A DNA stretch of 64,000 nt from Nitratireductor indicus C115. GTDB taxonomy: Bacteria > Pseudomonadota > Alphaproteobacteria > Rhizobiales > Rhizobiaceae. This document shows positions 1 through 64,000 of the stretch, in pieces. The notes beneath the pieces were generated by a model that did no database searches, was not told where the DNA came from, and worked only from the letters and a program-made list of their open reading frames with translations. A program made the translations under genes and the position numbers. Positions within the stretch are counted from its first letter, which is position 1; each line of letters starts with the position of its first letter. The DNA lies in the NCBI RefSeq assembly GCF_000300515.1, contig NZ_AMSI01000013.1:1-64000 (forward strand). Reading direction: 5' to 3'.

Positions 1-98
1 CCGACCATCAAGTCGCAGGTCTTTGCGATCTCACGCCGCAGATTGCCGTGCTTGTCGAAGGCCCGTATCCAGAAATCCATATCATCCATGTTCTGCAT
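1..98 (-). CDS. Hypothetical protein, N-terminal fragment (cut by window edge)
   Basis: An open minus-strand frame runs off the left edge. Reading from the ATG at 98 it begins MQNMDDMDFWIRAFDKHG; a second in-frame ATG lies at 89. The composition (balanced charged, aromatic and aliphatic residues) looks like a real globular protein start, but only 32 residues are visible. I do not recognise the family and see no strong ribosome binding site, so the call is tentative. Confidence 0.35.
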   Translation of the reverse strand, partial: MQNMDDMDFWIRAFDKHGNLRREIAKTCDLMV

Positions 99-172
99 GT
101 GTTCTCATGCGGTGTCAGGAGTCAATACGCGCCCAGATCAAGCCTTGTGACATAGACCGATCCTCCCTGACT

Positions 173-207
173 GCCCCGCTGGCCCTATCGGCTGGCGGGG
201 CTTTTTT
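173..207 (+). terminator. Rho-independent terminator-like hairpin
   Basis: GCCCCGC at 173-179 pairs with GCGGGGC at 195-201, followed by a run of T on the plus strand (202-207). It points rightward, yet no plus-strand gene is evident just to the left, so it may end an unrecognised short RNA. The rest of 99-420 shows no convincing gene. Confidence 0.5.
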
Positions 208-420
208 GCGTTTGGGGATGGCGGATGAGTGCGGCGCTGCGCAGGAACGGGGGGACGATTCGTCGCCAGTCCATGTTGCATCTATGTCGCGTGGAACTGC
301 CGAGTGTGGCAGGAACTCCTTAGAAATCAAGGATAGTCAGTTGCAGCACAGCGCAACATGAAAAAGGCTCCCGTAGGAGCCCTGAATTTCAGAAGATATT
401 GATTTTATTCTGGAACTTTT

Positions 421-494
421 TGGAGGCCTCGCCCGGAATCGAACCGGGGTGCAAGGATTTGCAGTCCTCTGCGTAACCACTCCGCCACGAGGCC
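421..494 (-). tRNA. tRNA-Cys (GCA)
   Basis: Reading the minus strand gives a full cloverleaf: acceptor arm GGCCTCG paired with CGAGGCC, an anticodon loop with GCA inside CTGCAAA, the T-loop GGTTCGATTCC, and an encoded CCA end at 421-423. The length of 74 nt is normal. The anticodon GCA reads Cys codons. Confidence 0.96.
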
Positions 495-518
495 ATGCCG
501 AACCGGCATTGACGCAGT

Positions 519-547
519 TCAATAGGTTGCGGCCCATTTTGCGTCAA
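519..547 (-). promoter_or_regulatory. Sigma-70-type promoter for tRNA-Cys
   Basis: On the minus strand, TTGACG (547-542) and TATTGA (524-519) are separated by 17 bp and lie about 25 bp upstream of the tRNA 5' end. Spacing and both hexamers fit a housekeeping promoter of a stable RNA gene. Confidence 0.55.
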
Positions 548-578
548 GCGGCTTGGCGTGCAATTTACAAACTTTCCT

Positions 579-1766
579 CTATCCGTGCGATCCGGCCCGG
601 TACTGGCTGCGCCCGACGACAGTGCGGGCGATGACGCTGGCCACGGTCACGGCCGCGATAGCCTCCAGCGCCAGCGGCGACAATGGAACAAGCAGTACCA
701 GGGCCGCAAAAACCAGAAGCACATGTTGTCCAGCGCCCGAAAGCACGAACCTGTCGCGCACGAACCAGAGGCCGAACATATAAAGCGCAACGGGAATGGC
801 GACTGCATAATCGCCCACAATAAGCGGGACTTCGGCATGCTTGGTCATGATGTCCACGAGAGCGGCGAAACCGCCACCCATTGCCGCACCCGAGGCGAAA
901 ATCAGAAAATGGCCGTATCCCCAGGTCAGCGCCCGCCCCAGATTGCTGCTTTGCAGATGGTCCTCGCGGCCGAAATAGAGCCACCACAGGCAAAAGACCA
1001 TGATCAGCGCGGCAATTGCCAGGGGAACCAGCCCTTCGAGCGTGCCTTCGGCTGCTGCCTGGCGAATCGCGATGGAGCCCGCAAGAAGCGTTTCACCAAG
1101 GACGATAATGTTCAAAAGACCATAGCGTTCGATGATATGGTGGCGGTGCCAGGGCGTGGTGTTGTAGCGCTCCGCGATTGCCGGAACGGCCAGTTCGAGA
1201 ATCACGCCGAGCACGAACAGGCCGTAAAGCCATGCGCCTGAAAGCGGCTGGATCAGAATCAGCAATACCCAATAAATCTGGGCAATCAGGATCCCAAGCG
1301 CGTAAGCGAGTGCTGTTCTGCGGCGCAGGCTGTCATGTCGAGCGGCGCGCAGCCACAGAAGCACCATCGCCACGCGCATGATTACGTAGCCGACGATCAC
1401 CGTCGTCAGCACATGTTCGCTGAAGAGGAACGAGACGCCGGCCGCCATGGTCAGGGCGCCGCCCATCGTGACCATGGTCAGGAGCCTGAAGAGCGTATCG
1501 TCGTTATCATAGGCGGAGGCGAACCAGGTGAAATTCATCCATGCCCACCAGATGGCGAAGAAGGCCATGACAAAGGTGACGATGCCATCCGCCAGATGGT
1601 TCTCGGCAATGGCGTGATGCAGCCCCGCCGCGGCCGCGGCAATGGCGATCACGGACACCAGATCGAACAGGAGTTCGAGCGGCGTTGCGGCACGATGTGC
1701 CTCGCCAGGGTCGCGCGGTGGCATGGCGCGCAAGGGGCTGAACTGGGCATGCTGGGTTTCGCTCAT
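579..1766 (-). CDS. Low temperature requirement protein A (LtrA) family membrane protein
   Basis: A 395-residue multi-spanning membrane protein. Near its N-terminus it has TPLELLFDLVSVIAIAAAAA, typical of the LtrA family (first described from a Listeria locus needed for growth in the cold), then repeated hydrophobic helices and WWLYFGRED in the C-terminal half. The ATG at 1766 was chosen because conserved sequence begins just after it; the same frame is open upstream to 2111, but that stretch overlaps the divergent pirin gene and looks non-coding. The biochemical role of LtrA proteins is not settled. It is divergent from the pirin gene, with about 120 bp between them. Confidence 0.85.
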   Translation of the reverse strand: MSETQHAQFSPLRAMPPRDPGEAHRAATPLELLFDLVSVIAIAAAAAGLHHAIAENHLADGIVTFVMAFFAIWWAWMNFTWFASAYDNDDTLFRLLTMVTMGGALTMAAGVSFLFSEHVLTTVIVGYVIMRVAMVLLWLRAARHDSLRRRTALAYALGILIAQIYWVLLILIQPLSGAWLYGLFVLGVILELAVPAIAERYNTTPWHRHHIIERYGLLNIIVLGETLLAGSIAIRQAAAEGTLEGLVPLAIAALIMVFCLWWLYFGREDHLQSSNLGRALTWGYGHFLIFASGAAMGGGFAALVDIMTKHAEVPLIVGDYAVAIPVALYMFGLWFVRDRFVLSGAGQHVLLVFAALVLLVPLSPLALEAIAAVTVASVIARTVVGRSQYRAGSHG

Positions 1767-1886
1767 GGGGAACTCGGTAATTGGGGCCAGGCGGGAGAGA
1801 TGGTTTGCGGTTGTGGTCTCAGAGATTATTGTTGTGCGCAGCCGCTGCCAACCCTGTTCCGAAAGCCCGTCCAGAAAGGATGCGTC

Positions 1887-2822
1887 ATGAGCTGGAATCC
1901 CGCACTTGATCCAGGTTGTCCCGACGACGCCACAATCGATTCGATAGAAACGCTGATCATCCCGAGGGCGCGCGATATAGGTGGCTTCGAGGTGCGCCGA
2001 GCCCTGCCGGCTCCGAAGCGGCAGATGGTCGGGCCGTTCATCTTCTTCGATCAGGCGGGGCCTGCCGAGTTTTTGACGGGGCAGGGGATAGATGTGCGCC
2101 CGCATCCCCATATCGGGTTAGGAACCGTCACCTATCTTTACCGCGGCGATTTTCATCACCGCGACAGTCTGGGCACGGATCAGGTCATTCACCCCGGCGC
2201 GCTCAACTGGATGGTTGCCGGGCGCGGGGTCACCCATTCCGAACGGACCAGCGCCGAGGCCAGGCAGGGGCCGCACAGCCTGTTCGGCATCCAGACCTGG
2301 GTCGCCTTGCCCGAACGCGACGAGGGCATGGACCCCATGTTCCAGCATCATTCCAAGGAGAGCCTGCCGGTCATCGAGGCGGAAGGCGTCTCGCTGCGTC
2401 TGATCATGGGCAATGCCTATGGCGAGCGTTCTCCATGCATGACCTTTTCGGAAATGTTTTATGCGGATGTGATTCTGGAGCCGGGAGCCCGCTTTCCGTT
2501 GCCGGACGACCATGAGGACCGCGGCATCTATGTGACCGAAGGGGCTATAACCATCGCCGGGCAGGATTTCGAAGCCGGTCGGATGATGGTGTTCCGCCCC
2601 AAGGATGCGATCACCGTTGGTGCCGGACCTCAAGGTGCGCGTCTTATGCTTCTTGGTGGTGCAACCCTTGGAGGGCCCCGCTATATCTGGTGGAATTTCG
2701 TGGCATCGTCGAAAGAGCGCATCGAGGCCGCCAAGGAAGACTGGCGACGCGCGCGCTGGGGCACGGGGCTTTTCGATCTTCCGCCCGACGACCGGGATGA
2801 GTTCGTTCCGCTGCCCGGCTGA
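1887..2822 (+). CDS. Pirin family protein (bicupin, metal-binding)
   Basis: 311 residues. The N-terminal cupin holds the pirin metal ligands: the His pair in RPHPHIGLGTVTYLYRG, and the later His and Glu in GVTHSERT. PFIFFDQAGP is also pirin-like. Bacterial pirins include quercetin dioxygenases and redox-linked regulators; the sequence does not say which applies. The start is the ATG at 1887 behind AGAAAGGA (1873-1880); the frame is open far upstream but overlaps ltrA antisense. Confidence 0.9.
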   Translation: MSWNPALDPGCPDDATIDSIETLIIPRARDIGGFEVRRALPAPKRQMVGPFIFFDQAGPAEFLTGQGIDVRPHPHIGLGTVTYLYRGDFHHRDSLGTDQVIHPGALNWMVAGRGVTHSERTSAEARQGPHSLFGIQTWVALPERDEGMDPMFQHHSKESLPVIEAEGVSLRLIMGNAYGERSPCMTFSEMFYADVILEPGARFPLPDDHEDRGIYVTEGAITIAGQDFEAGRMMVFRPKDAITVGAGPQGARLMLLGGATLGGPRYIWWNFVASSKERIEAAKEDWRRARWGTGLFDLPPDDRDEFVPLPG

Positions 2823-2856
2823 TCGGCGCGGTCGGGCAATTCTTCAGGAGGACGGG

Positions 2857-3645
2857 TCAGCCCAGTTGCTCATAGGCACGTTTGGCCAACCCTTCCAGCT
2901 CGTTGCGCGCAAGCTCGCCGACAAGGGAACAGCTGATGGTTTCGTCCCGCCAGAACACTGCGGCGGTGCGGCCCTCTTCGACGAAACGAAAGGCGCTTTG
3001 ACCCGTTTCGGGGGTTGGTTTGACATAGAGCGTCACGCGGCGCCCGCTTCTGTCTTCATACATGAATTGCGCTGCCGGACCGCTGCCGTCCGGCAGGAGA
3101 CGGCCGCCTACGAGATCAAATCCCCTGTCGCGCAAGTCCGGAATGACGATGGCGCGATCGAGCCGTTTTGAAAGCCAGGCCGCAAGATGTTCTTCCTGGG
3201 AGGCTGCGACTTCAACCGGATGAACGATCTCGCTGACATAAAGATTGTGAGCGGCTACCGCATTGTCCACCAGCGCCTGGCGCATGGATGCCGCAGGCGA
3301 CATGAGCCCCCGCGCATACCAGCCGCCAGCCGAAGCAGCCACGGCAACGGCAAGGCAGGCCGCTGCAAGGTTGCTCCATCCCGTCAAGCCCCATCTTGTC
3401 AATTCACGGCGCCGGCTGCGGGCAATGCGATGTGCGGAAAGTGCTGCCGGGACTGGCTCGGCTTCCACATGGCCATAGAGCGCATGCAGGGCCTCCCGGT
3501 CCCGCCTGAAGGCGGCGACCAGAGCGGCGTCGTCAGGATTTGCGGCAAGATGCCGTTCCATCTCGGCCATCATCTCCTGCGTGAGCTCGCCGTCGACATA
3601 GGCATGGAGTATGTCGCGGGAGATGGTTTTCCCGGTGCTGCTCAT
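2857..3645 (-). CDS. Anti-sigma factor, membrane-anchored
   Basis: 262 residues. The N-terminus (SRDILHAYVDGELTQEMMAE then MERHLAANPD) is the anti-sigma fold seen in ChrR/RsiW-like regulators, although the zinc-binding His-x3-Cys-x2-Cys motif is not complete. A single membrane segment lies near residues 93-110 (AAACLAVAVAASAGGWYA), with a C-terminal extracytoplasmic domain of about 140 residues. It overlaps the upstream ECF sigma gene by 4 nt (ATGA), so the pair is translationally coupled. By family logic it should hold the sigma factor inactive until an envelope signal arrives. The signal is not known. Confidence 0.85.
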   Translation of the reverse strand: MSSTGKTISRDILHAYVDGELTQEMMAEMERHLAANPDDAALVAAFRRDREALHALYGHVEAEPVPAALSAHRIARSRRRELTRWGLTGWSNLAAACLAVAVAASAGGWYARGLMSPAASMRQALVDNAVAAHNLYVSEIVHPVEVAASQEEHLAAWLSKRLDRAIVIPDLRDRGFDLVGGRLLPDGSGPAAQFMYEDRSGRRVTLYVKPTPETGQSAFRFVEEGRTAAVFWRDETISCSLVGELARNELEGLAKRAYEQLG

Positions 3646-4148
3646 TTGATGCTCCTGAGATGCGGCTGTCCGTTTTCGGTCAGGCTGCGCAGATTTTCGC
3701 GTGCACGCCCCACGCGAGACATGAGTGTGCCCACGGGAATGTCCAGCACGCCGGCGGCTTCCGCATAGCTCATTCCTTCCAGAGCGACGAGCAGAAGCGC
3801 TTCGCGTTGCTCTATGCTCAGTTTCTGCATGGCCCGCGCCGTATCGGCCAGTGCAAGCCTGTCGGTCTGTGCAGCGGGCGAGGGTGGCTCCAGCGGCAGC
3901 GCATCAATGGGAAAGGCCGCGGGTGTGCGGCGGTCGCGCCGAATCTCGTTGCGGTGGAGATTGAGCAGGATCCGAAAAAGCCAGGCCCTTAGCGGCCCGG
4001 TGGGGCGCCAAAGGCTGCTTTTGCGGATCGCCCGCTCCAGGCAATCCTGGACGAGATCGTCGGCCCGGTCCCGGTCATGCGTGAGGGCGCGTGCATAACG
4101 CCTGAGCGCGGGGACGCAGGCTTCCATCTCGTCCAGAAAAAACGACAT
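3642..4148 (-). CDS. ECF-family RNA polymerase sigma factor
   Basis: 168 residues. Region 2 includes RADDLVQDCLERAIRK and RAWLFRILLNLHRNEIRR. Region 4 is the helix-turn-helix EQREALLLVALEGMSYAEAA with IPVGTLMSRVGRARENLR. The start at 4148 has GAGGAAGG about nine bases upstream. It sits between the secreted YxxD-repeat protein gene and its anti-sigma partner in one minus-strand operon, so that protein is probably both co-transcribed and a regulon member. Confidence 0.93.
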   Translation of the reverse strand: MSFFLDEMEACVPALRRYARALTHDRDRADDLVQDCLERAIRKSSLWRPTGPLRAWLFRILLNLHRNEIRRDRRTPAAFPIDALPLEPPSPAAQTDRLALADTARAMQKLSIEQREALLLVALEGMSYAEAAGVLDIPVGTLMSRVGRARENLRSLTENGQPHLRSIK

Positions 4149-4164
4149 CGGCGCGGGGCCTTCC

Positions 4165-4560
4165 TCAATCGGCTTTTGCAGTATGCCAGACGCCGTTGAC
4201 CCCGTCTCCGCTCATGTCTCCAGGCTTCATGTCGTTCTTCCAGAGATAGAGCGGCATGCCTTTATGCGCCCATTGTTTGGCGCCGTCCTTGCGCTCCACG
4301 AGCGAGAAGTCGCCATCCGCCATGGCATTGGCTCCGGCCATCAAAGGAGGCCAGTTGGCCGCGCATTGTTCATAGCAGTTCGACATGCCGGCGCTGTCCT
4401 TGTCGAAGATGTAGAGCGTCATGCCCTTGGCATCGGTCAGCACCTCGCTGCCCGAGCTTTCCATGGTCTTGATTGCGCCGCCTGCGTAATCCTCGGCAAG
4501 CGCCGCCCCGGCACTGAGGGCGAGGGCCGCAGCCGCGGCAAGAATTGTCCGTGTCGACAT
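4165..4560 (-). CDS. Secreted protein with YxxD-type repeats (Lipoprotein_15 / COG4315 family)
   Basis: 131 residues with a Sec signal peptide (MSTRTILAAAAALALSAGAA, cleavage after ALA). The mature part has two copies of the family motif Yx(F/W)xxD: TLYIFDKD and LYLWKND, the first followed by NCYEQCAANWPPL with two cysteines. The family is of unknown function and recurs beside ECF sigma/anti-sigma pairs. It is the first gene of the operon, 16 bp before the sigma gene. It lacks a lipobox, so it is probably periplasmic rather than lipidated. Confidence 0.88.
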   Translation of the reverse strand: MSTRTILAAAAALALSAGAALAEDYAGGAIKTMESSGSEVLTDAKGMTLYIFDKDSAGMSNCYEQCAANWPPLMAGANAMADGDFSLVERKDGAKQWAHKGMPLYLWKNDMKPGDMSGDGVNGVWHTAKAD

Positions 4561-4610
4561 GGAATGTCCTTTCTGGCGATTCCGACCGGTAAGCTCCGGC
4601 CTGCAATGAA

Positions 4611-4640
4611 AACAACACCGCCTGAATGGATTTATTCCCC
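4611..4640 (-). promoter_or_regulatory. Candidate ECF-type promoter of the sigma operon
   Basis: On the minus strand GGGGAATAAA (4640-4631) resembles the GGAA-type -35 element of ECF sigma factors. A GTTGTT stretch follows about 14 bp later (4616-4611), roughly 50-70 bp upstream of the first gene. The pattern suggests autoregulation; no experiment or multi-promoter comparison backs it. Confidence 0.3.
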
Positions 4641-4925
4641 ACCCGTGATCCCTTTTTTCAAACGAGCGCGGCGGGGCAAAATATTGTGGATAGCTTTAGT
4701 AGGAAGAGGAGGAGATGAACCCGCCGTCTCCGTTATAGTGCAAGACTTTCAGCGTTTGAGGGCAGGGGTTTTCAGGTGAGCGGGTGAGTGAAGCTGTCGC
4801 GCTGCGGCGGCAGAGATTGACAGGTTCCGCCCCAATCGTTAGCAAACCCTTGAATTCGCTGTTTACGCGCTGTCGCGGGCGATCGGCCCCGCAGGCTGCG
4901 GCGGGCATCCATCGGGAAAAGACCT

Positions 4926-5600
4926 ATGAACACCGATTTTTCCGTCCAGCGGGCCAACATGGTGGAAGGCCAGTTGCGGACCACGGACGTGACGAACACT
5001 CCGCTGCTTCAGGCCATGGGGGAAATTCCCCGCGAGGCTTTCGTTCCAAGCCGCAAGAAGGCGCTCGCCTACATCGATGAAGACCTCGAGATTTCCTCAG
5101 CGACAGGGGACGCGCCCGCCCGCTATCTCATGGAGCCGTCGCCTTTCGGCAAGCTGATTCAGCTCGCCGAAGTGCAGCCGAGCGATGTGGTGCTCGATAT
5201 CGGAACCGGCAGCGGCTATTCCGCGGCCGTTCTGTCTCGCCTGGCGAGCTTCGTCGTCGCGCTCGAATGCGACGAGAACCTCGCCCAGTCCGCAACCGAG
5301 ACATTGAGCACGTTGGGTGCCGTCAATGTTGCGGTGGTCGGCGGTAAGCTCGCCGAGGGCTACAAGGACGATGCGCCATACGATGTCATTTTCATTGGCG
5401 GCGCTGTCGATGAGGTCCCGGCCGTGCTCTTTGACCAGCTTCGCGAGGGCGGACGCCTTGTTGCCGTCATCGGCGAGGGCAATGCCGCGCGTGCGCATGT
5501 GTTCGTAAAGGACGAGGGCATCGTGTCCGGTCGTCCTGTATTCAATGTTGCCGTGAAGCCGCTCCCCGGGTTCCGCAAGGAAGCTGAATTCGTCTTTTGA
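4926..5600 (+). CDS. pcm: Protein-L-isoaspartate O-methyltransferase-like protein (PIMT paralogue 1)
   Basis: 224 residues. A class I SAM-binding motif is clear: VVLDIGTGSGYSAAVLSRL, with the acidic post-motif ALECDENLA. The N-terminal RANMVEGQLRTTDVT is typical of the alphaproteobacterial PIMT-like protein found upstream of tolC. The usual PIMT SQP substrate motif is missing; the equivalent segment reads ARYLMEPSPFGKLIQLAE, so true isoaspartate repair is uncertain. A second PIMT-type gene lies at 33918-34571. tolC follows after a 200-bp gap. Confidence 0.85.
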   Translation: MNTDFSVQRANMVEGQLRTTDVTNTPLLQAMGEIPREAFVPSRKKALAYIDEDLEISSATGDAPARYLMEPSPFGKLIQLAEVQPSDVVLDIGTGSGYSAAVLSRLASFVVALECDENLAQSATETLSTLGAVNVAVVGGKLAEGYKDDAPYDVIFIGGAVDEVPAVLFDQLREGGRLVAVIGEGNAARAHVFVKDEGIVSGRPVFNVAVKPLPGFRKEAEFVF

Positions 5601-5633
5601 TGGGTCACTTGTTGCCGTCGTGCAACGGAATTG

Positions 5634-5647
5634 ATCAAAGCTTTGAT
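5634..5647. promoter_or_regulatory. Perfect 14-bp palindrome upstream of tolC
   Basis: ATCAAAGCTTTGAT is exactly self-complementary and lies 34 bp after the PIMT stop and about 150 bp before tolC. It could be a repressor operator for tolC. A small hairpin GTTGC/GCAAC (5611-5626) precedes it. No binding protein is known from sequence alone. Confidence 0.3.
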
Positions 5648-5800
5648 GTAACGTCCCCGTCGGGTTGAGCCCGCTGGGCCGGGAGAAAGGCAGGGGGATG
5701 CGTTTCTCGAGGGGCACCAATCCGGTGTTTTGCCGGGTCAATCAATAGGGCGGGGTGTCTTTGGGCACGACCGCGAGAAACAGTCCGAGGTTGCCAGATC

Positions 5801-7165
5801 GTGTCTTTTTATCGCCGCTTGCTTGTTCCTCTAATCGCCACGAGTGCGCTTATCGCATCTCCCGCCGTGGCTTCTGCCGAATCGATTCTCGGCGCCTTGG
5901 CCAAGGCCTATCAGAACAATTCGACGTTAAATGCGGAACGCGCCGGTGTGCGCGTTACCGATGAGAGTGTCGCCATTGCCAAGTCGGGCATGCGCCCGCG
6001 CGTCGAAGCGACAGCCAGTGCCGGCTACACCAACAATGACGGCCTTGATATCCGCACCGGCCAGTTCGGCATCTCGCTGACTCAGCCGATTTTCGACGGT
6101 TTCCAGACACGCAACAATGTTCAGGCGGCCGAATCCGGCGTGCGCGCGGCCAATGAGGCTTTGCGCAACCAGGAGCTCGATATCCTGTTCAATGCGGCAA
6201 GCGCTTATATGGATGTGATCCGCGACAGGCAGATCGCTGCCTTGCGTGCGCAGAACCTTCAGTTCCTGGAAGAGCAGGTGCGTTCGTCGCGCTCCCGCTT
6301 CGAGGTCGGTGAGGGGACCCGCACGGATGTCGCCCAGGCGGAAGCGAACCGTCAGGCGGCTCTGGCACAGCTCAGCGCGGCGCGCGCCAGCGTGTCGTCT
6401 CAGGCCGCGATCTACCAGCAGATTATCGGCGACAAGCCGGGCGAGCTGAAAATGGCGAACCCGCTGGTGAAGTTCCTGCCGAAGAGCATGGAATCGGCCA
6501 TTTCCGTCGGACTTTCCGAACATCCCGTCATTATCGCGCGCCAACACCAGATCGATGCGGCGTCCTTCAAGGTGAAGTCGTCCGAAGGCGCCTTCCTTCC
6601 GCAGGTGACGGGATCGGCGGGGCTGTCGCACAATTACACCAATTCCACGCCCGGCCTTTCCTCCGATGGGTCCAGCGACCAGGCGACGGTCGGCCTGAAG
6701 CTGACCGTGCCGATCTATCAGGGCGGTCTTGCTTCCGCGACGGTGCGCCAGAACAAGGAATCGCTCGGTCAGGCCCGCATCTATCTCGATGTGGCCCGTG
6801 ATCAGGTGCGTGCCGCAGTTGTCTCCGCATGGACGCAATATCAGGCTGCACGCGAATCGCTGGTCGCCAATCGCGAAGTGGTTCAGGCAGCCCAGCTTGC
6901 CCTGAATGGCGTCATCGAGGAACGCAATGTCGGCCAGCGCACGACGCTGGACGTTCTTAACGCGCAGGCTGATGTGATCACCGCCAAGATCAATGTGGTC
7001 AGCGCGGAGCGCGACATCGTGGTCGCAAGTTATGCGATTCTGTCGGCCATGGGCCGGCTTTCCGCGACGCGCCTTGGCCTGCAGGTTGCCGAATACAAGC
7101 CGCAGGAACATTACAAGGCCGTCAAGGATAAGTGGTACGGTCTGCGCACGCCGGACGGCCGCTGA
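5801..7165 (+). CDS. tolC: TolC family outer membrane efflux/secretion channel
   Basis: 454 residues, starting at a GTG. A Sec signal peptide (cleavage near VASAES) is followed by two OEP repeats rich in amphipathic coiled-coil helices. The motifs GQFGISLTQPIFDGFQTRNN and LKLTVPIYQGGLASATVRQN are the family's hallmark turn segments. VGEGTRTDVAQAEA and VGQRTTLDVLNAQADV mark the helix ends of each repeat. TolC trimers span the outer membrane and serve RND pumps and type I secretion; the Brucella homologue is called BepC. No pump genes are adjacent, so it likely serves several partners. Confidence 0.95.
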   Translation: MSFYRRLLVPLIATSALIASPAVASAESILGALAKAYQNNSTLNAERAGVRVTDESVAIAKSGMRPRVEATASAGYTNNDGLDIRTGQFGISLTQPIFDGFQTRNNVQAAESGVRAANEALRNQELDILFNAASAYMDVIRDRQIAALRAQNLQFLEEQVRSSRSRFEVGEGTRTDVAQAEANRQAALAQLSAARASVSSQAAIYQQIIGDKPGELKMANPLVKFLPKSMESAISVGLSEHPVIIARQHQIDAASFKVKSSEGAFLPQVTGSAGLSHNYTNSTPGLSSDGSSDQATVGLKLTVPIYQGGLASATVRQNKESLGQARIYLDVARDQVRAAVVSAWTQYQAARESLVANREVVQAAQLALNGVIEERNVGQRTTLDVLNAQADVITAKINVVSAERDIVVASYAILSAMGRLSATRLGLQVAEYKPQEHYKAVKDKWYGLRTPDGR

Positions 7166-7210
7166 TTTCATTGTTTCGGATCGCCTCCGCGATCCTGCTG
7201 CAGAATATGG

Positions 7211-7240
7211 ATGCCGGGTGTCTGAAAAGACATCCGGCAT
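7211..7240 (+). terminator. Hairpin downstream of tolC, probable terminator
   Basis: ATGCCGGGTGTCT (7211-7223) pairs with AGACATCCGGCAT (7228-7240) with one G-T pair and a GAAA tetraloop. The T tract after it is weak (TTCTTGTGTG), so efficiency is uncertain. Confidence 0.55.
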
Positions 7241-7284
7241 TCTTGTGTGCGCCGCATTCTTGTGTGCCCCGCATTTTTGTGTGC
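7237..7284. repeat. 17-bp tandem repeat, about 2.8 copies
   Basis: GCATTCTTGTGTGCGCC begins at 7237, recurs with one change at 7254, and a partial third copy with one further change (GCATTTTTGTGTGC) begins at 7271. It directly abuts the tolC terminator. It has no coding potential in either orientation and is likely a slippage-prone spacer. Confidence 0.8.
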
Positions 7285-7436
7285 AACGTGAGGCTGTTGC
7301 CTTCGGGGGATTCTCTCGCGCTCACCGGTCGGTTACGCTTGGACAGTGATTCGATTGCGCGTTCTGGTGGGTGCGATGCTTGCATTCCAACCTGCCCGGA
7401 CGAGCGGAGACTGGGCAAAGGCGGCAGATTTTGACG

Positions 7437-8195
7437 ATGTCACAAGGTTTTGGGGCTCAGAAAGTTGGTGCGTCGACGGACGGCGTGACGGGAACACAGC
7501 GCGAGCCTTCGATGGAAGAGATTCTCGCTTCTATCCGCCGTATCATTGAAGACAATGATACACCGGCAGCCCGCGCTGCAGCCCCGCAGCGCTCTCCGGA
7601 AACTGTGACGCCCGCCGCCCTGCAGCCGTCCAACAGCAGCGATGCGCCGGCGACTCAGCCTGCGCGCACGCGGGAACCCGATGAACCTGTCCGGCAACAG
7701 CCTGCCGCCGCCGAAGTGCGCAAGCCCTCATGGGAGCTGCCTCGGCTGGAGGATGAGAAGCCGCTTGGCCTGCGTGGAGAGCTGGGTGCCGCGGGAGCCG
7801 CTCCGGCACAGAAGCCTGTAGCCGCTCCCGCGCCGAAAGCCTCGCCCGCTCCTTCCTTCGCGACCAAGCCTACCCCCGTCGAGGCAGAGTTTCGTTCGCA
7901 ACCTGCACCCAAGCCTGCAGAAACTGCGCCCGCTCTTCGTGAAGCTCCGGCCCATGGCGAGGGCGATGAGAGCAAGGTCGTCGGGGGTATCCTCTCGGCC
8001 TATACGGGGCGCAAGGTCGCTGCCGCCTTCGGCGAGTTGAATGAGGCCTTCGAGGCGAGCCGTCGCCGCAGTTTCGATCAGGTTGCCGAAGAAATGCTGC
8101 GCCCCATGCTGCAGGATTGGCTCGACAACAACCTGCCGACGCTTGTGGAACGGCTGGTGCGCGAGGAGATCGAGCGGATCGCACGCGGCGCATAA
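7437..8195 (+). CDS. popZ: Cell pole-organizing protein PopZ (DUF2497 family)
   Basis: 252 residues with classic PopZ layout. The N-terminal interaction helix is PSMEEILASIRRIIEDN, then a long Pro/Ala-rich disordered linker (about residues 35-175), then the C-terminal oligomerisation helices ending EEMLRPMLQDWLDNNLPTLV and ERLVREEIERIAR. PopZ forms a polar hub that anchors the chromosome origin through ParB and recruits cell-cycle regulators. The ATG at 7437 was chosen over an open upstream frame because the conserved N-terminal region begins just after it. It is followed by valS, as in other Rhizobiales. Confidence 0.92.
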   Translation: MSQGFGAQKVGASTDGVTGTQREPSMEEILASIRRIIEDNDTPAARAAAPQRSPETVTPAALQPSNSSDAPATQPARTREPDEPVRQQPAAAEVRKPSWELPRLEDEKPLGLRGELGAAGAAPAQKPVAAPAPKASPAPSFATKPTPVEAEFRSQPAPKPAETAPALREAPAHGEGDESKVVGGILSAYTGRKVAAAFGELNEAFEASRRRSFDQVAEEMLRPMLQDWLDNNLPTLVERLVREEIERIARGA

Positions 8196-8211
8196 GCCGC
8201 GCCGCTTGCGG

Positions 8212-8240
8212 TTGACTCTACCCGACCCTTCCGCTTTACA
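8212..8240 (+). promoter_or_regulatory. Sigma-70-type promoter for valS
   Basis: TTGACT (8212-8217) and TTTACA (8235-8240) with a 17-bp spacer lie 60 bp upstream of the valS ATG, in the gap after popZ. No leader-peptide or T-box structure was seen. Confidence 0.45.
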
Positions 8241-8299
8241 CCGGGCTCTGATCGGACCAATCTTCTTTGGTCTGTAGCCTTGCGAGCGCGGAAATCCTC

Positions 8300-11149
8300 A
8301 TGCTTGAAAAGAATTACGACGCTGCGAGCGTCGAGCCGAAAATCGCCGAATTCTGGGAAGAGGCAGGGGCCTTCAAGGCCGGCGCCGGAGCAGAGCGCGG
8401 CGCGGAAACCTTTACCATCGTGATTCCGCCGCCGAACGTGACCGGCTCCCTGCACATGGGCCATGCGCTCAACAACACCTTGCAGGACGTCATGGTCCGT
8501 TTCGAGCGCATGCGCGGCAAGGATGTGCTTTGGCAGCCGGGCATGGATCATGCCGGCATCGCCACCCAGATGGTCGTGGAGCGTCAGCTTGCCGCCAGGC
8601 AGGAGCATCGCCGTGATCTCGGCCGCGAAAAATTCGTCGAGAAGGTCTGGGAATGGAAGGCGGAATCCGGCGGCGCGATCATGAACCAGCTCAAGCGGCT
8701 GGGCGCTTCCTGCGACTGGTCTCGTGAACGTTTCACCATGGACGAAGGGCTCTCGAAAGCTGTCGTCGAGGTGTTTGTCTCGCTCTACAAGGACGGCCTG
8801 ATCTACAAGGACAAGCGCCTCGTCAATTGGGATCCGAAGCTCCTGACCGCGATCTCCGATCTTGAGGTCGAGCAGGTCGAGACGAACGGCAATCTTTGGC
8901 ATTTCCGCTATCCTCTCGCCGATGGCGTTACCTATCAGCATCCCTACAAGCTGGATGAGGAGGGCAATCGCATTGCCTGGCGTCCTTCGGATGGCGAGCC
9001 TGCCGGTTATGAGACGCGCGACTATATCGTCGTCGCAACGACCCGGCCTGAAACGATGCTCGGCGATTCAGGCGTTGCCGTTCATCCCGGCGACCCACGC
9101 TATAAGGGGTTGATCGGAAAGCATGTCCTCCTGCCGCTCGTTGGTCGACGCATTCCGATCGTCGGCGACGAATATCCCGATCCCGAGGCTGGCACCGGCG
9201 CGGTGAAGATGACGCCCGCCCACGATTTCAACGATTTCGAGGTCGGCAAGCGCCACGATCTCGCGCAGATCAACGTCATGACCGTCGACGGTGCCATCAC
9301 GCTCCGGGACAATGAGGCGTTTTTGGACGGCCTTGCCGTTACCGATGCGCTGGCGGCCACAATTGCGGCCCTCGATGGCCAGGAGCGTTTCGAGGCGCGC
9401 AAGATCGTTGTGGCGATGATGGAGGAAGCAGGTCTTCTCGAAAAGGTCGAGCCGCACAAGCATATGGTGCCCCACGGCGACCGTGGCGGCGTGCCTATCG
9501 AACCTTTCCTGACTGATCAATGGTATGTCGATGCCAAGACGCTGGCCAAGCCTGCGATTGCTTCAGTGCGCGAAGGACGCACGAACTTCGTGCCGAAGAA
9601 CTGGGAAAAGACCTATTTCGAGTGGATGGAGAATATCCAGCCCTGGTGCGTCTCTCGCCAGCTCTGGTGGGGACATCAGATTCCCGCCTGGTACGGTCCG
9701 GACGGACAGGTCTTCGTCGAAAAGGACGAGGAAACCGCGCTCGAGGCGGCCATCCAGCATTATATCGCCCATGAAGGCCCATGGAAAGCATGGGTCGAGG
9801 AGAAGCTCGAAAACTTCAAGCCGGGTGAAATCCTGACACGCGACGAGGATGTGCTGGACACCTGGTTCTCCTCCGCACTCTGGCCGTTCTCGACACTTGG
9901 CTGGCCGGATAAGACCCCGGAGCTCGACCGCTATTACCCGACTTCGGTTCTGGTCACCGGGTTCGATATTATTTTCTTCTGGGTTGCCCGCATGATGATG
10001 ATGGGCATGCACTTCATGAAGGAAGAGCCGTTCCACACGGTCTATGTCCACGCCCTGGTGCGCGACAAGTCCGGGGCCAAGATGTCGAAGTCGAAAGGCA
10101 ACGTCATCGATCCTCTGGAACTGATCGACGAGTATGGCGCCGATGCGCTCCGCTTCACGCTCGCCATCATGGCCGCGCAGGGGCGCGACGTGAAGCTCGA
10201 TCCGGCTCGTGTCGCAGGATACCGCAATTTCGGCACCAAGCTGTGGAATGCCACGCGCTTCGCAGAGATGAACGGTGTGGCCCGCGATCCCGGTTTCAGG
10301 CCGCAGGATGCGAAGCTTGCCATCAACCGCTGGATCCTGACCGAGCTGACACGTGCTGCGCGCGCGATCACCGAAGGCATCGAGGCCTATCGCTTCAACG
10401 AAGCGGCCGGTGCTGCCTATCGGTTCGTATGGAGCCTTTTCTGCGACTGGTATCTGGAACTCCTGAAGCCGGTCTTCGCCGGCTCGGACGAAGCGGCCAA
10501 GGCCGAGGCGCGGGCATGCGCCGCCTATGTCCTCGATGAGACGTACAAGCTCCTGCATCCGATGATGCCTTTCATGACGGAGGAGCTGTGGTCGCATACG
10601 GGTGGAGACGTGGGGCGTGAGGAGCTCCTCATGCTGTCGCGCTGGCCGGAGCTCTCCTTCGAGGATGAGGATGCGGCAGCTGACATCAATTGGCTCGTGG
10701 ATATCGTTTCGGGCATCCGTTCGGTGCGCTCGGAAATGAACGTGCCGCCGGCAGCGACCGCTCCGCTTGTGGCGGTCGGCGCGGATGAGACGACCCGGGC
10801 ACGCATCGCCCGTCACGACCCGGCCATTCGCCGTCTTGCCCGCGTGAGCGAGGTCGGTTTTGCGGCCGATTCTCCCAAAGGGGCGGCCCAGATCGTTCTG
10901 GGGGAGGCCACATTCTGCCTGCCGCTGGGAGACTTGATCGACCTGTCCGCCGAGACTGCACGTCTCGAAAAGGAGATCGGCAAGGTGCAGGGCGAAATGC
11001 AGCGACTGGAAAAGAAGCTTGGCAACGAAAAATTCGTTGCCAATGCGCCCGAGGAGATCGTGGCGGCCGAGCGCGAGAAGCTCGCGGAATTCGCCGAATC
11101 TCGAACCAAGCTTGAAGCGGCTCTCGCCAGGGTACGCGACGCAGGCTGA
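8300..11149 (+). CDS. valS: Valyl-tRNA synthetase
   Basis: 949 residues, normal for the enzyme. Class I signatures are present: [15 protein letters not shown] (the HIGH motif as HMGH, near residue 52) and [14 protein letters not shown] (KMSKS). The editing-domain region includes [18 protein letters not shown]. The C-terminus has the arm-like coiled coil [20 protein letters not shown] typical of ValRS. The ATG at 8300 was chosen at the conserved start [20 protein letters not shown]. It charges tRNA-Val with valine in the cytoplasm. Confidence 0.98.
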
Positions 11150-11169
11150 GCCGGAAGGCGAGGATATTT

Positions 11170-11203
11170 CAGGGCCGCATCGCAGGCAGGCGATGCGGCC
11201 CTG
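11170..11203 (+). terminator. Hairpin after valS
   Basis: CAGGGCCGCATCGC (11170-11183) and GCGATGCGGCCCTG (11190-11203) form a perfect 14-bp stem with a 6-nt loop. There is no strong T run, so it may act as an mRNA-stabilising or weak terminator hairpin. The rest of the 389-bp gap before fadL holds a TTGACA (11324-11329) / TATGGC (11346-11351) promoter-like pair and the palindrome at 11435. Confidence 0.55.
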
Positions 11204-11434
11204 ATTCGTGAACGACGCCCGCAAACCTTCCAAACCGGAGTAAAACGGTGCCGTTTCAAGGATCGCCGCTGCATTTGCGTCTAAATTCCTAGGGTTGTGG
11301 TATTTGTGCCACTCTTGCTCAACTTTGACATGGAACCGTCACGAACTATGGCGATTTTAAGCCAATTTTACGGCTTTCAATGGCTCTATCGGGTTCACGC
11401 ACACGCTGTTTGCGTTGCTTCATGCGCGATTTCC

Positions 11435-11450
11435 CTTACGTAAACGTAAG
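11435..11450. promoter_or_regulatory. LiuR-like MerR-family operator upstream of fadL
   Basis: CTTACGTAAACGTAAG has 7-bp inverted arms (CTTACGT / ACGTAAG) around a 2-bp centre. As I recall it, the TTACGT-n2-ACGTAA core is the consensus for LiuR-type MerR regulators of branched-chain amino acid and fatty acid breakdown in proteobacteria. It lies 88 bp before a FadL-type porin, which fits that role. No liuR gene is in the window. Confidence 0.5.
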
Positions 11451-11538
11451 TGGAAGGTGCGACAATCTGTACTCGGTATGATTGAGGTCGCGCATCACGC
11501 TGCTATCTTCATTCCACCAACTGGAGGAGAGGGTTTTC

Positions 11539-12639
11539 ATGCGTTCCATTTGCATTGCTTCAGCAGCGGCAATGTTCGTCGGTTCCGTGGCAACCGCCAG
11601 CGCAGGCGGCTTTTCGCGTGGCACGGCCGACACGGACATCCTTTATGAGGACGGCAATTTCAACATGCGGGCTGGCGCGATCATCGTCGTGCCAACGCAG
11701 AAGTTCAAAACCGCACCCAACGTGCAGTTTGCCCCGGGCCTCGCCGGCACGAACTATCTGGGCAATTACGTCATCCCGTCAGGGGCCGTTAAGCTGAAGA
11801 TCAGCGATGCCTTGTCGTGTGCCGGAACCTATACGGACGCCTATGGCGCCAATTCGGCCTATGCGGTGCCTTATGGCGCTACTGCGTTGCTGAACGAGGA
11901 GTTCACCGTCACCGAATTCGGCGCAACCTGCGCCGCCTTCTTCGATATGGGCCGGGGCCGCCTGTCGGTTCTGGGGGGGGCCTTTATCGAGCAGTTCAAT
12001 TACGATGCGACCGCCCAGGGCGGCGCTCTTGATCTCGGTCTGAACAGCACCGCCTATGGCTGGCGCGCCGGGCTGGGATATGAAATTCCTGAAATCGCCT
12101 TCCGCGCCCAGCTTCTCTACCGGTCCGGCACCAGCCACTCGGCAACGGGAACGGCCAACGGCCTTCCGATTGCGGCCGGCAGCGGTGAGTTGCCGCAGAC
12201 CGTCGAACTGAAGGTTCAGTCGGGTATAGCCCCCGGTTGGCTCGCCTTCGGTTCGGTCAAGTGGATGGACTGGTCCGTCAACGAGACGTTGCAGGTTACG
12301 ATTAATGGCGCGCCGCTACCGCCGAACCAGTATTACTGGCGCGATGGCTGGACGATTACCGGCGGTATCGGTCATGCCTTTACCGAGAATGTCTCCGGCA
12401 GCCTCAGCGTTCAGTGGGACCGTGGCGTGGCCAACGGATATGATTTCCGCACGGACAAATGGCTGGTGGCGGCAGGCGTGGGCATGAAGGATGCCATGGG
12501 TGGCGAGTTGCGGCTGGGCGCTGCGGTTTCCTACCTGAATTCGGCCGAAGTGACGGCTCTCGACGCCGTCCATAGGGGCGCCTCCGTGGATTCGGGCTGG
12601 GCCGCTCTCTTCTCTGCCAACTACAAGGTCAAATGGTAA
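11539..12639 (+). CDS. FadL-type outer membrane lipid/hydrophobic compound transporter
   Basis: 366 residues with a Sec signal peptide (MRSICIASAAAMFVGSVATA). The mature protein begins SAGGFSRGTADTDILYEDGN, the family's N-terminal hatch with an aromatic/Gly-rich segment, and alternates beta strands to a C-terminal aromatic-ended strand (WAALFSANYKVKW). FadL family channels take up long-chain fatty acids or other hydrophobic compounds. The ATG at 11539 follows GGAGGAGA (11523-11530). The upstream palindrome suggests control by a LiuR/FadR-type regulator. Confidence 0.9.
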   Translation: MRSICIASAAAMFVGSVATASAGGFSRGTADTDILYEDGNFNMRAGAIIVVPTQKFKTAPNVQFAPGLAGTNYLGNYVIPSGAVKLKISDALSCAGTYTDAYGANSAYAVPYGATALLNEEFTVTEFGATCAAFFDMGRGRLSVLGGAFIEQFNYDATAQGGALDLGLNSTAYGWRAGLGYEIPEIAFRAQLLYRSGTSHSATGTANGLPIAAGSGELPQTVELKVQSGIAPGWLAFGSVKWMDWSVNETLQVTINGAPLPPNQYYWRDGWTITGGIGHAFTENVSGSLSVQWDRGVANGYDFRTDKWLVAAGVGMKDAMGGELRLGAAVSYLNSAEVTALDAVHRGASVDSGWAALFSANYKVKW

Positions 12640-12667
12640 GTTCTCCGACCTCCTGAAACGGAAAACT

Positions 12668-12695
12668 GACCCGGCCCTGTGCCGGGTCTTTTTTT
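12668..12695 (+). terminator. Rho-independent terminator of fadL
   Basis: GACCCGGC (12668-12675) pairs with GCCGGGTC (12681-12688) around a CCTGT loop, followed by seven T (12689-12695). It isolates fadL from terC. Confidence 0.92.
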
Positions 12696-12862
12696 GCCTG
12701 CCATTTTGTCGTCCTTGTTCAGCAGCGCGCTGGCCCGGGAAGCGGGGCTTGTAAACAGTCGGATTCTGGCGCACATATAGGCCAGTCACCCGGCCCGGGC
12801 CCCTCTGGCAGGCAAGGCGTTGCCTGTGATGTCGGACCGCACGACAACGCGCAGACGCAGCG

Positions 12863-12885
12863 CATTTTTCGTTTCCTGAAAAATG
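12863..12885 (+). promoter_or_regulatory. Hairpin enclosing the terC start codon
   Basis: CATTTTTC (12863-12870) is exactly complementary to GAAAAATG (12878-12885), and the ATG of that arm is the terC start codon. The loop is GTTTCCT and no clear Shine-Dalgarno sequence lies before the start. A second perfect hairpin, CAGGCAA/TTGCCTG, sits at 12809-12826. Together they suggest translational control in the 187-nt leader. I could not match it to the yybP-ykoY manganese riboswitch. Confidence 0.4.
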
Positions 12886-13821
12886 ACCATTCATGATTGG
12901 CTGTGGCCTGGATTCCTGGCCTTTGTGGCCGTGATCCTGTTCGTCGACCTGTTCGTTCTCCATCGACGTGATCACGTTATCACCACCCGTGAGGCCTTGA
13001 AGACCGTTGCGGGTTATGTGGCGCTGGCAATGATTTTTGCTGTTGGTGTCTTCTATTTCGGTGGCAAGGATCGCGGCGCCGAGTTTCTGACGGGATACCT
13101 CATCGAGCAGGCGCTCTCCCTCGACAATATCTTCGTGATCGCCCTGATCTTCACCTATTTCAAGGTTCCTGCCGAGGCGCAGTATCGCGTGCTTTTCTAT
13201 GGCATTGTCGGTGCCATCCTGATGCGCTTGTCCCTCATTGTTCCCGGGGTGAAGCTGGTCGATCATTTCATGATTGTCGGCATGGCGCTGGGCGCTCTCC
13301 TTGTCTTCTCCGGCTACAAGATGATGACGTCGGGAGACGATATGGTCGATCCGGGCGAAAGTCGCATCGTCAAGTTCCTTATGAAGACGGGCCGCGTCAC
13401 CACCGAATATGAGGGGTCGAAATTTTTCACGCGCCGCAACGGTCTCCTGTTCATGACGCCGCTTTTTGTGGTGCTGGTGACGGTCGAGGTGACGGATCTC
13501 ATTTTCGCGGTCGATTCCATTCCTGCGGTATTGGCGGTTTCCCGCGACCCGTTCATCGTGTTCTCATCGAACGTGTTCGCCGTTATGGGCTTGAGGGCAT
13601 TGTTCTTTGTGCTTTCGGGAATGATGCGAACCTTCAGGCATCTGAAGACCGGACTTTCGCTGGTCTTGATCTTCATCGGCTTGAAAATGCTTGCCGCCCA
13701 CTGGGTCAAGATTCCTTCGCCATTCGCTCTCACGGTCACGGTGCTTCTGATTGGAGGCTCGATCGTCGCATCGATTATTGCGCGCAAGCGTGAGGAAGAT
13801 CGGGCTGGTGCAGGCGGTTAG
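12883..13821 (+). CDS. TerC/Alx family integral membrane protein
   Basis: 312 residues with seven or eight membrane helices. The family signature EQALSLDNIFVIALIF and the second acidic motif DLIFAVDSIPAVLAVS carry the conserved Asp/Asn residues thought to bind metal. Relatives (Alx, TerC) have been linked to manganese export and tellurite resistance; manganese handling is the likelier role for a chromosomal single gene. The start is unusual in lacking an obvious ribosome binding site and lying within a hairpin. Confidence 0.93.
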   Translation: MTIHDWLWPGFLAFVAVILFVDLFVLHRRDHVITTREALKTVAGYVALAMIFAVGVFYFGGKDRGAEFLTGYLIEQALSLDNIFVIALIFTYFKVPAEAQYRVLFYGIVGAILMRLSLIVPGVKLVDHFMIVGMALGALLVFSGYKMMTSGDDMVDPGESRIVKFLMKTGRVTTEYEGSKFFTRRNGLLFMTPLFVVLVTVEVTDLIFAVDSIPAVLAVSRDPFIVFSSNVFAVMGLRALFFVLSGMMRTFRHLKTGLSLVLIFIGLKMLAAHWVKIPSPFALTVTVLLIGGSIVASIIARKREEDRAGAGG

Positions 13822-13920
13822 AACGCCCCTCGCGCCTCCAAGAGGACGCAAGGGCTCCAGCCGAGGCGGCCTCCCGCTCGTATCGACGCTGTCCGGTTTC
13901 CTGATGCGGAGAGGCAAGGG

Positions 13921-13943
13921 AAGGGGCGTTTGCGCCCCTTTTT
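13921..13943 (+). terminator. Terminator of terC
   Basis: AAGGGGCG (13921-13928) pairs with CGCCCCTT (13933-13940) with a TTTG loop, then three T. It is about 100 bp after the stop codon. Confidence 0.75.
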
Positions 13944-14511
13944 GATCACGCAATGTAACCGACTATGTCATTGCGTGGGCGCCTGTGTTCATTTCGCAAC
14001 AGTTTCTCAATAAGCAATCGGTTAAAAAGGAGCGGGGTCGGAACGCCAATTTCCCGCCATAAACCCGGCGCATCGAAATCTCAAAGACGCGCCGAACCTG
14101 ACCGGAAGTCTTGAGAAGAACTGCCGCGCACGCGGCCAGGGTGAAAATGAACGCGAAAGCAATGTCTGGGGCAAAGCTTCCAAGCCTTTGTAAGGCAAGG
14201 GTCTCCGTGCGAATGATGCGCGGTAAGGGCATGTCTTTGACGGACTTTGTGTTCGCTGGCCGTAGAATTGCCGAAAAGCGGCGGAATCCTCTCGGCAACG
14301 AAGGGTATCCGGTTCGTGTCGCCATCAATGGTGAGTTCGCCACCGGCTTTGGCCCGGTCGCTCGCGGAAACGGTTCTGCCGTCCACCGGGCGCAATGGAA
14401 ACCGCGCGAGACGGTTCGCCGTCTTGCAGCGATTGGAAGATGTGCTTCTGCTGTAGCCTTGACGCGCAATGGCGCGGCGGCTGCGTGGGGCTAAGAAAGA
14501 AACGCAGGATC
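13944..14511. other. 568-bp gap upstream of exoR
   Basis: No convincing gene is seen. The best candidate is a minus-strand frame 13963-14232 (89 codons from ATG at 14232) with one hydrophobic stretch, DIAFAFIFTLAACAAVLL, but no good ribosome binding site and a basic, Arg-rich remainder, so it is not called. The gap probably holds the exoR promoter and a long leader; I could not identify its elements. Confidence 0.4.
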
Positions 14512-15318
14512 ATGCGGATATTTGAAACAGGCAAGGCAGCGGTTTTAGCGGGACTTGTGGCTTCCGCGATGGTGGCGTTGCCCGAAGCGGCCCTGGCGCT
14601 CGATGAGAAAGCCGTCATCAAGGAGCCGGAGCAGCGCAGCCCGTGGGCTGTGTTCCGGTTCGGCTTTTCCGCTTACAAGCGCGGCGAGAAGCAGGAAGCG
14701 ATGGAGGCCTATCGCTATGCTGCCGAGAACGGCCAGGTTGGCGCCCGGTGGAAGCTGGCGCGCATGTATGCCGAGGGTGATGGGGTCACACGCAACGATT
14801 ACGAAGCCTTCAAGTTCTTCTCCGCTGTGGCACAGCAGGATGTGCGTCCGGGCAGCCCGGACGAAACCTATGTCTCGGATGCGCTGGTCGCGCTTGGAAA
14901 ATACCTGCAGACGGGCATTCCCAACAGCCCGATCCGGGCCAACCCGCTGGCCGCGCAGGAGCATTTCATGCGGGCCGCCGCAACCTACCGCAATTCCGAA
15001 GCCCAGTATCAGGTCGGCAAGATGTTCCTGTCGGGCGAGGGCGTTGCCAAGAGCGTCCAGCAGGCCGCGCGCTGGTTCCAGCTTGCTGCCGAAAAGGGGC
15101 ATGCCGGAGCCCAGGCCACGCTTGGCCACATTCTTTTCGAGAGCGGCAAGATTGTGAAGGGGCTCGCGATGATGACGGCTGCTCTCGATTACGCCTCTCC
15201 TTCCGATATCGGCTGGATTCGCGCCATGCAGGAGCAGGCTTTCGCGCTTGCCGGCGAATCCGACCGCCGCACGGCGATTGCGCTGGCCCATGATCTGCGC
15301 GACAACGGCCTCGACTGA
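14512..15318 (+). CDS. exoR: ExoR-like periplasmic Sel1-repeat regulator
   Basis: 268 residues, the same length I recall for Sinorhizobium ExoR. A signal peptide (cleavage near ALALDEK) is followed by Sel1/TPR-like repeats, for example FRFGFSAYKRGEKQEAMEAY, ARWKLARMYAEGDGVTRNDY and AQYQVGKMFLSGEGVAKSVQ. In rhizobia ExoR binds the sensor ExoS in the periplasm and holds the ExoS-ChvI two-component system off, controlling succinoglycan, motility and acid response; the Brucella counterpart system is BvrRS. The start at 14512 has GCAGGA just upstream. It ends in a strong terminator that overlaps the opposing gene. Confidence 0.9.
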   Translation: MRIFETGKAAVLAGLVASAMVALPEAALALDEKAVIKEPEQRSPWAVFRFGFSAYKRGEKQEAMEAYRYAAENGQVGARWKLARMYAEGDGVTRNDYEAFKFFSAVAQQDVRPGSPDETYVSDALVALGKYLQTGIPNSPIRANPLAAQEHFMRAAATYRNSEAQYQVGKMFLSGEGVAKSVQQAARWFQLAAEKGHAGAQATLGHILFESGKIVKGLAMMTAALDYASPSDIGWIRAMQEQAFALAGESDRRTAIALAHDLRDNGLD

Positions 15319-15365
15319 TCGACTGGGTGCACTGCGCTCGGTCCAATAATTCCACAACCGGAATG

Positions 15366-15387
15366 GGGCGCTTCAGGCGCCCTTTTT
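15366..15387 (+). terminator. Terminator of exoR
   Basis: GGGCGC (15366-15371) pairs with GCGCCC (15377-15382), then five T. It overlaps the last codons of the convergent gene at 15373-15669. Confidence 0.85.
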
Positions 15388-15669
15388 GTTTTGCGCTTGA
15401 AGGAGTGGGGGCTTCGGCGCGGGCGACTGGAGCCCGCTTATCCGTTCGCAGGATTGCCCGAGAAATTTCCACGAAGCATTGTTCAGGACCTTGTCGCAAC
15501 GCGCCAGTTGCGAACCTTGTGGAAGCTTCAGGCAGACGAGTTGGCCGTGTTTGTACTGTTCGCCGTTGGCGCGGCAAAGGCAATCCGCTTTGGCAGCGGA
15601 TGTGGCCGCTGCCATCATCAGAACGATCCCTCCGGCAAGCAGAAGGCATGGGCGCGATATCTGGACCAT
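15373..15669 (-). CDS. Small secreted Cys-containing protein of unknown function
   Basis: 98 residues from the ATG at 15669. A signal peptide (LLLAGGIVLMMAAATSAAKA) precedes a short mature domain with ADCLCRANGEQYKHGQLVCL, ARCDKVLNNASWK and GQSCERI, giving five cysteines likely to form disulfides in the periplasm. I do not recognise a named family. It is convergent with exoR, and its final codons (Lys-Lys-Gly-Ala) coincide with the exoR terminator stem and T tract. An upstream ATG at 15717 is possible but adds a poor N-terminus before the signal. Confidence 0.7.
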   Translation of the reverse strand: MVQISRPCLLLAGGIVLMMAAATSAAKADCLCRANGEQYKHGQLVCLKLPQGSQLARCDKVLNNASWKFLGQSCERISGLQSPAPKPPLLQAQNKKGA

Positions 15670-15761
15670 GATGGCCCATCCTACAGCATTTGTTGCCGCG
15701 TGTAATCTCCCTCGCACAACGCCTGCTTTTGACGGCGACGGCAGGTTTGGGCAGGCGGTCC

Positions 15762-16553
15762 TCAGGCGGGCTTGAGATCGAGCTCGACTGCGACCGGCAC
15801 ATGATCGGATGGCTTTTCCCAGGCGCGGGTATGCTTTTCAACCGCCACGGAAAGCAGATGATCCGCCGCTTCCGGCGAGAGCATCAGATGGTCGATGCGG
15901 ATGCCGTTGTTCTTTTGCCAGGAGCCGCCCTGATAATCCCAGAATGTGTAGACGCCGTCTTCGTCATTGACGGCGCGCAGCGCATCGGTGAAGCCGAGGC
16001 TCGCAAGCCGCTGAAATGCCTGGCGGCTTTCCGGCCTGAAAAGGGCATCGCCGACCCAGGCTTCGGGATGGCGCGCATCCCGCGGCTCGGGAATGACATT
16101 ATAGTCTCCGGCGAGCACCAGAGGCTCCTCGAGCGCCAACCGTTCTGACGCCCATTGCTCAAGGCGCTTCATCCAGCCCAGCTTATAGGGAAATTTCTCT
16201 GAATCGACGGGATTCCCGTTGGGCAGGTAGAGCGAGACCACGCGCAGAACACCCTTGTCGGTGGAGATCACGCCCTCGATGAAACGTGCCTGTTCGTCGC
16301 TGTCATCGCCGGGAAGGCCGCGATTGACCTCGTCGAAACGAACCTTCGACAAGAGTGCAACGCCATTGAAACCCTTCTGGCCATGAGTTTCCACGTGATA
16401 GCCGAGCGCTTCGATGGGTTCGCGCGGAAATTGCTCGTCGACGGATTTGATTTCCTGAAGGCATGCAATGTCGGGGGAAGCCTCTCCCAGCCAGTGCAGG
16501 AGGTTGTCGATGCGTGCCTTGACGCCGTTGATGTTCCAGGTTGCGACCTTCAT
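15762..16553 (-). CDS. xth: Exodeoxyribonuclease III
   Basis: 263 residues of the AP endonuclease/exonuclease III family. Visible catalytic motifs are ATWNINGVKARIDNLL (Asn), CLQEIKSVDEQFP (metal-binding Glu), LVLAGDYNVIPEPRD (Asp-Asn), GIRIDHLMLSP (Asp) and PSDHVPV (His). The ATG at 16553 was chosen over 16622 because MKVATWNINGV is the universal family start and GAGGG precedes it. It repairs abasic sites and trims 3' ends of damaged DNA. Confidence 0.96.
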   Translation of the reverse strand: MKVATWNINGVKARIDNLLHWLGEASPDIACLQEIKSVDEQFPREPIEALGYHVETHGQKGFNGVALLSKVRFDEVNRGLPGDDSDEQARFIEGVISTDKGVLRVVSLYLPNGNPVDSEKFPYKLGWMKRLEQWASERLALEEPLVLAGDYNVIPEPRDARHPEAWVGDALFRPESRQAFQRLASLGFTDALRAVNDEDGVYTFWDYQGGSWQKNNGIRIDHLMLSPEAADHLLSVAVEKHTRAWEKPSDHVPVAVELDLKPA

Positions 16554-16651
16554 GGGATCCCTCTTGCGGCTTTCCACTGTCTTAGGCGTGGCGCCGTTCC
16601 CCCGCAACCGGTGCGTGGGCATTACTGACAGACCATGACGGAATGGAAGGC

Positions 16652-17719
16652 TCAGGAGCCGCCGGCGATCTTCTGCAGACGGAAGGGCAACTCTGAAAGA
16701 AGCGCGTTCACATAGCGCTTTCTCTGATAAAGCCCGTTGAGCGAGACCCGCGCCAGTGCGGTTGGCTTCGACAGCGCGTCGCTCCCGATGAGCCCGGGCA
16801 TTGTCGTTACGGCCAGGTCGAAGCCTGCGGCAGCCGCCATAGCGATTTCCCGTTCTCCGACGGCTGCCCGGTACCCATAGGGATAAGCCAGGGTTCTGGG
16901 ATATCGACCGACATAGCGCTCAACGGCTTCGGCGGATTGCACCAGTTCATCACGCAACGCTCCGTCGCCGAGCTTGCGCAGATTGCGATGGCTCAATGTG
17001 TGCGCGCCGAAATGGGCGAGGGGGTCCCTGGCGAGCACGCCGAGCTCATCCGCATTCATGACCTGTTTTGCGGTTATGGCCAGCGGATCCACGCCGCAGG
17101 TTTTTGCAAGGGCATCGATGCGCGCAATCGCTGCCTCCTCGTCCCGGGCCTCCGTGACGAATGCCGCAAGCCGGTCGAAGGCGGCGATCTTGCGCAGATG
17201 CGTTGTCGTGTTCAGCTTTTGCTCGCCATGCCCGAAATCGAAGGAAAAGGCATCTGCATTGTCGACGATCTCGGCCGCCGTCTTCCACCATATGGAGCAG
17301 CGGCGCTCGACGAAGCCCGCCGTGATGAAGATCGTATAGGGAACGCCATAACGTCCGAACACGGGAGCCGCGTGTTCGGCATTGTCGCGATACCCGTCAT
17401 CGAGCGTGAAACAGGCATAGCGGCGCGTATCGCTTCGATCGGCAAGGCGCGCCGTAAGATCTTCGAGCGCAATGGGTGTCAGCCCGCTTTCGAGCGTCGC
17501 CTGAATGGCTTCTTCGAGAAATTGCGGCGTGATGCTGAGCCAGCTGTTCGGCGCTTCCGGATCGACCGGCTTGGGATCGACATGGTGAAGCGTGAAAATC
17601 ACGCCGCGCGCCTGCGGTTTCATGCCGAAGCCGGCGCGCTGCAGAAGTGCGGAGCCCTCGAGCCCCGCCCGGATGAGCCCATAGCGGGCAAATCTCTTGA
17701 AGGCCTGAAGGGGAAGCAT
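16652..17719 (-). CDS. Polysaccharide deacetylase family protein (NodB homology domain)
   Basis: 355 residues. The NodB-fold motif ACFTLDDGYRDNAEHAAPVF carries the catalytic Asp and metal-ligand Asp; the His motif appears as HFGAHTLSHRNLRKL. TLAYPYGYR matches the later family motif. The N-terminal 35 residues resemble a short basic targeting region rather than a clear signal peptide, so location is uncertain. Substrates in the family range from peptidoglycan to chitooligosaccharides and exopolysaccharides; none is indicated here. The gene is transcribed toward xth with a 98-bp gap. Confidence 0.88.
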   Translation of the reverse strand: MLPLQAFKRFARYGLIRAGLEGSALLQRAGFGMKPQARGVIFTLHHVDPKPVDPEAPNSWLSITPQFLEEAIQATLESGLTPIALEDLTARLADRSDTRRYACFTLDDGYRDNAEHAAPVFGRYGVPYTIFITAGFVERRCSIWWKTAAEIVDNADAFSFDFGHGEQKLNTTTHLRKIAAFDRLAAFVTEARDEEAAIARIDALAKTCGVDPLAITAKQVMNADELGVLARDPLAHFGAHTLSHRNLRKLGDGALRDELVQSAEAVERYVGRYPRTLAYPYGYRAAVGEREIAMAAAAGFDLAVTTMPGLIGSDALSKPTALARVSLNGLYQRKRYVNALLSELPFRLQKIAGGS

Positions 17720-17853
17720 GCCGATGGAGACGCCGCTAATGGTTGCCAGATTTGCCGTCGAGGCGATGTTTGCGGGCTATTTCGCCCCGATAGGCCTGAT
17801 CCAATCAGGAAAAGCTGAACAAATCGCTTCGTCAGTCCTTAAGAAGCGGATCG

Positions 17854-17880
17854 CCGCCAATATTGGTCAATACTTGGCGG
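17854..17880. promoter_or_regulatory. Nested inverted repeats upstream of the NCS2 permease
   Basis: CCGCCAA (17854-17860) and TTGGCGG (17874-17880) flank TATTGGTCAATA, itself a dyad with 5-bp arms (17861-17865 / 17868-17872). The inner element resembles a GntR/FadR-type half-site pair. It lies 97 bp before the permease start, so an operator is more likely than a terminator (no T run). A separate small hairpin TCCGC/GCGGA (17945-17960) precedes the ribosome binding site. Confidence 0.4.
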
Positions 17881-17976
17881 ACTTTCAAAAATTTCTTGAT
17901 AGTTGGTTGCGCCGTTCTGGCTGATGCTCCCTGAAACAAAAGAGTCCGCGGGGATGCGGAACGAAGGGGAACAGAT

Positions 17977-19362
17977 ATGACGGAGACCACACTTCCCGGT
18001 TCGGGTGCCGGGGGCTTATCGCAAGCCGATTTACGAAACCCCGACTATACGCCACCTCTGGCTCAGGCGGTGCCGCTGGGAATCCAGCACGTCCTTGCAA
18101 TGTTCGTTTCGAATGTAACGCCCGCGATCATCGTCGCGGGCGCTGCCGGTTTCGGCTTCGGATCGAATTCCCCCGATTTTCCAAGCCTCATCTACATGAT
18201 CCAGATGTCGATGCTGTTTGCGGGCATCGCGACATTGTTCCAGACCATCGGCATGGGACCGGTCGGCGGTCGTCTGCCCATCGTCCAGGGCACGAGCTTT
18301 GCCTTCCTGCCGGTCATGATACCCATCGTGGCGGGGCAGGGTGTTGGCGCTATGGCCGCACTCATGGGCGGCGTGGTGATCGGCGGCATTTTTCATTTCT
18401 GCCTCGGCAGCGTGGTGGGGCGCCTTCGCTTTGCCCTGCCGCCGCTTGTGACGGGCCTTATCGTGCTCATGATCGGCCTGTCTTTGATCCGCGTCGGCAT
18501 TCAATATTCGGCGGGCGGTGTCCCGCTCATCGGCAAGCCGGAATATGGGAGCCTTGCCAATTGGAGCGTGGCGCTTGTCGTCGTCGTTGTAACGCTGCTT
18601 CTCAAATTCTTCACGCGCGGCATGTGGTCCATCGCAGCGGTGCTGCTCGGTCTTATCGCCGGTTATCTTTTCGCCCTTCTTCTCGGCATGGTCAGTTTCG
18701 GCAATGTTGGAAACGCCTCCTGGGTGGCGCTGCCAGTGCCGTTCAAATGGGGCTTCGAGCTTTCGGCCCCCGCCATTCTCGGCATGTGCTTCATGGCCAT
18801 CGTCTCCGCCATCGAGACGGTGGGCGATGTTTCGGGCATCACCAAGGGCGGTGCGGGCCGCGAGGCAACGGAAAAGGAGATTTCGGGCGCCACCTACGCA
18901 GACGGGCTGGGCACTGCCGTTGCCGGTATCTTCGGCGCCTTGCCCAACACGTCCTTCAGCCAGAATGTCGGCTTGATCTCCATGACCGGCGTGATGAGCC
19001 GCCATGTGGTGACCTATGGCGCGATTTTCCTGATCATTTGCGGCTTGGTGCCCAAGGTTGGCGCGATCATCTCCACCGTTCCGATCACGGTGCTCGGGGG
19101 CGGCGTCATCGTCATGTTCGGCATGGTTGCGGCAGCTGGCATCAACATGCTGTCCGAGGTTCATTGGAACCGGCGCAACATGGTCATCTTTGCCGTGTCC
19201 TTGTCGGTTGGCCTCGGTCTGCAGCTTGAGCCGGGGGCACTTCAGCATCTGCCGCAGACGGCGCAGGTCCTGCTTACCTCAGGACTTCTGCCGGCAGCAT
19301 TCCTGGCGATTATGCTCAATCTCCTCCTCCCGGAAGAGGCGGGCGCCGAAAAGCCTGCCTGA
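17977..19362 (+). CDS. NCS2 family nucleobase (xanthine/uric acid/uracil type) permease
   Basis: 461 residues with about 12 to 14 membrane helices. Family signatures include GIQHVLAMFVSNVTPAIIVA near the N-terminus, the TM3 region PIVQGTSFAFL, the TM8 motif AIVSAIETVGDVSGIT (family acidic residue in SAIETVGD) and the NTSFSQNVGLISMTGVMSRH loop. The last resembles purine-specific (xanthine, urate) members more than uracil ones, but substrate is inferred. The ATG follows AAGGGGA (17964-17970). It has its own terminator and no purine catabolic genes nearby. Confidence 0.93.
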   Translation: MTETTLPGSGAGGLSQADLRNPDYTPPLAQAVPLGIQHVLAMFVSNVTPAIIVAGAAGFGFGSNSPDFPSLIYMIQMSMLFAGIATLFQTIGMGPVGGRLPIVQGTSFAFLPVMIPIVAGQGVGAMAALMGGVVIGGIFHFCLGSVVGRLRFALPPLVTGLIVLMIGLSLIRVGIQYSAGGVPLIGKPEYGSLANWSVALVVVVVTLLLKFFTRGMWSIAAVLLGLIAGYLFALLLGMVSFGNVGNASWVALPVPFKWGFELSAPAILGMCFMAIVSAIETVGDVSGITKGGAGREATEKEISGATYADGLGTAVAGIFGALPNTSFSQNVGLISMTGVMSRHVVTYGAIFLIICGLVPKVGAIISTVPITVLGGGVIVMFGMVAAAGINMLSEVHWNRRNMVIFAVSLSVGLGLQLEPGALQHLPQTAQVLLTSGLLPAAFLAIMLNLLLPEEAGAEKPA

Positions 19363-19368
19363 TAAAGC

Positions 19369-19397
19369 AGGAAAGCCGCCCGATGGGCGGCTTTCCT
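19369..19397. terminator. Bidirectional-looking terminator between NCS2 permease and erpA
   Basis: AGGAAAGCCGCCC (19369-19381) and GGGCGGCTTTCCT (19385-19397) form a perfect 13-bp stem with a GAT loop. It sits between two convergent genes and could serve both. Confidence 0.85.
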
Positions 19398-19422
19398 ATT
19401 CATGAGCCGAAGGGCACGTTGC

Positions 19423-19773
19423 CTATATCGAAAAACTCGTACCGCAGCCGCACGAGGCGACGGCGTTGGGATTGCGGATCTGGAACGATTGGCCGATCAG
19501 ATCGTCGACGAAGTCGATCACGGATCCGCCCATATAGACGAGCGACAATTCATCGACCAGCACGGTCGCGCCATCCCGCTCGATGGCCACATCGTCGTCA
19601 TTGCGGCTGTCGACCAGATCGAACTTATAGGAAAAGCCAGAACAGCCACCCCCTTCGACTGCGACCCTGAGGGCAATCTTGTCCGGTTCGCTCTTCATGA
19701 TGGTCGCGATACGGCGGGCGGCCGCTTCCGTGAGCTCCACACCCTTCATCTGCGATGCGGCATCCATTCCCAT
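19423..19773 (-). CDS. erpA: A-type iron-sulfur cluster carrier (HesB/IscA/ErpA family)
   Basis: 116 residues from the ATG at 19773 (preceded by AGGA). The three family cysteines are seen: Cys in EGGGCSGFSYKF and the C-terminal pair in SCGCGTSF. VELTEAAARRI is the standard N-terminal start. Such carriers pass 2Fe-2S or 4Fe-4S clusters from a scaffold to apo-enzymes. ErpA versus IscA assignment rests only on similarity of the first domain. A GTG at 19794 is an alternative start. It is divergent from the dGTPase-like gene. Confidence 0.88.
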   Translation of the reverse strand: MGMDAASQMKGVELTEAAARRIATIMKSEPDKIALRVAVEGGGCSGFSYKFDLVDSRNDDDVAIERDGATVLVDELSLVYMGGSVIDFVDDLIGQSFQIRNPNAVASCGCGTSFSI

Positions 19774-19897
19774 GGCGCTTGTCCTGATGGTCACCTTGCG
19801 TTCTTGCTAAGGGAATAGGTATGAAGCCGCGTGCGGCAAGTCAACCGCGACCGGAGCAAAGCCGGACGGTTGAAGAGGCGAGAATGGAAGGCGGCGG

Positions 19898-21124
19898 ATG
19901 ATGCGGACGGGTGGCGCTCTGGAAGACATCGGTTTCGGTTACAGGCCCCGCGCACCCTATGCGACGGACCCCGCGGCCTCACGGGGAAGGCTCTATCCGG
20001 AGCCGGAAAGTCCCACGCGAACCCCGTTTCAGCGCGACCGTGACCGTATCATTCACTCGACCGCGTTCCGCCGTCTGAAACACAAGACGCAGGTTTTCAT
20101 CGCCCATGAGGGCGATCATTATCGCACCAGGCTGACCCATTCCATCGAGGTCGCCCAGATCGCGCGCGCTTTGGCCCGCGCCCTGCGTGGCGACGAGGAT
20201 CTGGCCGAGGCAATTGCCCTTGTTCACGATTTCGGTCACACGCCCTTCGGTCACACTGGCGAGGATGCGCTTGCCGAGCGGATGGCCCGCTGGGGCGGTT
20301 TCGACCACAATGCGCAGTCGCTGCGCATTGTCACCCGGCTGGAGCGCCGCTATGCGGAGTTCGACGGGTTGAACCTGACCTGGGAAACACTGGAAGGCCT
20401 CGTCAAGCACAATGGTCCGCTGACCGATGAGCGTGGCGCGGGGCTCGATGGCAGACCGGTTCCGCAGCCGATACGCGATTATGTTGCGCGCCATGACCTG
20501 GAACTCGCCCGCTTTGCCGGGATTGAGGCGCAATGCGCCGCCATTGCCGATGATATTGCCTACAATGCGCATGACATCGACGATGGCCTGCGCTCGGGTC
20601 TTCTGACTCTCGACATGCTTGAAGACGTCATGCTGCCGGGCCGTATTCTGGCTGCGGTCGAAGAACGCTATCCAGGCCTCGATCCCGTCAGGCGAGGGCA
20701 CGAGCTGATGCGCCGACAGATCACGGCCATGGTCGAGGACGTTATCGTTTCTGCAAAATCCGTTCTTGAGGACATCGATCCTAAAAGCCCGGCCGACATT
20801 CACGATGCCGGCAGGACGATTGTCACCTTCTCGCCTGCCATGCAGGCGGAGGAGAAGGAACTGAAGACCTTTCTTTATGCCAATCTCTATCGGCACCGGG
20901 AGGTGATCGAGGTGCGCCGTCGGGCCGAGCAGATCGTGCGCGATCTCTTCGACGCCTATTTTGCCGACCCCTCCGCCATGCCCAAGGGTTGGCGCGAGGG
21001 AACCGATACTGCGGAGGAGGGCGTCAAGGCGCGCCACATAGCCGATTTCCTCGCCGGCATGACCGACACCTATGCGGTGAAGGAACACCGGCGCCTGTTT
21101 GACCACACACCTGAATTGGGCTAG
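19898..21124 (+). CDS. Deoxyguanosinetriphosphate triphosphohydrolase-like protein
   Basis: 408 residues of the HD-domain dGTPase family. Metal-binding HD motif residues appear in [20 protein letters not shown] and [19 protein letters not shown], with a further Asp in [16 protein letters not shown]. The N-terminal segment [19 protein letters not shown] is a strong family marker. The enzyme hydrolyses dNTPs to the nucleoside and triphosphate, limiting dNTP pools. Adjacent ATGs at 19898 and 19901 are both possible. It is followed by argS after a hairpin. Confidence 0.94.
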
Positions 21125-21131
21125 TGCGGTC

Positions 21132-21159
21132 GGCGTTCCGGTCCGCAGACCGGTACGCC
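21132..21159 (+). other. Hairpin between dgt-like gene and argS
   Basis: GGCGTTCCGGTC (21132-21143) pairs with GACCGGTACGCC (21148-21159) with one T-T mismatch and a CGCA loop. No T run follows, so it may be a processing or stability hairpin in a dgt-argS transcript. Confidence 0.5.
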
Positions 21160-21193
21160 AAGTTTATCCGATGAATTTCTCAGGACATTGTCC

Positions 21194-22951
21194 ATGAACA
21201 TCTTTGCCGATTTCACAGGTCGGGTGCTTAAGACCGTCGAGGCGCTGGGGCTGAAAACCGTTGATGGGTCGCCGCTTGACCTGTCGCGTATCGCCATCGA
21301 GCCGCCGCGCGATCCGAGCCATGGCGATGTGGCGACCAATGCAGCCATGGTGCTTGCCAAGGCGGTCGGCGAAAACCCGCGTGTCCTCGGTGAGAGGATT
21401 GCGGCAGCCTTCGAGAGCGATCTGGATGTCGCTGCGGCAAGCGTTGCCGGCCCGGGCTTTGTCAATCTCAAGCTGTCGGACGGCTTCTGGCAGGCGCGGC
21501 TCGCCGAAATGCTCGAACTTGCGACCGATTACGGCCGCTCGCAGATCGGTGGCGGCCGCAAGGTGAATGTGGAATATGTCTCGGCCAATCCCACCGGCCC
21601 GATGCATGTGGGCCATTGCCGCGGCGCGGTCGTGGGCGATGCGCTGTCCAATCTCCTGGATTTTGCCGGTTATTCCGTCACGCGCGAATATTATATCAAC
21701 GATGCCGGCGTGCAGATCGATGTGCTTGGCCAGTCCGTGATGCTGCGCTATCGCGAGGCGCTCGGTGAGAAAGTGGGCGAGATTCCGCCTGGCCTTTATC
21801 CGGGCGATTATCTCGTTCCCGTGGGTAAGGCTCTCGCCGACGAGTTCGGGACCAGACTTCTGGAAATGCCGTCGGTTGAAGCCATGGCAATCGTCAAGGA
21901 CAAGACCATCGACATGATGATGGCGATGATCCGCGAGGATCTCGACGCCCTCAACGTGAAGCACGACGTGTTCTTTTCCGAGCGCTCCCTTCATTCGGGC
22001 AATGGCGGCATGATCCGCTCGGCCATCAACGATCTCACCCTCAAGGGGCATGTCTACAAGGGCAAGCTGCCGCCCCCCAAGGGCCAGAAGCCGGAAGACT
22101 GGGAAGATCGCGACCAGACCCTGTTCCGCTCGACGGCGGTAGGCGACGATATCGACCGCCCGCTGATGAAGTCTGATGGTTCGTTCACCTATTTCGCCGC
22201 CGATGTCGCCTACATGAAGGACAAGGTGGACCGGGGGTTCGAGCATCTCATCTACGTGCTTGGTGCCGATCACAGCGGCTATGTAAAGCGCCTGCAGGCC
22301 GTTGCGCGCGCGATCGCCGGCAACGATCTCGAAATCACCGTTCTGTTGTGCCAGCTCGTGAAGCTCTTCCGTGCCGGCGAGCCTGTGCGCATGTCGAAGC
22401 GGTCGGGCGAGTTCGTGACGTTGCGCGAGGTGGTGGATGAGGTTGGCCGCGATCCCATTCGCTTCATGATGCTCTATCGCAAGAACGATGCGCCGCTCGA
22501 TTTCGATTTTGCCAAGGTGACCGAACAGACGAAGGACAATCCTGTCTTCTACGTGCAGTACGCCTCCGCGCGTTGCCACTCGGCGTTCCGTCAGGCGAGC
22601 GAGCAGCTTGGTATTGCCACCTTCGAGCGTTCCAAGATGCGCGAAGCCTTGCCGCTGCTGAAGGACGAGGGCGAGCTTGCCCTCATCCGCAAGCTTGCGG
22701 AATACCCCCGATTGATCGAGGGAGCGGCCCAGACCATGGAGCCGCATCGGCTTGCATTCTACCTTTATGACCTCGCAAGTCTCTTCCATTCCCAGTGGAA
22801 CAGGGGGGCGGAGACGGACGACTTACGGTTTGTTAAGGTTAACGCACCAGAATTGACTCACGCCAGACTAGGGCTGGTGCAGGCTGTCTGCGATGTGTTG
22901 ACGTCGGGACTTGCATTGATTGGGGCGGAAGCGCCCTCGGAGATGCGTTGA
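21194..22951 (+). CDS. argS: Arginyl-tRNA synthetase
   Basis: 585 residues. The class I HIGH motif appears in [19 protein letters not shown] and the KMSK equivalent in [18 protein letters not shown]. The N-terminal Add1 domain and the C-terminal DALR anticodon-binding domain (ending [20 protein letters not shown]) are present. The ATG at 21194 follows AGGA. It is upstream of the SPOR-domain gene, an order I recall from related Rhizobiales. Confidence 0.98.
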
Positions 22952-23062
22952 TCTGCCTGTTTTGAGGTAGAACAGTCTGTCACCTTTTGCCCACATTGCG
23001 CTGGTAGGTGCAACAGTTGTGACGTCGCCGGCGTCCGACCGAGTGTGAGTGCGGAAGATAGC

Positions 23063-25951
23063 ATGGCAGACCATAGCTCGACCCAACGTGCAGAAATTGC
23101 AGGCCTTGCGGACGATGATCCGTTCGCTGAACTGACCCGGATCATGGGACATGATCCGCGCCAGGCGAGTGCTCGCAGGCCCGAGGCCGACATCGCTACA
23201 GATGATCTGGTTCTGGAGCTGGAGAACGAACTGCTCGGCGACATGCCGGAGCTCTCTGCGGAATTTTCCGATGAGGTTGGTTCTCCGAGTGCTGCGAACG
23301 ATTCCTGGCGTGATACCCGCAATGACTGGCGCTTCGAACAGGAAGCGCCGGCGGACGTTCTGCAGGAGGCTCCGGTCGCCGCTGAACCGGCACAGGACCT
23401 CGATATCGACCTGAGCGATGAGCTCGACGGACACTTCGCCGTGGAGTTTGAGGACGAATTGTCGGCTCAGGCATCAGACGGTGAGCCCGCTCGCCATGAG
23501 CCGCAGGGTTTTTCGTCCGAGCCGGAACTGCACGACTGGCAGCCGCAGGAAACGGCTCCCGTGCACGAGTCCGTCCAGGAGAATGCGAACTGGCTGGACG
23601 AAGAGATCGCGCAAAGCCTGGATTCGGCTGCACTCGCGATTGAAGAGGCCAGCGAAGAGACCGCGCAGGAAATTTCCGAAGTTTCCGCAGAAATGGAAAC
23701 GGACGATTTCCATGCTGCCGACTACGGCGAAGCTGCCGAGACCGATGCGCCCGCAGAAATGGTCGAGCAGGAAGATGATTTCGCGTTCGACGCCAGCGAT
23801 TGGGCGGGGCTTGAGGCAGAGTTCGGTTCTGCCGTCGAGGATACCGCTCCGGTTGCAGAAGATTATGCTCCCGAAGCTCAGGATATGCATTACGAGGCGC
23901 ATCAGGTGCCAACTGATGATATCGCCGCTGAATTCGAGCAGGATATCGTTGCGGGCGAGCTCGATGCAGCGGCTGCCGAAGATGCGGAAGCGGACATTGG
24001 CCGCGCTGATGACTGGAGCAATGCCGCCCATTTCGACGAGCCGCAGACCGAGATTTATGGCGAGGCTCCCATCGCTTCCGCGTCAGTATCCGACGGCATT
24101 GCGCATTACGACGAAAATCCCACGGCGGAAGAATTCGACACCGGCAATACGCCGAGCCAGTATCTTTCGCCCCAGGCTTTCGCAAACTCCGTAGCGAGCG
24201 GCGCATCGCGGGAAGAAGCTGTTTCCGAACCGGTCGCGCCGTTCGACCTTGCCGCAGAATTCGCCGCTGAATTTGGTGAGCAGCCGGCTCCCGTGCAGGA
24301 GGAGCCTGAGATATTCCAGGAAGCTGCTTCGGTTGATGGCGGGCAGGATGATGCTGGCGATTTCACTTTCGATACCGCTGACTGGAATTTCGAGGCTGAG
24401 GAAGCGCCGCATTACGATGCCGCCGTGCCTGCCTATGCGGAAGCATTCGCTGCTCACGACGAACGCGTTGAGGAGCCTTTCTGGCAGGCGCCTGCCGCCC
24501 CTGCTGCCAAAATTGCCGCCGAGCAGCCGTTTATCGACACGGTCGACGTGCCTGGCGAACGGATTGCCATCGACGAGGCCCGTCATATCCCCGAATATGT
24601 GAGTGAACCTCAGGCTCCGGTCGAGACGGCGGGTGAAGACCTCGAACTGGCGCTCGCCCGTGCATTCGGCGATCCTGAGAATTATGCCGCATCGGCCCAG
24701 GCGGAAGACAAGTTCCTGCACGATGAATATGCCACTGCCGCCATGCGCGGTGACGAGGCGCAGGAGCCACAGGACGATTTCGACTTCGACAGCGCATTCG
24801 GTGGCGCGTTCGCTCAGGCCGGGGAGGCCGATGATCTCTCTACCAACGCGGATGAGGACCTCGACAACCCGTATTACGTTGCCGACGAGGACCCCTGGCG
24901 GGGAGATGACGCACAGATGGAAGCTGTGGCGGGCGCAGTTCCTGCCGGGGGGGCGCTTGCTGCCGCGCCGGCTCTCGCCGGCCGCCGCCGTGGTTTGATG
25001 ATCGCCGGGGCAATCGGTGCGCTTGCGGTCTTGGGTGTCGTGGGCGTCTTCGCGTTCGGCGGTGGCGGGACGGAAGGTTCCGGCACTCCCGCATTGGTTC
25101 GCGCTGACCCCGAGCCTGTGAAGGTAAAGCCGGAAAACCCAGGCGGCCAGCAGGTGCCCAACCAGGAAAATCAGGTCTATCGCCGTGTCGATGGCAGCGA
25201 TGCCGCTGCGAAGCCTGCCCAGGATCGGCTGGTGACCACGGCTGAAGAGCCTGTCGAGATGCCGGTCGCAAAACCGGAAACGGTGGTTCCCAAGTCCGAA
25301 GAGCGCCTTGCTTCCACGCCGGAAACAGGCACGGCACCGCAGGGCGAGGACGTCACGGCGATGGCGCCGCGCCGCGTGCGCACTATGGTGGTTCGGCCCG
25401 ATGGCACGCTCGTGCCACGCGAGGAACCGGCTCCCGCACCGGCGCCGACTGTGGCTGAAGCGCAGACGCCATCGACGCCGACACAGGCAGAGACACCGCC
25501 GGCTGCGGCAGCATCCGAGCAAGCTGTGCCCGCAGCCACCGCGCCCGCTCAGCCTCAGGCAGCGGCGAGCCCTGTGCCGACGGCGCGCCCGACGCCGCCC
25601 GCTGCACAGCAGCAACCGACCCGTGTGGCTGCGGCACCTGCGCAGCCGGCGCGTCCGGTGGCCCAGCAGCCGGCCGCACCCGCACCGGTGTCCCAGGCCG
25701 CAGCCGCCGATGGCTGGTCCGTGCAGATTTCCTCTCAGCCGACCGCCGAGAGCGCGCAGCAATCCTATCAGGACATGGCGCAGCGCTATGGCAACCTGCT
25801 TTCGGGCCGTGGCGTGAACATCGTGAAGGCTGAAGTGAGCGGAAAGGGCACCTATTATCGGGTCCGTGTTCCCACAAGCTCCAAGGAAGATGCGATCAAT
25901 CTCTGCTCGCAACTCAAATCCGCCGGCGGTAGCTGCTTCGTCTCGAAGTAG
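23063..25951 (+). CDS. Large acidic SPOR-domain protein, single-pass inner membrane
   Basis: 962 residues. Residues 1-640 are a low-complexity, Asp/Glu/Ala-rich cytoplasmic region with loosely repeated motifs such as DFAFDASDW, DFTFDTADW and DFDFDSAFG. One membrane helix lies near residues 643-665 (GLMIAGAIGALAVLGVVGVF). A Pro/Ala/Gln-rich periplasmic linker then leads to a C-terminal SPOR domain (last 80 residues, DGWSVQISSQPTAESAQQSY to SAGGSCFVSK), which in other proteins binds denuded septal peptidoglycan. A cell division or envelope role is therefore likely. The ATG at 23063 has GGAAGAT just upstream; a GTG at 23045 is an alternative. It precedes nagZ. Confidence 0.88.
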   Translation: MADHSSTQRAEIAGLADDDPFAELTRIMGHDPRQASARRPEADIATDDLVLELENELLGDMPELSAEFSDEVGSPSAANDSWRDTRNDWRFEQEAPADVLQEAPVAAEPAQDLDIDLSDELDGHFAVEFEDELSAQASDGEPARHEPQGFSSEPELHDWQPQETAPVHESVQENANWLDEEIAQSLDSAALAIEEASEETAQEISEVSAEMETDDFHAADYGEAAETDAPAEMVEQEDDFAFDASDWAGLEAEFGSAVEDTAPVAEDYAPEAQDMHYEAHQVPTDDIAAEFEQDIVAGELDAAAAEDAEADIGRADDWSNAAHFDEPQTEIYGEAPIASASVSDGIAHYDENPTAEEFDTGNTPSQYLSPQAFANSVASGASREEAVSEPVAPFDLAAEFAAEFGEQPAPVQEEPEIFQEAASVDGGQDDAGDFTFDTADWNFEAEEAPHYDAAVPAYAEAFAAHDERVEEPFWQAPAAPAAKIAAEQPFIDTVDVPGERIAIDEARHIPEYVSEPQAPVETAGEDLELALARAFGDPENYAASAQAEDKFLHDEYATAAMRGDEAQEPQDDFDFDSAFGGAFAQAGEADDLSTNADEDLDNPYYVADEDPWRGDDAQMEAVAGAVPAGGALAAAPALAGRRRGLMIAGAIGALAVLGVVGVFAFGGGGTEGSGTPALVRADPEPVKVKPENPGGQQVPNQENQVYRRVDGSDAAAKPAQDRLVTTAEEPVEMPVAKPETVVPKSEERLASTPETGTAPQGEDVTAMAPRRVRTMVVRPDGTLVPREEPAPAPAPTVAEAQTPSTPTQAETPPAAAASEQAVPAATAPAQPQAAASPVPTARPTPPAAQQQPTRVAAAPAQPARPVAQQPAAPAPVSQAAAADGWSVQISSQPTAESAQQSYQDMAQRYGNLLSGRGVNIVKAEVSGKGTYYRVRVPTSSKEDAINLCSQLKSAGGSCFVSK

Positions 25952-25977
25952 TCTTTCAGCCGTATGAGTTTGCAAAG

Positions 25978-26002
25978 GCCGCCGCACATTGCGGCGGCTT
26001 TT
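25978..26002 (+). terminator. Terminator after the SPOR gene
   Basis: GCCGCCGCA (25978-25986) pairs with TGCGGCGGC (25990-25998), loop CAT, then TTTTGTTTT. It lies only about 50 bp before nagZ, so nagZ needs its own promoter or depends on read-through. Confidence 0.85.
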
Positions 26003-26048
26003 GTTTTGCCTGCTTTCAGCTGATCTTTTCGGGAGGTATTCTCATTCT

Positions 26049-27068
26049 ATGAGCGAATCAAAGGCAATGATCCTCGGCGTTGCCGGGACCGAATTGAGCG
26101 CGGACGAAAAGGCTTTCTTCCGCAATGAGTGCCCTTGGGGCTTTATCCTCTTTGCGCGCAATGTCGCCGAGCCGGAACAGCTGCGCGATCTGGTTGCCGC
26201 CATGCGCGACAGCGTTGGCCGGTCTGAAGCGCCCGTTTTCATCGATCAGGAAGGGGGCAGGGTGCAACGGCTTCGTCCGCCCATCGCCCCCAATTATCCG
26301 ACCGCTGCCGAGCTTGGCGCGCTCTATGCACGCGACCGTGAGGTCGGGCTTCGTGCTGCCTGGCTGATGTCGCGCCTTCATGCGATGGACCTTGCTAGCC
26401 ACGGTATTTCCGCCGACTGCCTCCCCGTTCTCGACGTGCCGGTGGCAGGGGCGCATGACGTGATCGGCGACCGCGCCTATGGGTACGATCCTCAAATCGT
26501 GATCGAGCTTGGCCGCGCAGCCTGCGACGGCCTCATGGCGGGAGGTGTCCTTCCCGTGATGAAGCACATGCCCGGTCATGGTCGTGCTTTCTCAGACAGC
26601 CACAAGGCGCTGCCGGTTGTCGAGGCGTCGCTCGATGAATTGAGGGCGCATGATTTCGTGCCCTTCAAGGCGTTGCGCGATGTACCCATGGCCATGACCG
26701 CTCACATCGTTTTCAAGGCCATCGATCCGGAACGCCCGGCGACCACATCGCCGAGGGTTATACATGACATCATTCGCGGTGAGATCGGCTTCGAAGGTCT
26801 TCTGATGAGCGATGACGTCTCCATGAACGCACTTTCTGGGGATTTCTCCGCCCGCGCCGAAGCAATCCTTGCGGCGGGATGCGATCTTGTCCTTCACTGC
26901 CACGGCATAATGCCGGAAATGCAGGCCGTGGCCGAAAAGGCGCCCGAATTGTCGGGCAAGAGCCTGGAAAGGGCGCGACGCGCTCTGGCTTTCTTGAAGC
27001 CGGCTGACACGATGGAGGAGACGGTGGCACGCGCCGAGTTCGCGCAGTGCTTCGAGGCCGTCGCCTGA
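26049..27068 (+). CDS. nagZ: Beta-N-acetylhexosaminidase NagZ (peptidoglycan recycling)
   Basis: 339 residues of glycoside hydrolase family 3. The family motif KHMPGHGRAFSDSHKALPVV contains the catalytic His loop, and LLMSDDVSMNALSGDF contains the nucleophile Asp. NagZ removes GlcNAc from anhydro-muropeptides in the cytoplasm. The start at 26049 has GGGAGGT about 12 bp upstream, slightly far. The next gene is scpA, 19 bp on, so nagZ-scpA-scpB form an operon; this neighbour order is common in alphaproteobacteria. Confidence 0.95.
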   Translation: MSESKAMILGVAGTELSADEKAFFRNECPWGFILFARNVAEPEQLRDLVAAMRDSVGRSEAPVFIDQEGGRVQRLRPPIAPNYPTAAELGALYARDREVGLRAAWLMSRLHAMDLASHGISADCLPVLDVPVAGAHDVIGDRAYGYDPQIVIELGRAACDGLMAGGVLPVMKHMPGHGRAFSDSHKALPVVEASLDELRAHDFVPFKALRDVPMAMTAHIVFKAIDPERPATTSPRVIHDIIRGEIGFEGLLMSDDVSMNALSGDFSARAEAILAAGCDLVLHCHGIMPEMQAVAEKAPELSGKSLERARRALAFLKPADTMEETVARAEFAQCFEAVA

Positions 27069-27087
27069 TGACAAGGATTGGTGGCAC

Positions 27088-27939
27088 TTGGCAGAGAACG
27101 CCGAGAAAAAGACCGTCAAACCCATTCCCATGGACAAGCTGTGGGAAGAGGGGACCAAGGATGAGCGTGGCGTTTCCGAACCCGCGCTGACGGTCGACGT
27201 CGACGGTTTCGAAGGGCCGCTCGATCTTCTTCTTCATCTGGCGCGCACCCAGAAGGTGGATCTGGCGCGCATTTCCGTTCTTGCACTTGCCGAGCAGTAC
27301 ATCGCCTTCATCGAGAAGGTGCGTGAGATGCGGCTGGAGCTTGCCGCCGACTATCTCGTGATGGCGGCATGGCTTGCCTATCTCAAATCCCGCCTGCTCA
27401 TTCCCAAGAAGAGCGAGGATGAAGGTCCCTCGGGCGAGGAAATGGCGGCCATACTGCAATTCCGCCTGAAGCGCCTTGAAGCCATGCGCGACGCGGCCTC
27501 AAGGCTCGTCAACCGCAACAGGCTCGGTCGCGATGTCTTTGCGCGCGGCATGCCCGAACCCATCGTCGTATCGAAGCAGAGCGCTTTTTCGGCCTCGCTT
27601 TATGATCTTCTCACAGCCTATGCCGGCCAGCGCCAGCGCCGCGCGATCACCAATGTGCGCATTGCAAAGCGCGGCGTCTGGTCCCTGAAGCAGGCGCGCG
27701 ACATTCTGGTGCGCATGATCGGCGATTTTGCCGACTGGACGGCGCTCGATCATTTCCTCATTCGCTACATGACGAGCCGGGAGGAGCGGGCGACCGCCGT
27801 TGCAAGCTCCTTTGCCGCCTCACTGGAACTGGTCCGTGAGGGTGCGCTGGAAATCCGCCAGCAGGAGCCGTTCGCTCCAATCTACATGCGCAAGGGCAAG
27901 CAGACACCCGCCAGCCTCTTCGAGAATGCCCATGATTGA
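27088..27939 (+). CDS. scpA: Segregation and condensation protein A (kleisin)
   Basis: 283 residues starting at a TTG, with AAGGA upstream (27072-27076); the next in-frame ATG is at 27133, just before MDKLWEEG. VDGFEGPLDLLLHLARTQKV is the kleisin N-terminal domain that contacts the SMC neck. AADYLVMAAWLAYLKSRLLI follows. ScpA bridges the SMC dimer with ScpB to condense and separate the chromosome. It overlaps scpB, indicating coupled translation. Confidence 0.95.
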   Translation: MAENAEKKTVKPIPMDKLWEEGTKDERGVSEPALTVDVDGFEGPLDLLLHLARTQKVDLARISVLALAEQYIAFIEKVREMRLELAADYLVMAAWLAYLKSRLLIPKKSEDEGPSGEEMAAILQFRLKRLEAMRDAASRLVNRNRLGRDVFARGMPEPIVVSKQSAFSASLYDLLTAYAGQRQRRAITNVRIAKRGVWSLKQARDILVRMIGDFADWTALDHFLIRYMTSREERATAVASSFAASLELVREGALEIRQQEPFAPIYMRKGKQTPASLFENAHD

Positions 27940-28669
27940 GGGTAACAATATCGTGCCGGCCTCGAACGAGGACGAAGCCGAGGAAACGAGAACCCCGGTG
28001 CGGGTTTTGGGCACGCTTTCGATTCAAGAAGTGAAGCGAATGGTGGAAGCCATTGTTTTTGCAAGTGCAGAACCGGTTTCCGAGCGACTCATCGCTGACC
28101 GTTTGCCCGATGGCGCCGACATCGACGCGGCACTGGAGGCGTTACGCTCCGAGTATGAGATGCGCGGCGTCAATCTGGTGAAGGTCGCCGACAGTTGGGC
28201 GTTCCGCACGGCAAGCGATCTGTCCTTCCTGATGAACCGGAACGCCGTGCAGCAGCGCAAGCTCTCCCGTGCGGCGCTGGAAATGCTGGCCGTCATTGCC
28301 TATCACCAGCCCGTTACCCGTGCGGAGATTGAGGAAATTCGCGGCGTGGAGACCTCCAAGGGCACGCTGGACATCCTTCTGGAAACCGGCTGGGTGAAGA
28401 TGCGCGGCCGCCGCCGCACGCCGGGGCGCCCCGTCACCTATGGCACCAGCACTGAATTTCTCGACCACTTCGGTCTGGAGGAACTGCGCGATCTGCCGGG
28501 CATCGAGGAATTGAAGGGCGCGGGGCTTCTTTCGCCGCGCATGCCCAGCAATTTCGCCGTTCCCCAGCCAACGACCGATCCCGATACGCTGACGGAAGAC
28601 GAAGATCCGCTGACCGATATCGATCTGGAGGAGCTCGGTCTGTTGACACCGCTCGCCGAGGATGATTGA
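27932..28669 (+). CDS. scpB: Segregation and condensation protein B
   Basis: 245 residues from the ATG at 27932, which has GAGA six bases upstream; an ATG at 27926 is an equal candidate. Winged-helix segments include KRMVEAIVFASAEPVSERLI and SRAALEMLAVIAYHQPVTRA, then EIRGVETSKGTLDILLETGW, all typical of ScpB. The C-terminal tail is acidic and disordered. It overlaps the end of scpA by 8 nt. Confidence 0.95.
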   Translation: MIEGNNIVPASNEDEAEETRTPVRVLGTLSIQEVKRMVEAIVFASAEPVSERLIADRLPDGADIDAALEALRSEYEMRGVNLVKVADSWAFRTASDLSFLMNRNAVQQRKLSRAALEMLAVIAYHQPVTRAEIEEIRGVETSKGTLDILLETGWVKMRGRRRTPGRPVTYGTSTEFLDHFGLEELRDLPGIEELKGAGLLSPRMPSNFAVPQPTTDPDTLTEDEDPLTDIDLEELGLLTPLAEDD

Positions 28670-28720
28670 CGAGAGGACCGCGGACATGGAGCGTCCGCGC
28701 GCATCCAGGGAAGTCGGCAG

Positions 28721-29839
28721 ATGAACGTTCAGAAGCAGGGTTCGGCACGAGTGACGGCCGGCGTCAGCTTCGCGGCGCGTTTGTCCTTTGAGGATATTTT
28801 CCATTCCTATGCGTCCGGCGTGGAAACGCTTCGCGGCGTTTCGCTGACGGCGGAACCTGGTGAGGTTCTCTGCCTCCTCGGGCCTTCCGGGTCGGGAAAG
28901 ACCACACTTCTCAGGATCGCTGCCGGCATCGAGCCACAAAGTTCCGGCCGCGTGGTGCTGAACGAGCGCGTCATCGCCGGCCCCGGGGTCTTCCTGCCTC
29001 CCGAACAACGCTCGATAGGCCTGGTGTTTCAGGATTTCGCCCTGTTTCCGCACCTGACCATTCTCGACAATGTGCGCTTCGGCCTCACGGCCTTATCGCC
29101 CGAAGAAGCGCGCCACGAAGCGATGATCGCGCTTGAGCGTGTCGGTCTGCAGGCCTATGCCGGCGCCTATCCGCATGTGCTTTCTGGCGGCGAGCAGCAG
29201 CGCGTGGCGCTAGCCCGTGCATTGGCTCCGCGCCCTGCGGTTCTCTTGATGGACGAGCCGTTCTCCGGTCTTGATTCGCGCCTGAAGGATTCCGTGCGCG
29301 CCGAGACGCTCGATATTCTGCGCCAGAGCCGTGCCACCGCCATCGTCGTGACCCATGATGCAGAAGAGGCTATGCGCATGGGCGATCGCATCGCGCTTTT
29401 GAAAGATGGACGTCTGGTGCAGGTCGGCACTGCAGAAGAGCTCTATCAGCATCCTGCAAACCTGTTCGTTGCCGGCTTTTTCTCCGAGATCAACGAGTTC
29501 GAGGCTGCGGTGGAAAATGGCATGGTGGAAACGCCGCTCGGTCGTTTTCCCGCTCCCGAGGCGCTGGAGGAGGGCGCGGAAGCGACGGTTGCGGTGCGTC
29601 TTTCCGGCTTTCTGGTCAATCAAGACAGCGGTGCAATACCGGCGCGTATCGTCTCCCGGCGCTTCCTGGGGGTTGTGGAACACCTCGAACTGGCGGTTCC
29701 GGGGGCTGACCGAAATATGCGCGCGCGCATCCGCTGCGGCCAACTGCCGCCGAAGGCGCGCGATATCTGGATCGACATCGTGCCGTCCGATGTGCTTGTC
29801 TTCACCAGACAATCGTTTGAAACCCAGACAATCGTTTGA
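28721..29839 (+). CDS. ABC transporter ATP-binding protein (FbpC/PotA-like), no partner genes nearby
   Basis: 372 residues. Walker A is GPSGSGKTTLL, the Q-loop VFQDFALFPHL, the signature LSGGEQQRVALARAL, Walker B VLLMDEPFSGLD and the H-loop VVTHDAEEA. The C-terminal TOBE-type region (about residues 250-365) is as in iron, spermidine or thiosulfate importers. No permease or binding-protein gene lies nearby, so the substrate is unknown. The final codons lie in a perfect 19-bp tandem duplication; without it the frame would end TWRESA instead of TQTIV, so this allele probably has a changed C-terminus. Confidence 0.9.
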   Translation: MNVQKQGSARVTAGVSFAARLSFEDIFHSYASGVETLRGVSLTAEPGEVLCLLGPSGSGKTTLLRIAAGIEPQSSGRVVLNERVIAGPGVFLPPEQRSIGLVFQDFALFPHLTILDNVRFGLTALSPEEARHEAMIALERVGLQAYAGAYPHVLSGGEQQRVALARALAPRPAVLLMDEPFSGLDSRLKDSVRAETLDILRQSRATAIVVTHDAEEAMRMGDRIALLKDGRLVQVGTAEELYQHPANLFVAGFFSEINEFEAAVENGMVETPLGRFPAPEALEEGAEATVAVRLSGFLVNQDSGAIPARIVSRRFLGVVEHLELAVPGADRNMRARIRCGQLPPKARDIWIDIVPSDVLVFTRQSFETQTIV

Positions 29840-29842
29840 AAC
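29805..29842 (+). repeat. Perfect 19-bp tandem duplication across the ABC ATPase stop codon
   Basis: CCAGACAATCGTTTGAAAC occurs at 29805-29823 and again at 29824-29842 with no mismatch. The second copy is read in another frame and supplies the TGA stop at 29837-29839. Removing one copy would join the reading frame to a stop at 29859-29861. Confidence 0.95.
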
Positions 29843-29896
29843 ATGGCGCGAAAGCGCATAAATCATCTCAATGGCAACTGGCAAAAGAGACTGACC

Positions 29897-30121
29897 ATGG
29901 GTTCCTTTTCAATCTGGCACTGGCTGATCGTGCTCGTCGTGGTGCTGCTCCTGTTCGGACGCGGCAAGATTCCCGAGCTGATGGGCGATATGGCCAAGGG
30001 CATCAAGAGCTTCAAGAAGGGCATGGCCGACGACGAAGACGAAAAGCCCGCAAAGACTGTCGAGCATCAGGCCGATGAGGCCATCGAAACGCCGAAGTCG
30101 AGCAAGAAGAAGGCCGGCTGA
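29897..30121 (+). CDS. tatA: Twin-arginine translocase subunit TatA
   Basis: 74 residues. [20 protein letters not shown] is the N-out membrane helix, followed by [20 protein letters not shown], the hinge (FGRGKIPEL) and amphipathic helix that build the protein-conducting pore for folded proteins. The start ATG at 29897 matches the short periplasmic N-terminus of TatA. The C-terminus is a charged disordered tail. It begins the tatABC operon. Confidence 0.95.
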
Positions 30122-30200
30122 TAGCCGGCTTGCCGTCAGCCGGCTGTCAGCTGGCGTCATGAGCGGCTTGCCGTGTTTTCCGTCTTTCATACGGTGATGC

Positions 30201-30857
30201 ATGTTTGACATTGGCTGGCCAGAGATGCTGGTGATTGCCGTCGTCCTGATCGTCGTGGTCGGGCCGAAGGATCTTCCGCGCATGCTGCGCGCATTCGGGC
30301 GTACGACCTCGAAGCTGCGTTCCATGGCGGGCGATTTTCGCAAGCAGTTCGACGAGGCTTTGAAAGAAGCCGAGCTCGATGACGTGAAGACGCTGGCCAG
30401 CGATTTCCGCAAGCTCGACCCGCGCAACGAGATACGCAAGCATCTCAACCCCCTCGAAAAGGCGGGCAAGGAGTTGCGTGACGGTCTGAACGAGGCGATG
30501 AAGCCCGAGCCTGAGGCCGACGCGGCCAAGGGTGGGGTGCCGGCCGCCGCCGAACCGCATGCTCAAGCCCCCGCCAAGACGGGTGCTGCCGCGATCCCCG
30601 GCGAGACGGCATCGGAAAAGCCGGCAGCGGCAAAAGGGGCAAGGAAGAAGCCGGCGGCCAAAACTGCCGCCGCTTCCCCAGCCAAGGCCAAGCCTGCTGC
30701 GTCCGGAACCGCAGCACCCAAGAATGCTGCATCCAAGAATGCTGCATCCAAGAGCGCGGCATCCAAGCCTGCACTGATCACCAAGACAACGAAGGCCGGC
30801 ACCGCCGCGAAAGCAAAGGCGTCCGCTGGCAAGAAGAGCAGCGGAGCGGCCTCGTGA
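30201..30857 (+). CDS. tatB: Twin-arginine translocase subunit TatB
   Basis: 218 residues. MFDIGWPEMLVIAVVLIVVV then GPKDLPRMLRAFG is the TatB membrane helix with its conserved Glu and GP hinge. An amphipathic helix and a long Ala/Lys/Pro tail follow; near its end, AASKNAASKSAASK comes from a 15-nt direct repeat (about 30719-30748). TatB forms the signal-peptide receptor with TatC. It overlaps tatC by 4 nt. Confidence 0.94.
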   Translation: MFDIGWPEMLVIAVVLIVVVGPKDLPRMLRAFGRTTSKLRSMAGDFRKQFDEALKEAELDDVKTLASDFRKLDPRNEIRKHLNPLEKAGKELRDGLNEAMKPEPEADAAKGGVPAAAEPHAQAPAKTGAAAIPGETASEKPAAAKGARKKPAAKTAAASPAKAKPAASGTAAPKNAASKNAASKSAASKPALITKTTKAGTAAKAKASAGKKSSGAAS

Positions 30858-31699
30858 GTCACGACGAACAGGACGAGATCGATCAGTCCTCGGCGCCGCT
30901 GATCGAGCATCTGATCGAGCTGCGCTCGCGTCTTATCTGGGCGATTGGCGGCTTTTTCGTCGCCTTTCTGCTGTGCTTCTTCTTCGCCAAGCAGATTTTC
31001 AACGTTCTCGTCCTGCCATTTCAGTGGGCAACCCGCTGGGCCGGCCTGGATGCCGGGAAAGTCGACCTGATCTATACGGCGCCACAGGAATTCTTCTTCA
31101 CACAGATCAAGCTTGCGATGTTTGGCGGCCTTGTTCTGGCCTTCCCGGTCATTGCCATGCAGATCTACAAGTTCGTAGCTCCGGGGCTTTACCGGAACGA
31201 GAGGCGTGCTTTCCTGCCGTTTCTCGTCGCTTCCCCAATTCTCTTCCTGCTAGGGGCAGCACTCGTCTATTTCTTCTTCACGCCGATGGTGATGTGGTTC
31301 TTCCTGTCCATGCAGCAGGTTGGGCCGGACAATGAGGTGCAGATTTCGCTGCTGCCGAAGGTCTCCGAATATCTCGGCCTGATCATGACGCTGATTCTGT
31401 CCTTCGGTCTGGTGTTCCAGCTTCCGGTCGTCACCACACTTCTGGCCCGCGTCGGTCTATTGACCTCGCAGGGTTTGGCCGACAAGCGCAAATACGCGAT
31501 CGTTGCAGCCTTCATCGCTGCGGCTGTTTTGACGCCACCCGATCCGGTGAGCCAGATCGGCCTTGCGCTTCCAACCATCCTTCTCTACGAGATTGCCATC
31601 TGGGCCGCCCGCATGGTGGAACGCAAGCGTCGCGAGGAAGAAGCCGCGCGCGCCGAGGCAGAAGCCAGCGAAGCGGAACAGCCGACCGCCGAGACCTGA
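30854..31699 (+). CDS. tatC: Twin-arginine translocase subunit TatC
   Basis: 281 residues with six membrane helices, starting at GTG in a GTGA overlap with tatB. PLIEHLIELRSRLIWAIGGF is the N-terminal signal-peptide-binding region; YTAPQEFFFTQIKLAMFGG includes the conserved periplasmic FxE-type element. The C-terminus is a Glu/Ala-rich tail. With TatAB it exports folded, twin-Arg signal proteins. Confidence 0.97.
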   Translation: MSHDEQDEIDQSSAPLIEHLIELRSRLIWAIGGFFVAFLLCFFFAKQIFNVLVLPFQWATRWAGLDAGKVDLIYTAPQEFFFTQIKLAMFGGLVLAFPVIAMQIYKFVAPGLYRNERRAFLPFLVASPILFLLGAALVYFFFTPMVMWFFLSMQQVGPDNEVQISLLPKVSEYLGLIMTLILSFGLVFQLPVVTTLLARVGLLTSQGLADKRKYAIVAAFIAAAVLTPPDPVSQIGLALPTILLYEIAIWAARMVERKRREEEAARAEAEASEAEQPTAET

Positions 31700-31759
31700 T
31701 GACAGTTCCTGTCGCTATCGGGCGGTTGTTCGCAATCTCTCCGCGATGGGAAATCTGCC

Positions 31760-33034
31760 ATGCTCGATATCAAATGGATTCGCGAGAACCCGCAAGCGCT
31801 TGACGAAGCGCTGGCAAAGCGCGGGGCGAATCCGGAAAGCCACAATCTTCTGGCGCTCGATGAGGCGCGCCGCCAGCATCTCACCCGGTTGCAGGAGGCG
31901 CAGGAGCGCCGCAATGCCGCCTCCAAGGAGATCGGCAAGGCAATGGCCTCCGGCGACAAGGCGCTGGCCGACAGGCTGAAAGCCGAGGTGGCGGAGCTGA
32001 AGGGATTCGTCCAGGAAGGCGAGGCCGAAGAACGCCGGCTCGATGCCGAATTGCGCGATGCGCTTGCCCGCGTTCCCAACGTCCCGCTCGAGGATGTGCC
32101 GGTCGGTGCGGATGAGAACGACAATGTCGAAATCCGCAAGGTCGGCAAGCCTGCACATCACAACTGGTCGAAGGAGCATTTCGAGATCGGCGAGGCGCTT
32201 GGCCTCATGGATTTTGAGCGCGCGGCCAAGCTGTCGGGCGCCCGTTTCACCGTTCTGTCCGGTCAGCTTGCCCGGCTGGAACGCGCGCTGGGGCAGTTCA
32301 TGCTCGATCTTCACACGACCGAGCACGGCTACACGGAAGTGCAGCCGCCGCTTCTGGTGCGCGACGATGCCATGTTTGGTACGGGGCAGCTGCCGAAATT
32401 CTCCGAAGACCTGTTCCGGGCCGGCGATGATCATTGGCTCGTCCCCACCGCCGAGGTTCCGCTGACCAATCTCGTGCGCGAGGAAATCCTCGATGGCGAA
32501 AAACTTCCGCTGCGTTTCACCGCGCTGACACCCTGCTTCCGTTCGGAAGCAGGATCGGCCGGCCGCGATACGCGCGGCATGCTGCGCCAGCACCAGTTCT
32601 ACAAGGTCGAACTGGTATCGATCACTGACGAGGACAGTGCGATCGCCGAGCACGAACGCATGACCGAATGCGCCGAGACCGTTCTGAAAAAGCTCGACCT
32701 GCCGTTCCGCACCATGGTGCTTTGCTCGGGCGATATGGGCTTCGGCGCGCGCAAGACCTACGATCTGGAGGTCTGGCTTCCGGGGCAGAACACCTACCGC
32801 GAGATTTCTTCCTGCTCGGTCTGCGGCGATTTCCAGGGGCGTCGCATGAATGCGCGCTACCGGGCCGCCGGCGAAAAGCAGCCACGCTTCGTGCACACGC
32901 TGAACGGTTCGGGTACGGCGGTGGGCCGCGCGCTGATCGCGGTCATGGAGAATTATCAGAACGAGGATGGCACCATCGCCGTCCCCGATGTGCTGCGTCC
33001 CTATATGGGCGGGATCGAGAAGATCGGCGGCTAG
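31760..33034 (+). CDS. serS: Seryl-tRNA synthetase
   Basis: 424 residues. The N-terminal long coiled coil (about residues 25-105) binds the tRNA-Ser variable arm. Class II motif 2 appears in [20 protein letters not shown] and motif 3 in [20 protein letters not shown]. It directly follows tatC (60 bp) on the same strand. Confidence 0.98.
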
Positions 33035-33162
33035 AGGTTTTCGCGCCCCGATGACAGGTGGCGTGTGCTCTCGCCGGAACGGAGACGGGCAAGGTTTCTT
33101 CCTGAGCTGATGCCTGGAACACCGCGCCGGTTTGTTGAACGGACAGGATGAAGGACAGGACA

Positions 33163-33921
33163 GTGCGCATTCTTTTAACGAACGACGACGGCATTCACGC
33201 GGAAGGCCTTGCGACGCTGGAGCGTATCGCCCGGACATTGAGCGACGATGTCTGGGTGGTGGCACCCGAAACCGATCAGTCGGGTTTCGCGCATTCGCTG
33301 TCCCTGTCGGAGCCGCTGCGCCTGCGCAAGATCGACGAACGTCATTTCGCATTGCGTGGCACGCCGACCGACTGCGTGATCATGGGCGTGCGCAAGGTGC
33401 TCGACAGGGCGCCTGACCTGATCCTGTCGGGCGTCAACAACGGCACCAACATCGCCGACGATATCACCTATTCCGGCACGGTTGCCGGTGCCATGGAGGG
33501 GACGCTGCTCGGTATCCGTTCCATAGCGTTGAGCCAGGCCTACACGGTGACCGATGAAAGCCGGCATGTTCCCTTCGATACAGCCGAAAAGCTCGCGCCG
33601 CCTTTGCTCAAGAAACTGGTCGCAACACCGGTGCCCGAGGGCGTCTTTCTCAATATAAATTTCCCCAACTGCCGGCCTGAAGAGGCAAAGGGCACTCTCG
33701 TCACCGCACAAGGCAGGATGTCCCACGGCCTGTGGATCGACGAACGCCGCGACGGGCGCAATTTCCCCTATTATTGGCTCAATATCGGCCCGTCCGGCAC
33801 GGAAATCCGCCCCGGCACGGATCAGGCCGCGATTCGCGACGGCTATGTCTCGGTCACTCCGCTGCATCTCGATCTCACCGCCCATGAGGTGCGTGAGCGT
33901 CTTTCCAAGGCACTCGCATGA
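33163..33921 (+). CDS. surE: 5'-nucleotidase SurE
   Basis: 252 residues from a GTG at 33163, chosen because [17 protein letters not shown] is the universal SurE start and AAGGA lies seven bases upstream; an ATG at 33148 is too close to any ribosome binding site. The metal site is NDDGI with later [20 protein letters not shown]. SurE removes phosphate from nucleoside monophosphates and is often paired with pcm, as here (4-nt overlap). Confidence 0.95.
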
Positions 33922-34571
33922 CGGGAGGGGAGCGCGAGCGTGAAGGCTTTGCGGCGTTTATGCTGCGCATGCGCGCCCGCGGAATAGGCGGCAAGGAGCT
34001 GTTTGCCGCCATGGAGGCAACACCACGCGGCGATTTCGTGCCCTCCGAATGGAGATCGCTTGCCTGGTCGGAGCGGATGCTGCCGATTGCCTGCGGTGAA
34101 GCCATCGAAGGGTGCGATCTTCAGGCCCGTGTGATCGAGGCGCTGGAGTTGTCTTCGGGCCATCGCGTCCTTGAGGTTGGCACGGGCTCGGGTTTCACGG
34201 CCGCCGTGATTGCCCGTCTTGCGGGCCGCGTCATCAGCCTTGACCGCTTCAAGACGCTCGGCAACGAGGCGAAGCGCCGTTGGGAGCATCTGGGGCTCTC
34301 GAACGTGCTGGCAAAGCAGGCGGATGGGGGCGAGGGCTCAGCGGCCGACGGCCCTTTCGACCGCATTGTCGTGTGGGCTGCCTTTGAAGAATTGCCGCGC
34401 CGTTTCGTGGATCAATTGGCCACCGGCGGCATCATGATCGCCCCGATGGGGCCGGCGGAAGACACGCAGATCATGATGAAACTCACCAAGGTCGGTAGCC
34501 GCTTTGAGCGCGAAGACCTTGCATCCGTGCGCCTTCAGCCTCTTGCGAAGGGCATTGCCGAGGCGATCTGA
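33918..34571 (+). CDS. pcm: Protein-L-isoaspartate O-methyltransferase (PIMT paralogue 2)
   Basis: 217 residues. SAM motif [18 protein letters not shown] with VISLDRF after it. The surE pairing supports the PIMT assignment. The SQP substrate motif seen in most PIMTs is replaced by [18 protein letters not shown], a variant I recall in Rhizobiales. It starts with ATG inside the surE stop overlap. Compare the paralogue at 4926-5600. Confidence 0.88.
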
Positions 34572-34601
34572 GGCGCCGCTATTAAGAATGCGCATTATTT
34601 T

Positions 34602-34629
34602 TTGCCCGATCTTAACCCGCGGGTAACAT
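34602..34629 (+). promoter_or_regulatory. Candidate promoter of the LysM/M23 lipoprotein gene
   Basis: TTGCCC (34602-34607) and TAACAT (34624-34629) with a 16-bp spacer lie about 50 bp before the start codon, downstream of the pcm stop. Confidence 0.35.
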
Positions 34630-34679
34630 TAACGCGATTTAATCACTCGTGTTCAGGTATTGGGTACGCGGGTAGTCTC

Positions 34680-36269
34680 ATGCGTTGCATCACACAGAAA
34701 TTCGAGCACGCGTTGGCGCGTGGGGCGGCAGTCGCCCTAGTCGGCGGTCTGGTGGCTGGCTGCAGTTCCGATATCTCCCGTTTCCGGGCCAGCGATTTTG
34801 CCGACGGGCGCTCTTCCGGCCAAACGGTCGCAATGGCCCCGGCAAGCCAGCCTTATCCGGGAGATGGGGGATATCAGTCGGGCGGCATCGATCGCACCTA
34901 CACGGGTTCCATCAACCGGCATGCGGTTCGCCCCGATGCCGTGGTCGGTGGAGTGCCGCAGCAGCAATTGCCTGCGCCTGGCACCTATCGCACGGCGCAG
35001 CCAGCACCGCTCGCTCCCCCGGTCTCTAATTCTCCGATACAGCGTCAGGCGATCGGCGCGCCCGCACAGCAGGTTGCGCGCAACGAAATGCCGTCGGCAG
35101 CTGCCGCAAGGCCGCGCCTTGATCAGACATCGACCGGTTCGGTGAGCCGTCAGCCCGCTCAACCCTCACAGGACGCTGGCCGCCGCGGTAATGTGATCAC
35201 GGTCGCCGAAGGTGAAACCGCCTACAATCTCTCGCGCCGCTATGGTGTTCCGGTCTCCGTGATCCTGAGCGCCAATGGCATGCAGCACGCCTCCGAACTG
35301 AAGGCGGGCCAGCAGATCGTCATCCCGACCTATGCTTATTCCCGTCCCGCGCCGTCTTCCGGCAATACGGGGCAGGGGACACAAACGCGCACCGCTTCGC
35401 AGTCCGAGCCGGCAAAGGCGCCCGAGCCGCAGCGCGAAGCGCCCAACCGCCTCGCCGTGCTGCCCGAGACGCCGAAGCCCCGCTCGCGTCCGGATCGGCC
35501 GCAGACGAACACCCCGACAGCCTCCAACGCCAGCACTGGTGCCAGCGGCGGCTATTACACGGTGGTTTCCGGTGACACGCTCTATGGCATTGCCCGCAAG
35601 ACCGGGGCCAACGCTTCGAGCATCAAGGCTGCGAACAATCTTGGAGACGGCTATTTGCAGGTTGGCCAGAAACTGGTGATCCCTTCGGGTTCCGGCCAGC
35701 CGGTGCAGGTTGCCGCCGCGCCGAAGAAGATCGACCCGACCACGACGGCGGCAACGGCGCGCCAGCCCCAGGCACAGACGGCGGTCCACCAGGCCCCTGC
35801 GCCCAGGCAACAGGCCGCATCCAAGAGCCAGGCTGAGACCCAGCTTGCCTCGGTTGCAAGCAACAGCAGCGCGGAAGCCCCCGATTCTACAGGCATCGGC
35901 AAGCTTCGCTGGCCCGTGCGGGGTCGGATCGTCTCCGAATTTGGCAGCACGGCCGGCTCCACGCGCAATGACGGCATCGACATAGCCGTCCCTGCCGGTA
36001 CGCCGATCAAATCCGCCGAAAATGGCGTGGTCATTTATGCCGGCGACGGGCTGAAGGAATTCGGCAACACGGTTCTGGTGCGCCACGACAATGGCATGGT
36101 CACCGTTTACGGCCATGCCAGCGCATTGCGGGTCAAGCGCGGCGACAAGGTGCGCCGCGGTCAGGAAATCGCCTTGTCGGGCATGAGCGGTAATGCGGAT
36201 CGGCCGAAAATGCACTTCGAAGTGCGCAAGGACGCGACGCCCGTTAATCCGACAGGTTATCTGGAATAG
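34680..36269 (+). CDS. LysM and M23 peptidase domain lipoprotein (NlpD/DipM-like)
   Basis: 529 residues. A lipoprotein signal ends in VGGLVAGC. Two LysM peptidoglycan-binding domains lie near residues 175-220 (GNVITVAEGETAYNLSRRYG) and 295-340 (GYYTVVSGDTLYGIARKTGA), joined by Pro/Gln/Ala-rich linkers. The C-terminal LytM/M23 domain starts at about residue 410 (RGRIVSEFGS). In the metal-site region it reads RNDGIDIAV, where catalytic M23 enzymes have H-x3-D, and later VTVYGHASALRV and KMHFEVRK, so the first metal-binding His is replaced and it is probably an amidase activator. Outer-membrane location is inferred. Confidence 0.9.
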   Translation: MRCITQKFEHALARGAAVALVGGLVAGCSSDISRFRASDFADGRSSGQTVAMAPASQPYPGDGGYQSGGIDRTYTGSINRHAVRPDAVVGGVPQQQLPAPGTYRTAQPAPLAPPVSNSPIQRQAIGAPAQQVARNEMPSAAAARPRLDQTSTGSVSRQPAQPSQDAGRRGNVITVAEGETAYNLSRRYGVPVSVILSANGMQHASELKAGQQIVIPTYAYSRPAPSSGNTGQGTQTRTASQSEPAKAPEPQREAPNRLAVLPETPKPRSRPDRPQTNTPTASNASTGASGGYYTVVSGDTLYGIARKTGANASSIKAANNLGDGYLQVGQKLVIPSGSGQPVQVAAAPKKIDPTTTAATARQPQAQTAVHQAPAPRQQAASKSQAETQLASVASNSSAEAPDSTGIGKLRWPVRGRIVSEFGSTAGSTRNDGIDIAVPAGTPIKSAENGVVIYAGDGLKEFGNTVLVRHDNGMVTVYGHASALRVKRGDKVRRGQEIALSGMSGNADRPKMHFEVRKDATPVNPTGYLE

Positions 36270-36276
36270 GAAATCC

Positions 36277-36304
36277 GCAGGTCAGGTGGAAACACCTGAC
36301 CTGC
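36277..36304 (+). other. Perfect 12-bp hairpin after the lipoprotein gene
   Basis: GCAGGTCAGGTG (36277-36288) and CACCTGACCTGC (36293-36304) with a GAAA loop begin 8 bp after the stop codon. There is no T run, so it may protect the mRNA 3' end; a true terminator follows at 36377. Confidence 0.7.
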
Positions 36305-36334
36305 GCACAAATTCAAAAGTTCCCTGGATAATGA

Positions 36335-36370
36335 AAAAAGAAAGGCCCGTCCGACCTCCGTCCGGGCCCT
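36335..36370 (-). terminator. Terminator of the DUF815 ATPase gene (minus strand)
   Basis: GGCCCG (36344-36349) pairs with CGGGCC (36363-36368), and a run of A on the plus strand (36333-36343) gives the minus-strand T tract. It lies about 45 bp past the DUF815 gene stop. Confidence 0.6.
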
Positions 36371-36376
36371 ACCTTG

Positions 36377-36403
36377 AACCCGCCCCAAAAGGCGGGTTTC
36401 TTT
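36377..36403 (+). terminator. Plus-strand terminator of the lipoprotein gene
   Basis: AACCCGCC (36377-36384) pairs with GGCGGGTT (36391-36398), then TCTTT. It sits between the convergent lipoprotein and DUF815 genes. Confidence 0.75.
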
Positions 36404-36411
36404 ATTGTTGG

Positions 36412-37326
36412 CTATTCCTCAAGTCGCTTGCCCAGGCGCCCGGCCAGATCCTGGATGAACTGCCACGCGACACGGCCCGAGCGGCTGCCTCGGGTCGTTG
36501 CCCATTCCAGCGCATCGGCGCGAAGGGCGTCAGCATCGGCCTCAAGGCCGTAGTGGCGCACATAGCCGTCGATCATCGCCAGATATTCTTCCTGAGAGCA
36601 TTTGTGGAAGCCGAGCCACAGGCCGAAACGGTCTGACAGCGAGACTTTTTCCTCCACCGCTTCGGACGGGTTTATCGCCGTGGAACGCTCGTTTTCGATC
36701 ATGTCGCGGGGCAGGAGGTGGCGGCGGTTCGAGGTGGCATAGAAGATCACATTGGCGGGCCGTCCCTCCACGCCACCGTCCAGCGCAGCCTTCAGCGATT
36801 TGTAGGAGGTGTCGTCATGGTCGAAGGACAGATCGTCGCAGAACAGGATGAAACGGTATGACGCGCTTTTGAGCAGCGCCATCAGCTGCGGCAGCGTTTC
36901 GATATCCTCGCGGTGGATTTCAACGAGCTTGAGTGCTGCCCCTCTGGCTTTCTCATCGGTTCCCTTGCCCTCGGCTTTGTGCCGGTTCACATCGGCATGC
37001 ACCGCCTTCACCAGCGATGACTTGCCCATGCCGCGCGCGCCCCACAGGAGCACATTGTTGGCGGGCAGGTCCTGCGCGAAGCGCAGTGTGTTGTCGGCCA
37101 GAATGTCGCGAACCCGGTCCACGCCGTGAATAAGCCCGATCTCCACGCGATTGACCTTTTGCACGGGCTGCAGCATCTGGCGCTCCGCCTGCCAGACAAA
37201 ACAGTCGGCGGCATTGAAATCGGGAGCAGGAGGTGCCGCCGGCGAAAGCCTCTCGACGGCCGCGATCAGACGCTCAAGCTTTTCCGACAGTGCTTCGATG
37301 CTTTGCTCACCCCGTTGTTCGACCAT
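36412..37326 (-). CDS. DUF815 family AAA-type ATPase
   Basis: 304 residues. Walker A is LLWGARGMGKSSLVKAV and Walker B FILFCDDLSFD. Sensor-like ATSNRRHLLPRDM follows. A short N-terminal coiled coil precedes residue 60. The ATG at 37326 is preceded by GGAGGAAG. DUF815 proteins are conserved but uncharacterised DnaA/RuvB-like ATPases. It is divergent from yajC and convergent with the lipoprotein gene. Confidence 0.92.
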   Translation of the reverse strand: MVEQRGEQSIEALSEKLERLIAAVERLSPAAPPAPDFNAADCFVWQAERQMLQPVQKVNRVEIGLIHGVDRVRDILADNTLRFAQDLPANNVLLWGARGMGKSSLVKAVHADVNRHKAEGKGTDEKARGAALKLVEIHREDIETLPQLMALLKSASYRFILFCDDLSFDHDDTSYKSLKAALDGGVEGRPANVIFYATSNRRHLLPRDMIENERSTAINPSEAVEEKVSLSDRFGLWLGFHKCSQEEYLAMIDGYVRHYGLEADADALRADALEWATTRGSRSGRVAWQFIQDLAGRLGKRLEE

Positions 37327-37476
37327 GATTCTTCCTCCGGAACATTCATTCGCCGGCGCATGTTTTATGGGCGTACCGGACGGTACGGTTGTTCCATAGG
37401 GATTTGCCCTTTGCAAGCCGGTTGGAGCCCAAAGCGGTACGCTTGCAGAACACCGTTGAATGCGGGCCGCTGACGG

Positions 37477-37504
37477 TTGCAATGAAAGGGTTAAAGTCTA
37501 TATT
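37477..37504 (+). promoter_or_regulatory. Sigma-70-type promoter of yajC-secDF
   Basis: TTGCAA (37477-37482) and TATATT (37499-37504), spaced 16 bp, lie about 50 bp before yajC in the divergent gap with the DUF815 gene. Confidence 0.45.
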
Positions 37505-37555
37505 CCGGCAACATTTGTGAAGAGCCGGCCAGCCGGCCAATCTCGGGAGTTTCTA

Positions 37556-37900
37556 ATGTTTATCACCCCTGCATACGCTCAGGCTGGCGGCGCTGGAGCG
37601 CCGGATATGCTCGTCAGCATTCTGCCGTTCGCGCTGATTTTCGTGATCATGTATTTCCTGATCATCCGCCCGCAGCGCCAGCAGATGAAGAAACGCCAGG
37701 AGATGCTTTCCTCCGTGCGCCGCGGCGATACGGTCGTCACCGGCGGCGGTCTGGTTGGCAAGGTCACCAAGGTGATCAACGACAGTGAAGTCGAGGTTGA
37801 CCTGGGCGGTGGCAACAAGGTTACCGCGCTGCGCTCCATGCTTGCGGAAGTGCGCGTGAAGGGTGAGCCGGTCGCGGACAACACCTCCGCCAAGAAATAA
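37556..37900 (+). CDS. yajC: Preprotein translocase subunit YajC
   Basis: 114 residues. One membrane helix (MLVSILPFALIFVIMYFLII) then RPQRQQMKKRQEMLSSVRRG and TVVTGGGLVGKVTKV, the YajC signature. The start at 37556 has GGGAG seven bases upstream. YajC associates with SecDF, whose gene follows after 67 bp. Confidence 0.96.
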   Translation: MFITPAYAQAGGAGAPDMLVSILPFALIFVIMYFLIIRPQRQQMKKRQEMLSSVRRGDTVVTGGGLVGKVTKVINDSEVEVDLGGGNKVTALRSMLAEVRVKGEPVADNTSAKK

Positions 37901-37967
37901 CCGTAATATGACGTGATTGCGGGGAGGGAGCGCCTGCGCGCCCCTCCACCGAACCCGACGAGGCCCC

Positions 37968-40535
37968 ATGCTACACTTCTCGCGCTGGCAAACGATATTC
38001 ATCTGGCTGGCCGTGGCGCTCGGCGTTGCATATGCGATTCCGAACATCGTTCCGGCTTCCTATCTTTCTTCGATGCCGAGCTGGGCGCCGTCGCGGCCGA
38101 TGACGCTGGGTCTCGATCTGCAGGGTGGTTCCCATATCCTCCTTCAGATCGAGAAGAAGGATCTTATCGATGAGCGCATCGTCACAACGCGTGACGATAT
38201 CCGCCGCATCCTGCGGGATAAGAAGATTGGCTATACGGGCCTTGGCGGTTCCGGCCAGACGGTTCAGGTGCGCATTCGCGACGCTTCGGAATACGATGCG
38301 GCCAGGCAGGCGCTGAACGAGCTGACGCAGCCCATTTCGTCGGGCCTGTTCGGCGGCGGCACCGTGCGCGAACTGGCGATGAGCGAACCGGAGCCCGGGC
38401 TTCTTCGTTTCACGCTGACGGAGGAGGGGATCAACTACCGCGTCTCCTCCGCGCTTTCCCAGTCCATCGAGGTGGTCAGCCGCCGCGTCAACGAGCTTGG
38501 CACCACCGAGCCCGTGATCCAGCGTCAGGGCGACGATCGTATTCTCGTGCAGGTGCCGGGTCTGCAGGATCCACAGCGCCTGAAGGACATTCTTGGACAG
38601 ACAGCCAAGCTGACCTTTCAGATGGTCGACCAGTCCGTGCCGGTTCAGGAAGCGATTAACGGTCGCCCGCCCGTCGGTACTTCCGTCAAATACTCGGTCG
38701 ATGATCCGCCCGTCCCTTATCTGATCGAGGATAGGGTCATTGTCTCGGGCGAGAACCTTGTCGATGCACAGGCAACATTCGACCAGCGTACCAACGAACC
38801 CGTGGTCAGCTTCCGCTTCGATACCAAGGGCGCCACACGTTTCGGCCAGGCGACCCAGCAGAATGTCGGGCGGCTGTTCGCCATCATTCTCGACGATCAG
38901 GTGATTTCGGCGCCGCAGATCCGCGAGCCCATCCTGGGCGGTACGGGACAGATCTCCGGCAGTTTCAGCGTCCAGAGCGCCAACGATCTCGCGGTGCTGC
39001 TGCGCGCCGGCGCATTGCCGGCAACGTTGACGGTCATTGAGGAAAGGACCGTCGGTCCGGGTCTCGGCCAGGACTCCATCGATGCGGGCAAGATCGCGTC
39101 GGTCATCGGTTCGGTGCTGGTCGTGGCGTTCATGATCGCCGTTTACGGGCTGCTGGGCGTCTTCGCCGTCATCGCGCTCGTTGCCAACGTCACCATGATC
39201 ATCGCCATCCTGTCGGTGCTGGGAGCGACCCTGACCCTGCCGGGTATTGCCGGTATCGTTCTGACCGTCGGCATGGCGGTGGATTCGAGCGTGCTTATTT
39301 TCGAACGCATACGCGAGGAGCGGCAGAATGGCCGTTCCGTGGTTCAGTCGGTTGATATCGGCTTCTCCAAGGCGCTTGCCACCATTATCGATGCCAACGT
39401 CACCACGCTGATTGCGGCTGTCATCCTGTTCTATCTGGGATCGGGGCCGGTACGCGGTTTTGCGGTCACGCTCGCCATTGGTATCGCGACCACCGTGTTC
39501 ACGGCCTATACTCTGACGCGCTGGATCGTGGCCGACTGGGTTCGCCGTCGCCGTCCGAAGGAACTGCCGCGCAACCCCATCAAGCTTGTTCCCGACGAGA
39601 CGCGCATCGGCTTCATGAAGCTGCGCCGGGTAACCTTCACCCTGTCGGCTGTCGCCTCTATTGCGGCAGTTGCCTTGTTCATGACCGTCAACATGAATTA
39701 CGGCATCGACTTCCGCGGCGGTTCCTCCATCGAGGTTCAGTCGCGTGAGGGGCCTGCCGATCTGGCCGACATTCGTGCACGCCTCTCCGACCTCAATCTG
39801 GGCGAAGTCCAGGTGCAGGAGTTCGGCGATCCGCGTGAGGTGCTGATCCGCATTCAGGCGCAGGACGGTGGCGAGAATGCAGAGCAGACCGTGATCACGA
39901 AGGTGCGCGGCGAGCTTGAGGACGCTTACGACTTCCGGCGTGTGGAGGTGGTGGGACCGACCGTTTCCAACGAACTGGCGCGCGCTGGCACCATCGCCGT
40001 TCTCGTCTCACTCTTTGCCATCCTGATCTACATCTGGCTGCGTTTCGAATGGCAGTTCGCCGTCGGCGCGATCCTTGCCACATTGCACGACGTCATCATG
40101 ACGGTGGGCTTCTTCGTGGTAAGTGGCATCGAGTTCAACCTGACGAGTATCGCAGCCATCCTGACCATCGTCGGTTACTCACTGAACGATACGGTGGTGG
40201 TGTATGACCGTGTCCGCGAGAATCTCAGACGGTTCAAGAAGATGCCGCTGCCACAGCTGCTCGACCTGTCGATGAACCAGACGCTGTCGCGCACAACCAT
40301 GACGTCGCTGACAACCTTGCTCGCTCTGGTGGCCCTGTTCATCTTCGGCGGCGAAGTCATCCGCTCCTTCACGGCGGCAATGATCTTCGGCGTGGTGATC
40401 GGTACCTATTCGTCGATCTTCATCGCCGGTCCCTTGCTCATCCTGTTCCGCATGCGGCCGGGTGGAGCGCAGGCTGATGCCGGTGCGCAGGACGATGCCG
40501 AAGACCCCGCAGCCGGTCAGCTTCCGGCCAAGTAA
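37968..40535 (+). CDS. secDF: Fused protein translocase SecD-SecF
   Basis: 855 residues. The SecD half has a membrane helix, the LGLDLQGGSHILLQIEKKDL motif and a large periplasmic domain, then six helices including GMAVDSSVLIFERIREERQ. The SecF half starts near residue 545 with MNYGIDFRGGSSIEVQSREG and includes GYSLNDTVVVYDRVRENLRR. SecDF uses the proton gradient to help pull exported proteins through SecYEG. The fusion is common in Rhizobiales. The stop overlaps the next ATG by one base. Confidence 0.97.
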   Translation: MLHFSRWQTIFIWLAVALGVAYAIPNIVPASYLSSMPSWAPSRPMTLGLDLQGGSHILLQIEKKDLIDERIVTTRDDIRRILRDKKIGYTGLGGSGQTVQVRIRDASEYDAARQALNELTQPISSGLFGGGTVRELAMSEPEPGLLRFTLTEEGINYRVSSALSQSIEVVSRRVNELGTTEPVIQRQGDDRILVQVPGLQDPQRLKDILGQTAKLTFQMVDQSVPVQEAINGRPPVGTSVKYSVDDPPVPYLIEDRVIVSGENLVDAQATFDQRTNEPVVSFRFDTKGATRFGQATQQNVGRLFAIILDDQVISAPQIREPILGGTGQISGSFSVQSANDLAVLLRAGALPATLTVIEERTVGPGLGQDSIDAGKIASVIGSVLVVAFMIAVYGLLGVFAVIALVANVTMIIAILSVLGATLTLPGIAGIVLTVGMAVDSSVLIFERIREERQNGRSVVQSVDIGFSKALATIIDANVTTLIAAVILFYLGSGPVRGFAVTLAIGIATTVFTAYTLTRWIVADWVRRRRPKELPRNPIKLVPDETRIGFMKLRRVTFTLSAVASIAAVALFMTVNMNYGIDFRGGSSIEVQSREGPADLADIRARLSDLNLGEVQVQEFGDPREVLIRIQAQDGGENAEQTVITKVRGELEDAYDFRRVEVVGPTVSNELARAGTIAVLVSLFAILIYIWLRFEWQFAVGAILATLHDVIMTVGFFVVSGIEFNLTSIAAILTIVGYSLNDTVVVYDRVRENLRRFKKMPLPQLLDLSMNQTLSRTTMTSLTTLLALVALFIFGGEVIRSFTAAMIFGVVIGTYSSIFIAGPLLILFRMRPGGAQADAGAQDDAEDPAAGQLPAK

Positions 40536-40924
40536 TGGCGGGCGGCCTTGAAATACGCGCGGCCCATTTCCCGGGCCGCGCTCCCCTCGATGCTTACGGC
40601 AACGGCGGATTTCGCTTTGCCGACATGTCGCACCGCGGATCGATCCTGTGCCTTCCCTCCGGTGTTCACGGCTGGGACGCACAGGATTTTCCCGGTCTCG
40701 AAGAACAGGACTTCCAGCGTCTTTTCGACGAAGCGGGCGAATTCGACATTCTTCTGGTGGGAACGGGCAAGACCCTCATTCCCATGCCGGCCGATCTGCG
40801 CAGGCGTTTTCGCGAAGCGGGAGTTGCAGTCGAGACCATGTCGACGGGTGCAGCTGTGCGCACCTACAACGTCCTTCTGGCAGAAGACCGCAGCGTTGCC
40901 GCTGCCCTGATCGCCGTCGATTGA
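40535..40924 (+). CDS. Mth938-like (NDUFAF3-type) domain protein
   Basis: 129 residues. FDILLVGTGKTLIPMPADLR is the core of the Mth938/DUF498 fold; RFADMSHRGSILCLPSGVHG precedes it. The human relative NDUFAF3 is a complex I assembly factor, and this linkage of bacterial homologues to secDF has been noted before. It overlaps secDF by 1 nt and is followed by an NDUFAF6-like gene, so a membrane-assembly role is inferred. Confidence 0.9.
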   Translation: MAGGLEIRAAHFPGRAPLDAYGNGGFRFADMSHRGSILCLPSGVHGWDAQDFPGLEEQDFQRLFDEAGEFDILLVGTGKTLIPMPADLRRRFREAGVAVETMSTGAAVRTYNVLLAEDRSVAAALIAVD

Positions 40925-40925
40925 C

Positions 40926-41780
40926 ATGGCAGGCGAACCGCAACACGCAATGGCGGTCACCCGCGCTGCGGATCGCGACCGCTATCTCTCCGTGCTCTAT
41001 GCGCCGGAGGAAAAGCGCGGCGCACTCTTTGCTCTTTATGCGTTCAACTCAGCAATTGCCGGCATTCGTGACCGTGTCAGCGAGCCTTTGCCCGGTGCGG
41101 TAAGGTTGCAGTTCTGGCGTGACGCCTTGGCAATGGGAGTGTCGCACGGAGGAGGAGAGGCCGAAGGCGCGCCGTTGGTCATCGCGTTGACGCAGACCAT
41201 TCGGGAACACGGGCTGCCGCTCGATCCTTTCCTCAACATGCTCGATGCACGCGAATTCGATCTATATGACGATCCAATGCCCAGCCGTAATGACCTCGAG
41301 GGCTATTGCGGGGAAACGGCATCGGCTCTGATTCAGCTTGCAAGCCTCGTTCTGGATCCGGCAGCGGCGCGTGGCGTGGCCGAGATCGCGGGGCACGCCG
41401 GCTGTGCGCAGGCAATCGCCGGCTTGCTGCGCCTGCTCCCGATTCATCGCAGGCGCGGCCAATGCTACGTCCCCGCCGATGTGATGGCAGCGGCAGGCAT
41501 CGACCGCGAGGCGTTTCTCTCCGGTCGCGATGGATCAGGGGCCGAAAGGGTCATCGCCGCCATGGTGGCGCTTGGGCGCGATCACGCGGCCAGGTTCGAA
41601 ACCCTTGCTCGCGATCTTGTGCCGGCCCTTCGGCCGGCTTTCCTGCCGGCAGGCCTTGCGCCCGCCTATTTCGGGCGGCTGGAGGGGAAGGGCGTTCGCG
41701 CGCTCGACGAGGTTGCCGAGATTCCAGCATGGCGCAGGCATTGGATCATGTTCCGCCGGGCGACATCCGGTTGGGGATGA
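40926..41780 (+). CDS. Squalene/phytoene synthase-like protein (NDUFAF6-type)
   Basis: 284 residues of the isoprenoid synthase fold. RDRYLSVLYAPEEKRGALFA and LYAFNSAIAGIRDRV form the first helices; DLEGYCGETASALIQLASLV and GHAGCAQAIAGLLRLLPIHR match the later helix pair. The first Asp-rich DxxxD motif of true synthases reads NSAIAGIRD, so catalysis is doubtful. NDUFAF6 in mitochondria is a non-catalytic relative needed for complex I assembly. It starts one base after the Mth938 stop. Confidence 0.85.
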   Translation: MAGEPQHAMAVTRAADRDRYLSVLYAPEEKRGALFALYAFNSAIAGIRDRVSEPLPGAVRLQFWRDALAMGVSHGGGEAEGAPLVIALTQTIREHGLPLDPFLNMLDAREFDLYDDPMPSRNDLEGYCGETASALIQLASLVLDPAAARGVAEIAGHAGCAQAIAGLLRLLPIHRRRGQCYVPADVMAAAGIDREAFLSGRDGSGAERVIAAMVALGRDHAARFETLARDLVPALRPAFLPAGLAPAYFGRLEGKGVRALDEVAEIPAWRRHWIMFRRATSGWG

Positions 41781-41852
41781 TGCGGCGCTGCCGTATTTCC
41801 GCCTGTCTGCCATGATGTCAGGCAAATGCATTGTTCAGCTGGAGGGTTTGAA

Positions 41853-43631
41853 TTGGCCTCGCATTCATCGGACACGCATCCGGCAACGGGCTGGAAGGCG
41901 GCTCTTCGCGAAACCCTGTCTGCGGCGCGCGATGCGATACAGCGTTTTCCCGTAACGACGCTTTTCCTGTTTCTTTGCGCCTTTGTCGCCAATCTCGAAA
42001 TTCTGGACAACCGCTCCCTGTTGGGATGGATCATCTCACCGGCGCGCCAGGATGATCTGATCCTTTCACTTGCGGTAGCGGCTCTGGCCTCCTTTCCCGC
42101 CACCCTGTTTGCACAGGCCCACCGTTTTCAATCCGGTGTTGGAATATTGCTGGGGCTTGTCGCCGGCCTCCTCGCCTTTGCCATCATATGGCCGGGCTTC
42201 GCCTTCGCTTCCGGCACCACCGAATGGGCCTTCGTGCTTGCTCTTGCTGGATTTGTTCCGGTGGCGCCCTTCATCGGGCGCGGCTCAAGCGCATCTTTCT
42301 GGCTGTTCGGTGCCCGTCTCGTCTTTGCGGGGATGCTCGGGCTTCTGGCACTCGGCCTCTTTGGCGGCGGCATCTCGGCCATTCTGGCGAGCCTTTCGCA
42401 TCTTTTCGGCCTGCCGGTATCCCATGACCTCTATCAGCATGTCTGGGCCTCCATCGGTCTCTTCATAGCTCCACTCTTCGCCATGGGGCAGACCCCGCAG
42501 GATTTCGAGACCGCGCCGGGCGACATGGAAGCGGGGCTGATGAAGCGCGGCATGCGCGCGCTCGGCGATTTCGCCGCCGTGCCCATCCTTATCGTCTATG
42601 CGATTATCCTTCATCTTTATGCGGCGAAAATCGTCATCACCTGGTCATTGCCCGATGGGCAGGTCGGATGGCTGGTTCTCACCTACGGCTTCTGTATTTT
42701 CGCCGTTCTCATCCTTACCCGCCCTTTCATGGATACGGCCCGCGCCCCGACGCGCTTCTTCGTGCGGTTCTGGCCATTGCTCATGCCTGTACCGCTTGTG
42801 CTCCTTTTCTATGCATTGGCGGTTCGCCTGAACGCTTATGGCGTCACGGTCGACCGTTTCCTTCTCGGGCTTTTCGGGGTGATCAGCGCAGTACTGGTTC
42901 TCGCCCAGCTTCTACCGCGCCTGCGCGGCGATACCCGCCTCGTGGCGGCTTTGCCGGTGGCGGCCCTTCTGCTTGCGAGTTTCGGCCCGCAGGGAGCTAT
43001 TTCACGGTCCATCGACAGTCAGACCGAACGTTTTCTCGCGATTGTCGACCAAAAGCCCGTTTCGCCGGAAGCAGAGCGCGATGCACTATCCATATTGCGC
43101 TTTCTGAACGGAAAGGGGGCGCTGGATCGTGTGGCTCCCGACACTCTGGAAATCGATCCCGACGGCGATCTAAACGGGGGCGACCGCTACAGGGATGTTG
43201 CAGAGGCCTGGGGGCTCGATCCGGACATGAAATATGTGCGGCCGGAAGCCCCGATTACCTTCTTCGGAACAGAAGCTGCCGCTCGTCCAATCGAGGGGTT
43301 CGATCTTTTGTTTGTGGGCGTGCGACCGCGCTCGGCATCCGAGCAGCCATTTTCAATGAAATTCCCGGAGGGCCGCGAGGTCCGTATTTCGCTTAGCAAC
43401 AACGAACTGTCGATTGCGGTCGGCAAGGCGCAGGCGGTTCGCTTCAAGGTCAGTGAAGAGACAATCCTGTCTTTCCGGGTTCAGAAAACGGCACCCACCA
43501 CAATCTCGCTCGAAGCGGAGGGGCGCCGTGTGATGATTGTTCCATCCTACCTGTTCGCCGAGGTGAAGCCTGCCGTTGAATTGCAGGCAATCGACGGCAT
43601 CCTGCTGTTGCGCTCAGCCGACTGGCCCTGA
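41853..43631 (+). CDS. DUF4153 domain membrane protein
   Basis: 592 residues from a TTG at 41853, chosen because GGAGGGT lies five bases upstream; an ATG at 41826 is open but lacks a site. About ten membrane helices fill residues 30-390, followed by a soluble domain of about 200 residues. DFAAVPILIVYAIILHLYAA and GWLVLTYGFCIFAVLILTRP are DUF4153 features. The function is unknown. It is the last gene of the yajC-secDF strand run and converges on trmFO. Confidence 0.85.
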   Translation: MASHSSDTHPATGWKAALRETLSAARDAIQRFPVTTLFLFLCAFVANLEILDNRSLLGWIISPARQDDLILSLAVAALASFPATLFAQAHRFQSGVGILLGLVAGLLAFAIIWPGFAFASGTTEWAFVLALAGFVPVAPFIGRGSSASFWLFGARLVFAGMLGLLALGLFGGGISAILASLSHLFGLPVSHDLYQHVWASIGLFIAPLFAMGQTPQDFETAPGDMEAGLMKRGMRALGDFAAVPILIVYAIILHLYAAKIVITWSLPDGQVGWLVLTYGFCIFAVLILTRPFMDTARAPTRFFVRFWPLLMPVPLVLLFYALAVRLNAYGVTVDRFLLGLFGVISAVLVLAQLLPRLRGDTRLVAALPVAALLLASFGPQGAISRSIDSQTERFLAIVDQKPVSPEAERDALSILRFLNGKGALDRVAPDTLEIDPDGDLNGGDRYRDVAEAWGLDPDMKYVRPEAPITFFGTEAAARPIEGFDLLFVGVRPRSASEQPFSMKFPEGREVRISLSNNELSIAVGKAQAVRFKVSEETILSFRVQKTAPTTISLEAEGRRVMIVPSYLFAEVKPAVELQAIDGILLLRSADWP

Positions 43632-43649
43632 GCGCACCGCTCCGCGAAT

Positions 43650-45053
43650 TCACTCTGCGGCGATTTCCGCCGCAGCGCCTTCCAGCCATGCCTTGCAATC
43701 GGCAAGCGCTCTGGCGCTCATGGCGCGCTTCTTGGCGAGTGTCTTTTCCTTGCCACGCAGGCGCTTGCCCTCAGGTTTGGGCACCTCGATCGGCGGAAAC
43801 AGGCCGAAATTGACGTTCATCGGCTGGAAAGAGCGTTTTCCGGGTTCGTCCTCGGACAGGATGTGCCCGCCGGTGATATGGTTGAGAAGCGCGCCGAAAG
43901 CGGTGGTCGCCGGCGGCGGGGTGAGCGGACGTCCCAGCCGTGCGGCTGCCGCAAAGCGGCCGGCGATGAGGCCCATGGCCGCACTTTCCACATAGCCCTC
44001 GCAGCCCGTGATCTGCCCGGCAAAGCGCAGACCGGTGCGGGTTTTGAGCTGCAGCGTGCCGTCGAGCAGAGCGGGGGAATTGAGATAGGTGTTGCGGTGC
44101 AGGCCACCGAGCCGGGCGAACTCGGCAGTCTCAAGGCCCGGAATCATCCGGAAGATATGCGTCTGTTCGCCATATTTCAGCTTCGTCTGGAAACCGACCA
44201 TATTGTAGAGCGTGCCAAGCGCATTGTCCTGCCGCAGCTGAACCACGGCATAGGGCTTTTCATCCGGCTTGTGAGCATTGGTAAGCCCCATCGGCTTCAT
44301 CGGCCCGTGCCGCAGCGTCTCGGGGCCGCGTTCGGCCATTACCTCGATGGGCAGGCAGCCATCGAAATAGGGCGTGCCTTCCCATTCCTTGAACTCGGTC
44401 TTGCCGCCATCGAGCAGGGCCTGGATGAAAGCCTCGTACTGCGCCTTGTCCATCGGGCAATTGATATAGTCCTTGCCCGTTCCGCCCGGTCCCACCTTGT
44501 CGTAGCGCGACTGGAACCAGGCAATGTCCAGATTGATCGTGTCGAAATGAACGATGGGGGCGATTGCATCGAAGAAGGCAAGTGATTCCGAGCCAGTCGC
44601 AGCCGAGATCGCCTCCGCCAGAGCCGGCGCGGTGAGCGGTCCGGTTGCGATGATCGCCTCATCCCATTCCTCAGGAGGCAGGCCGGTGATTTCCTCACGC
44701 GCAATGGTGATGAGCGGATGAGCCTCGAGAGCCTTGGTCACCGCCTCGGAAAACCCCTCGCGATCGACGGCGAGCGCACCGCCTGCGGGAACCTGGTTGG
44801 CATCCCCCGAACTCATGATCAGCGAGCCGGCGAGCCGCATTTCCGCATGGAGAACGCCGACCGCGTTGGTCTCGGCATCGTCGGAGCGGAACGAGTTGGA
44901 GCAGACGAGTTCGGCAAGCCCGTCCGTCTTATGTGCGTCGGTTCCGCGCACAGGCCGCATTTCATGCAGGACGACCGGCACGCCCGCCTGGGCTGCCTGC
45001 CATGCTGCTTCCGAGCCGGCGAGACCGCCGCCAATGATGTGTATCGGTTTCAT
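43650..45053 (-). CDS. trmFO: tRNA (uracil-54-C5)-methyltransferase, folate/FAD-dependent (TrmFO)
   Basis: 467 residues. The FAD-binding motif is [20 protein letters not shown], and [20 protein letters not shown] is the TrmFO signature with its cysteine. The ATG at 45053 was chosen at MKPIHIIGG; the frame is open upstream to 45179, into the sRNA array. TrmFO makes 5-methyluridine at position 54 of tRNA with methylene-tetrahydrofolate. It lies directly downstream of the sRNA array on the same strand. Confidence 0.96.
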
Positions 45054-45165
45054 GGCTGCCGAGATAGGCCGCAGCAGAGCGGAATGCAACGGGAAGCTTT
45101 TCCGCAAACGCTTTGAAGAAAGGGAAATGTGTCGGGAGGAGAGGCTGGATGCAATGGGCGCTCCC

Positions 45166-45300
45166 CAAAAAAACAACACCCGCCGAGGGAGGAGGTTCGG
45201 CGGGTGTCGTTTTGGGATGACCGGCTTTTGGGAGGAGGAGGAGCCGGTCGTATCCGTCAGAACTGGGAGGAGGAGTGTTCTGACGAAACTCTAATTCTTC
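45166..45300 (-). ncRNA. CcsR / alpha-r14-like sRNA, unit 1 (array end, strong terminator)
   Basis: Three hairpins in 5'-3' minus order: 45285-45255 (CGTCAGAAC/GTTCTGACG), 45249-45219 (GACCGGCT/AGCCGGTC) and 45207-45176 (ACACCCGCCGA/TCGGCGGGTGT). Each loop exposes CCTCCTCCC, complementary to Shine-Dalgarno sequences (plus-strand positions 45187-45195, 45230-45238, 45265-45273). The third hairpin is followed by GTTGTTTTTTT and acts as terminator. The ends given are approximate. Such RNAs act by blocking ribosome binding sites. Confidence 0.82.
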
Positions 45301-45623
45301 TGCGGTCGCTCCCTATATGGGGAGCCTCCGCTGGGAAACAACACCCGCCGAGGGAGGAGGTTCGGCGGGTGTCGTTTTGGGATGACCGGCTTTTGGGAGG
45401 AGGAGGAGCCGGTCGTATCCGTCAGGGGTTCGGCGGGTGTCGTTTTGGGATGACCGGCTTTTGGGAGGAGGAGGAGCCGGTCGTATCCGTCAGAACTGGG
45501 AGGAGGAGTGTTCTGACGAAACTCTAATTCTTCTGCGGTCGCTCCCTATATGGGGAGCCTCCGCTGGGAAACAACACCCGCCGAGGGAGGAGGTTCGGCG
45601 GGTGTCGTTTTGGGATGACCGGC
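45194..45623. repeat. 197-bp exact direct repeat within the sRNA array (offset 233 bp)
   Basis: 45194-45390 and 45427-45623 read the same base for base, ending at a T/C difference at 45391 versus 45624. This marks a recent duplication or gene-conversion event spanning unit 1 and the start of unit 2. The underlying period of the array is about 161-165 bp between successive second hairpins, except 68 bp inside the fused unit. Confidence 0.9.
45334..45533 (-). ncRNA. CcsR / alpha-r14-like sRNA, unit 2 (recombinant fusion of two copies)
   Basis: Hairpins 1 and 2 of one copy (45518-45488, 45482-45452) are joined at about 45426 to hairpins 2 and 3 of another (45414-45384, 45372-45341). The 3' half of the first copy's third hairpin, with its loop, and the 5' part of the second copy's first hairpin are missing, leaving two orphan half-arms (45430-45440 and 45415-45425). 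Four intact CCTCCTCCC loops remain. The orphan arms could pair with the other copy's arms, giving alternative folds. Confidence 0.75.
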
Positions 45624-45700
45624 CTTTGGGAGGAGGAGGGGCCGGTCAATTCCGAAGGAACAGGGAGGAGGTTGTTCCGCCGGAAACTCGAAAACTGTCC
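45568..45700 (-). ncRNA. CcsR / alpha-r14-like sRNA, unit 3 (diverged copy)
   Basis: Three hairpins: 45678-45657 (GGAACA/TGTTCC, sequence changed from the other units), 45647-45617 (GACCGGCC/GGCCGGTC, a compensated pair change) and 45605-45574 (ACACCCGCCGA/TCGGCGGGTGT). All three loops still show CCTCCTCCC, so the loops are conserved while the first stem has drifted. The pattern of changes supports RNA function. Confidence 0.8.
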
Positions 45701-45727
45701 GGATGTCCGCCTAAGCGACTTTTCCGG

Positions 45728-45855
45728 GGAAACAACACCCGCCGAGGGAGGAGGTTCGGCGGGTGTCGTTTTAGGGTGACCGGCTTTTGGGAGGAGGAGG
45801 AGCCGGTCGTATCCGTCAGGATTGGGAGGAGGATAACCCTGACGGAATTCCTTGA
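45728..45855 (-). ncRNA. CcsR / alpha-r14-like sRNA, unit 4 (next to DUF1127 gene)
   Basis: Three hairpins: 45845-45813 (CCGTCAGG/CCTGACGG), 45808-45778 (GACCGGCT/AGCCGGTC) and 45766-45735 (ACACCCGCCGA/TCGGCGGGTGT), each with CCTCCTCCC in the loop. Its first hairpin begins only 15 nt after the DUF1127 stop codon, so this unit is probably cut from the DUF1127 mRNA 3' UTR. The third hairpin is followed by GTTGTTT. Confidence 0.8.
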
Positions 45856-45859
45856 ACTG

Positions 45860-46000
45860 TTAGAGCGACTTGCGCGCCACGAACGGAATATCGCCACGCG
45901 AGATGCCGAGATCGTTCAGCTCCCGGTTGGAAAGGCGGCTCAGCTCGGTAACCGTCTGACGGTAGCGGCGCCAGTTGCGATAATTGCGGATGATGTTCAT
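45860..46000 (-). CDS. DUF1127 small basic protein (CcaF1-like)
   Basis: 46 residues: MNIIRNYRNWRRYRQTVTEL, then SRLSNRELNDLGISRGDI, the DUF1127 core (L..L....L.DIGI.R.DI) in an Arg-rich context. The ATG at 46000 was chosen because the upstream part of the open frame (to 46144) is not protein-like. In Rhodobacter the DUF1127 protein CcaF1 is encoded upstream of CcsR1-4 and binds RNA; the position here, immediately before the sRNA array, is the same. A similar RNA-binding role is inferred. Confidence 0.88.
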   Translation of the reverse strand: MNIIRNYRNWRRYRQTVTELSRLSNRELNDLGISRGDIPFVARKSL

Positions 46001-46275
46001 TTCTCTAGTCTCACTTCGATGCGAAATCTGAATTCGTCTTGCGATGAGGAGATAGTCCCATCGAGCCATGCTTTGAAGTGCCAATGTTGCATGACTGCAA
46101 TGCGTTTTGTGCAATGCAACATGGCTTCTTTGCGGCTGCAGCATGACGGCTCTTTGACAGGCGGTTGCGACCTCTCGTGAAGCGTTGCCCGGTGGGACTT
46201 GCCGCGCTGCAGCGGGGCGAAGCCGCAGGCTTTCCGGAAAGGCGCAAAAAAGCCCTGAAAATTGCCAATTTCTCT

Positions 46276-46303
46276 TTGATAGAGTGGGTGCAGGTGATAT
46301 AGA
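46276..46303 (+). promoter_or_regulatory. Promoter of tRNA-Leu
   Basis: TTGATA (46276-46281) and TATAGA (46298-46303) spaced 16 bp lie 45 bp upstream of the tRNA. The rest of the 46001-46348 gap must hold the minus-strand promoter of the DUF1127 gene, which I could not place with confidence; a stress sigma (RpoH-type) promoter is known in Rhodobacter. Confidence 0.5.
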
Positions 46304-46348
46304 ACCCCGCGCTTTCGGAAGCTTTAGGCGTATCTTGGGACTTTCGAA

Positions 46349-46433
46349 GCGGGTGTGGTGGAATTGGTAGACACGCAGGATTTAGGTTCCTGTGGCGCAA
46401 GCCGTGGGGGTTCAAGTCCCTCCACCCGCACCA
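46349..46433 (+). tRNA. tRNA-Leu (TAG)
   Basis: 85 nt with encoded CCA. Acceptor GCGGGTG pairs with CACCCGC; the anticodon loop TTTAGGT gives TAG; a variable arm (TGGCGCAAGCCGT) marks a class II tRNA. The T-loop is GGTTCAAGTCC. Confidence 0.96.
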
Positions 46434-46524
46434 GATAGGCCAGTTCCCGGCACGAATTTCCCCGACAGTAGAGCGTTGGGCGCCGTGAAAGCGGTGATGC
46501 AAGCGAATACAAAGGTTTTGATGG

Positions 46525-47961
46525 ATGCAGGTAACCGAGACTCTTAATTCAGGGCTCAAGCGCGAACTGAAGGTCATCGTCCCGGCCAAGGATATGGAGG
46601 CCCGTCTTTCGGAGCGCCTCGATACCGCCAAGGACAAGGTGAACCTCAAGGGCTTCCGGCCGGGCAAGGTGCCGGTCCAGCATCTGCGCCGGGTCTATGG
46701 CAAGTCGCTCATGGCGGAAGTCGTGAACGAGATTCTGTCGGACACGCAGAAGCTTCTTACCGATCGCGGTGAAAAGCCGGCTATGCAGCCGGAGATCGCC
46801 ATGACCGAGGACGAGAAGGAAGCCGAGAAGGTTCTCTCCGGCGGCGCCGACTTCGAGTTCACCATGTCCTACGAGGTCATTCCGCCGATCGAGCTGAAGC
46901 CTTTCTCCGATATCAAGATCACCCGTCAGATTCATGACGTGCCGGATGAAGATGTTGAAGAACAGGTCAAGCGCGTTGCCGATTCCGCCCGCACCTACGA
47001 GGTGAAGAAGGGCAAGGCGGCTGACGGCGACAAGGTCAAGATCGACTATCTGGGCAAGATCGACGGTGAAGCCTTTGCAGGTGGCGCCGCCGAGGATTCC
47101 GAGGTGGTGATCGGCCTGAACCAGTTCATAGCCGGTTTCGAAGAGCAGCTTGTCGGCCTGAAGGCTGGCGACGAGACCACGATCAAGGTTACCTTCCCGG
47201 ATGAATATGCCGCTGAGCATCTCGCCGGCAAGGAAGCCGAGTTCGACATCAAGGTGAAGGAAGTCTCCAAGCCGAACGAGCTGGAGATCAACGACGAGAC
47301 CGCCAAGATGCTCGGCCTGGAATCGGCTGAGAAGCTCCGCGAGATCGTTCGTGGTCAGCTTGAGAACCAGTTCGGTCAGGTGACGCGCCAGAAGGCGAAG
47401 CGCCAGATTCTCGACGCTCTTGACGAGGCCTACAAGTTCGAGGCTCCCGAGCGTCTGGTCGAGGCCGAGTTCAACAACATCTGGGAGCAGGTCACCCGCG
47501 ATCTCGAGCGCGCCGGCCACACCTTCGAGGATGAGGACACGACCGAGGAAGAGGCGCGCGAGGAATATCAGCGTCTTGCCGAGCGTCGCGTGCGCCTTGG
47601 CCTCCTTCTCTCCGAGATCGGCGAAAAAGCCGGTGTCCAGGTGAGCGACGAGGAAATGCAGCGCGGCCTGATCGAGTCCATTCGCCGCTATCCCGCCCAT
47701 CAGCAGCAGGAGATCTACGAGTTCTATCGTCAGAACCCGCAGGCGCTGGCCAATGTCCGTGCTCCTCTCTTCGAGGAGAAGGTCATCGACCATCTGCTGG
47801 GCGAGATTTCCGTCACCGACAAGAAAGTGTCGCGCGACGAACTGATGGCCGACGACGAGGATGACGCTGGCGAAAAGCCGGCCAAGGCCGAGAAGGCCGC
47901 TCCGAAAAAGAAGGCAGCGCCCAAGAAGGCCGCCGCCAAGAAGAAGGAAGAGGGCGAGTAG
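46525..47961 (+). CDS. tig: Trigger factor (ribosome-bound chaperone / PPIase)
   Basis: 478 residues. The N-terminal ribosome-binding domain includes [19 protein letters not shown] (family signature GFRxGKxP). The FKBP-type PPIase domain is near residues 160-245 ([20 protein letters not shown]). The C-terminal chaperone arms follow, then a Lys/Ala-rich tail. It has its own terminator and follows tRNA-Leu, an order I recall in Rhizobiales. Confidence 0.97.
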
Positions 47962-47987
47962 GCCCGTTTCCGACCCCAATCAGGAAA

Positions 47988-48010
47988 GGCCGCCTCAGGG
48001 CGGCCTTTTT
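47988..48010 (+). terminator. Terminator of tig
   Basis: GGCCGCC (47988-47994) pairs with GGCGGCC (47999-48005), loop TCAG, then five T. The remaining 48011-48272, between two convergent genes, shows nothing I can name. Confidence 0.92.
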
Positions 48011-48272
48011 CTTTAAGGCCGGCTTGGGTAGTCAGCCGGTTCTGTTTCGGGCCATTCCAAATCTTGTTTTTGTATCTATGCGGTTGCCGGTGTTCTGTCA
48101 GGCCGCAAAGTGTCGTGATCAGGCACGTGTTGCATCGAACCATGCATGACGCCACTGCTGCGAGATTGAGCACGGCCGGTCGAGCGCAATGACCAATCGT
48201 ATAGTGACACTCGTCCCAGTTCTTCTTCCGTGATCGGGCCGATTTCCCCGATGCCGCGTGTGGCGGCGAAAG

Positions 48273-49040
48273 CTAGATCAGATGCGTGCCGCGAAAACTG
48301 ACATGGCCGCTCGCGCCGATGATGATGTGATCGTGCACCGTGATGCCGAGCGGCTCAGCCGTTTCCACGACGGTCTTCGTCATCTGGATATCCGCCTGCG
48401 AGGGAGTGGGATCGCCCGAGGGATGGTTGTGCACGAGAATGACCGCGCTCGCTGAGAGTTCGAGCGCCCGCCGCACGATTTCCCTCGGATAGACCGGCGT
48501 GTGATCCACAGTTCCCGTTTGCTGCACCTCGTCGGCGATCAGCCGGTTCTTCTTGTCCAGAAACAGGATGCGAAACTGCTCGCGCGGTTCATAAGCCATG
48601 GCCGCATGGCAATAGTCGATGACCTTCGACCAGGATGCCAGGACCTGCCGTCCCATGAACTCGCTTTTCAGCATACGCCGGGCGAGGGCGCCGGCGAGTT
48701 TGAGATCGCGCGCGGCCGCTTCTCCGATACCCGGCTCTTCGCAAAGGCGCTGGCTCGGCGCGCCGATCACACCGGCCAGCGAACCGAAGCGCTTGAGAAG
48801 GGCTTTTGCCGGCCCTTTGGTGTCCGCGCGCGGAATGGAACGGAAGAGAAAGAGCTCCAGAAGCTCATAATCTGAAAGCGCATCGCTGCCGGCCTCGGCA
48901 AAGCGTTGCCGCAGCCGCTCCCGGTGCCCGTGATAATGCGGTTTGTCTATGGCTGGTTCGGTCGTTTCCGCAGGGGGCTTGATCGGCCCCTCTGCGAAGA
49001 ACCCGCGCTCATCTTCGCCACCCATATCGTCGTTGCGCAT
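48273..49040 (-). CDS. radC: DNA repair protein RadC family (JAB/MPN domain)
   Basis: 255 residues. An N-terminal UPF0758 helix-hairpin-helix region ([39 protein letters not shown]) is followed by the JAB metal motif [19 protein letters not shown]. The name is historical; the repair role is doubtful and the metal site suggests a protease or nuclease fold. Starts at 49040 and 49025 are both possible. It ends the BASS-sfsA-map-radC minus-strand run. Confidence 0.93.
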
Positions 49041-49246
49041 CCGTACCCCACCCGAAAATGATGTCCCGCCCGGCGCGTTTGCACTCCAGATGGAACCATT
49101 TGACGCCCGCACGAATGCGGAAGAACAGGGAGATCAAGCGGATCAGCGTTTCCCTGAAACGACCACCGCTCCATGCCGCCCATGCGGATAGTAGGGCAAT
49201 TCCCTCAAGGAGGGAAAGATGTTCGGGGAACTCTTTTCGGTTGCAG

Positions 49247-50080
49247 TCAGATCTTCGGAGGCAGGCCGGGGCGGTCGAGGCCCGCCAGGGAAAGCGTGAA
49301 AATCTCACACCCGGTTTCGGTGACGCCAACCGTGTGCTCATATTGCGCCGACAGCGAGCGGTCGCGCGTTACGGCTGTCCAGCCATCCGAGAGAACTTTC
49401 ACATGCGGCTTGCCGAGATTGATCATCGGCTCGATGGTGAAGATCATGCCGGGGCGCATTTCGACGCCCTCGTTCACGCTGCCGTAATGCAGGATATTGG
49501 GCGCGTCGTGAAACAGAAGCCCCACGCCATGGCCGCAGAAATCGCGAACTACGGAGCAGCGCTCACCTTCCGCATAAGCCTGAATGGCTGCGCCGATGGC
49601 GCCGGTGCGTGCGCCGGGTTTGACGGCCTCGATCCCGAGCATGAGGCAATCATGCGTGACTTCCAGAAGACGTTCCGCGGCCCGCTTGATCGTGCCGACG
49701 GGATACATGCGGCTCGAATCGCCATGCCAGCCGTCGACGATATAGGTCACGTCGATATTGACGATGTCGCCCTCGCGCAGCGGCTTGTCGTCGGGAATGC
49801 CATGACAGACCACATGATTGATCGAAGTGCAGGTGGATTTCGTGTAGCCGCGATAATTCAGTGTGGCCGGAACCGCCCCATGGTCCATGCCGAATTCGAA
49901 GACGAAACGGTCGATGGCGTTGGTGGTGAGGCCCGGTTCAACCATCGAAGCGAGTTCGTCAAGGCAGCGTGCAGTGAGGTTGCAGGCCTTGCGCATGCCC
50001 TCGAAACCGGCCTCGTCGTAAAGACGGATCTGTCCCGTATTGCGCAAGGGGGCGGCGTCGGCTTCGAGATAGGTGACCAT
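49247..50080 (-). CDS. map: Methionine aminopeptidase type I
   Basis: 277 residues. The metal ligands are seen in VNIDVTYIVDGWHGDSSRMY (two Asp), RDFCGHGVGLLFHD (His), TIEPM (Glu) and SAQYEHTVGVTETG (Glu). TSINHVVCHGIPDDKPLREG is the substrate-side His motif. The start at 50080 was chosen because the upstream frame overlaps sfsA. It removes the N-terminal Met from new proteins. Confidence 0.97.
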   Translation of the reverse strand: MVTYLEADAAPLRNTGQIRLYDEAGFEGMRKACNLTARCLDELASMVEPGLTTNAIDRFVFEFGMDHGAVPATLNYRGYTKSTCTSINHVVCHGIPDDKPLREGDIVNIDVTYIVDGWHGDSSRMYPVGTIKRAAERLLEVTHDCLMLGIEAVKPGARTGAIGAAIQAYAEGERCSVVRDFCGHGVGLLFHDAPNILHYGSVNEGVEMRPGMIFTIEPMINLGKPHVKVLSDGWTAVTRDRSLSAQYEHTVGVTETGCEIFTLSLAGLDRPGLPPKI

Positions 50081-50127
50081 GGCTTCGCTGTCAGTCTGTG
50101 TTGGGAGCGTGAACGATTGTGAGGCTT

Positions 50128-50829
50128 TCACGCCAGGATGTCTATTGTGCAATCGGCGATGATCGCTTCGGGAGTGATTTGGCACTTGATGGCGCAAGCT
50201 TCAACCCCCGCATCCGACGCAATGCGGAATGCTGCCGCATAGCGCGCGTCGAGATCCTTGCAAAGCCTGAAGCGATCGCAATCTCCCCGCTGGATGACAT
50301 AGATCATGATTGCCCGGTGCCCATCGGCGCACATGCGGGCGAGTTCCTGCAGATGCCGCGTTCCGCGTGCTGTCGCAGTGTCGGGGAACTCGGCAAGCCC
50401 GTAAGTGCGCATGAAATGGACGTTCTTGACCTCGGCATAGACGGTTTTGCGTTCGGGGTCTTCAAGCAGCAGGTCGATGCGCGAGCGCTCCCCATACCGC
50501 TGCTCCCGCTTGAGGGTAACATATTCAGCCAGATCCCCCACGAGCCCTGCGCGTATTGCCTCTTCGGCGATGCGGTTGGGCATGCCAGTGTTGATGCCGA
50601 CCAGGGTGCCGTCAGCTTCCACGATTTCGAGACGATAGGCGTATTTTCGCTTGGGATCGTCGGAATGGGAGAGAAAGACCCGGGAACCGGGTGCCGTAAG
50701 TCCAAGCATCGACCCGGTGTTCGGCACGGAAACGGTGATTGCGCTTCCGTCAGGCAATATGACGTCGGCCAGAAACCGCTTGTAGCGGCGCAGGAGCGTT
50801 GCTTCGACAAGAGGCGAGGAAAAGCGCAT
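50128..50829 (-). CDS. sfsA: SfsA family protein
   Basis: 233 residues. The family start [20 protein letters not shown] and [20 protein letters not shown] are clear, and the central [20 protein letters not shown] resembles a PD-(D/E)xK nuclease core. The protein was named for sugar fermentation stimulation in E. coli, where it is DNA-binding; a nuclease role is suspected. It begins 7 bp after the BASS-like gene stop. Confidence 0.95.
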
Positions 50830-50836
50830 TCTTTCT

Positions 50837-51820
50837 TCAATCCTCGCCAGGAGAGGCGCTATGTGGCTGCGCTGCCGGTGCCCGCTTCCGATAGAAGCGG
50901 CCGAGAAGCATCGGGGTCAGATAGATGGGAACCTGATAGCAGCCGATGTAGAGAAGAAGTGGATCGGTGATCGTGGCGGGCAGGGCGGTCAGGAAGAGGC
51001 TGATATTCCTGTTTCCCGCAACAATGCCGAGGGGGCCTGCCAGCGCCTGGTGCCCGGTTTTCTCCAGAAACAGCGCGGCCGCGATCTGCAGCAGGAAATT
51101 GGCCGCAAAAGCGACGGCAAGGTGAAACAGAACCTGCAGCGGATCCACCCACAGCATTGCGCCCATTGCCGACATGAGGCCGATGACGATCATCCCCATC
51201 AGCAGGGCCGATATGCCGTCCATGGAGCGAATAGCACGAGGCCCGGGAGATTTCAGGAAGAACCCTCTCACGATGAAGGCCGCAGCCACCGCCACCGCGA
51301 TCACCGAAAGCAGCCGGCCTGCCGCCATAAGAATGAGGCTCGAATCACCGAGCGCTGGCATGAACCAGAACACCGGAACAACGGTGAGCGGCATCAAGGC
51401 GGTGCCGAGCGTCATGACCCGCAAGGCAGGGGCGGGATCGTTGCCGGTCATGATCGCAAGATGCGGGCTGCCGGAAATGGGGGGAGCCGCGGCCATCAGA
51501 ATAAGCGCGGTGGGAAGGGCGCCGCGCCAATCCACCAGATAGAAGATGAGAATGAGAAGAAGAGGCAGCGCAAGCTGCAGGAGCAGGCTCGTACCCGCCG
51601 ATTGGCCGATATCGCGCACGGCACCCAGAAGCTGCCTTGGCCCGACGCGAAGGGCTGCCATGAAAAGCAGTGCCCCGATCATCTCGGCGATCCACGGCTT
51701 GGCCGCCTGGGCTGCGCCGGGAACGAAAAGGCCGACCAGAAGCCCGGCAATGAGAATCAGGCGGGCATGTCGTGCGAACGAATCGAGTGTGGCTTCCACG
51801 AAGCCCTTGGCACTGGCCAT
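50837..51820 (-). CDS. Bile acid:sodium symporter (BASS)-like membrane protein
   Basis: 327 residues with about nine or ten membrane helices, for example [20 protein letters not shown] and [34 protein letters not shown] resembles the BASS crossover helix (family motif GxxN). The substrate is unknown; relatives carry organic anions or, in distant groups, arsenite. It is the first gene of the sfsA-map-radC run. Confidence 0.72.
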
Positions 51821-52064
51821 TCCCTGTCGCTTTCAACTCTGCCCATAGTCCTGCCCACACACGCTGATGGCGGGGAAATGGGAAATTCACATGCTTGCCT
51901 GAGAGGCGGATGTCCGGCAGAGGGCACCGGAAGCCTTCGAAACCAAGGCTGTGCTTAAGCAGTCGCTCGCGCGGGGTCAAACATGCGACCGCCGATTGGC
52001 GGCGTGGCCTGACAGGCACCACACGCTGGCACAACGATTCATGAAAGAGGAAAGAGAAATATCT

Positions 52065-52139
52065 TGGTACGCCCAAGGGGAATCGAACCCCTGTTTCCGC
52101 CGTGAAAGGGCGGCGTCCTAACCGCTAGACGATGGGCGC
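52065..52139 (-). tRNA. tRNA-Glu (TTC)
   Basis: Minus-strand cloverleaf of 75 nt: acceptor GCGCCCA with TGGGCGT, anticodon loop CTTTCAC giving TTC, T-loop GGTTCGATTCC, and encoded CCA at 52065-52067. Confidence 0.96.
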
Positions 52140-52155
52140 GCTCAAGACGAGGTGC

Positions 52156-52184
52156 CTTATAGTGAGCTTCGCGGCTCCCGGCAA
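52156..52184 (-). promoter_or_regulatory. Promoter of tRNA-Glu
   Basis: On the minus strand TTGCCG (52184-52179) and TATAAG (52161-52156) are 17 bp apart and about 17 bp from the tRNA 5' end. Confidence 0.55.
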
Positions 52185-52218
52185 CCCATCTTGTGATGGT
52201 AGCATACGTTTTTTTGAA

Positions 52219-53373
52219 TTATTTGCGGCGGCGGCAGCGCCAGTTCCAGTCGCGCTCCGGACCGACGTCCACATGCACCGAATTCGTGTGGCAATAGGTG
52301 CCAACACCGCCACGGCCGGGCATGGAGCGCGCGAACTTGGCCAGCTCCCATTTGCTCACGCCATCGATCTGGATGTCGGCAGCCGCGCAGTACATGTGCA
52401 ACGAGTTGCGCGCGCCGCGAACACGCTGATTGTAGCTGGGACTGCGATAGCCTGAAGTGACGATGATTCGCTTTCCGTAATGGCGTTCGATCTTCTTGAG
52501 AACGCTCACCAGAGCCGGCTTGAGGCAGGCGGTATCGACGCTTTCGCGTTGCTTCAAAAGACCATTGGGCGCCAGACGCGCGAGGCCTGCCGCCGAAGCA
52601 ACCTGATAGCTCGGCTCGTCCTCGTAAAGATCGACGTCTGCATCGCCCGAACCCGATTTTCGGGTGAATTCGAAAAGGCTCTCGCCTTGCCGCACGCCGG
52701 GCAGGGCATCGCCAAGGCTGGCGCGAACCGGTCGAGCGTCCGAAGTGGCCGCGGTGAGAACCACCTTGGGTTTTTCTCCTCGCTGTGCCGGCTTGGGTTG
52801 GGCGGCTGGCGTCGCTGCTTTCTCGACGGCCGCTGCTGCATTCGATTGGCGGCCGGAGAAGAATGCGGAGAGGAAATCGCGTTTCTTGGGGCTGGTTTCC
52901 TCAGCGTTTTGCTGGGGGGCTTCGGCCGGTAATTCGGCGGCTGCAGCCTGGACCGGTGCCTCTTCTTTGTTTTGGGGTTTGGCCGGGGCGGCGCTTGCCG
53001 TTTCCTGATTGGTCTCAGCCGCGGGGGCTTCGGGCTCGGCTTGCGCCGTCTGAGTGGCGCCCTGCGCCTCCTCGGAAGCCTGCGGTGTTCCCTCGGCTGC
53101 CGCTACCGCGACTGCATCTTCCTGTCCAGGACGTGCAGTCGGGGTGGGGGCAGAAGCATCCGCAAAGGAGAGCGTGTCCTCTCCGAGGGAAGCGCTGGCG
53201 AGCGTTGTCGAGGCGCTCTGGTCTCCGGCGGGAGCAAGCCCCAATTGAACCGTGGGGTCGGACGCGGTGGAGCAGGAAGCGAGAAGGACAGACATGAGTG
53301 CGGCGATAACGCTGCCGCAGCCAACACCTCTCCCTTCGATCGCGCGACCTGTGCCGCGATGCCAGAAAGCCAA
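52219..53373 (-). CDS. DUF882 (YcbK/M15-type) peptidase lipoprotein
   Basis: 384 residues, starting at a TTG with GAGGGG about nine bases upstream; the next ATG (53295) would remove most of the signal. A lipobox follows the signal region (MSVLLASC). A long Ala/Pro/Glu-rich linker (about residues 60-250) leads to the C-terminal peptidase M15-like domain: VTSGYRSPSYNQRVRGARNS, SLHMYCAAADIQIDG and TNSVHVDVGPERDW carry the zinc ligands. It likely trims peptidoglycan peptides. Confidence 0.88.
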   Translation of the reverse strand: MAFWHRGTGRAIEGRGVGCGSVIAALMSVLLASCSTASDPTVQLGLAPAGDQSASTTLASASLGEDTLSFADASAPTPTARPGQEDAVAVAAAEGTPQASEEAQGATQTAQAEPEAPAAETNQETASAAPAKPQNKEEAPVQAAAAELPAEAPQQNAEETSPKKRDFLSAFFSGRQSNAAAAVEKAATPAAQPKPAQRGEKPKVVLTAATSDARPVRASLGDALPGVRQGESLFEFTRKSGSGDADVDLYEDEPSYQVASAAGLARLAPNGLLKQRESVDTACLKPALVSVLKKIERHYGKRIIVTSGYRSPSYNQRVRGARNSLHMYCAAADIQIDGVSKWELAKFARSMPGRGGVGTYCHTNSVHVDVGPERDWNWRCRRRK

Positions 53374-53606
53374 GAACCAACCCCCTCAACAAGACAGTTC
53401 AGAGCGGCGGGGAACACACCGTTCCAGCGCCATGCTCAGCCCACCTCCGAATCGAATACGCAAAACAAATTATTCGCGAGAAACGGAAATATGCCGCTAG
53501 GTAACAAATGAGGCAAGAACATGTTGCTTATGCAAAACATGCTGCATGCCGGCTATTGTGTTGATTTTCTATACGCCGTTAACCCTGTTGGCAATGCTGT
53601 GGGCGT

Positions 53607-55454
53607 TCACGAACGAATACGGACATAATCACCGGGTGCATCCCCTAGGGGCTTTTTCTTACCACCCGGTTTACGGGCGGCAACGCGTTCGCCGTCCTGT
53701 TTCTCGATCCATGTCTGCCAATAGGGCCACCAGGAACCGCCGGTTTCTTGTGCGTTCGTGATCCAGCTTTCCAATTCGCCGGCAGGCTTCGCCCCGGTCC
53801 AGAACTGGTATTTGTTGGAGACGGGCGGATTGACCACGCCTGCGATGTGGCCTGATCCTGCCAGGACGAATTCGACCGGGCCGCTAAAGAAGCTGCTGCC
53901 GAGGAACACGGATTTTGCAGGGGCGATGTGGTCTTCGCGGGCCGCCAGATTGAAGATCGGTATCGTGATCGCGCCAAGGTCGATCTTCTTGCCGCCAAGT
54001 ACGGCACGCCCGTGCGACAGGTTGTTCTCAAGATAGCAGTTGCGCAGGTAGTAGGAGTGGTTTGCGGCGGCCAGCCGGGTCGAATCGGAATTCCAGTAAA
54101 GGAGATCGAAGGGAAGTGGCGCCTTACCGCGCAGATAATTGTTCACCACATAAGGCCAGATCAGGTCGCCGGCCCGCAGCATGTTGAAGGCCGTGGCCAT
54201 CCGGTTGGCGTCGAGATAGCCTTTGCCCTGCATCACCTTGTCGAGGGCTGCGATCTGTTCTTCATCGACGAACACTTTGAGATCGCCTGCATAGGTAAAG
54301 TCCACTTGCGTGGTGAGGAAGGTCGCCGTTGCTATGCGCTCGTCGCCTTCCGCTGCCATCAGCGCCAGGCTGGCCGCAAGCAGGGTTCCGCCGACGCAAT
54401 AGCCGACGGCGTTGACCTGCTTTTCACCGGTCGCCTTTTCGACAGCGTTGAGAGCAAAGCGGATCCCTTCCTCAAAATAGTCGCTCCAGTCCAGAGTGCC
54501 GTGCCGCTCGTCCGGGTTCACCCAGGAGATGACGAACACCGTGTGACCTTGTTCCACCGCCCAGCGGATGAACGATCTTTTGGGGTTGAGATCGAGAATG
54601 TAGAATTTGTTGATCCATGGCGGGACGATCAGGAGAGGGCGCTTGAGCACGTTCTCGGTCGCCGGTGCGTATTGCAGGACCTCCACCAGCCGGTTGCGTG
54701 CGATCACCTTTCCGGGTGTGGCCGCAATGTTCTCGCCGACTTTGAACTGGGAAGCATCCGATTGGCGCAGTTTGATATCGCCCCTGCCGGCGGAGATGTC
54801 CTCGGCGAGCATGCGCATGCCACGCACCAGATTCTCGCCATTGCTCGCCATCGTCTCGCGGAAGAGCTCGGGATTGGTGAGCAGGAAATTGGAGGGTGAC
54901 AGCGCCTGGCTCACCTGCTCCATGTAGAAGCGGGCCTTGTGCCGGGTCGCCAGGTCAAGGCCATCGGCGCCTTCCACAAGGTCGAGCGCCCATCGCGAGG
55001 TGACGAGATATGCCTGCTTGAGGAAACTGAAGAAGGCGTTGCGCCCCCATTCGGGGTCTTGGAAACGCTTGTCGGAAGCCGGAGCCTCCGCATGGTCGGG
55101 GATGCCGGCTTCGCTCATGCGGCGAATGGCGTTTGCCCAGATGCCCATGAATTCGGCGAAGAGCCGCGTCTGTGCTTCCAGCGCTCGTGTAGGATCGCCG
55201 AGCCAATATTCGCTGACACGTGAAAAGGTCTTGATCATGTCGGCGATGGGAGCTGCCGAGACGTCGCTTGCCTCGCCCTTTTCGCGGGCTTGGGTCCACG
55301 CGGCAGCCACTTTGCCGAGTTCTTCCATGGCGCGCGCCAGATTGCGCGCGAATTGCTCGGGATTCCTGGCGGTGTATTGGTCGATCAAAGGGCTGGAGCG
55401 GTCATCCTCTTGCCGATCGCGTTCTTTCTGCTCAGCCATAACTTGCGCCCGCAC
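53607..55454 (-). CDS. phaC: Class I poly(3-hydroxyalkanoate) polymerase
   Basis: 615 residues from a GTG with GGAAGG upstream; an ATG at 55439 has no site. The lipase-like box is AVGYCVGGTLLAAS, with the catalytic Cys near residue 353; the catalytic Asp is in AAREDHIAPAKS and the His in GSGHIAGVVNPP. The protein makes PHA storage polymer from 3-hydroxyacyl-CoA on granules. No phaA, phaB or phasin gene is adjacent. Confidence 0.95.
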   Translation of the reverse strand: MRAQVMAEQKERDRQEDDRSSPLIDQYTARNPEQFARNLARAMEELGKVAAAWTQAREKGEASDVSAAPIADMIKTFSRVSEYWLGDPTRALEAQTRLFAEFMGIWANAIRRMSEAGIPDHAEAPASDKRFQDPEWGRNAFFSFLKQAYLVTSRWALDLVEGADGLDLATRHKARFYMEQVSQALSPSNFLLTNPELFRETMASNGENLVRGMRMLAEDISAGRGDIKLRQSDASQFKVGENIAATPGKVIARNRLVEVLQYAPATENVLKRPLLIVPPWINKFYILDLNPKRSFIRWAVEQGHTVFVISWVNPDERHGTLDWSDYFEEGIRFALNAVEKATGEKQVNAVGYCVGGTLLAASLALMAAEGDERIATATFLTTQVDFTYAGDLKVFVDEEQIAALDKVMQGKGYLDANRMATAFNMLRAGDLIWPYVVNNYLRGKAPLPFDLLYWNSDSTRLAAANHSYYLRNCYLENNLSHGRAVLGGKKIDLGAITIPIFNLAAREDHIAPAKSVFLGSSFFSGPVEFVLAGSGHIAGVVNPPVSNKYQFWTGAKPAGELESWITNAQETGGSWWPYWQTWIEKQDGERVAARKPGGKKKPLGDAPGDYVRIRS

Positions 55455-55550
55455 TTATATGCGCCTTCCAACTGACGCCTTGTTAACATAGTTTGTCGGG
55501 AAGCTCCCCATTCTCATGATGCATCGTAGCGACTTGAATCGGAAGAGAAT

Positions 55551-55967
55551 ATGAAATTGACGAGGCGAGGCGCCTTTTTTCCTGCTGCCGCGATTTGCGC
55601 GGCCCTTGCTGCCCTTTCAGGTTGCACGACGACGAATCTTGCCGACATCGCTCCCACCAGCGCGACGGCAACGCCGGTTCCCCAACCCCGCCCGCAGGAA
55701 ACCGCCGCCAACCCGGTCGCGCAGCCTTCAGGTGGCGGGCCTCGAGAAACGGGCGAATATCCAAATCTCAACGTGGCGCCCACAAGGGCGGCAAATCCGA
55801 TCAGCGACGCAGAGAAAAGCTCGATCGTGCGCGATCTGACCGCCACGCGCAACAGCGTCAATGCAAACGCGCCCTCCGTCGATACGGCAGCCGAAACCCG
55901 CCGTCTTCGCGAATTGGCCAGAACGCACGCCCAGCGCCAGCTTGAGGAAATCGAAAAGAGCGAATAG
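55551..55967 (+). CDS. Small lipoprotein of unknown function
   Basis: 138 residues. The lipoprotein signal ends AALAALSGC. A Pro/Thr-rich linker precedes a C-terminal charged helix (TRRLRELARTHAQRQLEEIE) likely to form a coiled coil. The family is not recognised. It is divergent from phaC, with 96 bp between the start codons. Confidence 0.8.
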   Translation: MKLTRRGAFFPAAAICAALAALSGCTTTNLADIAPTSATATPVPQPRPQETAANPVAQPSGGGPRETGEYPNLNVAPTRAANPISDAEKSSIVRDLTATRNSVNANAPSVDTAAETRRLRELARTHAQRQLEEIEKSE

Positions 55968-56092
55968 CTCGCCGCGCCGGGTTCCCGGGCCCATTTTCCT
56001 GTGCCCTTGTGGCGCGCCTTGCTCTCGACCGCCCGGGGGTTTGGGTATAAGGAGAGCCGGCGCAAGGTGCGCATGCGTGTTGAGGAACCCCT

Positions 56093-57310
56093 ATGGAAGA
56101 ATTCCATAAAATCCGCCGGCTTCCGCCTTATGTGTTCGAGCAGGTCAATCGCCTGAAGGCGAGCGCCCGCTCGCGCGGGGCCGATATCATCGATCTCGGC
56201 ATGGGCAATCCGGATTTGCCGACGCCGCAGGCCATCGTCGACAAGCTGTGTGACGTGGTGCGCGACCCGCGCACCCACCGTTATTCATCCTCGCGCGGCA
56301 TTCCTGGCCTGCGCCGCGCCCAGGCCAATTATTATGCCCGTCGCTTCGGCGTGAAGCTCGACCCCGATACTCAGGTCGTCGCCACGCTCGGCTCGAAGGA
56401 AGGTTTCGCCAATATGGCGCAGGCCATCACCGCCCCCGGCGACGTGATTCTGTGCCCGAACCCGACCTATCCGATCCATGCCTTCGGTTTCATCATGTCT
56501 GGCGGCGTCATCCGCGCCATGCAGGCCGAGCCGGACGACAATTTCCTTCCCGCTCTCGAGCGCGCCGTGCGCTATTCGACGCCCAAGCCATTGGCCCTGA
56601 TCCTCAACTATCCGGCCAATCCGACCGCCTTCACCGCGAGTGTCGATTTCTACAAGGATGTCGTTGCCTTTGCGCGAAAGCATGATCTGATCATCCTGTC
56701 CGACCTTGCCTATTCCGAGATTTATTTCGACGGCACGCCGCCGCCCTCCGTCCTGGAAGTGCCCGGTGCAATGGACGTGACGGTGGAATTCACCTCCATG
56801 TCGAAGACATTCTCCATGCCCGGTTGGCGCATGGGCTTCGCAGTGGGCAATGAGCGGCTGATCGCGGCGCTGTCACGGGTGAAATCCTATCTCGATTACG
56901 GTGCATTCACGCCGATCCAGGTGGCTGCCACCGCCGCGCTGAACTCGGATGGAACTGAGATTGAGGAAGTGCGCTCGATCTATCATCGCCGTCGCGACGT
57001 GCTGGTGGAATCTTTTGCACGCGCGGGCTGGGACGTTCCGGCACCACCCGCCACCATGTTCGCCTGGGCGCCGATCCCCGAACCCTACCGCCATCTGGGC
57101 TCGCTTGAGTTCTCCAAGCTCCTGGTCGAGAAGGCCGATGTCGCGGTTGCGCCGGGCATAGGATTCGGCGAGTTCGGCGACGATCATGTGCGCATCGCGC
57201 TGGTGGAGAATGAGCACCGCGTTCGCCAGGCTGCGCGCAATATCAAGCGCTTCCTGTCTCAGGCGCCCGAAAGCGCCGACAACGTCATTCCGCTCGGCGC
57301 GCGTCGCTGA
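56093..57310 (+). CDS. Pyridoxal-phosphate aminotransferase (class I/II, AlaC-like)
   Basis: 405 residues. The PLP lysine lies in TSMSKTFSMPGWRMGFAVGN; the Asn in ILNYPANPTAF and Asp/Tyr in LSDLAYSEIYFDG complete the cofactor site. SRGIPGLRRAQANYYARRFG is the N-terminal substrate segment. It resembles AlaC-type alanine transaminases; diaminopimelate or aspartate is not excluded. It is followed by hom, so a link to aspartate-family amino acids is possible. Confidence 0.9.
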   Translation: MEEFHKIRRLPPYVFEQVNRLKASARSRGADIIDLGMGNPDLPTPQAIVDKLCDVVRDPRTHRYSSSRGIPGLRRAQANYYARRFGVKLDPDTQVVATLGSKEGFANMAQAITAPGDVILCPNPTYPIHAFGFIMSGGVIRAMQAEPDDNFLPALERAVRYSTPKPLALILNYPANPTAFTASVDFYKDVVAFARKHDLIILSDLAYSEIYFDGTPPPSVLEVPGAMDVTVEFTSMSKTFSMPGWRMGFAVGNERLIAALSRVKSYLDYGAFTPIQVAATAALNSDGTEIEEVRSIYHRRRDVLVESFARAGWDVPAPPATMFAWAPIPEPYRHLGSLEFSKLLVEKADVAVAPGIGFGEFGDDHVRIALVENEHRVRQAARNIKRFLSQAPESADNVIPLGARR

Positions 57311-57360
57311 GCGGATACACCCGAAAACAGCTTAATTTACCAGAAGGAGCACGCCGCGAG

Positions 57361-58674
57361 ATGGTCGAAGCGTTGCGTATTGGAATTGCGGGTCTTGGTA
57401 CCGTTGGAGCGTCCGTTGTGCGCTGCATGGCCGAGAAGGAAGCAGAACTGACCCGGCAATGCGGACGCACGATTACGGTGACGGCCGTCTCCGCGCGTGA
57501 CCGAACGCGTGATCGCGGCATCGACCTGGCCGGCGCGCAATGGTTCGACGATCCGGTCGACCTTGCCCGCACCGCGGATATCGACGTTTTTGTCGAACTG
57601 ATCGGTGGCGACAGCGGACCTGCCTTTGAGGCGGTCAAGGCGGCCCTGAATGCTGGCCGCCATGTGGTGACGGCCAACAAGGCGCTTTTGTCCAAGCGCG
57701 GCGTTGAGCTTGCTGCCATTGCCGAGGATAAGGGAATTCTCCTCAACTACGAGGCGGCGGTCGCCGGCGGTATTCCCGTCATCAAGACCATGCGCGAATC
57801 GCTTGCCGGCAATACCGTCGAGCGCGTTTTCGGCATCATGAACGGTACGGCCAACTACATTCTGACGCGGATGGAAGCAGAGGGTCTGTCCTTCGAGGAC
57901 TGCCTGACGGAAGCACAGCGCCTTGGATATGCCGAAGCCGATCCGACTTTCGACATCGAGGGGCACGATACGGCCCACAAGCTCTCCATTCTGACGAGCC
58001 TTGCCTTCGGCTGCCGCATTTCGGCCGATGACATCTATATGGAGGGCATCTCCAACATCACGCAGGCGGATATCCGGGCTGCCGCTGAACTCGGTTATCG
58101 CATCAAGCTTCTGGGTGTTGCCCAGCGCACCGACAGCGGCGTGGAACAGCGCGTCCACCCCACCATGGTGCCGACCCAGTCTGTCATCGCGCAGGTACAT
58201 GGTGTCACCAATGCCGTTGCGATCGAGACCGATATTCTGGGCGAACTGCTTCTTTCCGGCCCTGGAGCCGGTGGCAACGCCACTGCTTCCGCGGTGATCG
58301 GCGATATCGCCGACATTGCCAAGAGCCGTCCGGGTTTTCAGCACGGACCGGTGTTCGGCCGCCCGGCAAAGAAGCTCACCCCCTACAAGAAAGCCCGCAT
58401 GCGCGCCCATGAGGGCGGCTACTTCATCCGCATGACGGTGCATGACCGTGCCGGTGTTTTCGCTGCCATTGCCAAACGCATGGCCAGCAATGACATTTCG
58501 CTTGAATCCATCGTTCAGCGTGCCGATGCGGGGCTGTCGGAAGATCAGAAGAACGTCATCCTGGTCACGCACGAAACCACGGAAGCGGCTGTCCGCAAGG
58601 CCGTGGACGGCGTGATGCAGGACGGCCATCTGGTCGATAAGCCTCAGGTGATCCGCATCGAACGGGCCGCCTGA
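57361..58674 (+). CDS. hom: Homoserine dehydrogenase
   Basis: 437 residues. The NAD(P)-binding motif is RIGIAGLGTVGASVVRCMAE; GIMNGTANYILTRMEAEGLS and EGHDTAHKLSILTSLAFG are catalytic-domain signatures. A C-terminal ACT domain (about residues 350-430) suggests threonine feedback. It makes homoserine from aspartate semialdehyde. Confidence 0.97.
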   Translation: MVEALRIGIAGLGTVGASVVRCMAEKEAELTRQCGRTITVTAVSARDRTRDRGIDLAGAQWFDDPVDLARTADIDVFVELIGGDSGPAFEAVKAALNAGRHVVTANKALLSKRGVELAAIAEDKGILLNYEAAVAGGIPVIKTMRESLAGNTVERVFGIMNGTANYILTRMEAEGLSFEDCLTEAQRLGYAEADPTFDIEGHDTAHKLSILTSLAFGCRISADDIYMEGISNITQADIRAAAELGYRIKLLGVAQRTDSGVEQRVHPTMVPTQSVIAQVHGVTNAVAIETDILGELLLSGPGAGGNATASAVIGDIADIAKSRPGFQHGPVFGRPAKKLTPYKKARMRAHEGGYFIRMTVHDRAGVFAAIAKRMASNDISLESIVQRADAGLSEDQKNVILVTHETTEAAVRKAVDGVMQDGHLVDKPQVIRIERAA

Positions 58675-58870
58675 ATACGATCATGCCGCGGCGCGGGGGG
58701 CGGGATATCGCTCTTTTTGCGCCGCTGGCATGGCTCGGTTTTCACCCTGTCACATTTATTCAATCGATTCATGTTCTTGACGGAAGGCGCAGGGCCTTGC
58801 CGTTGAGCGCGCTCTTTGCAAGAAGAAGCCGGCAGCTCATAGGGAGCGCCGGAACATCAGGATCAAACTC

Positions 58871-59848
58871 ATGCTGAAAGCCAACCAGGCCGGTCTCGAC
58901 CGCATTCTCACGCTGGAACTCGTTCGTGTGACGGAGCGCGCTGCGGTGGCTGCGGCCAGGCTGCGCGGCCGCGGAGACGAGAAGGCCGCCGATCAGGTGG
59001 CCGTCGATGCGATGCGCTCCGAGTTGAACCGCCTGCCCATCAAGGGCACGGTCGTGATCGGCGAGGGTGAGCGCGACGAGGCGCCGATGCTGTATATTGG
59101 CGAGGAAGTGGGCGTCGGCGAGGGGCCGGAAGTCGACATCGCGCTCGATCCGCTGGAAGGCACGACCATCTGCGCGAAGAACCTGCCGAATTCGCTCGCC
59201 GTGATCGCCATCGCCGAACGCGGCAGCCTGCTTTATGCGCCTGACGTCTATATGGAGAAGATTGCCGTTGGCCCGGGGTATCCCGAAGGCGTTGTGGATC
59301 TCGACGCTCCGGCCGTCGAGAACATCGAGGCGCTCGCCAAGGCGAAGGGCGTGCCGGTCAACGAGATCACCGCCTGCATTCTCGACCGCCCGCGCCATGC
59401 CCGGCTGATCGAAGAAGTGCGCGGCACCGGTGCTGCCATCCGCCTTATTGGCGATGGCGATGTCGCCGGCGTGATCCACACCACTGATCCCGACGAGACG
59501 GGCATCGACATTTACCTTGGCATTGGCGGTGCTCCCGAGGGTGTGCTTGCTGCTGCTGCGCTGCGCTGCATCGGCGGTCAGATGCAGGGTCGCCTGCAGC
59601 TCAACACCGAGGAGAAAGTTGCCCGCGCTGCCAAGATGGGTATTTCCGATCCCAACAAGATCTACCGTATGGACGAGATGGCCAAGGGCGACGTGCTCTT
59701 TGCTGCCACGGGCGTGACGGACGGCAATTTACTTTCGGGTGTCAAGTTCGGTCGCGAGCAGATTTCCACGCACACCATCGTGATGCGTTCTTCCTCGCAG
59801 ACCGTCCGCGAAATCATCGCGCGCCATCAGGACCTCGATAAGTTCTGA
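58871..59848 (+). CDS. glpX: Fructose-1,6-bisphosphatase class II
   Basis: 325 residues. The lithium-sensitive phosphatase motif DIALDPLEGTTICAKN and EGERDEAPMLYIGEEVG are typical of GlpX. GDGDVAGVIHTTDP and GIGGAPEGVLAAAALRC are further family blocks. It works in gluconeogenesis. It lies in the hom-glpX-recJ strand run with a 196-bp gap before it. Confidence 0.96.
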   Translation: MLKANQAGLDRILTLELVRVTERAAVAAARLRGRGDEKAADQVAVDAMRSELNRLPIKGTVVIGEGERDEAPMLYIGEEVGVGEGPEVDIALDPLEGTTICAKNLPNSLAVIAIAERGSLLYAPDVYMEKIAVGPGYPEGVVDLDAPAVENIEALAKAKGVPVNEITACILDRPRHARLIEEVRGTGAAIRLIGDGDVAGVIHTTDPDETGIDIYLGIGGAPEGVLAAAALRCIGGQMQGRLQLNTEEKVARAAKMGISDPNKIYRMDEMAKGDVLFAATGVTDGNLLSGVKFGREQISTHTIVMRSSSQTVREIIARHQDLDKF

Positions 59849-59941
59849 AGAAAGGGCGCCCGGTCGTCCATATATTGCGGGCAAGGCAAACCGCATCGTC
59901 CCGGCTTGCCTTTGCTCCGCGCCTGTGAAACCTAGGCGGCG

Positions 59942-61729
59942 ATGACGACTGGCGACAAACGGTATTTTCTCGATATCCGGCACTCGGCTCGTGGGCTGGC
60001 GTGGGAGCATCGCCTCGATCAGCGCGGCGAGAACATCGCGCTTGCCATCGCCCAAAATCACGGCATTCCCGATATCGTCGCGCGCGTGCTCGCTGGCCGG
60101 GGCGTTGGGCAGGACGATGCCGAGCGCTTTCTGGCGCCGACCATCCGCGATCTTCTGCCCGATCCGGCAAGCCTCACCGACATGGAAGCCGCAGCCGCCC
60201 GTCTGGCGGAGGCAATCCGGCGTGGCGAGAGGGTAGCGATCTTCGGCGATTACGATGTGGATGGCGCCGCTTCGTCCGCGATGATGAAGCGGTTTCTCGC
60301 CCATTACGGCATCGAGGCGGAAATCTACATTCCCGACCGTATCTTCGAAGGTTACGGCCCGAACCCCGATGCCATGCGTGAACTCGTGCAACGCGGCGCG
60401 AGCCTCATTGTCACCGTCGATTGCGGCGTCAACAGCGTCGAGGCGGTGGCCGCGGCGAATGCGGCGGGTGCCGATGTGGTGGTGCTCGACCACCATCAGG
60501 TCGGAGGCGAGCTGCCACCCGCTGTTGCCAGCGTCAATCCGAATCGGGAGGACGACCTTTCGGGGCAGGGGCATTTGTGCGCGGCGGGCGTTGTGTTCCT
60601 TGCGCTGGTCCAGACCGTGAAGGAACTGCGCCGGCAAGGCGCAACCAAGACCCCGCCCGACCTTCTGTCCATGCTCGATCTCGTGGCTCTGGCGACTGTT
60701 TGCGATGTGGTACCTCTGGTCGGCGTCAACCGAGCCTTCGTCGTCAAGGGACTTCTGGCGGCCCGCCAGATGCTGACACCGGGGCTTGCCGCGCTGGCAC
60801 GGGTATCGCGCATCGGCGAACCGCTGAACCCCTATCACTTCGGCTTTCTGATCGGCCCGCGCATCAATGCGGGTGGCCGCATCGGCAATGCCGCTCTCGG
60901 CAGCAATCTTCTGGCGACCAACGATCCGGCAGAGGCCGCGAGCATTGCGGAAACGCTGGATCGCCTGAACACCGAGCGTCAGGACATGGAGACGGTGATG
61001 CTTGCCGAAGCGCGGGCCGAGGCCGATGCCGAGCTTCTTTCAGGCGAGGGGCCGGCGGTTCTGGTAACGGCCAGCGAACGCTGGCACCCGGGTATTGTCG
61101 GCCTGATCGCATCGCGGCTGAAGGATCATGCGCGCCGACCGACTTTCGCCATCGCCTTCGACCCGTCAGGCAAAGGCACGGGTTCGGGCCGCTCCATTCC
61201 CGGGTTTGATCTCGGAAAGCTCGTGCGCGAGGCGGTGTCCGAGGGCTTGCTGGTCAAGGGAGGTGGCCATGCCATGGCGGCGGGCATCACGGTGGAACGT
61301 GCGAAACTCGGCGCTCTGCGCGCATTCTTCGAGGACCGGGCCGCGACTGCGGTGAAATCCCTGCGCGACGCCGAAAGCCTGAAGATCGATGCGGCGCTCT
61401 CTGCCGACGGAGCGGGGCTTGCCTTGCTGGATGAGCTGGAAAAGGCCGGACCCTACGGCTCGGGCCATCCCACGCCGGTGGTAGCCTTGCCGCGTCACCG
61501 GCTGAACGATGCGCGTATCGTCGGCAATGGTCATATCCGTATCGAGTTGCGCTCGCAGACCGGCGCGCGCCTAGAAGGGATCGCCTTCCGTGCCGCGGAG
61601 ACCGATCTCGGCAATTTCCTCTTCAAGAGCCGGGGTGCTATCGTGCATGCGGCCGGAACGCTCGCCGTCAACCATTGGAACGGCAATCGCCGTGTCCAGT
61701 TGCGCCTTCAGGATGCGGCGGGGGCCTGA
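59942..61729 (+). CDS. recJ: Single-stranded-DNA-specific exonuclease RecJ
   Basis: 595 residues. The DHH-family metal motifs are FGDYDVDGAASSAMMKRF, VTVDCGVNS and VVVLDHHQVGGELPPAV; GGRIGNAALGSNLLATNDPA follows. The DHHA1 region holds RSIPGFDLGKLVREAVSEGL and GGHAMAAGITVER. It degrades ssDNA 5' to 3' in recombination and repair. Confidence 0.97.
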   Translation: MTTGDKRYFLDIRHSARGLAWEHRLDQRGENIALAIAQNHGIPDIVARVLAGRGVGQDDAERFLAPTIRDLLPDPASLTDMEAAAARLAEAIRRGERVAIFGDYDVDGAASSAMMKRFLAHYGIEAEIYIPDRIFEGYGPNPDAMRELVQRGASLIVTVDCGVNSVEAVAAANAAGADVVVLDHHQVGGELPPAVASVNPNREDDLSGQGHLCAAGVVFLALVQTVKELRRQGATKTPPDLLSMLDLVALATVCDVVPLVGVNRAFVVKGLLAARQMLTPGLAALARVSRIGEPLNPYHFGFLIGPRINAGGRIGNAALGSNLLATNDPAEAASIAETLDRLNTERQDMETVMLAEARAEADAELLSGEGPAVLVTASERWHPGIVGLIASRLKDHARRPTFAIAFDPSGKGTGSGRSIPGFDLGKLVREAVSEGLLVKGGGHAMAAGITVERAKLGALRAFFEDRAATAVKSLRDAESLKIDAALSADGAGLALLDELEKAGPYGSGHPTPVVALPRHRLNDARIVGNGHIRIELRSQTGARLEGIAFRAAETDLGNFLFKSRGAIVHAAGTLAVNHWNGNRRVQLRLQDAAGA

Positions 61730-61811
61730 AAGAGGATAGGGGGCTTCTCGTTCGAAGACCTATCTGACACTCTTTGCTGGCAGGGGCGTTGTGCACAATG
61801 TCTGGACGCCT

Positions 61812-62786
61812 CTATCGCAGGAAGGTGAGTAGCCTTTCGAGCTCAGGAAGCCGCGCCTGCGTGGTTTCATAGCCGATGGCGATGGCCTCGTCGGCGCGGT
61901 GGAACTCCGTCAGGCCGAGATGACCAAGCTTGGGCTGAAGCGAAAGATCGGGCGGGTCGCCCGCCATACGCGCCCGCGAAATCCTGTCCTGAATGATGTT
62001 GAAGGCCTCGACCATGACGCCGGTAATGCCGATCCGCTGTTCGCGTTCGTGCTGCTCGCCTGCGGCGGCTCCGTCGGTTCTGGTGCGCGTCTCGCTGGGC
62101 TGCGGCAGGCCCGCATTGTGTTTGATGACGGCCGCGCGTCCGAAAAGGTCGTAGTGAAGGTTCACAGCAACGACCAGCGGCTGCTCATGGGCACGACAGG
62201 CCGAGACCGGCACCGGATTGACGAGCGCACCGTCCATCAGAACCCGGCCATTGCAATGCACGGGCTCGAAAACGCCCGGAAGCGCATAGGAAGCACGCAT
62301 CGCCGTGATGAGCGAGCCGCTTGAAAGCCAGATTTCATGACCGGTACGCATTTCCGCGGCCACGCACACGAACGGTTTGGCGAGATCGTCGAAGGTGACG
62401 CCGTCCAGATGTTCCTGCATGCGTGCCGTCAGCTTCATGCCGCCGAAAAGCCCGCTGCCGCGCAGATTGAGATCGAGCAGCCCGAAAATACGTCGCTTTG
62501 TGAGCGATCTGGCGAATTCCTCGAGTTCGTCGAGCTTGCCGGCAAGATAACAACCGCCAACGAGCGCGCCGATGGAGGTGCCCGCGATCATGCCGATGGG
62601 AATATTGGCTTCCTCGATTGCCCGTAGAACACCGATATGGGCCCAGCCGCGGGCTGCACCGCCACCCAGCGCCAACGCTATGCCGCGCGGAGCCTGCGGT
62701 TCCGGTTCCGGTAAATCGGGCTCGGGAGGCATCGGTTCGATGTCCCGGTCGCCCTGTTTCTTGCGAAGAGATGCCCAGTCGAGCAT
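61812..62786 (-). CDS. Patatin-like phospholipase family protein (RssA-like)
   Basis: 324 residues. The oxyanion motif LALGGGAARGWAHIGVL, the nucleophile elbow MIAGTSIGALVGGCYLAG (GxSxG) and the catalytic Asp in VLMDGALVNPVPVS are all present, so it should be active. A short acidic/Pro N-terminus precedes the domain; no signal peptide is seen. The substrate is unknown. Confidence 0.93.
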   Translation of the reverse strand: MLDWASLRKKQGDRDIEPMPPEPDLPEPEPQAPRGIALALGGGAARGWAHIGVLRAIEEANIPIGMIAGTSIGALVGGCYLAGKLDELEEFARSLTKRRIFGLLDLNLRGSGLFGGMKLTARMQEHLDGVTFDDLAKPFVCVAAEMRTGHEIWLSSGSLITAMRASYALPGVFEPVHCNGRVLMDGALVNPVPVSACRAHEQPLVVAVNLHYDLFGRAAVIKHNAGLPQPSETRTRTDGAAAGEQHEREQRIGITGVMVEAFNIIQDRISRARMAGDPPDLSLQPKLGHLGLTEFHRADEAIAIGYETTQARLPELERLLTFLR

Positions 62787-62886
62787 GTCCGTCTCCTAAT
62801 CCCCGGACATAAGGGTGCCCGAGGACAGTGTCAAATTGGTGAAGATTTGTCGCATCGTGCGCCCGAAAGGTTCACGAGGGGCAATT

Positions 62887-63327
62887 TCACCCGTTTGCGC
62901 TCGACAACGGCTTCATGCCGAGATCGACCAGAACCGCCTTTCCATCCCGAACGCTGATGTTGCGATAAAAGCAAGTGCTGCGCCCGGTATGGCAGGTTGC
63001 CCCATCGCCCACGACAGTCACCGCAAGGTGCACCGCATCCTGGTCGCAATCCGTCGCCATGGACACGATATGCTGCACGTTTCCCGAGGTTTCGCCCTTT
63101 TTCCAGAGCTTGCCGCGCGAGCGTGACCAGTAATGTGCAATGCCTGTTTCCAGTGTCGTCGCAAGGGCCTCGGCGTTCATGTGCGCGACCATCAGGAGCG
63201 CGCCGCTCTCCGCATCCGTGACAACGGCCGTAACAAGACCATTTGCGTCGAAACGGGGCGAAAAAGCCGTGCCTTCCTCAAGCGCGACTTTCTCCGCAGG
63301 GGCGGGGGGAAAGGTGATTTCCGTCAT
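62887..63327 (-). CDS. hisI: Phosphoribosyl-AMP cyclohydrolase
   Basis: 146 residues. Zinc and magnesium sites are seen in [13 protein letters not shown] and [34 protein letters not shown] is the family start. It opens the purine ring in histidine synthesis (third step). It starts 7 bp after folE, so the two are co-transcribed. Confidence 0.97.
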
Positions 63328-63334
63328 TTGCGCC

Positions 63335-64000
63335 CTAGTTCCGTATGTCGCGCAGCATGGTCATGAAGCGCGCCTGCTCCTGCAGGTCCTGCTTGTAGGC
63401 ACCGGTAAATGTGGTGGTAAGCGTGGTCGACCCCTGCTTGCGGATGCCGCGCATGGCCATGCACATATGTTCCGCCTCGATGAGAACGGCAACGCCGCGC
63501 GGCTGCAGGACTTCCTGGATCACGCCGGCAATCTGCGCGGTCATGGATTCCTGGGTTTGCAGGCGGCGCGCGAAGATGTCGACGACGCGGGCGATCTTCG
63601 ACAGGCCGACCACCTTGCCATCGGGCAGATAGGCGACATGAGCCTTGCCGATGATCGGCACCATGTGATGCTCGCAGTGCGAATGGAACGAGATGTCCTT
63701 GATCAGGACCATGTCGTTATAGCCCTGCACCTCCTCGAAGGTGCGCCCGAGTTCTTCCGCCGGGCATTGGTCATAGCCCGAAAACATCTCGCGATAGGCC
63801 TTGGCCACCCGCTGGGGCGTCTCGATCAGCCCCTCGCGGGAAATGTCGTCACCGGTCCAGCGCAAAAGAGTGCGAACGGCGGCTTCGACCTCTTCCTGGG
63901 ATGGGCGGTCGGTAAAAGGTTTGTCCATGAAGGATTTACTCTCCGCATCCTTGCCACCCTTGTCGGTGTGAGGCGGAAAATTCTTGATAACAGCATCCAT
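63335..64000 (-). CDS. folE: GTP cyclohydrolase I
   Basis: 221 residues. The zinc site and active centre lie in [20 protein letters not shown], with [20 protein letters not shown] and [20 protein letters not shown] as further signatures. The ATG at 64000 coincides with the window edge, so its 5' region is not visible; a later ATG at residue 25 is an alternative. It makes dihydroneopterin triphosphate for folate. Confidence 0.95.

What the first reader, a model, noticed from the sequence alone, without database searches (positions are those of the whole stretch)
45166..46000. DUF1127 gene followed by a tandem anti-Shine-Dalgarno sRNA array
A 46-residue DUF1127 protein is encoded directly upstream, on the same strand, of four hairpin-RNA units. 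Every intact loop shows CCTCCTCCC, the complement of a Shine-Dalgarno sequence. From established knowledge, Rhodobacter CcaF1-CcsR1-4 has this order and rhizobial alpha-r14 sRNAs (NfeR1) have such three-hairpin RNAs. Seeing both together here suggests the two are one conserved regulatory locus in which an RNA-binding protein and repeated translation-blocking RNAs share a transcript.
Basis: partly seen in the sequence, partly recalled or inferred. Interest (0 to 1): 0.82.

Follow-up and report, generated by a model that had tools for sequence, protein, structure and literature searches.

The report
Small-protein gene with ribosome-site-blocking RNA array
This is a known kind of bacterial regulatory locus, a tiny arginine-rich protein gene followed by repeated hairpin RNAs that can cover the start signals of other genes; the new part is that its switch looks conserved across two large bacterial orders and that a phage lineage carries a copy of the RNA.

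Summary
On the minus strand a 46-residue DUF1127 gene (46000-45860) is followed by four RF02344 (ar14) matches, 76-99 bits against a cut-off of 58.8. Three units are intact; one is a composite from a recent tandem duplication. All ten congeners searched have the gene plus three units. Stems covary, and only the last unit has a U-run terminator.

RNA binding by this short protein is unproven.

My additions, inferred from sequence. (1) Nine of eleven genomes carry the published LsrB/VtlR box (TGCA-N6-GCAT) exactly, two with one change; in the window it lies at -70 to -57 of the predicted start, nearly where LsrB binds at NfeR1. It stands upstream of 19 of 19 Rhodobacterales loci, in 12 twice 39-40 nt apart, against 2% of random windows. 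All 17 such genomes searched hold an LsrB-like regulator with a nearly identical DNA-binding head. (2) Forty IMG/VR contigs carry an ar14-like gene beside a phage replication helicase.

The parts
46085..46121 (-). Predicted LsrB/VtlR operator: TGCA-N6-GCAT at 46113-46100 inside the inverted repeat TGTTGCAT (46121-46114) / ATGCAACA (46092-46085)
   Evidence: Coordinates; exact form in 9 of 11 genomes of the genus, final T changed to A in 2; published forms from passages of PMC10746234, PMC7486931, PMC12595884. Binding not tested.
46050..46078 (-). Predicted sigma-70 promoter CTTCAA (46078-46073), 17 nt, CTATCT (46055-46050); start predicted near 46043
   Evidence: -35 word and 17-nt spacing in 11 of 11, -10 CTATCT in 9 of 11. 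Inference, no transcript data.
45860..46000 (-). DUF1127 protein, 46 aa
   Evidence: PF06568 66.4 bits; in 11 congeneric copies 27 of 46 codons vary only synonymously, 3 with an amino-acid change; pN/pS 0.027
45730..45851 (-). ar14 unit 1, three hairpins with CCUCCUCCC loops
   Evidence: RF02344 98.6 bits; 3 T after the third hairpin
45569..45689 (-). ar14 unit 2
   Evidence: RF02344 89.6 bits; 3 T after the third hairpin
45548..45553 (-). CCATAT, the -10-like element before the following unit (CTATAT in 8 of 10 congeners)
   Evidence: position read. Inference.
45336..45524 (-). Composite ar14 unit made at the tandem duplication
   Evidence: RF02344 76.0 bits with an insertion; TRF periods 233 and 68; fold z -8.6
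45315..45320 (-). Second copy of CCATAT, before the last unit
   Evidence: position read. Inference.
45171..45292 (-). Last ar14 unit
   Evidence: RF02344 98.1 bits
45167..45185 (-). Right arm of the last third hairpin with a run of 7 T: the array's only terminator-like end
   Evidence: last unit 5-10 T, inner units 0-4 T, in 11 of 11 genomes

Best explanation
A CIN1-type operon of the cuckoo (ar14/CcsR) RNA superfamily. The LysR-type regulator LsrB/VtlR binds the TGCA-N6-GCAT operator and recruits sigma-70 polymerase; one transcript runs through the DUF1127 gene and all RNA units and ends at the only U-run terminator, after the last unit. It is cut, probably by RNase E as in Rhodobacter, into a DUF1127 mRNA and several three-hairpin RNAs; the last unit may also start from its own -10-like site. 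The loops pair with Shine-Dalgarno sequences of many mRNAs and block translation. The small arginine-rich protein is made at the same time and either helps mature or turn over the RNAs (as CcaF1) or acts on a protein such as PhoR (as in Agrobacterium). Shown here: protein family, RNA family, covariation, gene order and its conservation, box and regulator gene present, terminator placement. Inferred: regulator binding, co-transcription, processing, targets, role of the protein.
For: RF02344 on all four units; 17 of 33 pairs with changes on both sides and kept pairing, 97.7% of cells paired, 0 of 500 shuffles as high; DUF1127 under purifying selection; DUF1127 plus three units in 10 of 10 congeners; U-run only at the last unit in 11 of 11; box at -70 to -57 of the predicted start in the window, the script finding the same place in 10 of 11, against -72 to -57 for LsrB at NfeR1 (PMC10746234, passages); VtlR activates small DUF1127-type genes in other Rhizobiales (PMC12595884, PMC7486931, passages); lsrB present beside trxB in the window's own genome.
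Against: No transcript data. Two of 11 genomes deviate from the box by one base. The own orphan ar14 and the four other own DUF1127 copies lack the TGCA-N6-GCA[TA] form upstream; one of the four, L007, matches the looser GCAT-N3-TG-N3-T form. A -10-like word before the last unit argues against a single transcript. Forty-six of 120 motif loci with enough flank show no DUF1127 nearby, so the RNA does not need the neighbour.
Confidence: 0.75

Rival explanations
1. The units are separate NfeR1-like genes, each with its own promoter, and the DUF1127 gene is only a neighbour.
For: NfeR1 has its own sigma-70 promoter (PMC10746234, PMC7143759, passages); CTATAT before the last unit in 8 of 10 congeners, variants in the other 2 and in the window.
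Against: No CTATAT before unit 2 in any of the 11; no U-run after inner units; DUF1127 found on the same strand in 56 of 120 motif loci and on the opposite strand in 0.
Confidence: 0.2
2. Protein and RNAs are co-expressed but act in separate pathways: the short DUF1127 protein binds a sensor kinase such as PhoR and has nothing to do with the RNAs.
For: Short DUF1127 proteins of Agrobacterium work through PhoR, and CcaF1 complements that defect (PMC12501420, passages).
Against: CcaF1 binds RNA and matures the CcsR RNAs (PMC10253847, passages); the gene order persists across two orders.
Confidence: 0.45
3. The TGCA-N6-GCAT element is the site of another regulator, not of the LsrB orthologue, at least in Rhodobacterales, where the published promoter of ccaF1-CcsR is RpoHI/RpoHII-dependent.
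For: PMC10253847 (figure legend passage) names only RpoHI/RpoHII; PMC11975290 calls LsrB unique to Rhizobiales (passage); no trxB within 1.5 kb of the Rhodobacterales regulator in 17 of 17, unlike 4 of 4 Rhizobiales; the tree of the regulators is poorly resolved, 15 of 30 inner branches open.
Against: Best LsrB match in 17 of 17 genomes at 39-43% identity, E 1e-68 to 1e-77, while the second-best LysR protein is at 2e-39 or weaker; nearly identical winged-helix head; reciprocal best hit for the one tested.
Confidence: 0.3

Closest known systems
CIN1 locus (DUF1127 gene with cuckoo/CcsR-like RNAs; Reinkensmeier and Giegerich 2015, seen only as cited in PMC10253847)
   Same: Order, strand, short DUF1127 gene, tandem CCUCCUCCC hairpin RNAs
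   Different: Nothing basic; here a composite unit from a recent duplication, and a predicted LsrB operator
Rhodobacter sphaeroides ccaF1-CcsR1-4
   Same: DUF1127 gene, then four tandem RNAs and one terminator at the end
   Different: CcaF1 has 71 aa, this protein 46; CcsR1 model below its cut-off here (34.2 against 65.3 bits); its published promoter is RpoHI/RpoHII
ar14 family RF02344 / NfeR1 of Sinorhizobium meliloti
   Same: Three hairpins, CCUCCUCCC in each loop, predicted LsrB box at nearly the same place
   Different: NfeR1 is a single gene with its own promoter; here an array behind a protein gene. The own orphan ar14 (G000:C14:34221-34334) lies 3' of a phasin gene
VtlR/LsrB-activated small DUF1127-type genes (atu1667; BAB1_0914, BAB2_0512)
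   Same: Small protein gene with the VtlR box
   Different: I did not fetch those loci and cannot say whether ar14 RNAs follow them

Membership tests
ar14 (RF02344) | Covariance score over the curated cut-off | tested here: met
   98.6, 98.1, 89.6, 76.0 bits against 58.8
ar14 (RF02344) | Three hairpins with CCUCCUCCC unpaired, variable stems | tested here: met
   Alignment of 33 units: loops nearly invariant, stems covary
ar14 (RF02344) | Expressed as a small RNA that silences mRNAs | not testable with these tools
   No RNA data
CcsR1 (RF02791) | Covariance score over the curated cut-off | tested here: not met
   Best 34.2 bits against 65.3. In eight Rhodobacterales loci both models match the same arrays
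CIN1 locus | Short DUF1127 gene directly upstream of the RNAs, same strand | tested here: met
CIN1 locus | Co-transcription | not testable with these tools
   Only indirect: terminator only at the end
DUF1127 (PF06568) | Pfam score over the cut-off | tested here: met
   66.4 against 23.3 bits
CcaF1-type RNA-binding protein | RNA binding and role in RNA maturation | not testable with these tools
   Needs pull-down; the literature on short DUF1127 proteins is divided
LsrB/VtlR regulon | Operator TGCA-N6-GCAT upstream of the promoter | tested here: met
   46113-46100
LsrB/VtlR regulon | Regulator gene present in the genome | tested here: met
   296-aa LysR protein beside trxB and ar15 on C3
LsrB/VtlR regulon | Binding and dependence on the regulator | not testable with these tools
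   Needs EMSA and an lsrB deletion

The most novel reading that the evidence does not exclude
The DUF1127-cuckoo RNA operon is an ancestral output of one LysR-type regulator, LsrB/VtlR, kept from Rhizobiales to Rhodobacterales with its operator, so the textbook Rhodobacter ccaF1-CcsR locus would have an unrecognised LsrB-type activator beside RpoH. A phage lineage has taken one of these RNA genes, in half of its contigs with an exact copy of the operator, and so may answer to the same host switch.
Probability: 0.5. Interest if true: 0.68.

Novelty: new member of a known kind. Interest (0 to 1): 0.5.

Why it matters
The locus itself adds a case to a published class. If the operator prediction holds, it joins two lines of work that cite each other little in what I could read: LsrB/VtlR in Rhizobiales (redox, symbiosis) and CcsR/CcaF1 in Rhodobacter (stress, photosynthesis). 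It would make the control of anti-Shine-Dalgarno RNAs a class-wide question that one deletion strain can test, and it would contradict the statement that LsrB is unique to Rhizobiales. The phage copies would give a case of a virus carrying a host-type translation-blocking RNA.

Tried and rejected
Rejected: chance. Rejected: the plus-strand open frames across the array (for example 45437-46180) as genes; they read through the repeats. Considered and left open: that the DUF1127 gene avoids a strong Shine-Dalgarno so as not to be blocked by its own RNAs: 2 of 51 such genes have a match of 5 nt or more to GGGAGGAGG against 73 of 632 other frames; Fisher p 0.11, so not shown. Rejected: that the six nearest named relatives of the phage carry the RNA beside the helicase; none has a cluster of the motif in the stretches fetched, and the RNA region has no nucleotide match in 50,697 phage records or, for one subfamily, in 72,556 plasmid records. 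A first attempt to find lsrB through RF00519 led to an unrelated place; RF02345 led to it. A tree of the regulators was poorly resolved: the two groups of best matches lie together away from two other own LysR proteins, but the second-best group joins them on a very long branch; I lean on score gaps and one reciprocal hit instead.

Results against my reading: the box is not upstream of the own orphan ar14, and the four other own DUF1127 copies lack its exact form (one matches the looser form); 11 of 27 Rhizobiales operons lack the exact form, 4 of 27 lack both published forms (background for either form 281 of 6000). In the spacing control on 19 Rhodobacterales regions, N6 gave 19, N5 gave 11 and the others 0-2; of ten control words nine gave 0 and CATG-N6-ATGC gave 8. 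Other frames of 200 aa or more have the box upstream in 32 of 804.

Orders were assigned by me from record titles; L113 (title only 'Alphaproteobacteria') was counted as Rhodobacterales, L064 (title only 'Pseudomonadota') with 'Rhizobiales/other'. Of 120 groups 117 were scored for the box; L076, L130 and L164 were dropped for short flanks.

Full report
What is there. On the minus strand of the window, between trmFO-like GidA (43650-45053, PF01134) and, on the other side, a tRNA gene (46349-46430, plus strand) and trigger factor (46525-47961), lies a 46-aa DUF1127 gene (46000-45860; PF06568 66.4 bits) and, starting 8 nt beyond its stop, an array of RNA units matching RF02344 (ar14): 98.6, 89.6, 76.0 and 98.1 bits against a cut-off of 58.8. 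Thirteen of the window's fourteen CCTCCTCCC words are in this array; shuffles give 0.61 on average. The CcsR1 model RF02791 stays below its cut-off (34.2 against 65.3), but in eight Rhodobacterales loci both models match the same arrays, as expected if they are one superfamily.

The third unit in order is a composite. Tandem Repeats Finder reports a 233-bp period with 1.9 copies at 99% and a 68-bp period with 2.0 copies at 100%. The junction joins the left half of a third hairpin to the right half of a first hairpin. The ten congeners fetched (L040-L049) have exactly three units each, so the window's fourth is a recent duplication, or less likely an assembly error.

The RNAs are real structures. 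On 33 units from 11 genomes, 97.7% of cells form standard pairs, 17 of 33 pairs show changes on both sides, and none of 500 shuffles reaches any of the five measures; structures slid by 1 to 3 columns pair at 29-46%. The motif columns are nearly invariant. The protein is real too: 27 of 46 codons vary only synonymously, 3 with an amino-acid change, pN/pS 0.027 in 11 sequences.

Anatomy of expression (inferred). Upstream of the gene in all 11 genomes stands CTTCAA, 17 nt, and a -10 word (CTATCT in 9, CTATTT and TTATCT in the other two). Further up is TGCA-N6-GCAT in 9 of 11, with the last T changed to A in two. In the window it lies at 46113-46100, that is -70 to -57 of a start predicted six bases beyond the -10 word. 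Published work places LsrB binding at -72 to -57 of NfeR1, with the motif TGCA-N6-GCAT (PMC10746234, passages), gives the VtlR box GCAT-N3-TG-N3-T (PMC7486931, passages) and the Brucella motif CAATGCAGCCATGCA (PMC12595884, passage), to which the window's CATTGCAGTCATGCA is close. After the third hairpin the last unit has 5 to 10 T, inner units 0 to 4, in 11 of 11; a CTATAT stands in the spacer before the last unit in 8 of 10 congeners, with variants in two and in the window. I read this as one LsrB-driven transcript with a possible second start for the last unit.

Is the pairing of gene and RNA more than local? A DUF1127 domain lies on the same strand within 600 nt upstream in 47, within 1200 nt downstream in 9, on the opposite strand in 0, absent in 46, undecidable in 18. 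Of 37 arrays with five or more motifs 26 have it upstream; of the 6 such arrays without it, 3 are in non-alphaproteobacteria by title. There are 74 DUF1127 domains within 1.5 kb of an array and 3 in 613 kb farther away. This agrees with what PMC10253847 reports from Reinkensmeier and Giegerich 2015 as the CIN1 locus (passage). I could not read that paper, nor Gruetzner 2021 or Billenkamp 2015.

The operator beyond the genus. In 160-nt regions upstream of the operons TGCA-N6-GCAT occurs in 19 of 19 Rhodobacterales, 16 of 27 Rhizobiales/other, 22 of 64 Rhizobiales/other loci without the gene upstream, and 126 of 6000 random windows of the same loci. Mononucleotide shuffles of the 19 give 0.1 on average. 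In 12 of the 19 two boxes stand 39 or 40 nt apart when the last base is left free. The window's own genome has LsrB beside trxB and an ar15 RNA. In 17 genomes counted as Rhodobacterales the best match to it is a full-length protein at 39-43% identity and E 1e-68 to 1e-77; the second-best LysR protein has E 2e-39 or weaker; Streptomyces has none at 1e-20. The head is almost the same letter for letter (LSQSAVSRQIRALE, LFHRHARGLILTEQGE), though trxB is not within 1.5 kb in any of the 17. One of them finds LsrB back as best hit, E 3.9e-76 against 5.6e-41 for the next. PMC11975290 states that LsrB is unique to Rhizobiales, with R. sphaeroides among the species looked at (passages); PMC7486931 calls it conserved in the class (passages). 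My search for papers holding CcsR, LysR and Rhodobacter together found none, which covers only the held library.

What the protein does is the weak step. CcaF1 binds RNA and matures CcsR RNAs (PMC10253847, passages); short DUF1127 proteins of Agrobacterium act through PhoR, and CcaF1 can replace them (PMC12501420, passages). I give RNA binding by the 46-aa protein about even odds.

A phage copy. The same motif search in IMG/VR gave 55 contigs. Forty carry a relative of the same phage DNA helicase (phrog_16 for L207, beside Gam-like, methyltransferase and Cas4-exonuclease genes). All 14 of those 40 that I scanned match RF02344 at 72-81 bits. None of the 40 has DUF1127 in the fetched stretch. 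TGCA-N6-GCAT stands upstream in 20 of 40. Six named phages with a related helicase lack the motif cluster in the stretches fetched. The nearest host units for the four phage units compared are in Ochrobactrum teleogrylli and Brucella cytisi at 52-55% identity, which hints at the host but does not show it. Two paper searches with prophage as a term listed no paper on an ar14 RNA in a phage.

Verdict. The predicted class-wide LsrB operator and the phage copies are, to my knowledge, new, and are sequence inferences.

Noticed in passing
L180-L234, e.g. L207:5113-5233 (+), L209:4477-4596 (+): Forty IMG/VR contigs of one phage lineage carry an ar14-like anti-Shine-Dalgarno RNA gene converging on a replication helicase; 20 of 40 also have TGCA-N6-GCAT upstream. 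In the roughly 60-kb contigs whose ranges I checked by hand it lies 13-20 kb from one end.
   Followed up: partly
L261-L277: An LsrB/VtlR-like regulator with a nearly identical DNA-binding head in 17 genomes counted as Rhodobacterales, against a published statement that LsrB is unique to Rhizobiales.
   Followed up: partly
window 45194-45647: A 233-bp tandem duplication at 99% identity inside the array, absent from ten congeners, making a composite RNA unit: array size is in flux.
   Followed up: partly
L005 (G000:C14:34221-34334): The genome's orphan ar14 unit lies directly 3' of a phasin gene (PF09361) on the same strand, without the exact LsrB box in the 250 nt upstream.
   Followed up: partly
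L238, L235: Genomes of one genus of the family carry two ar14 units in opposite orientations close together.
   Followed up: no
window 12787-12844 (+): RF03067 terC RNA element, 62.3 bits.
   Followed up: no
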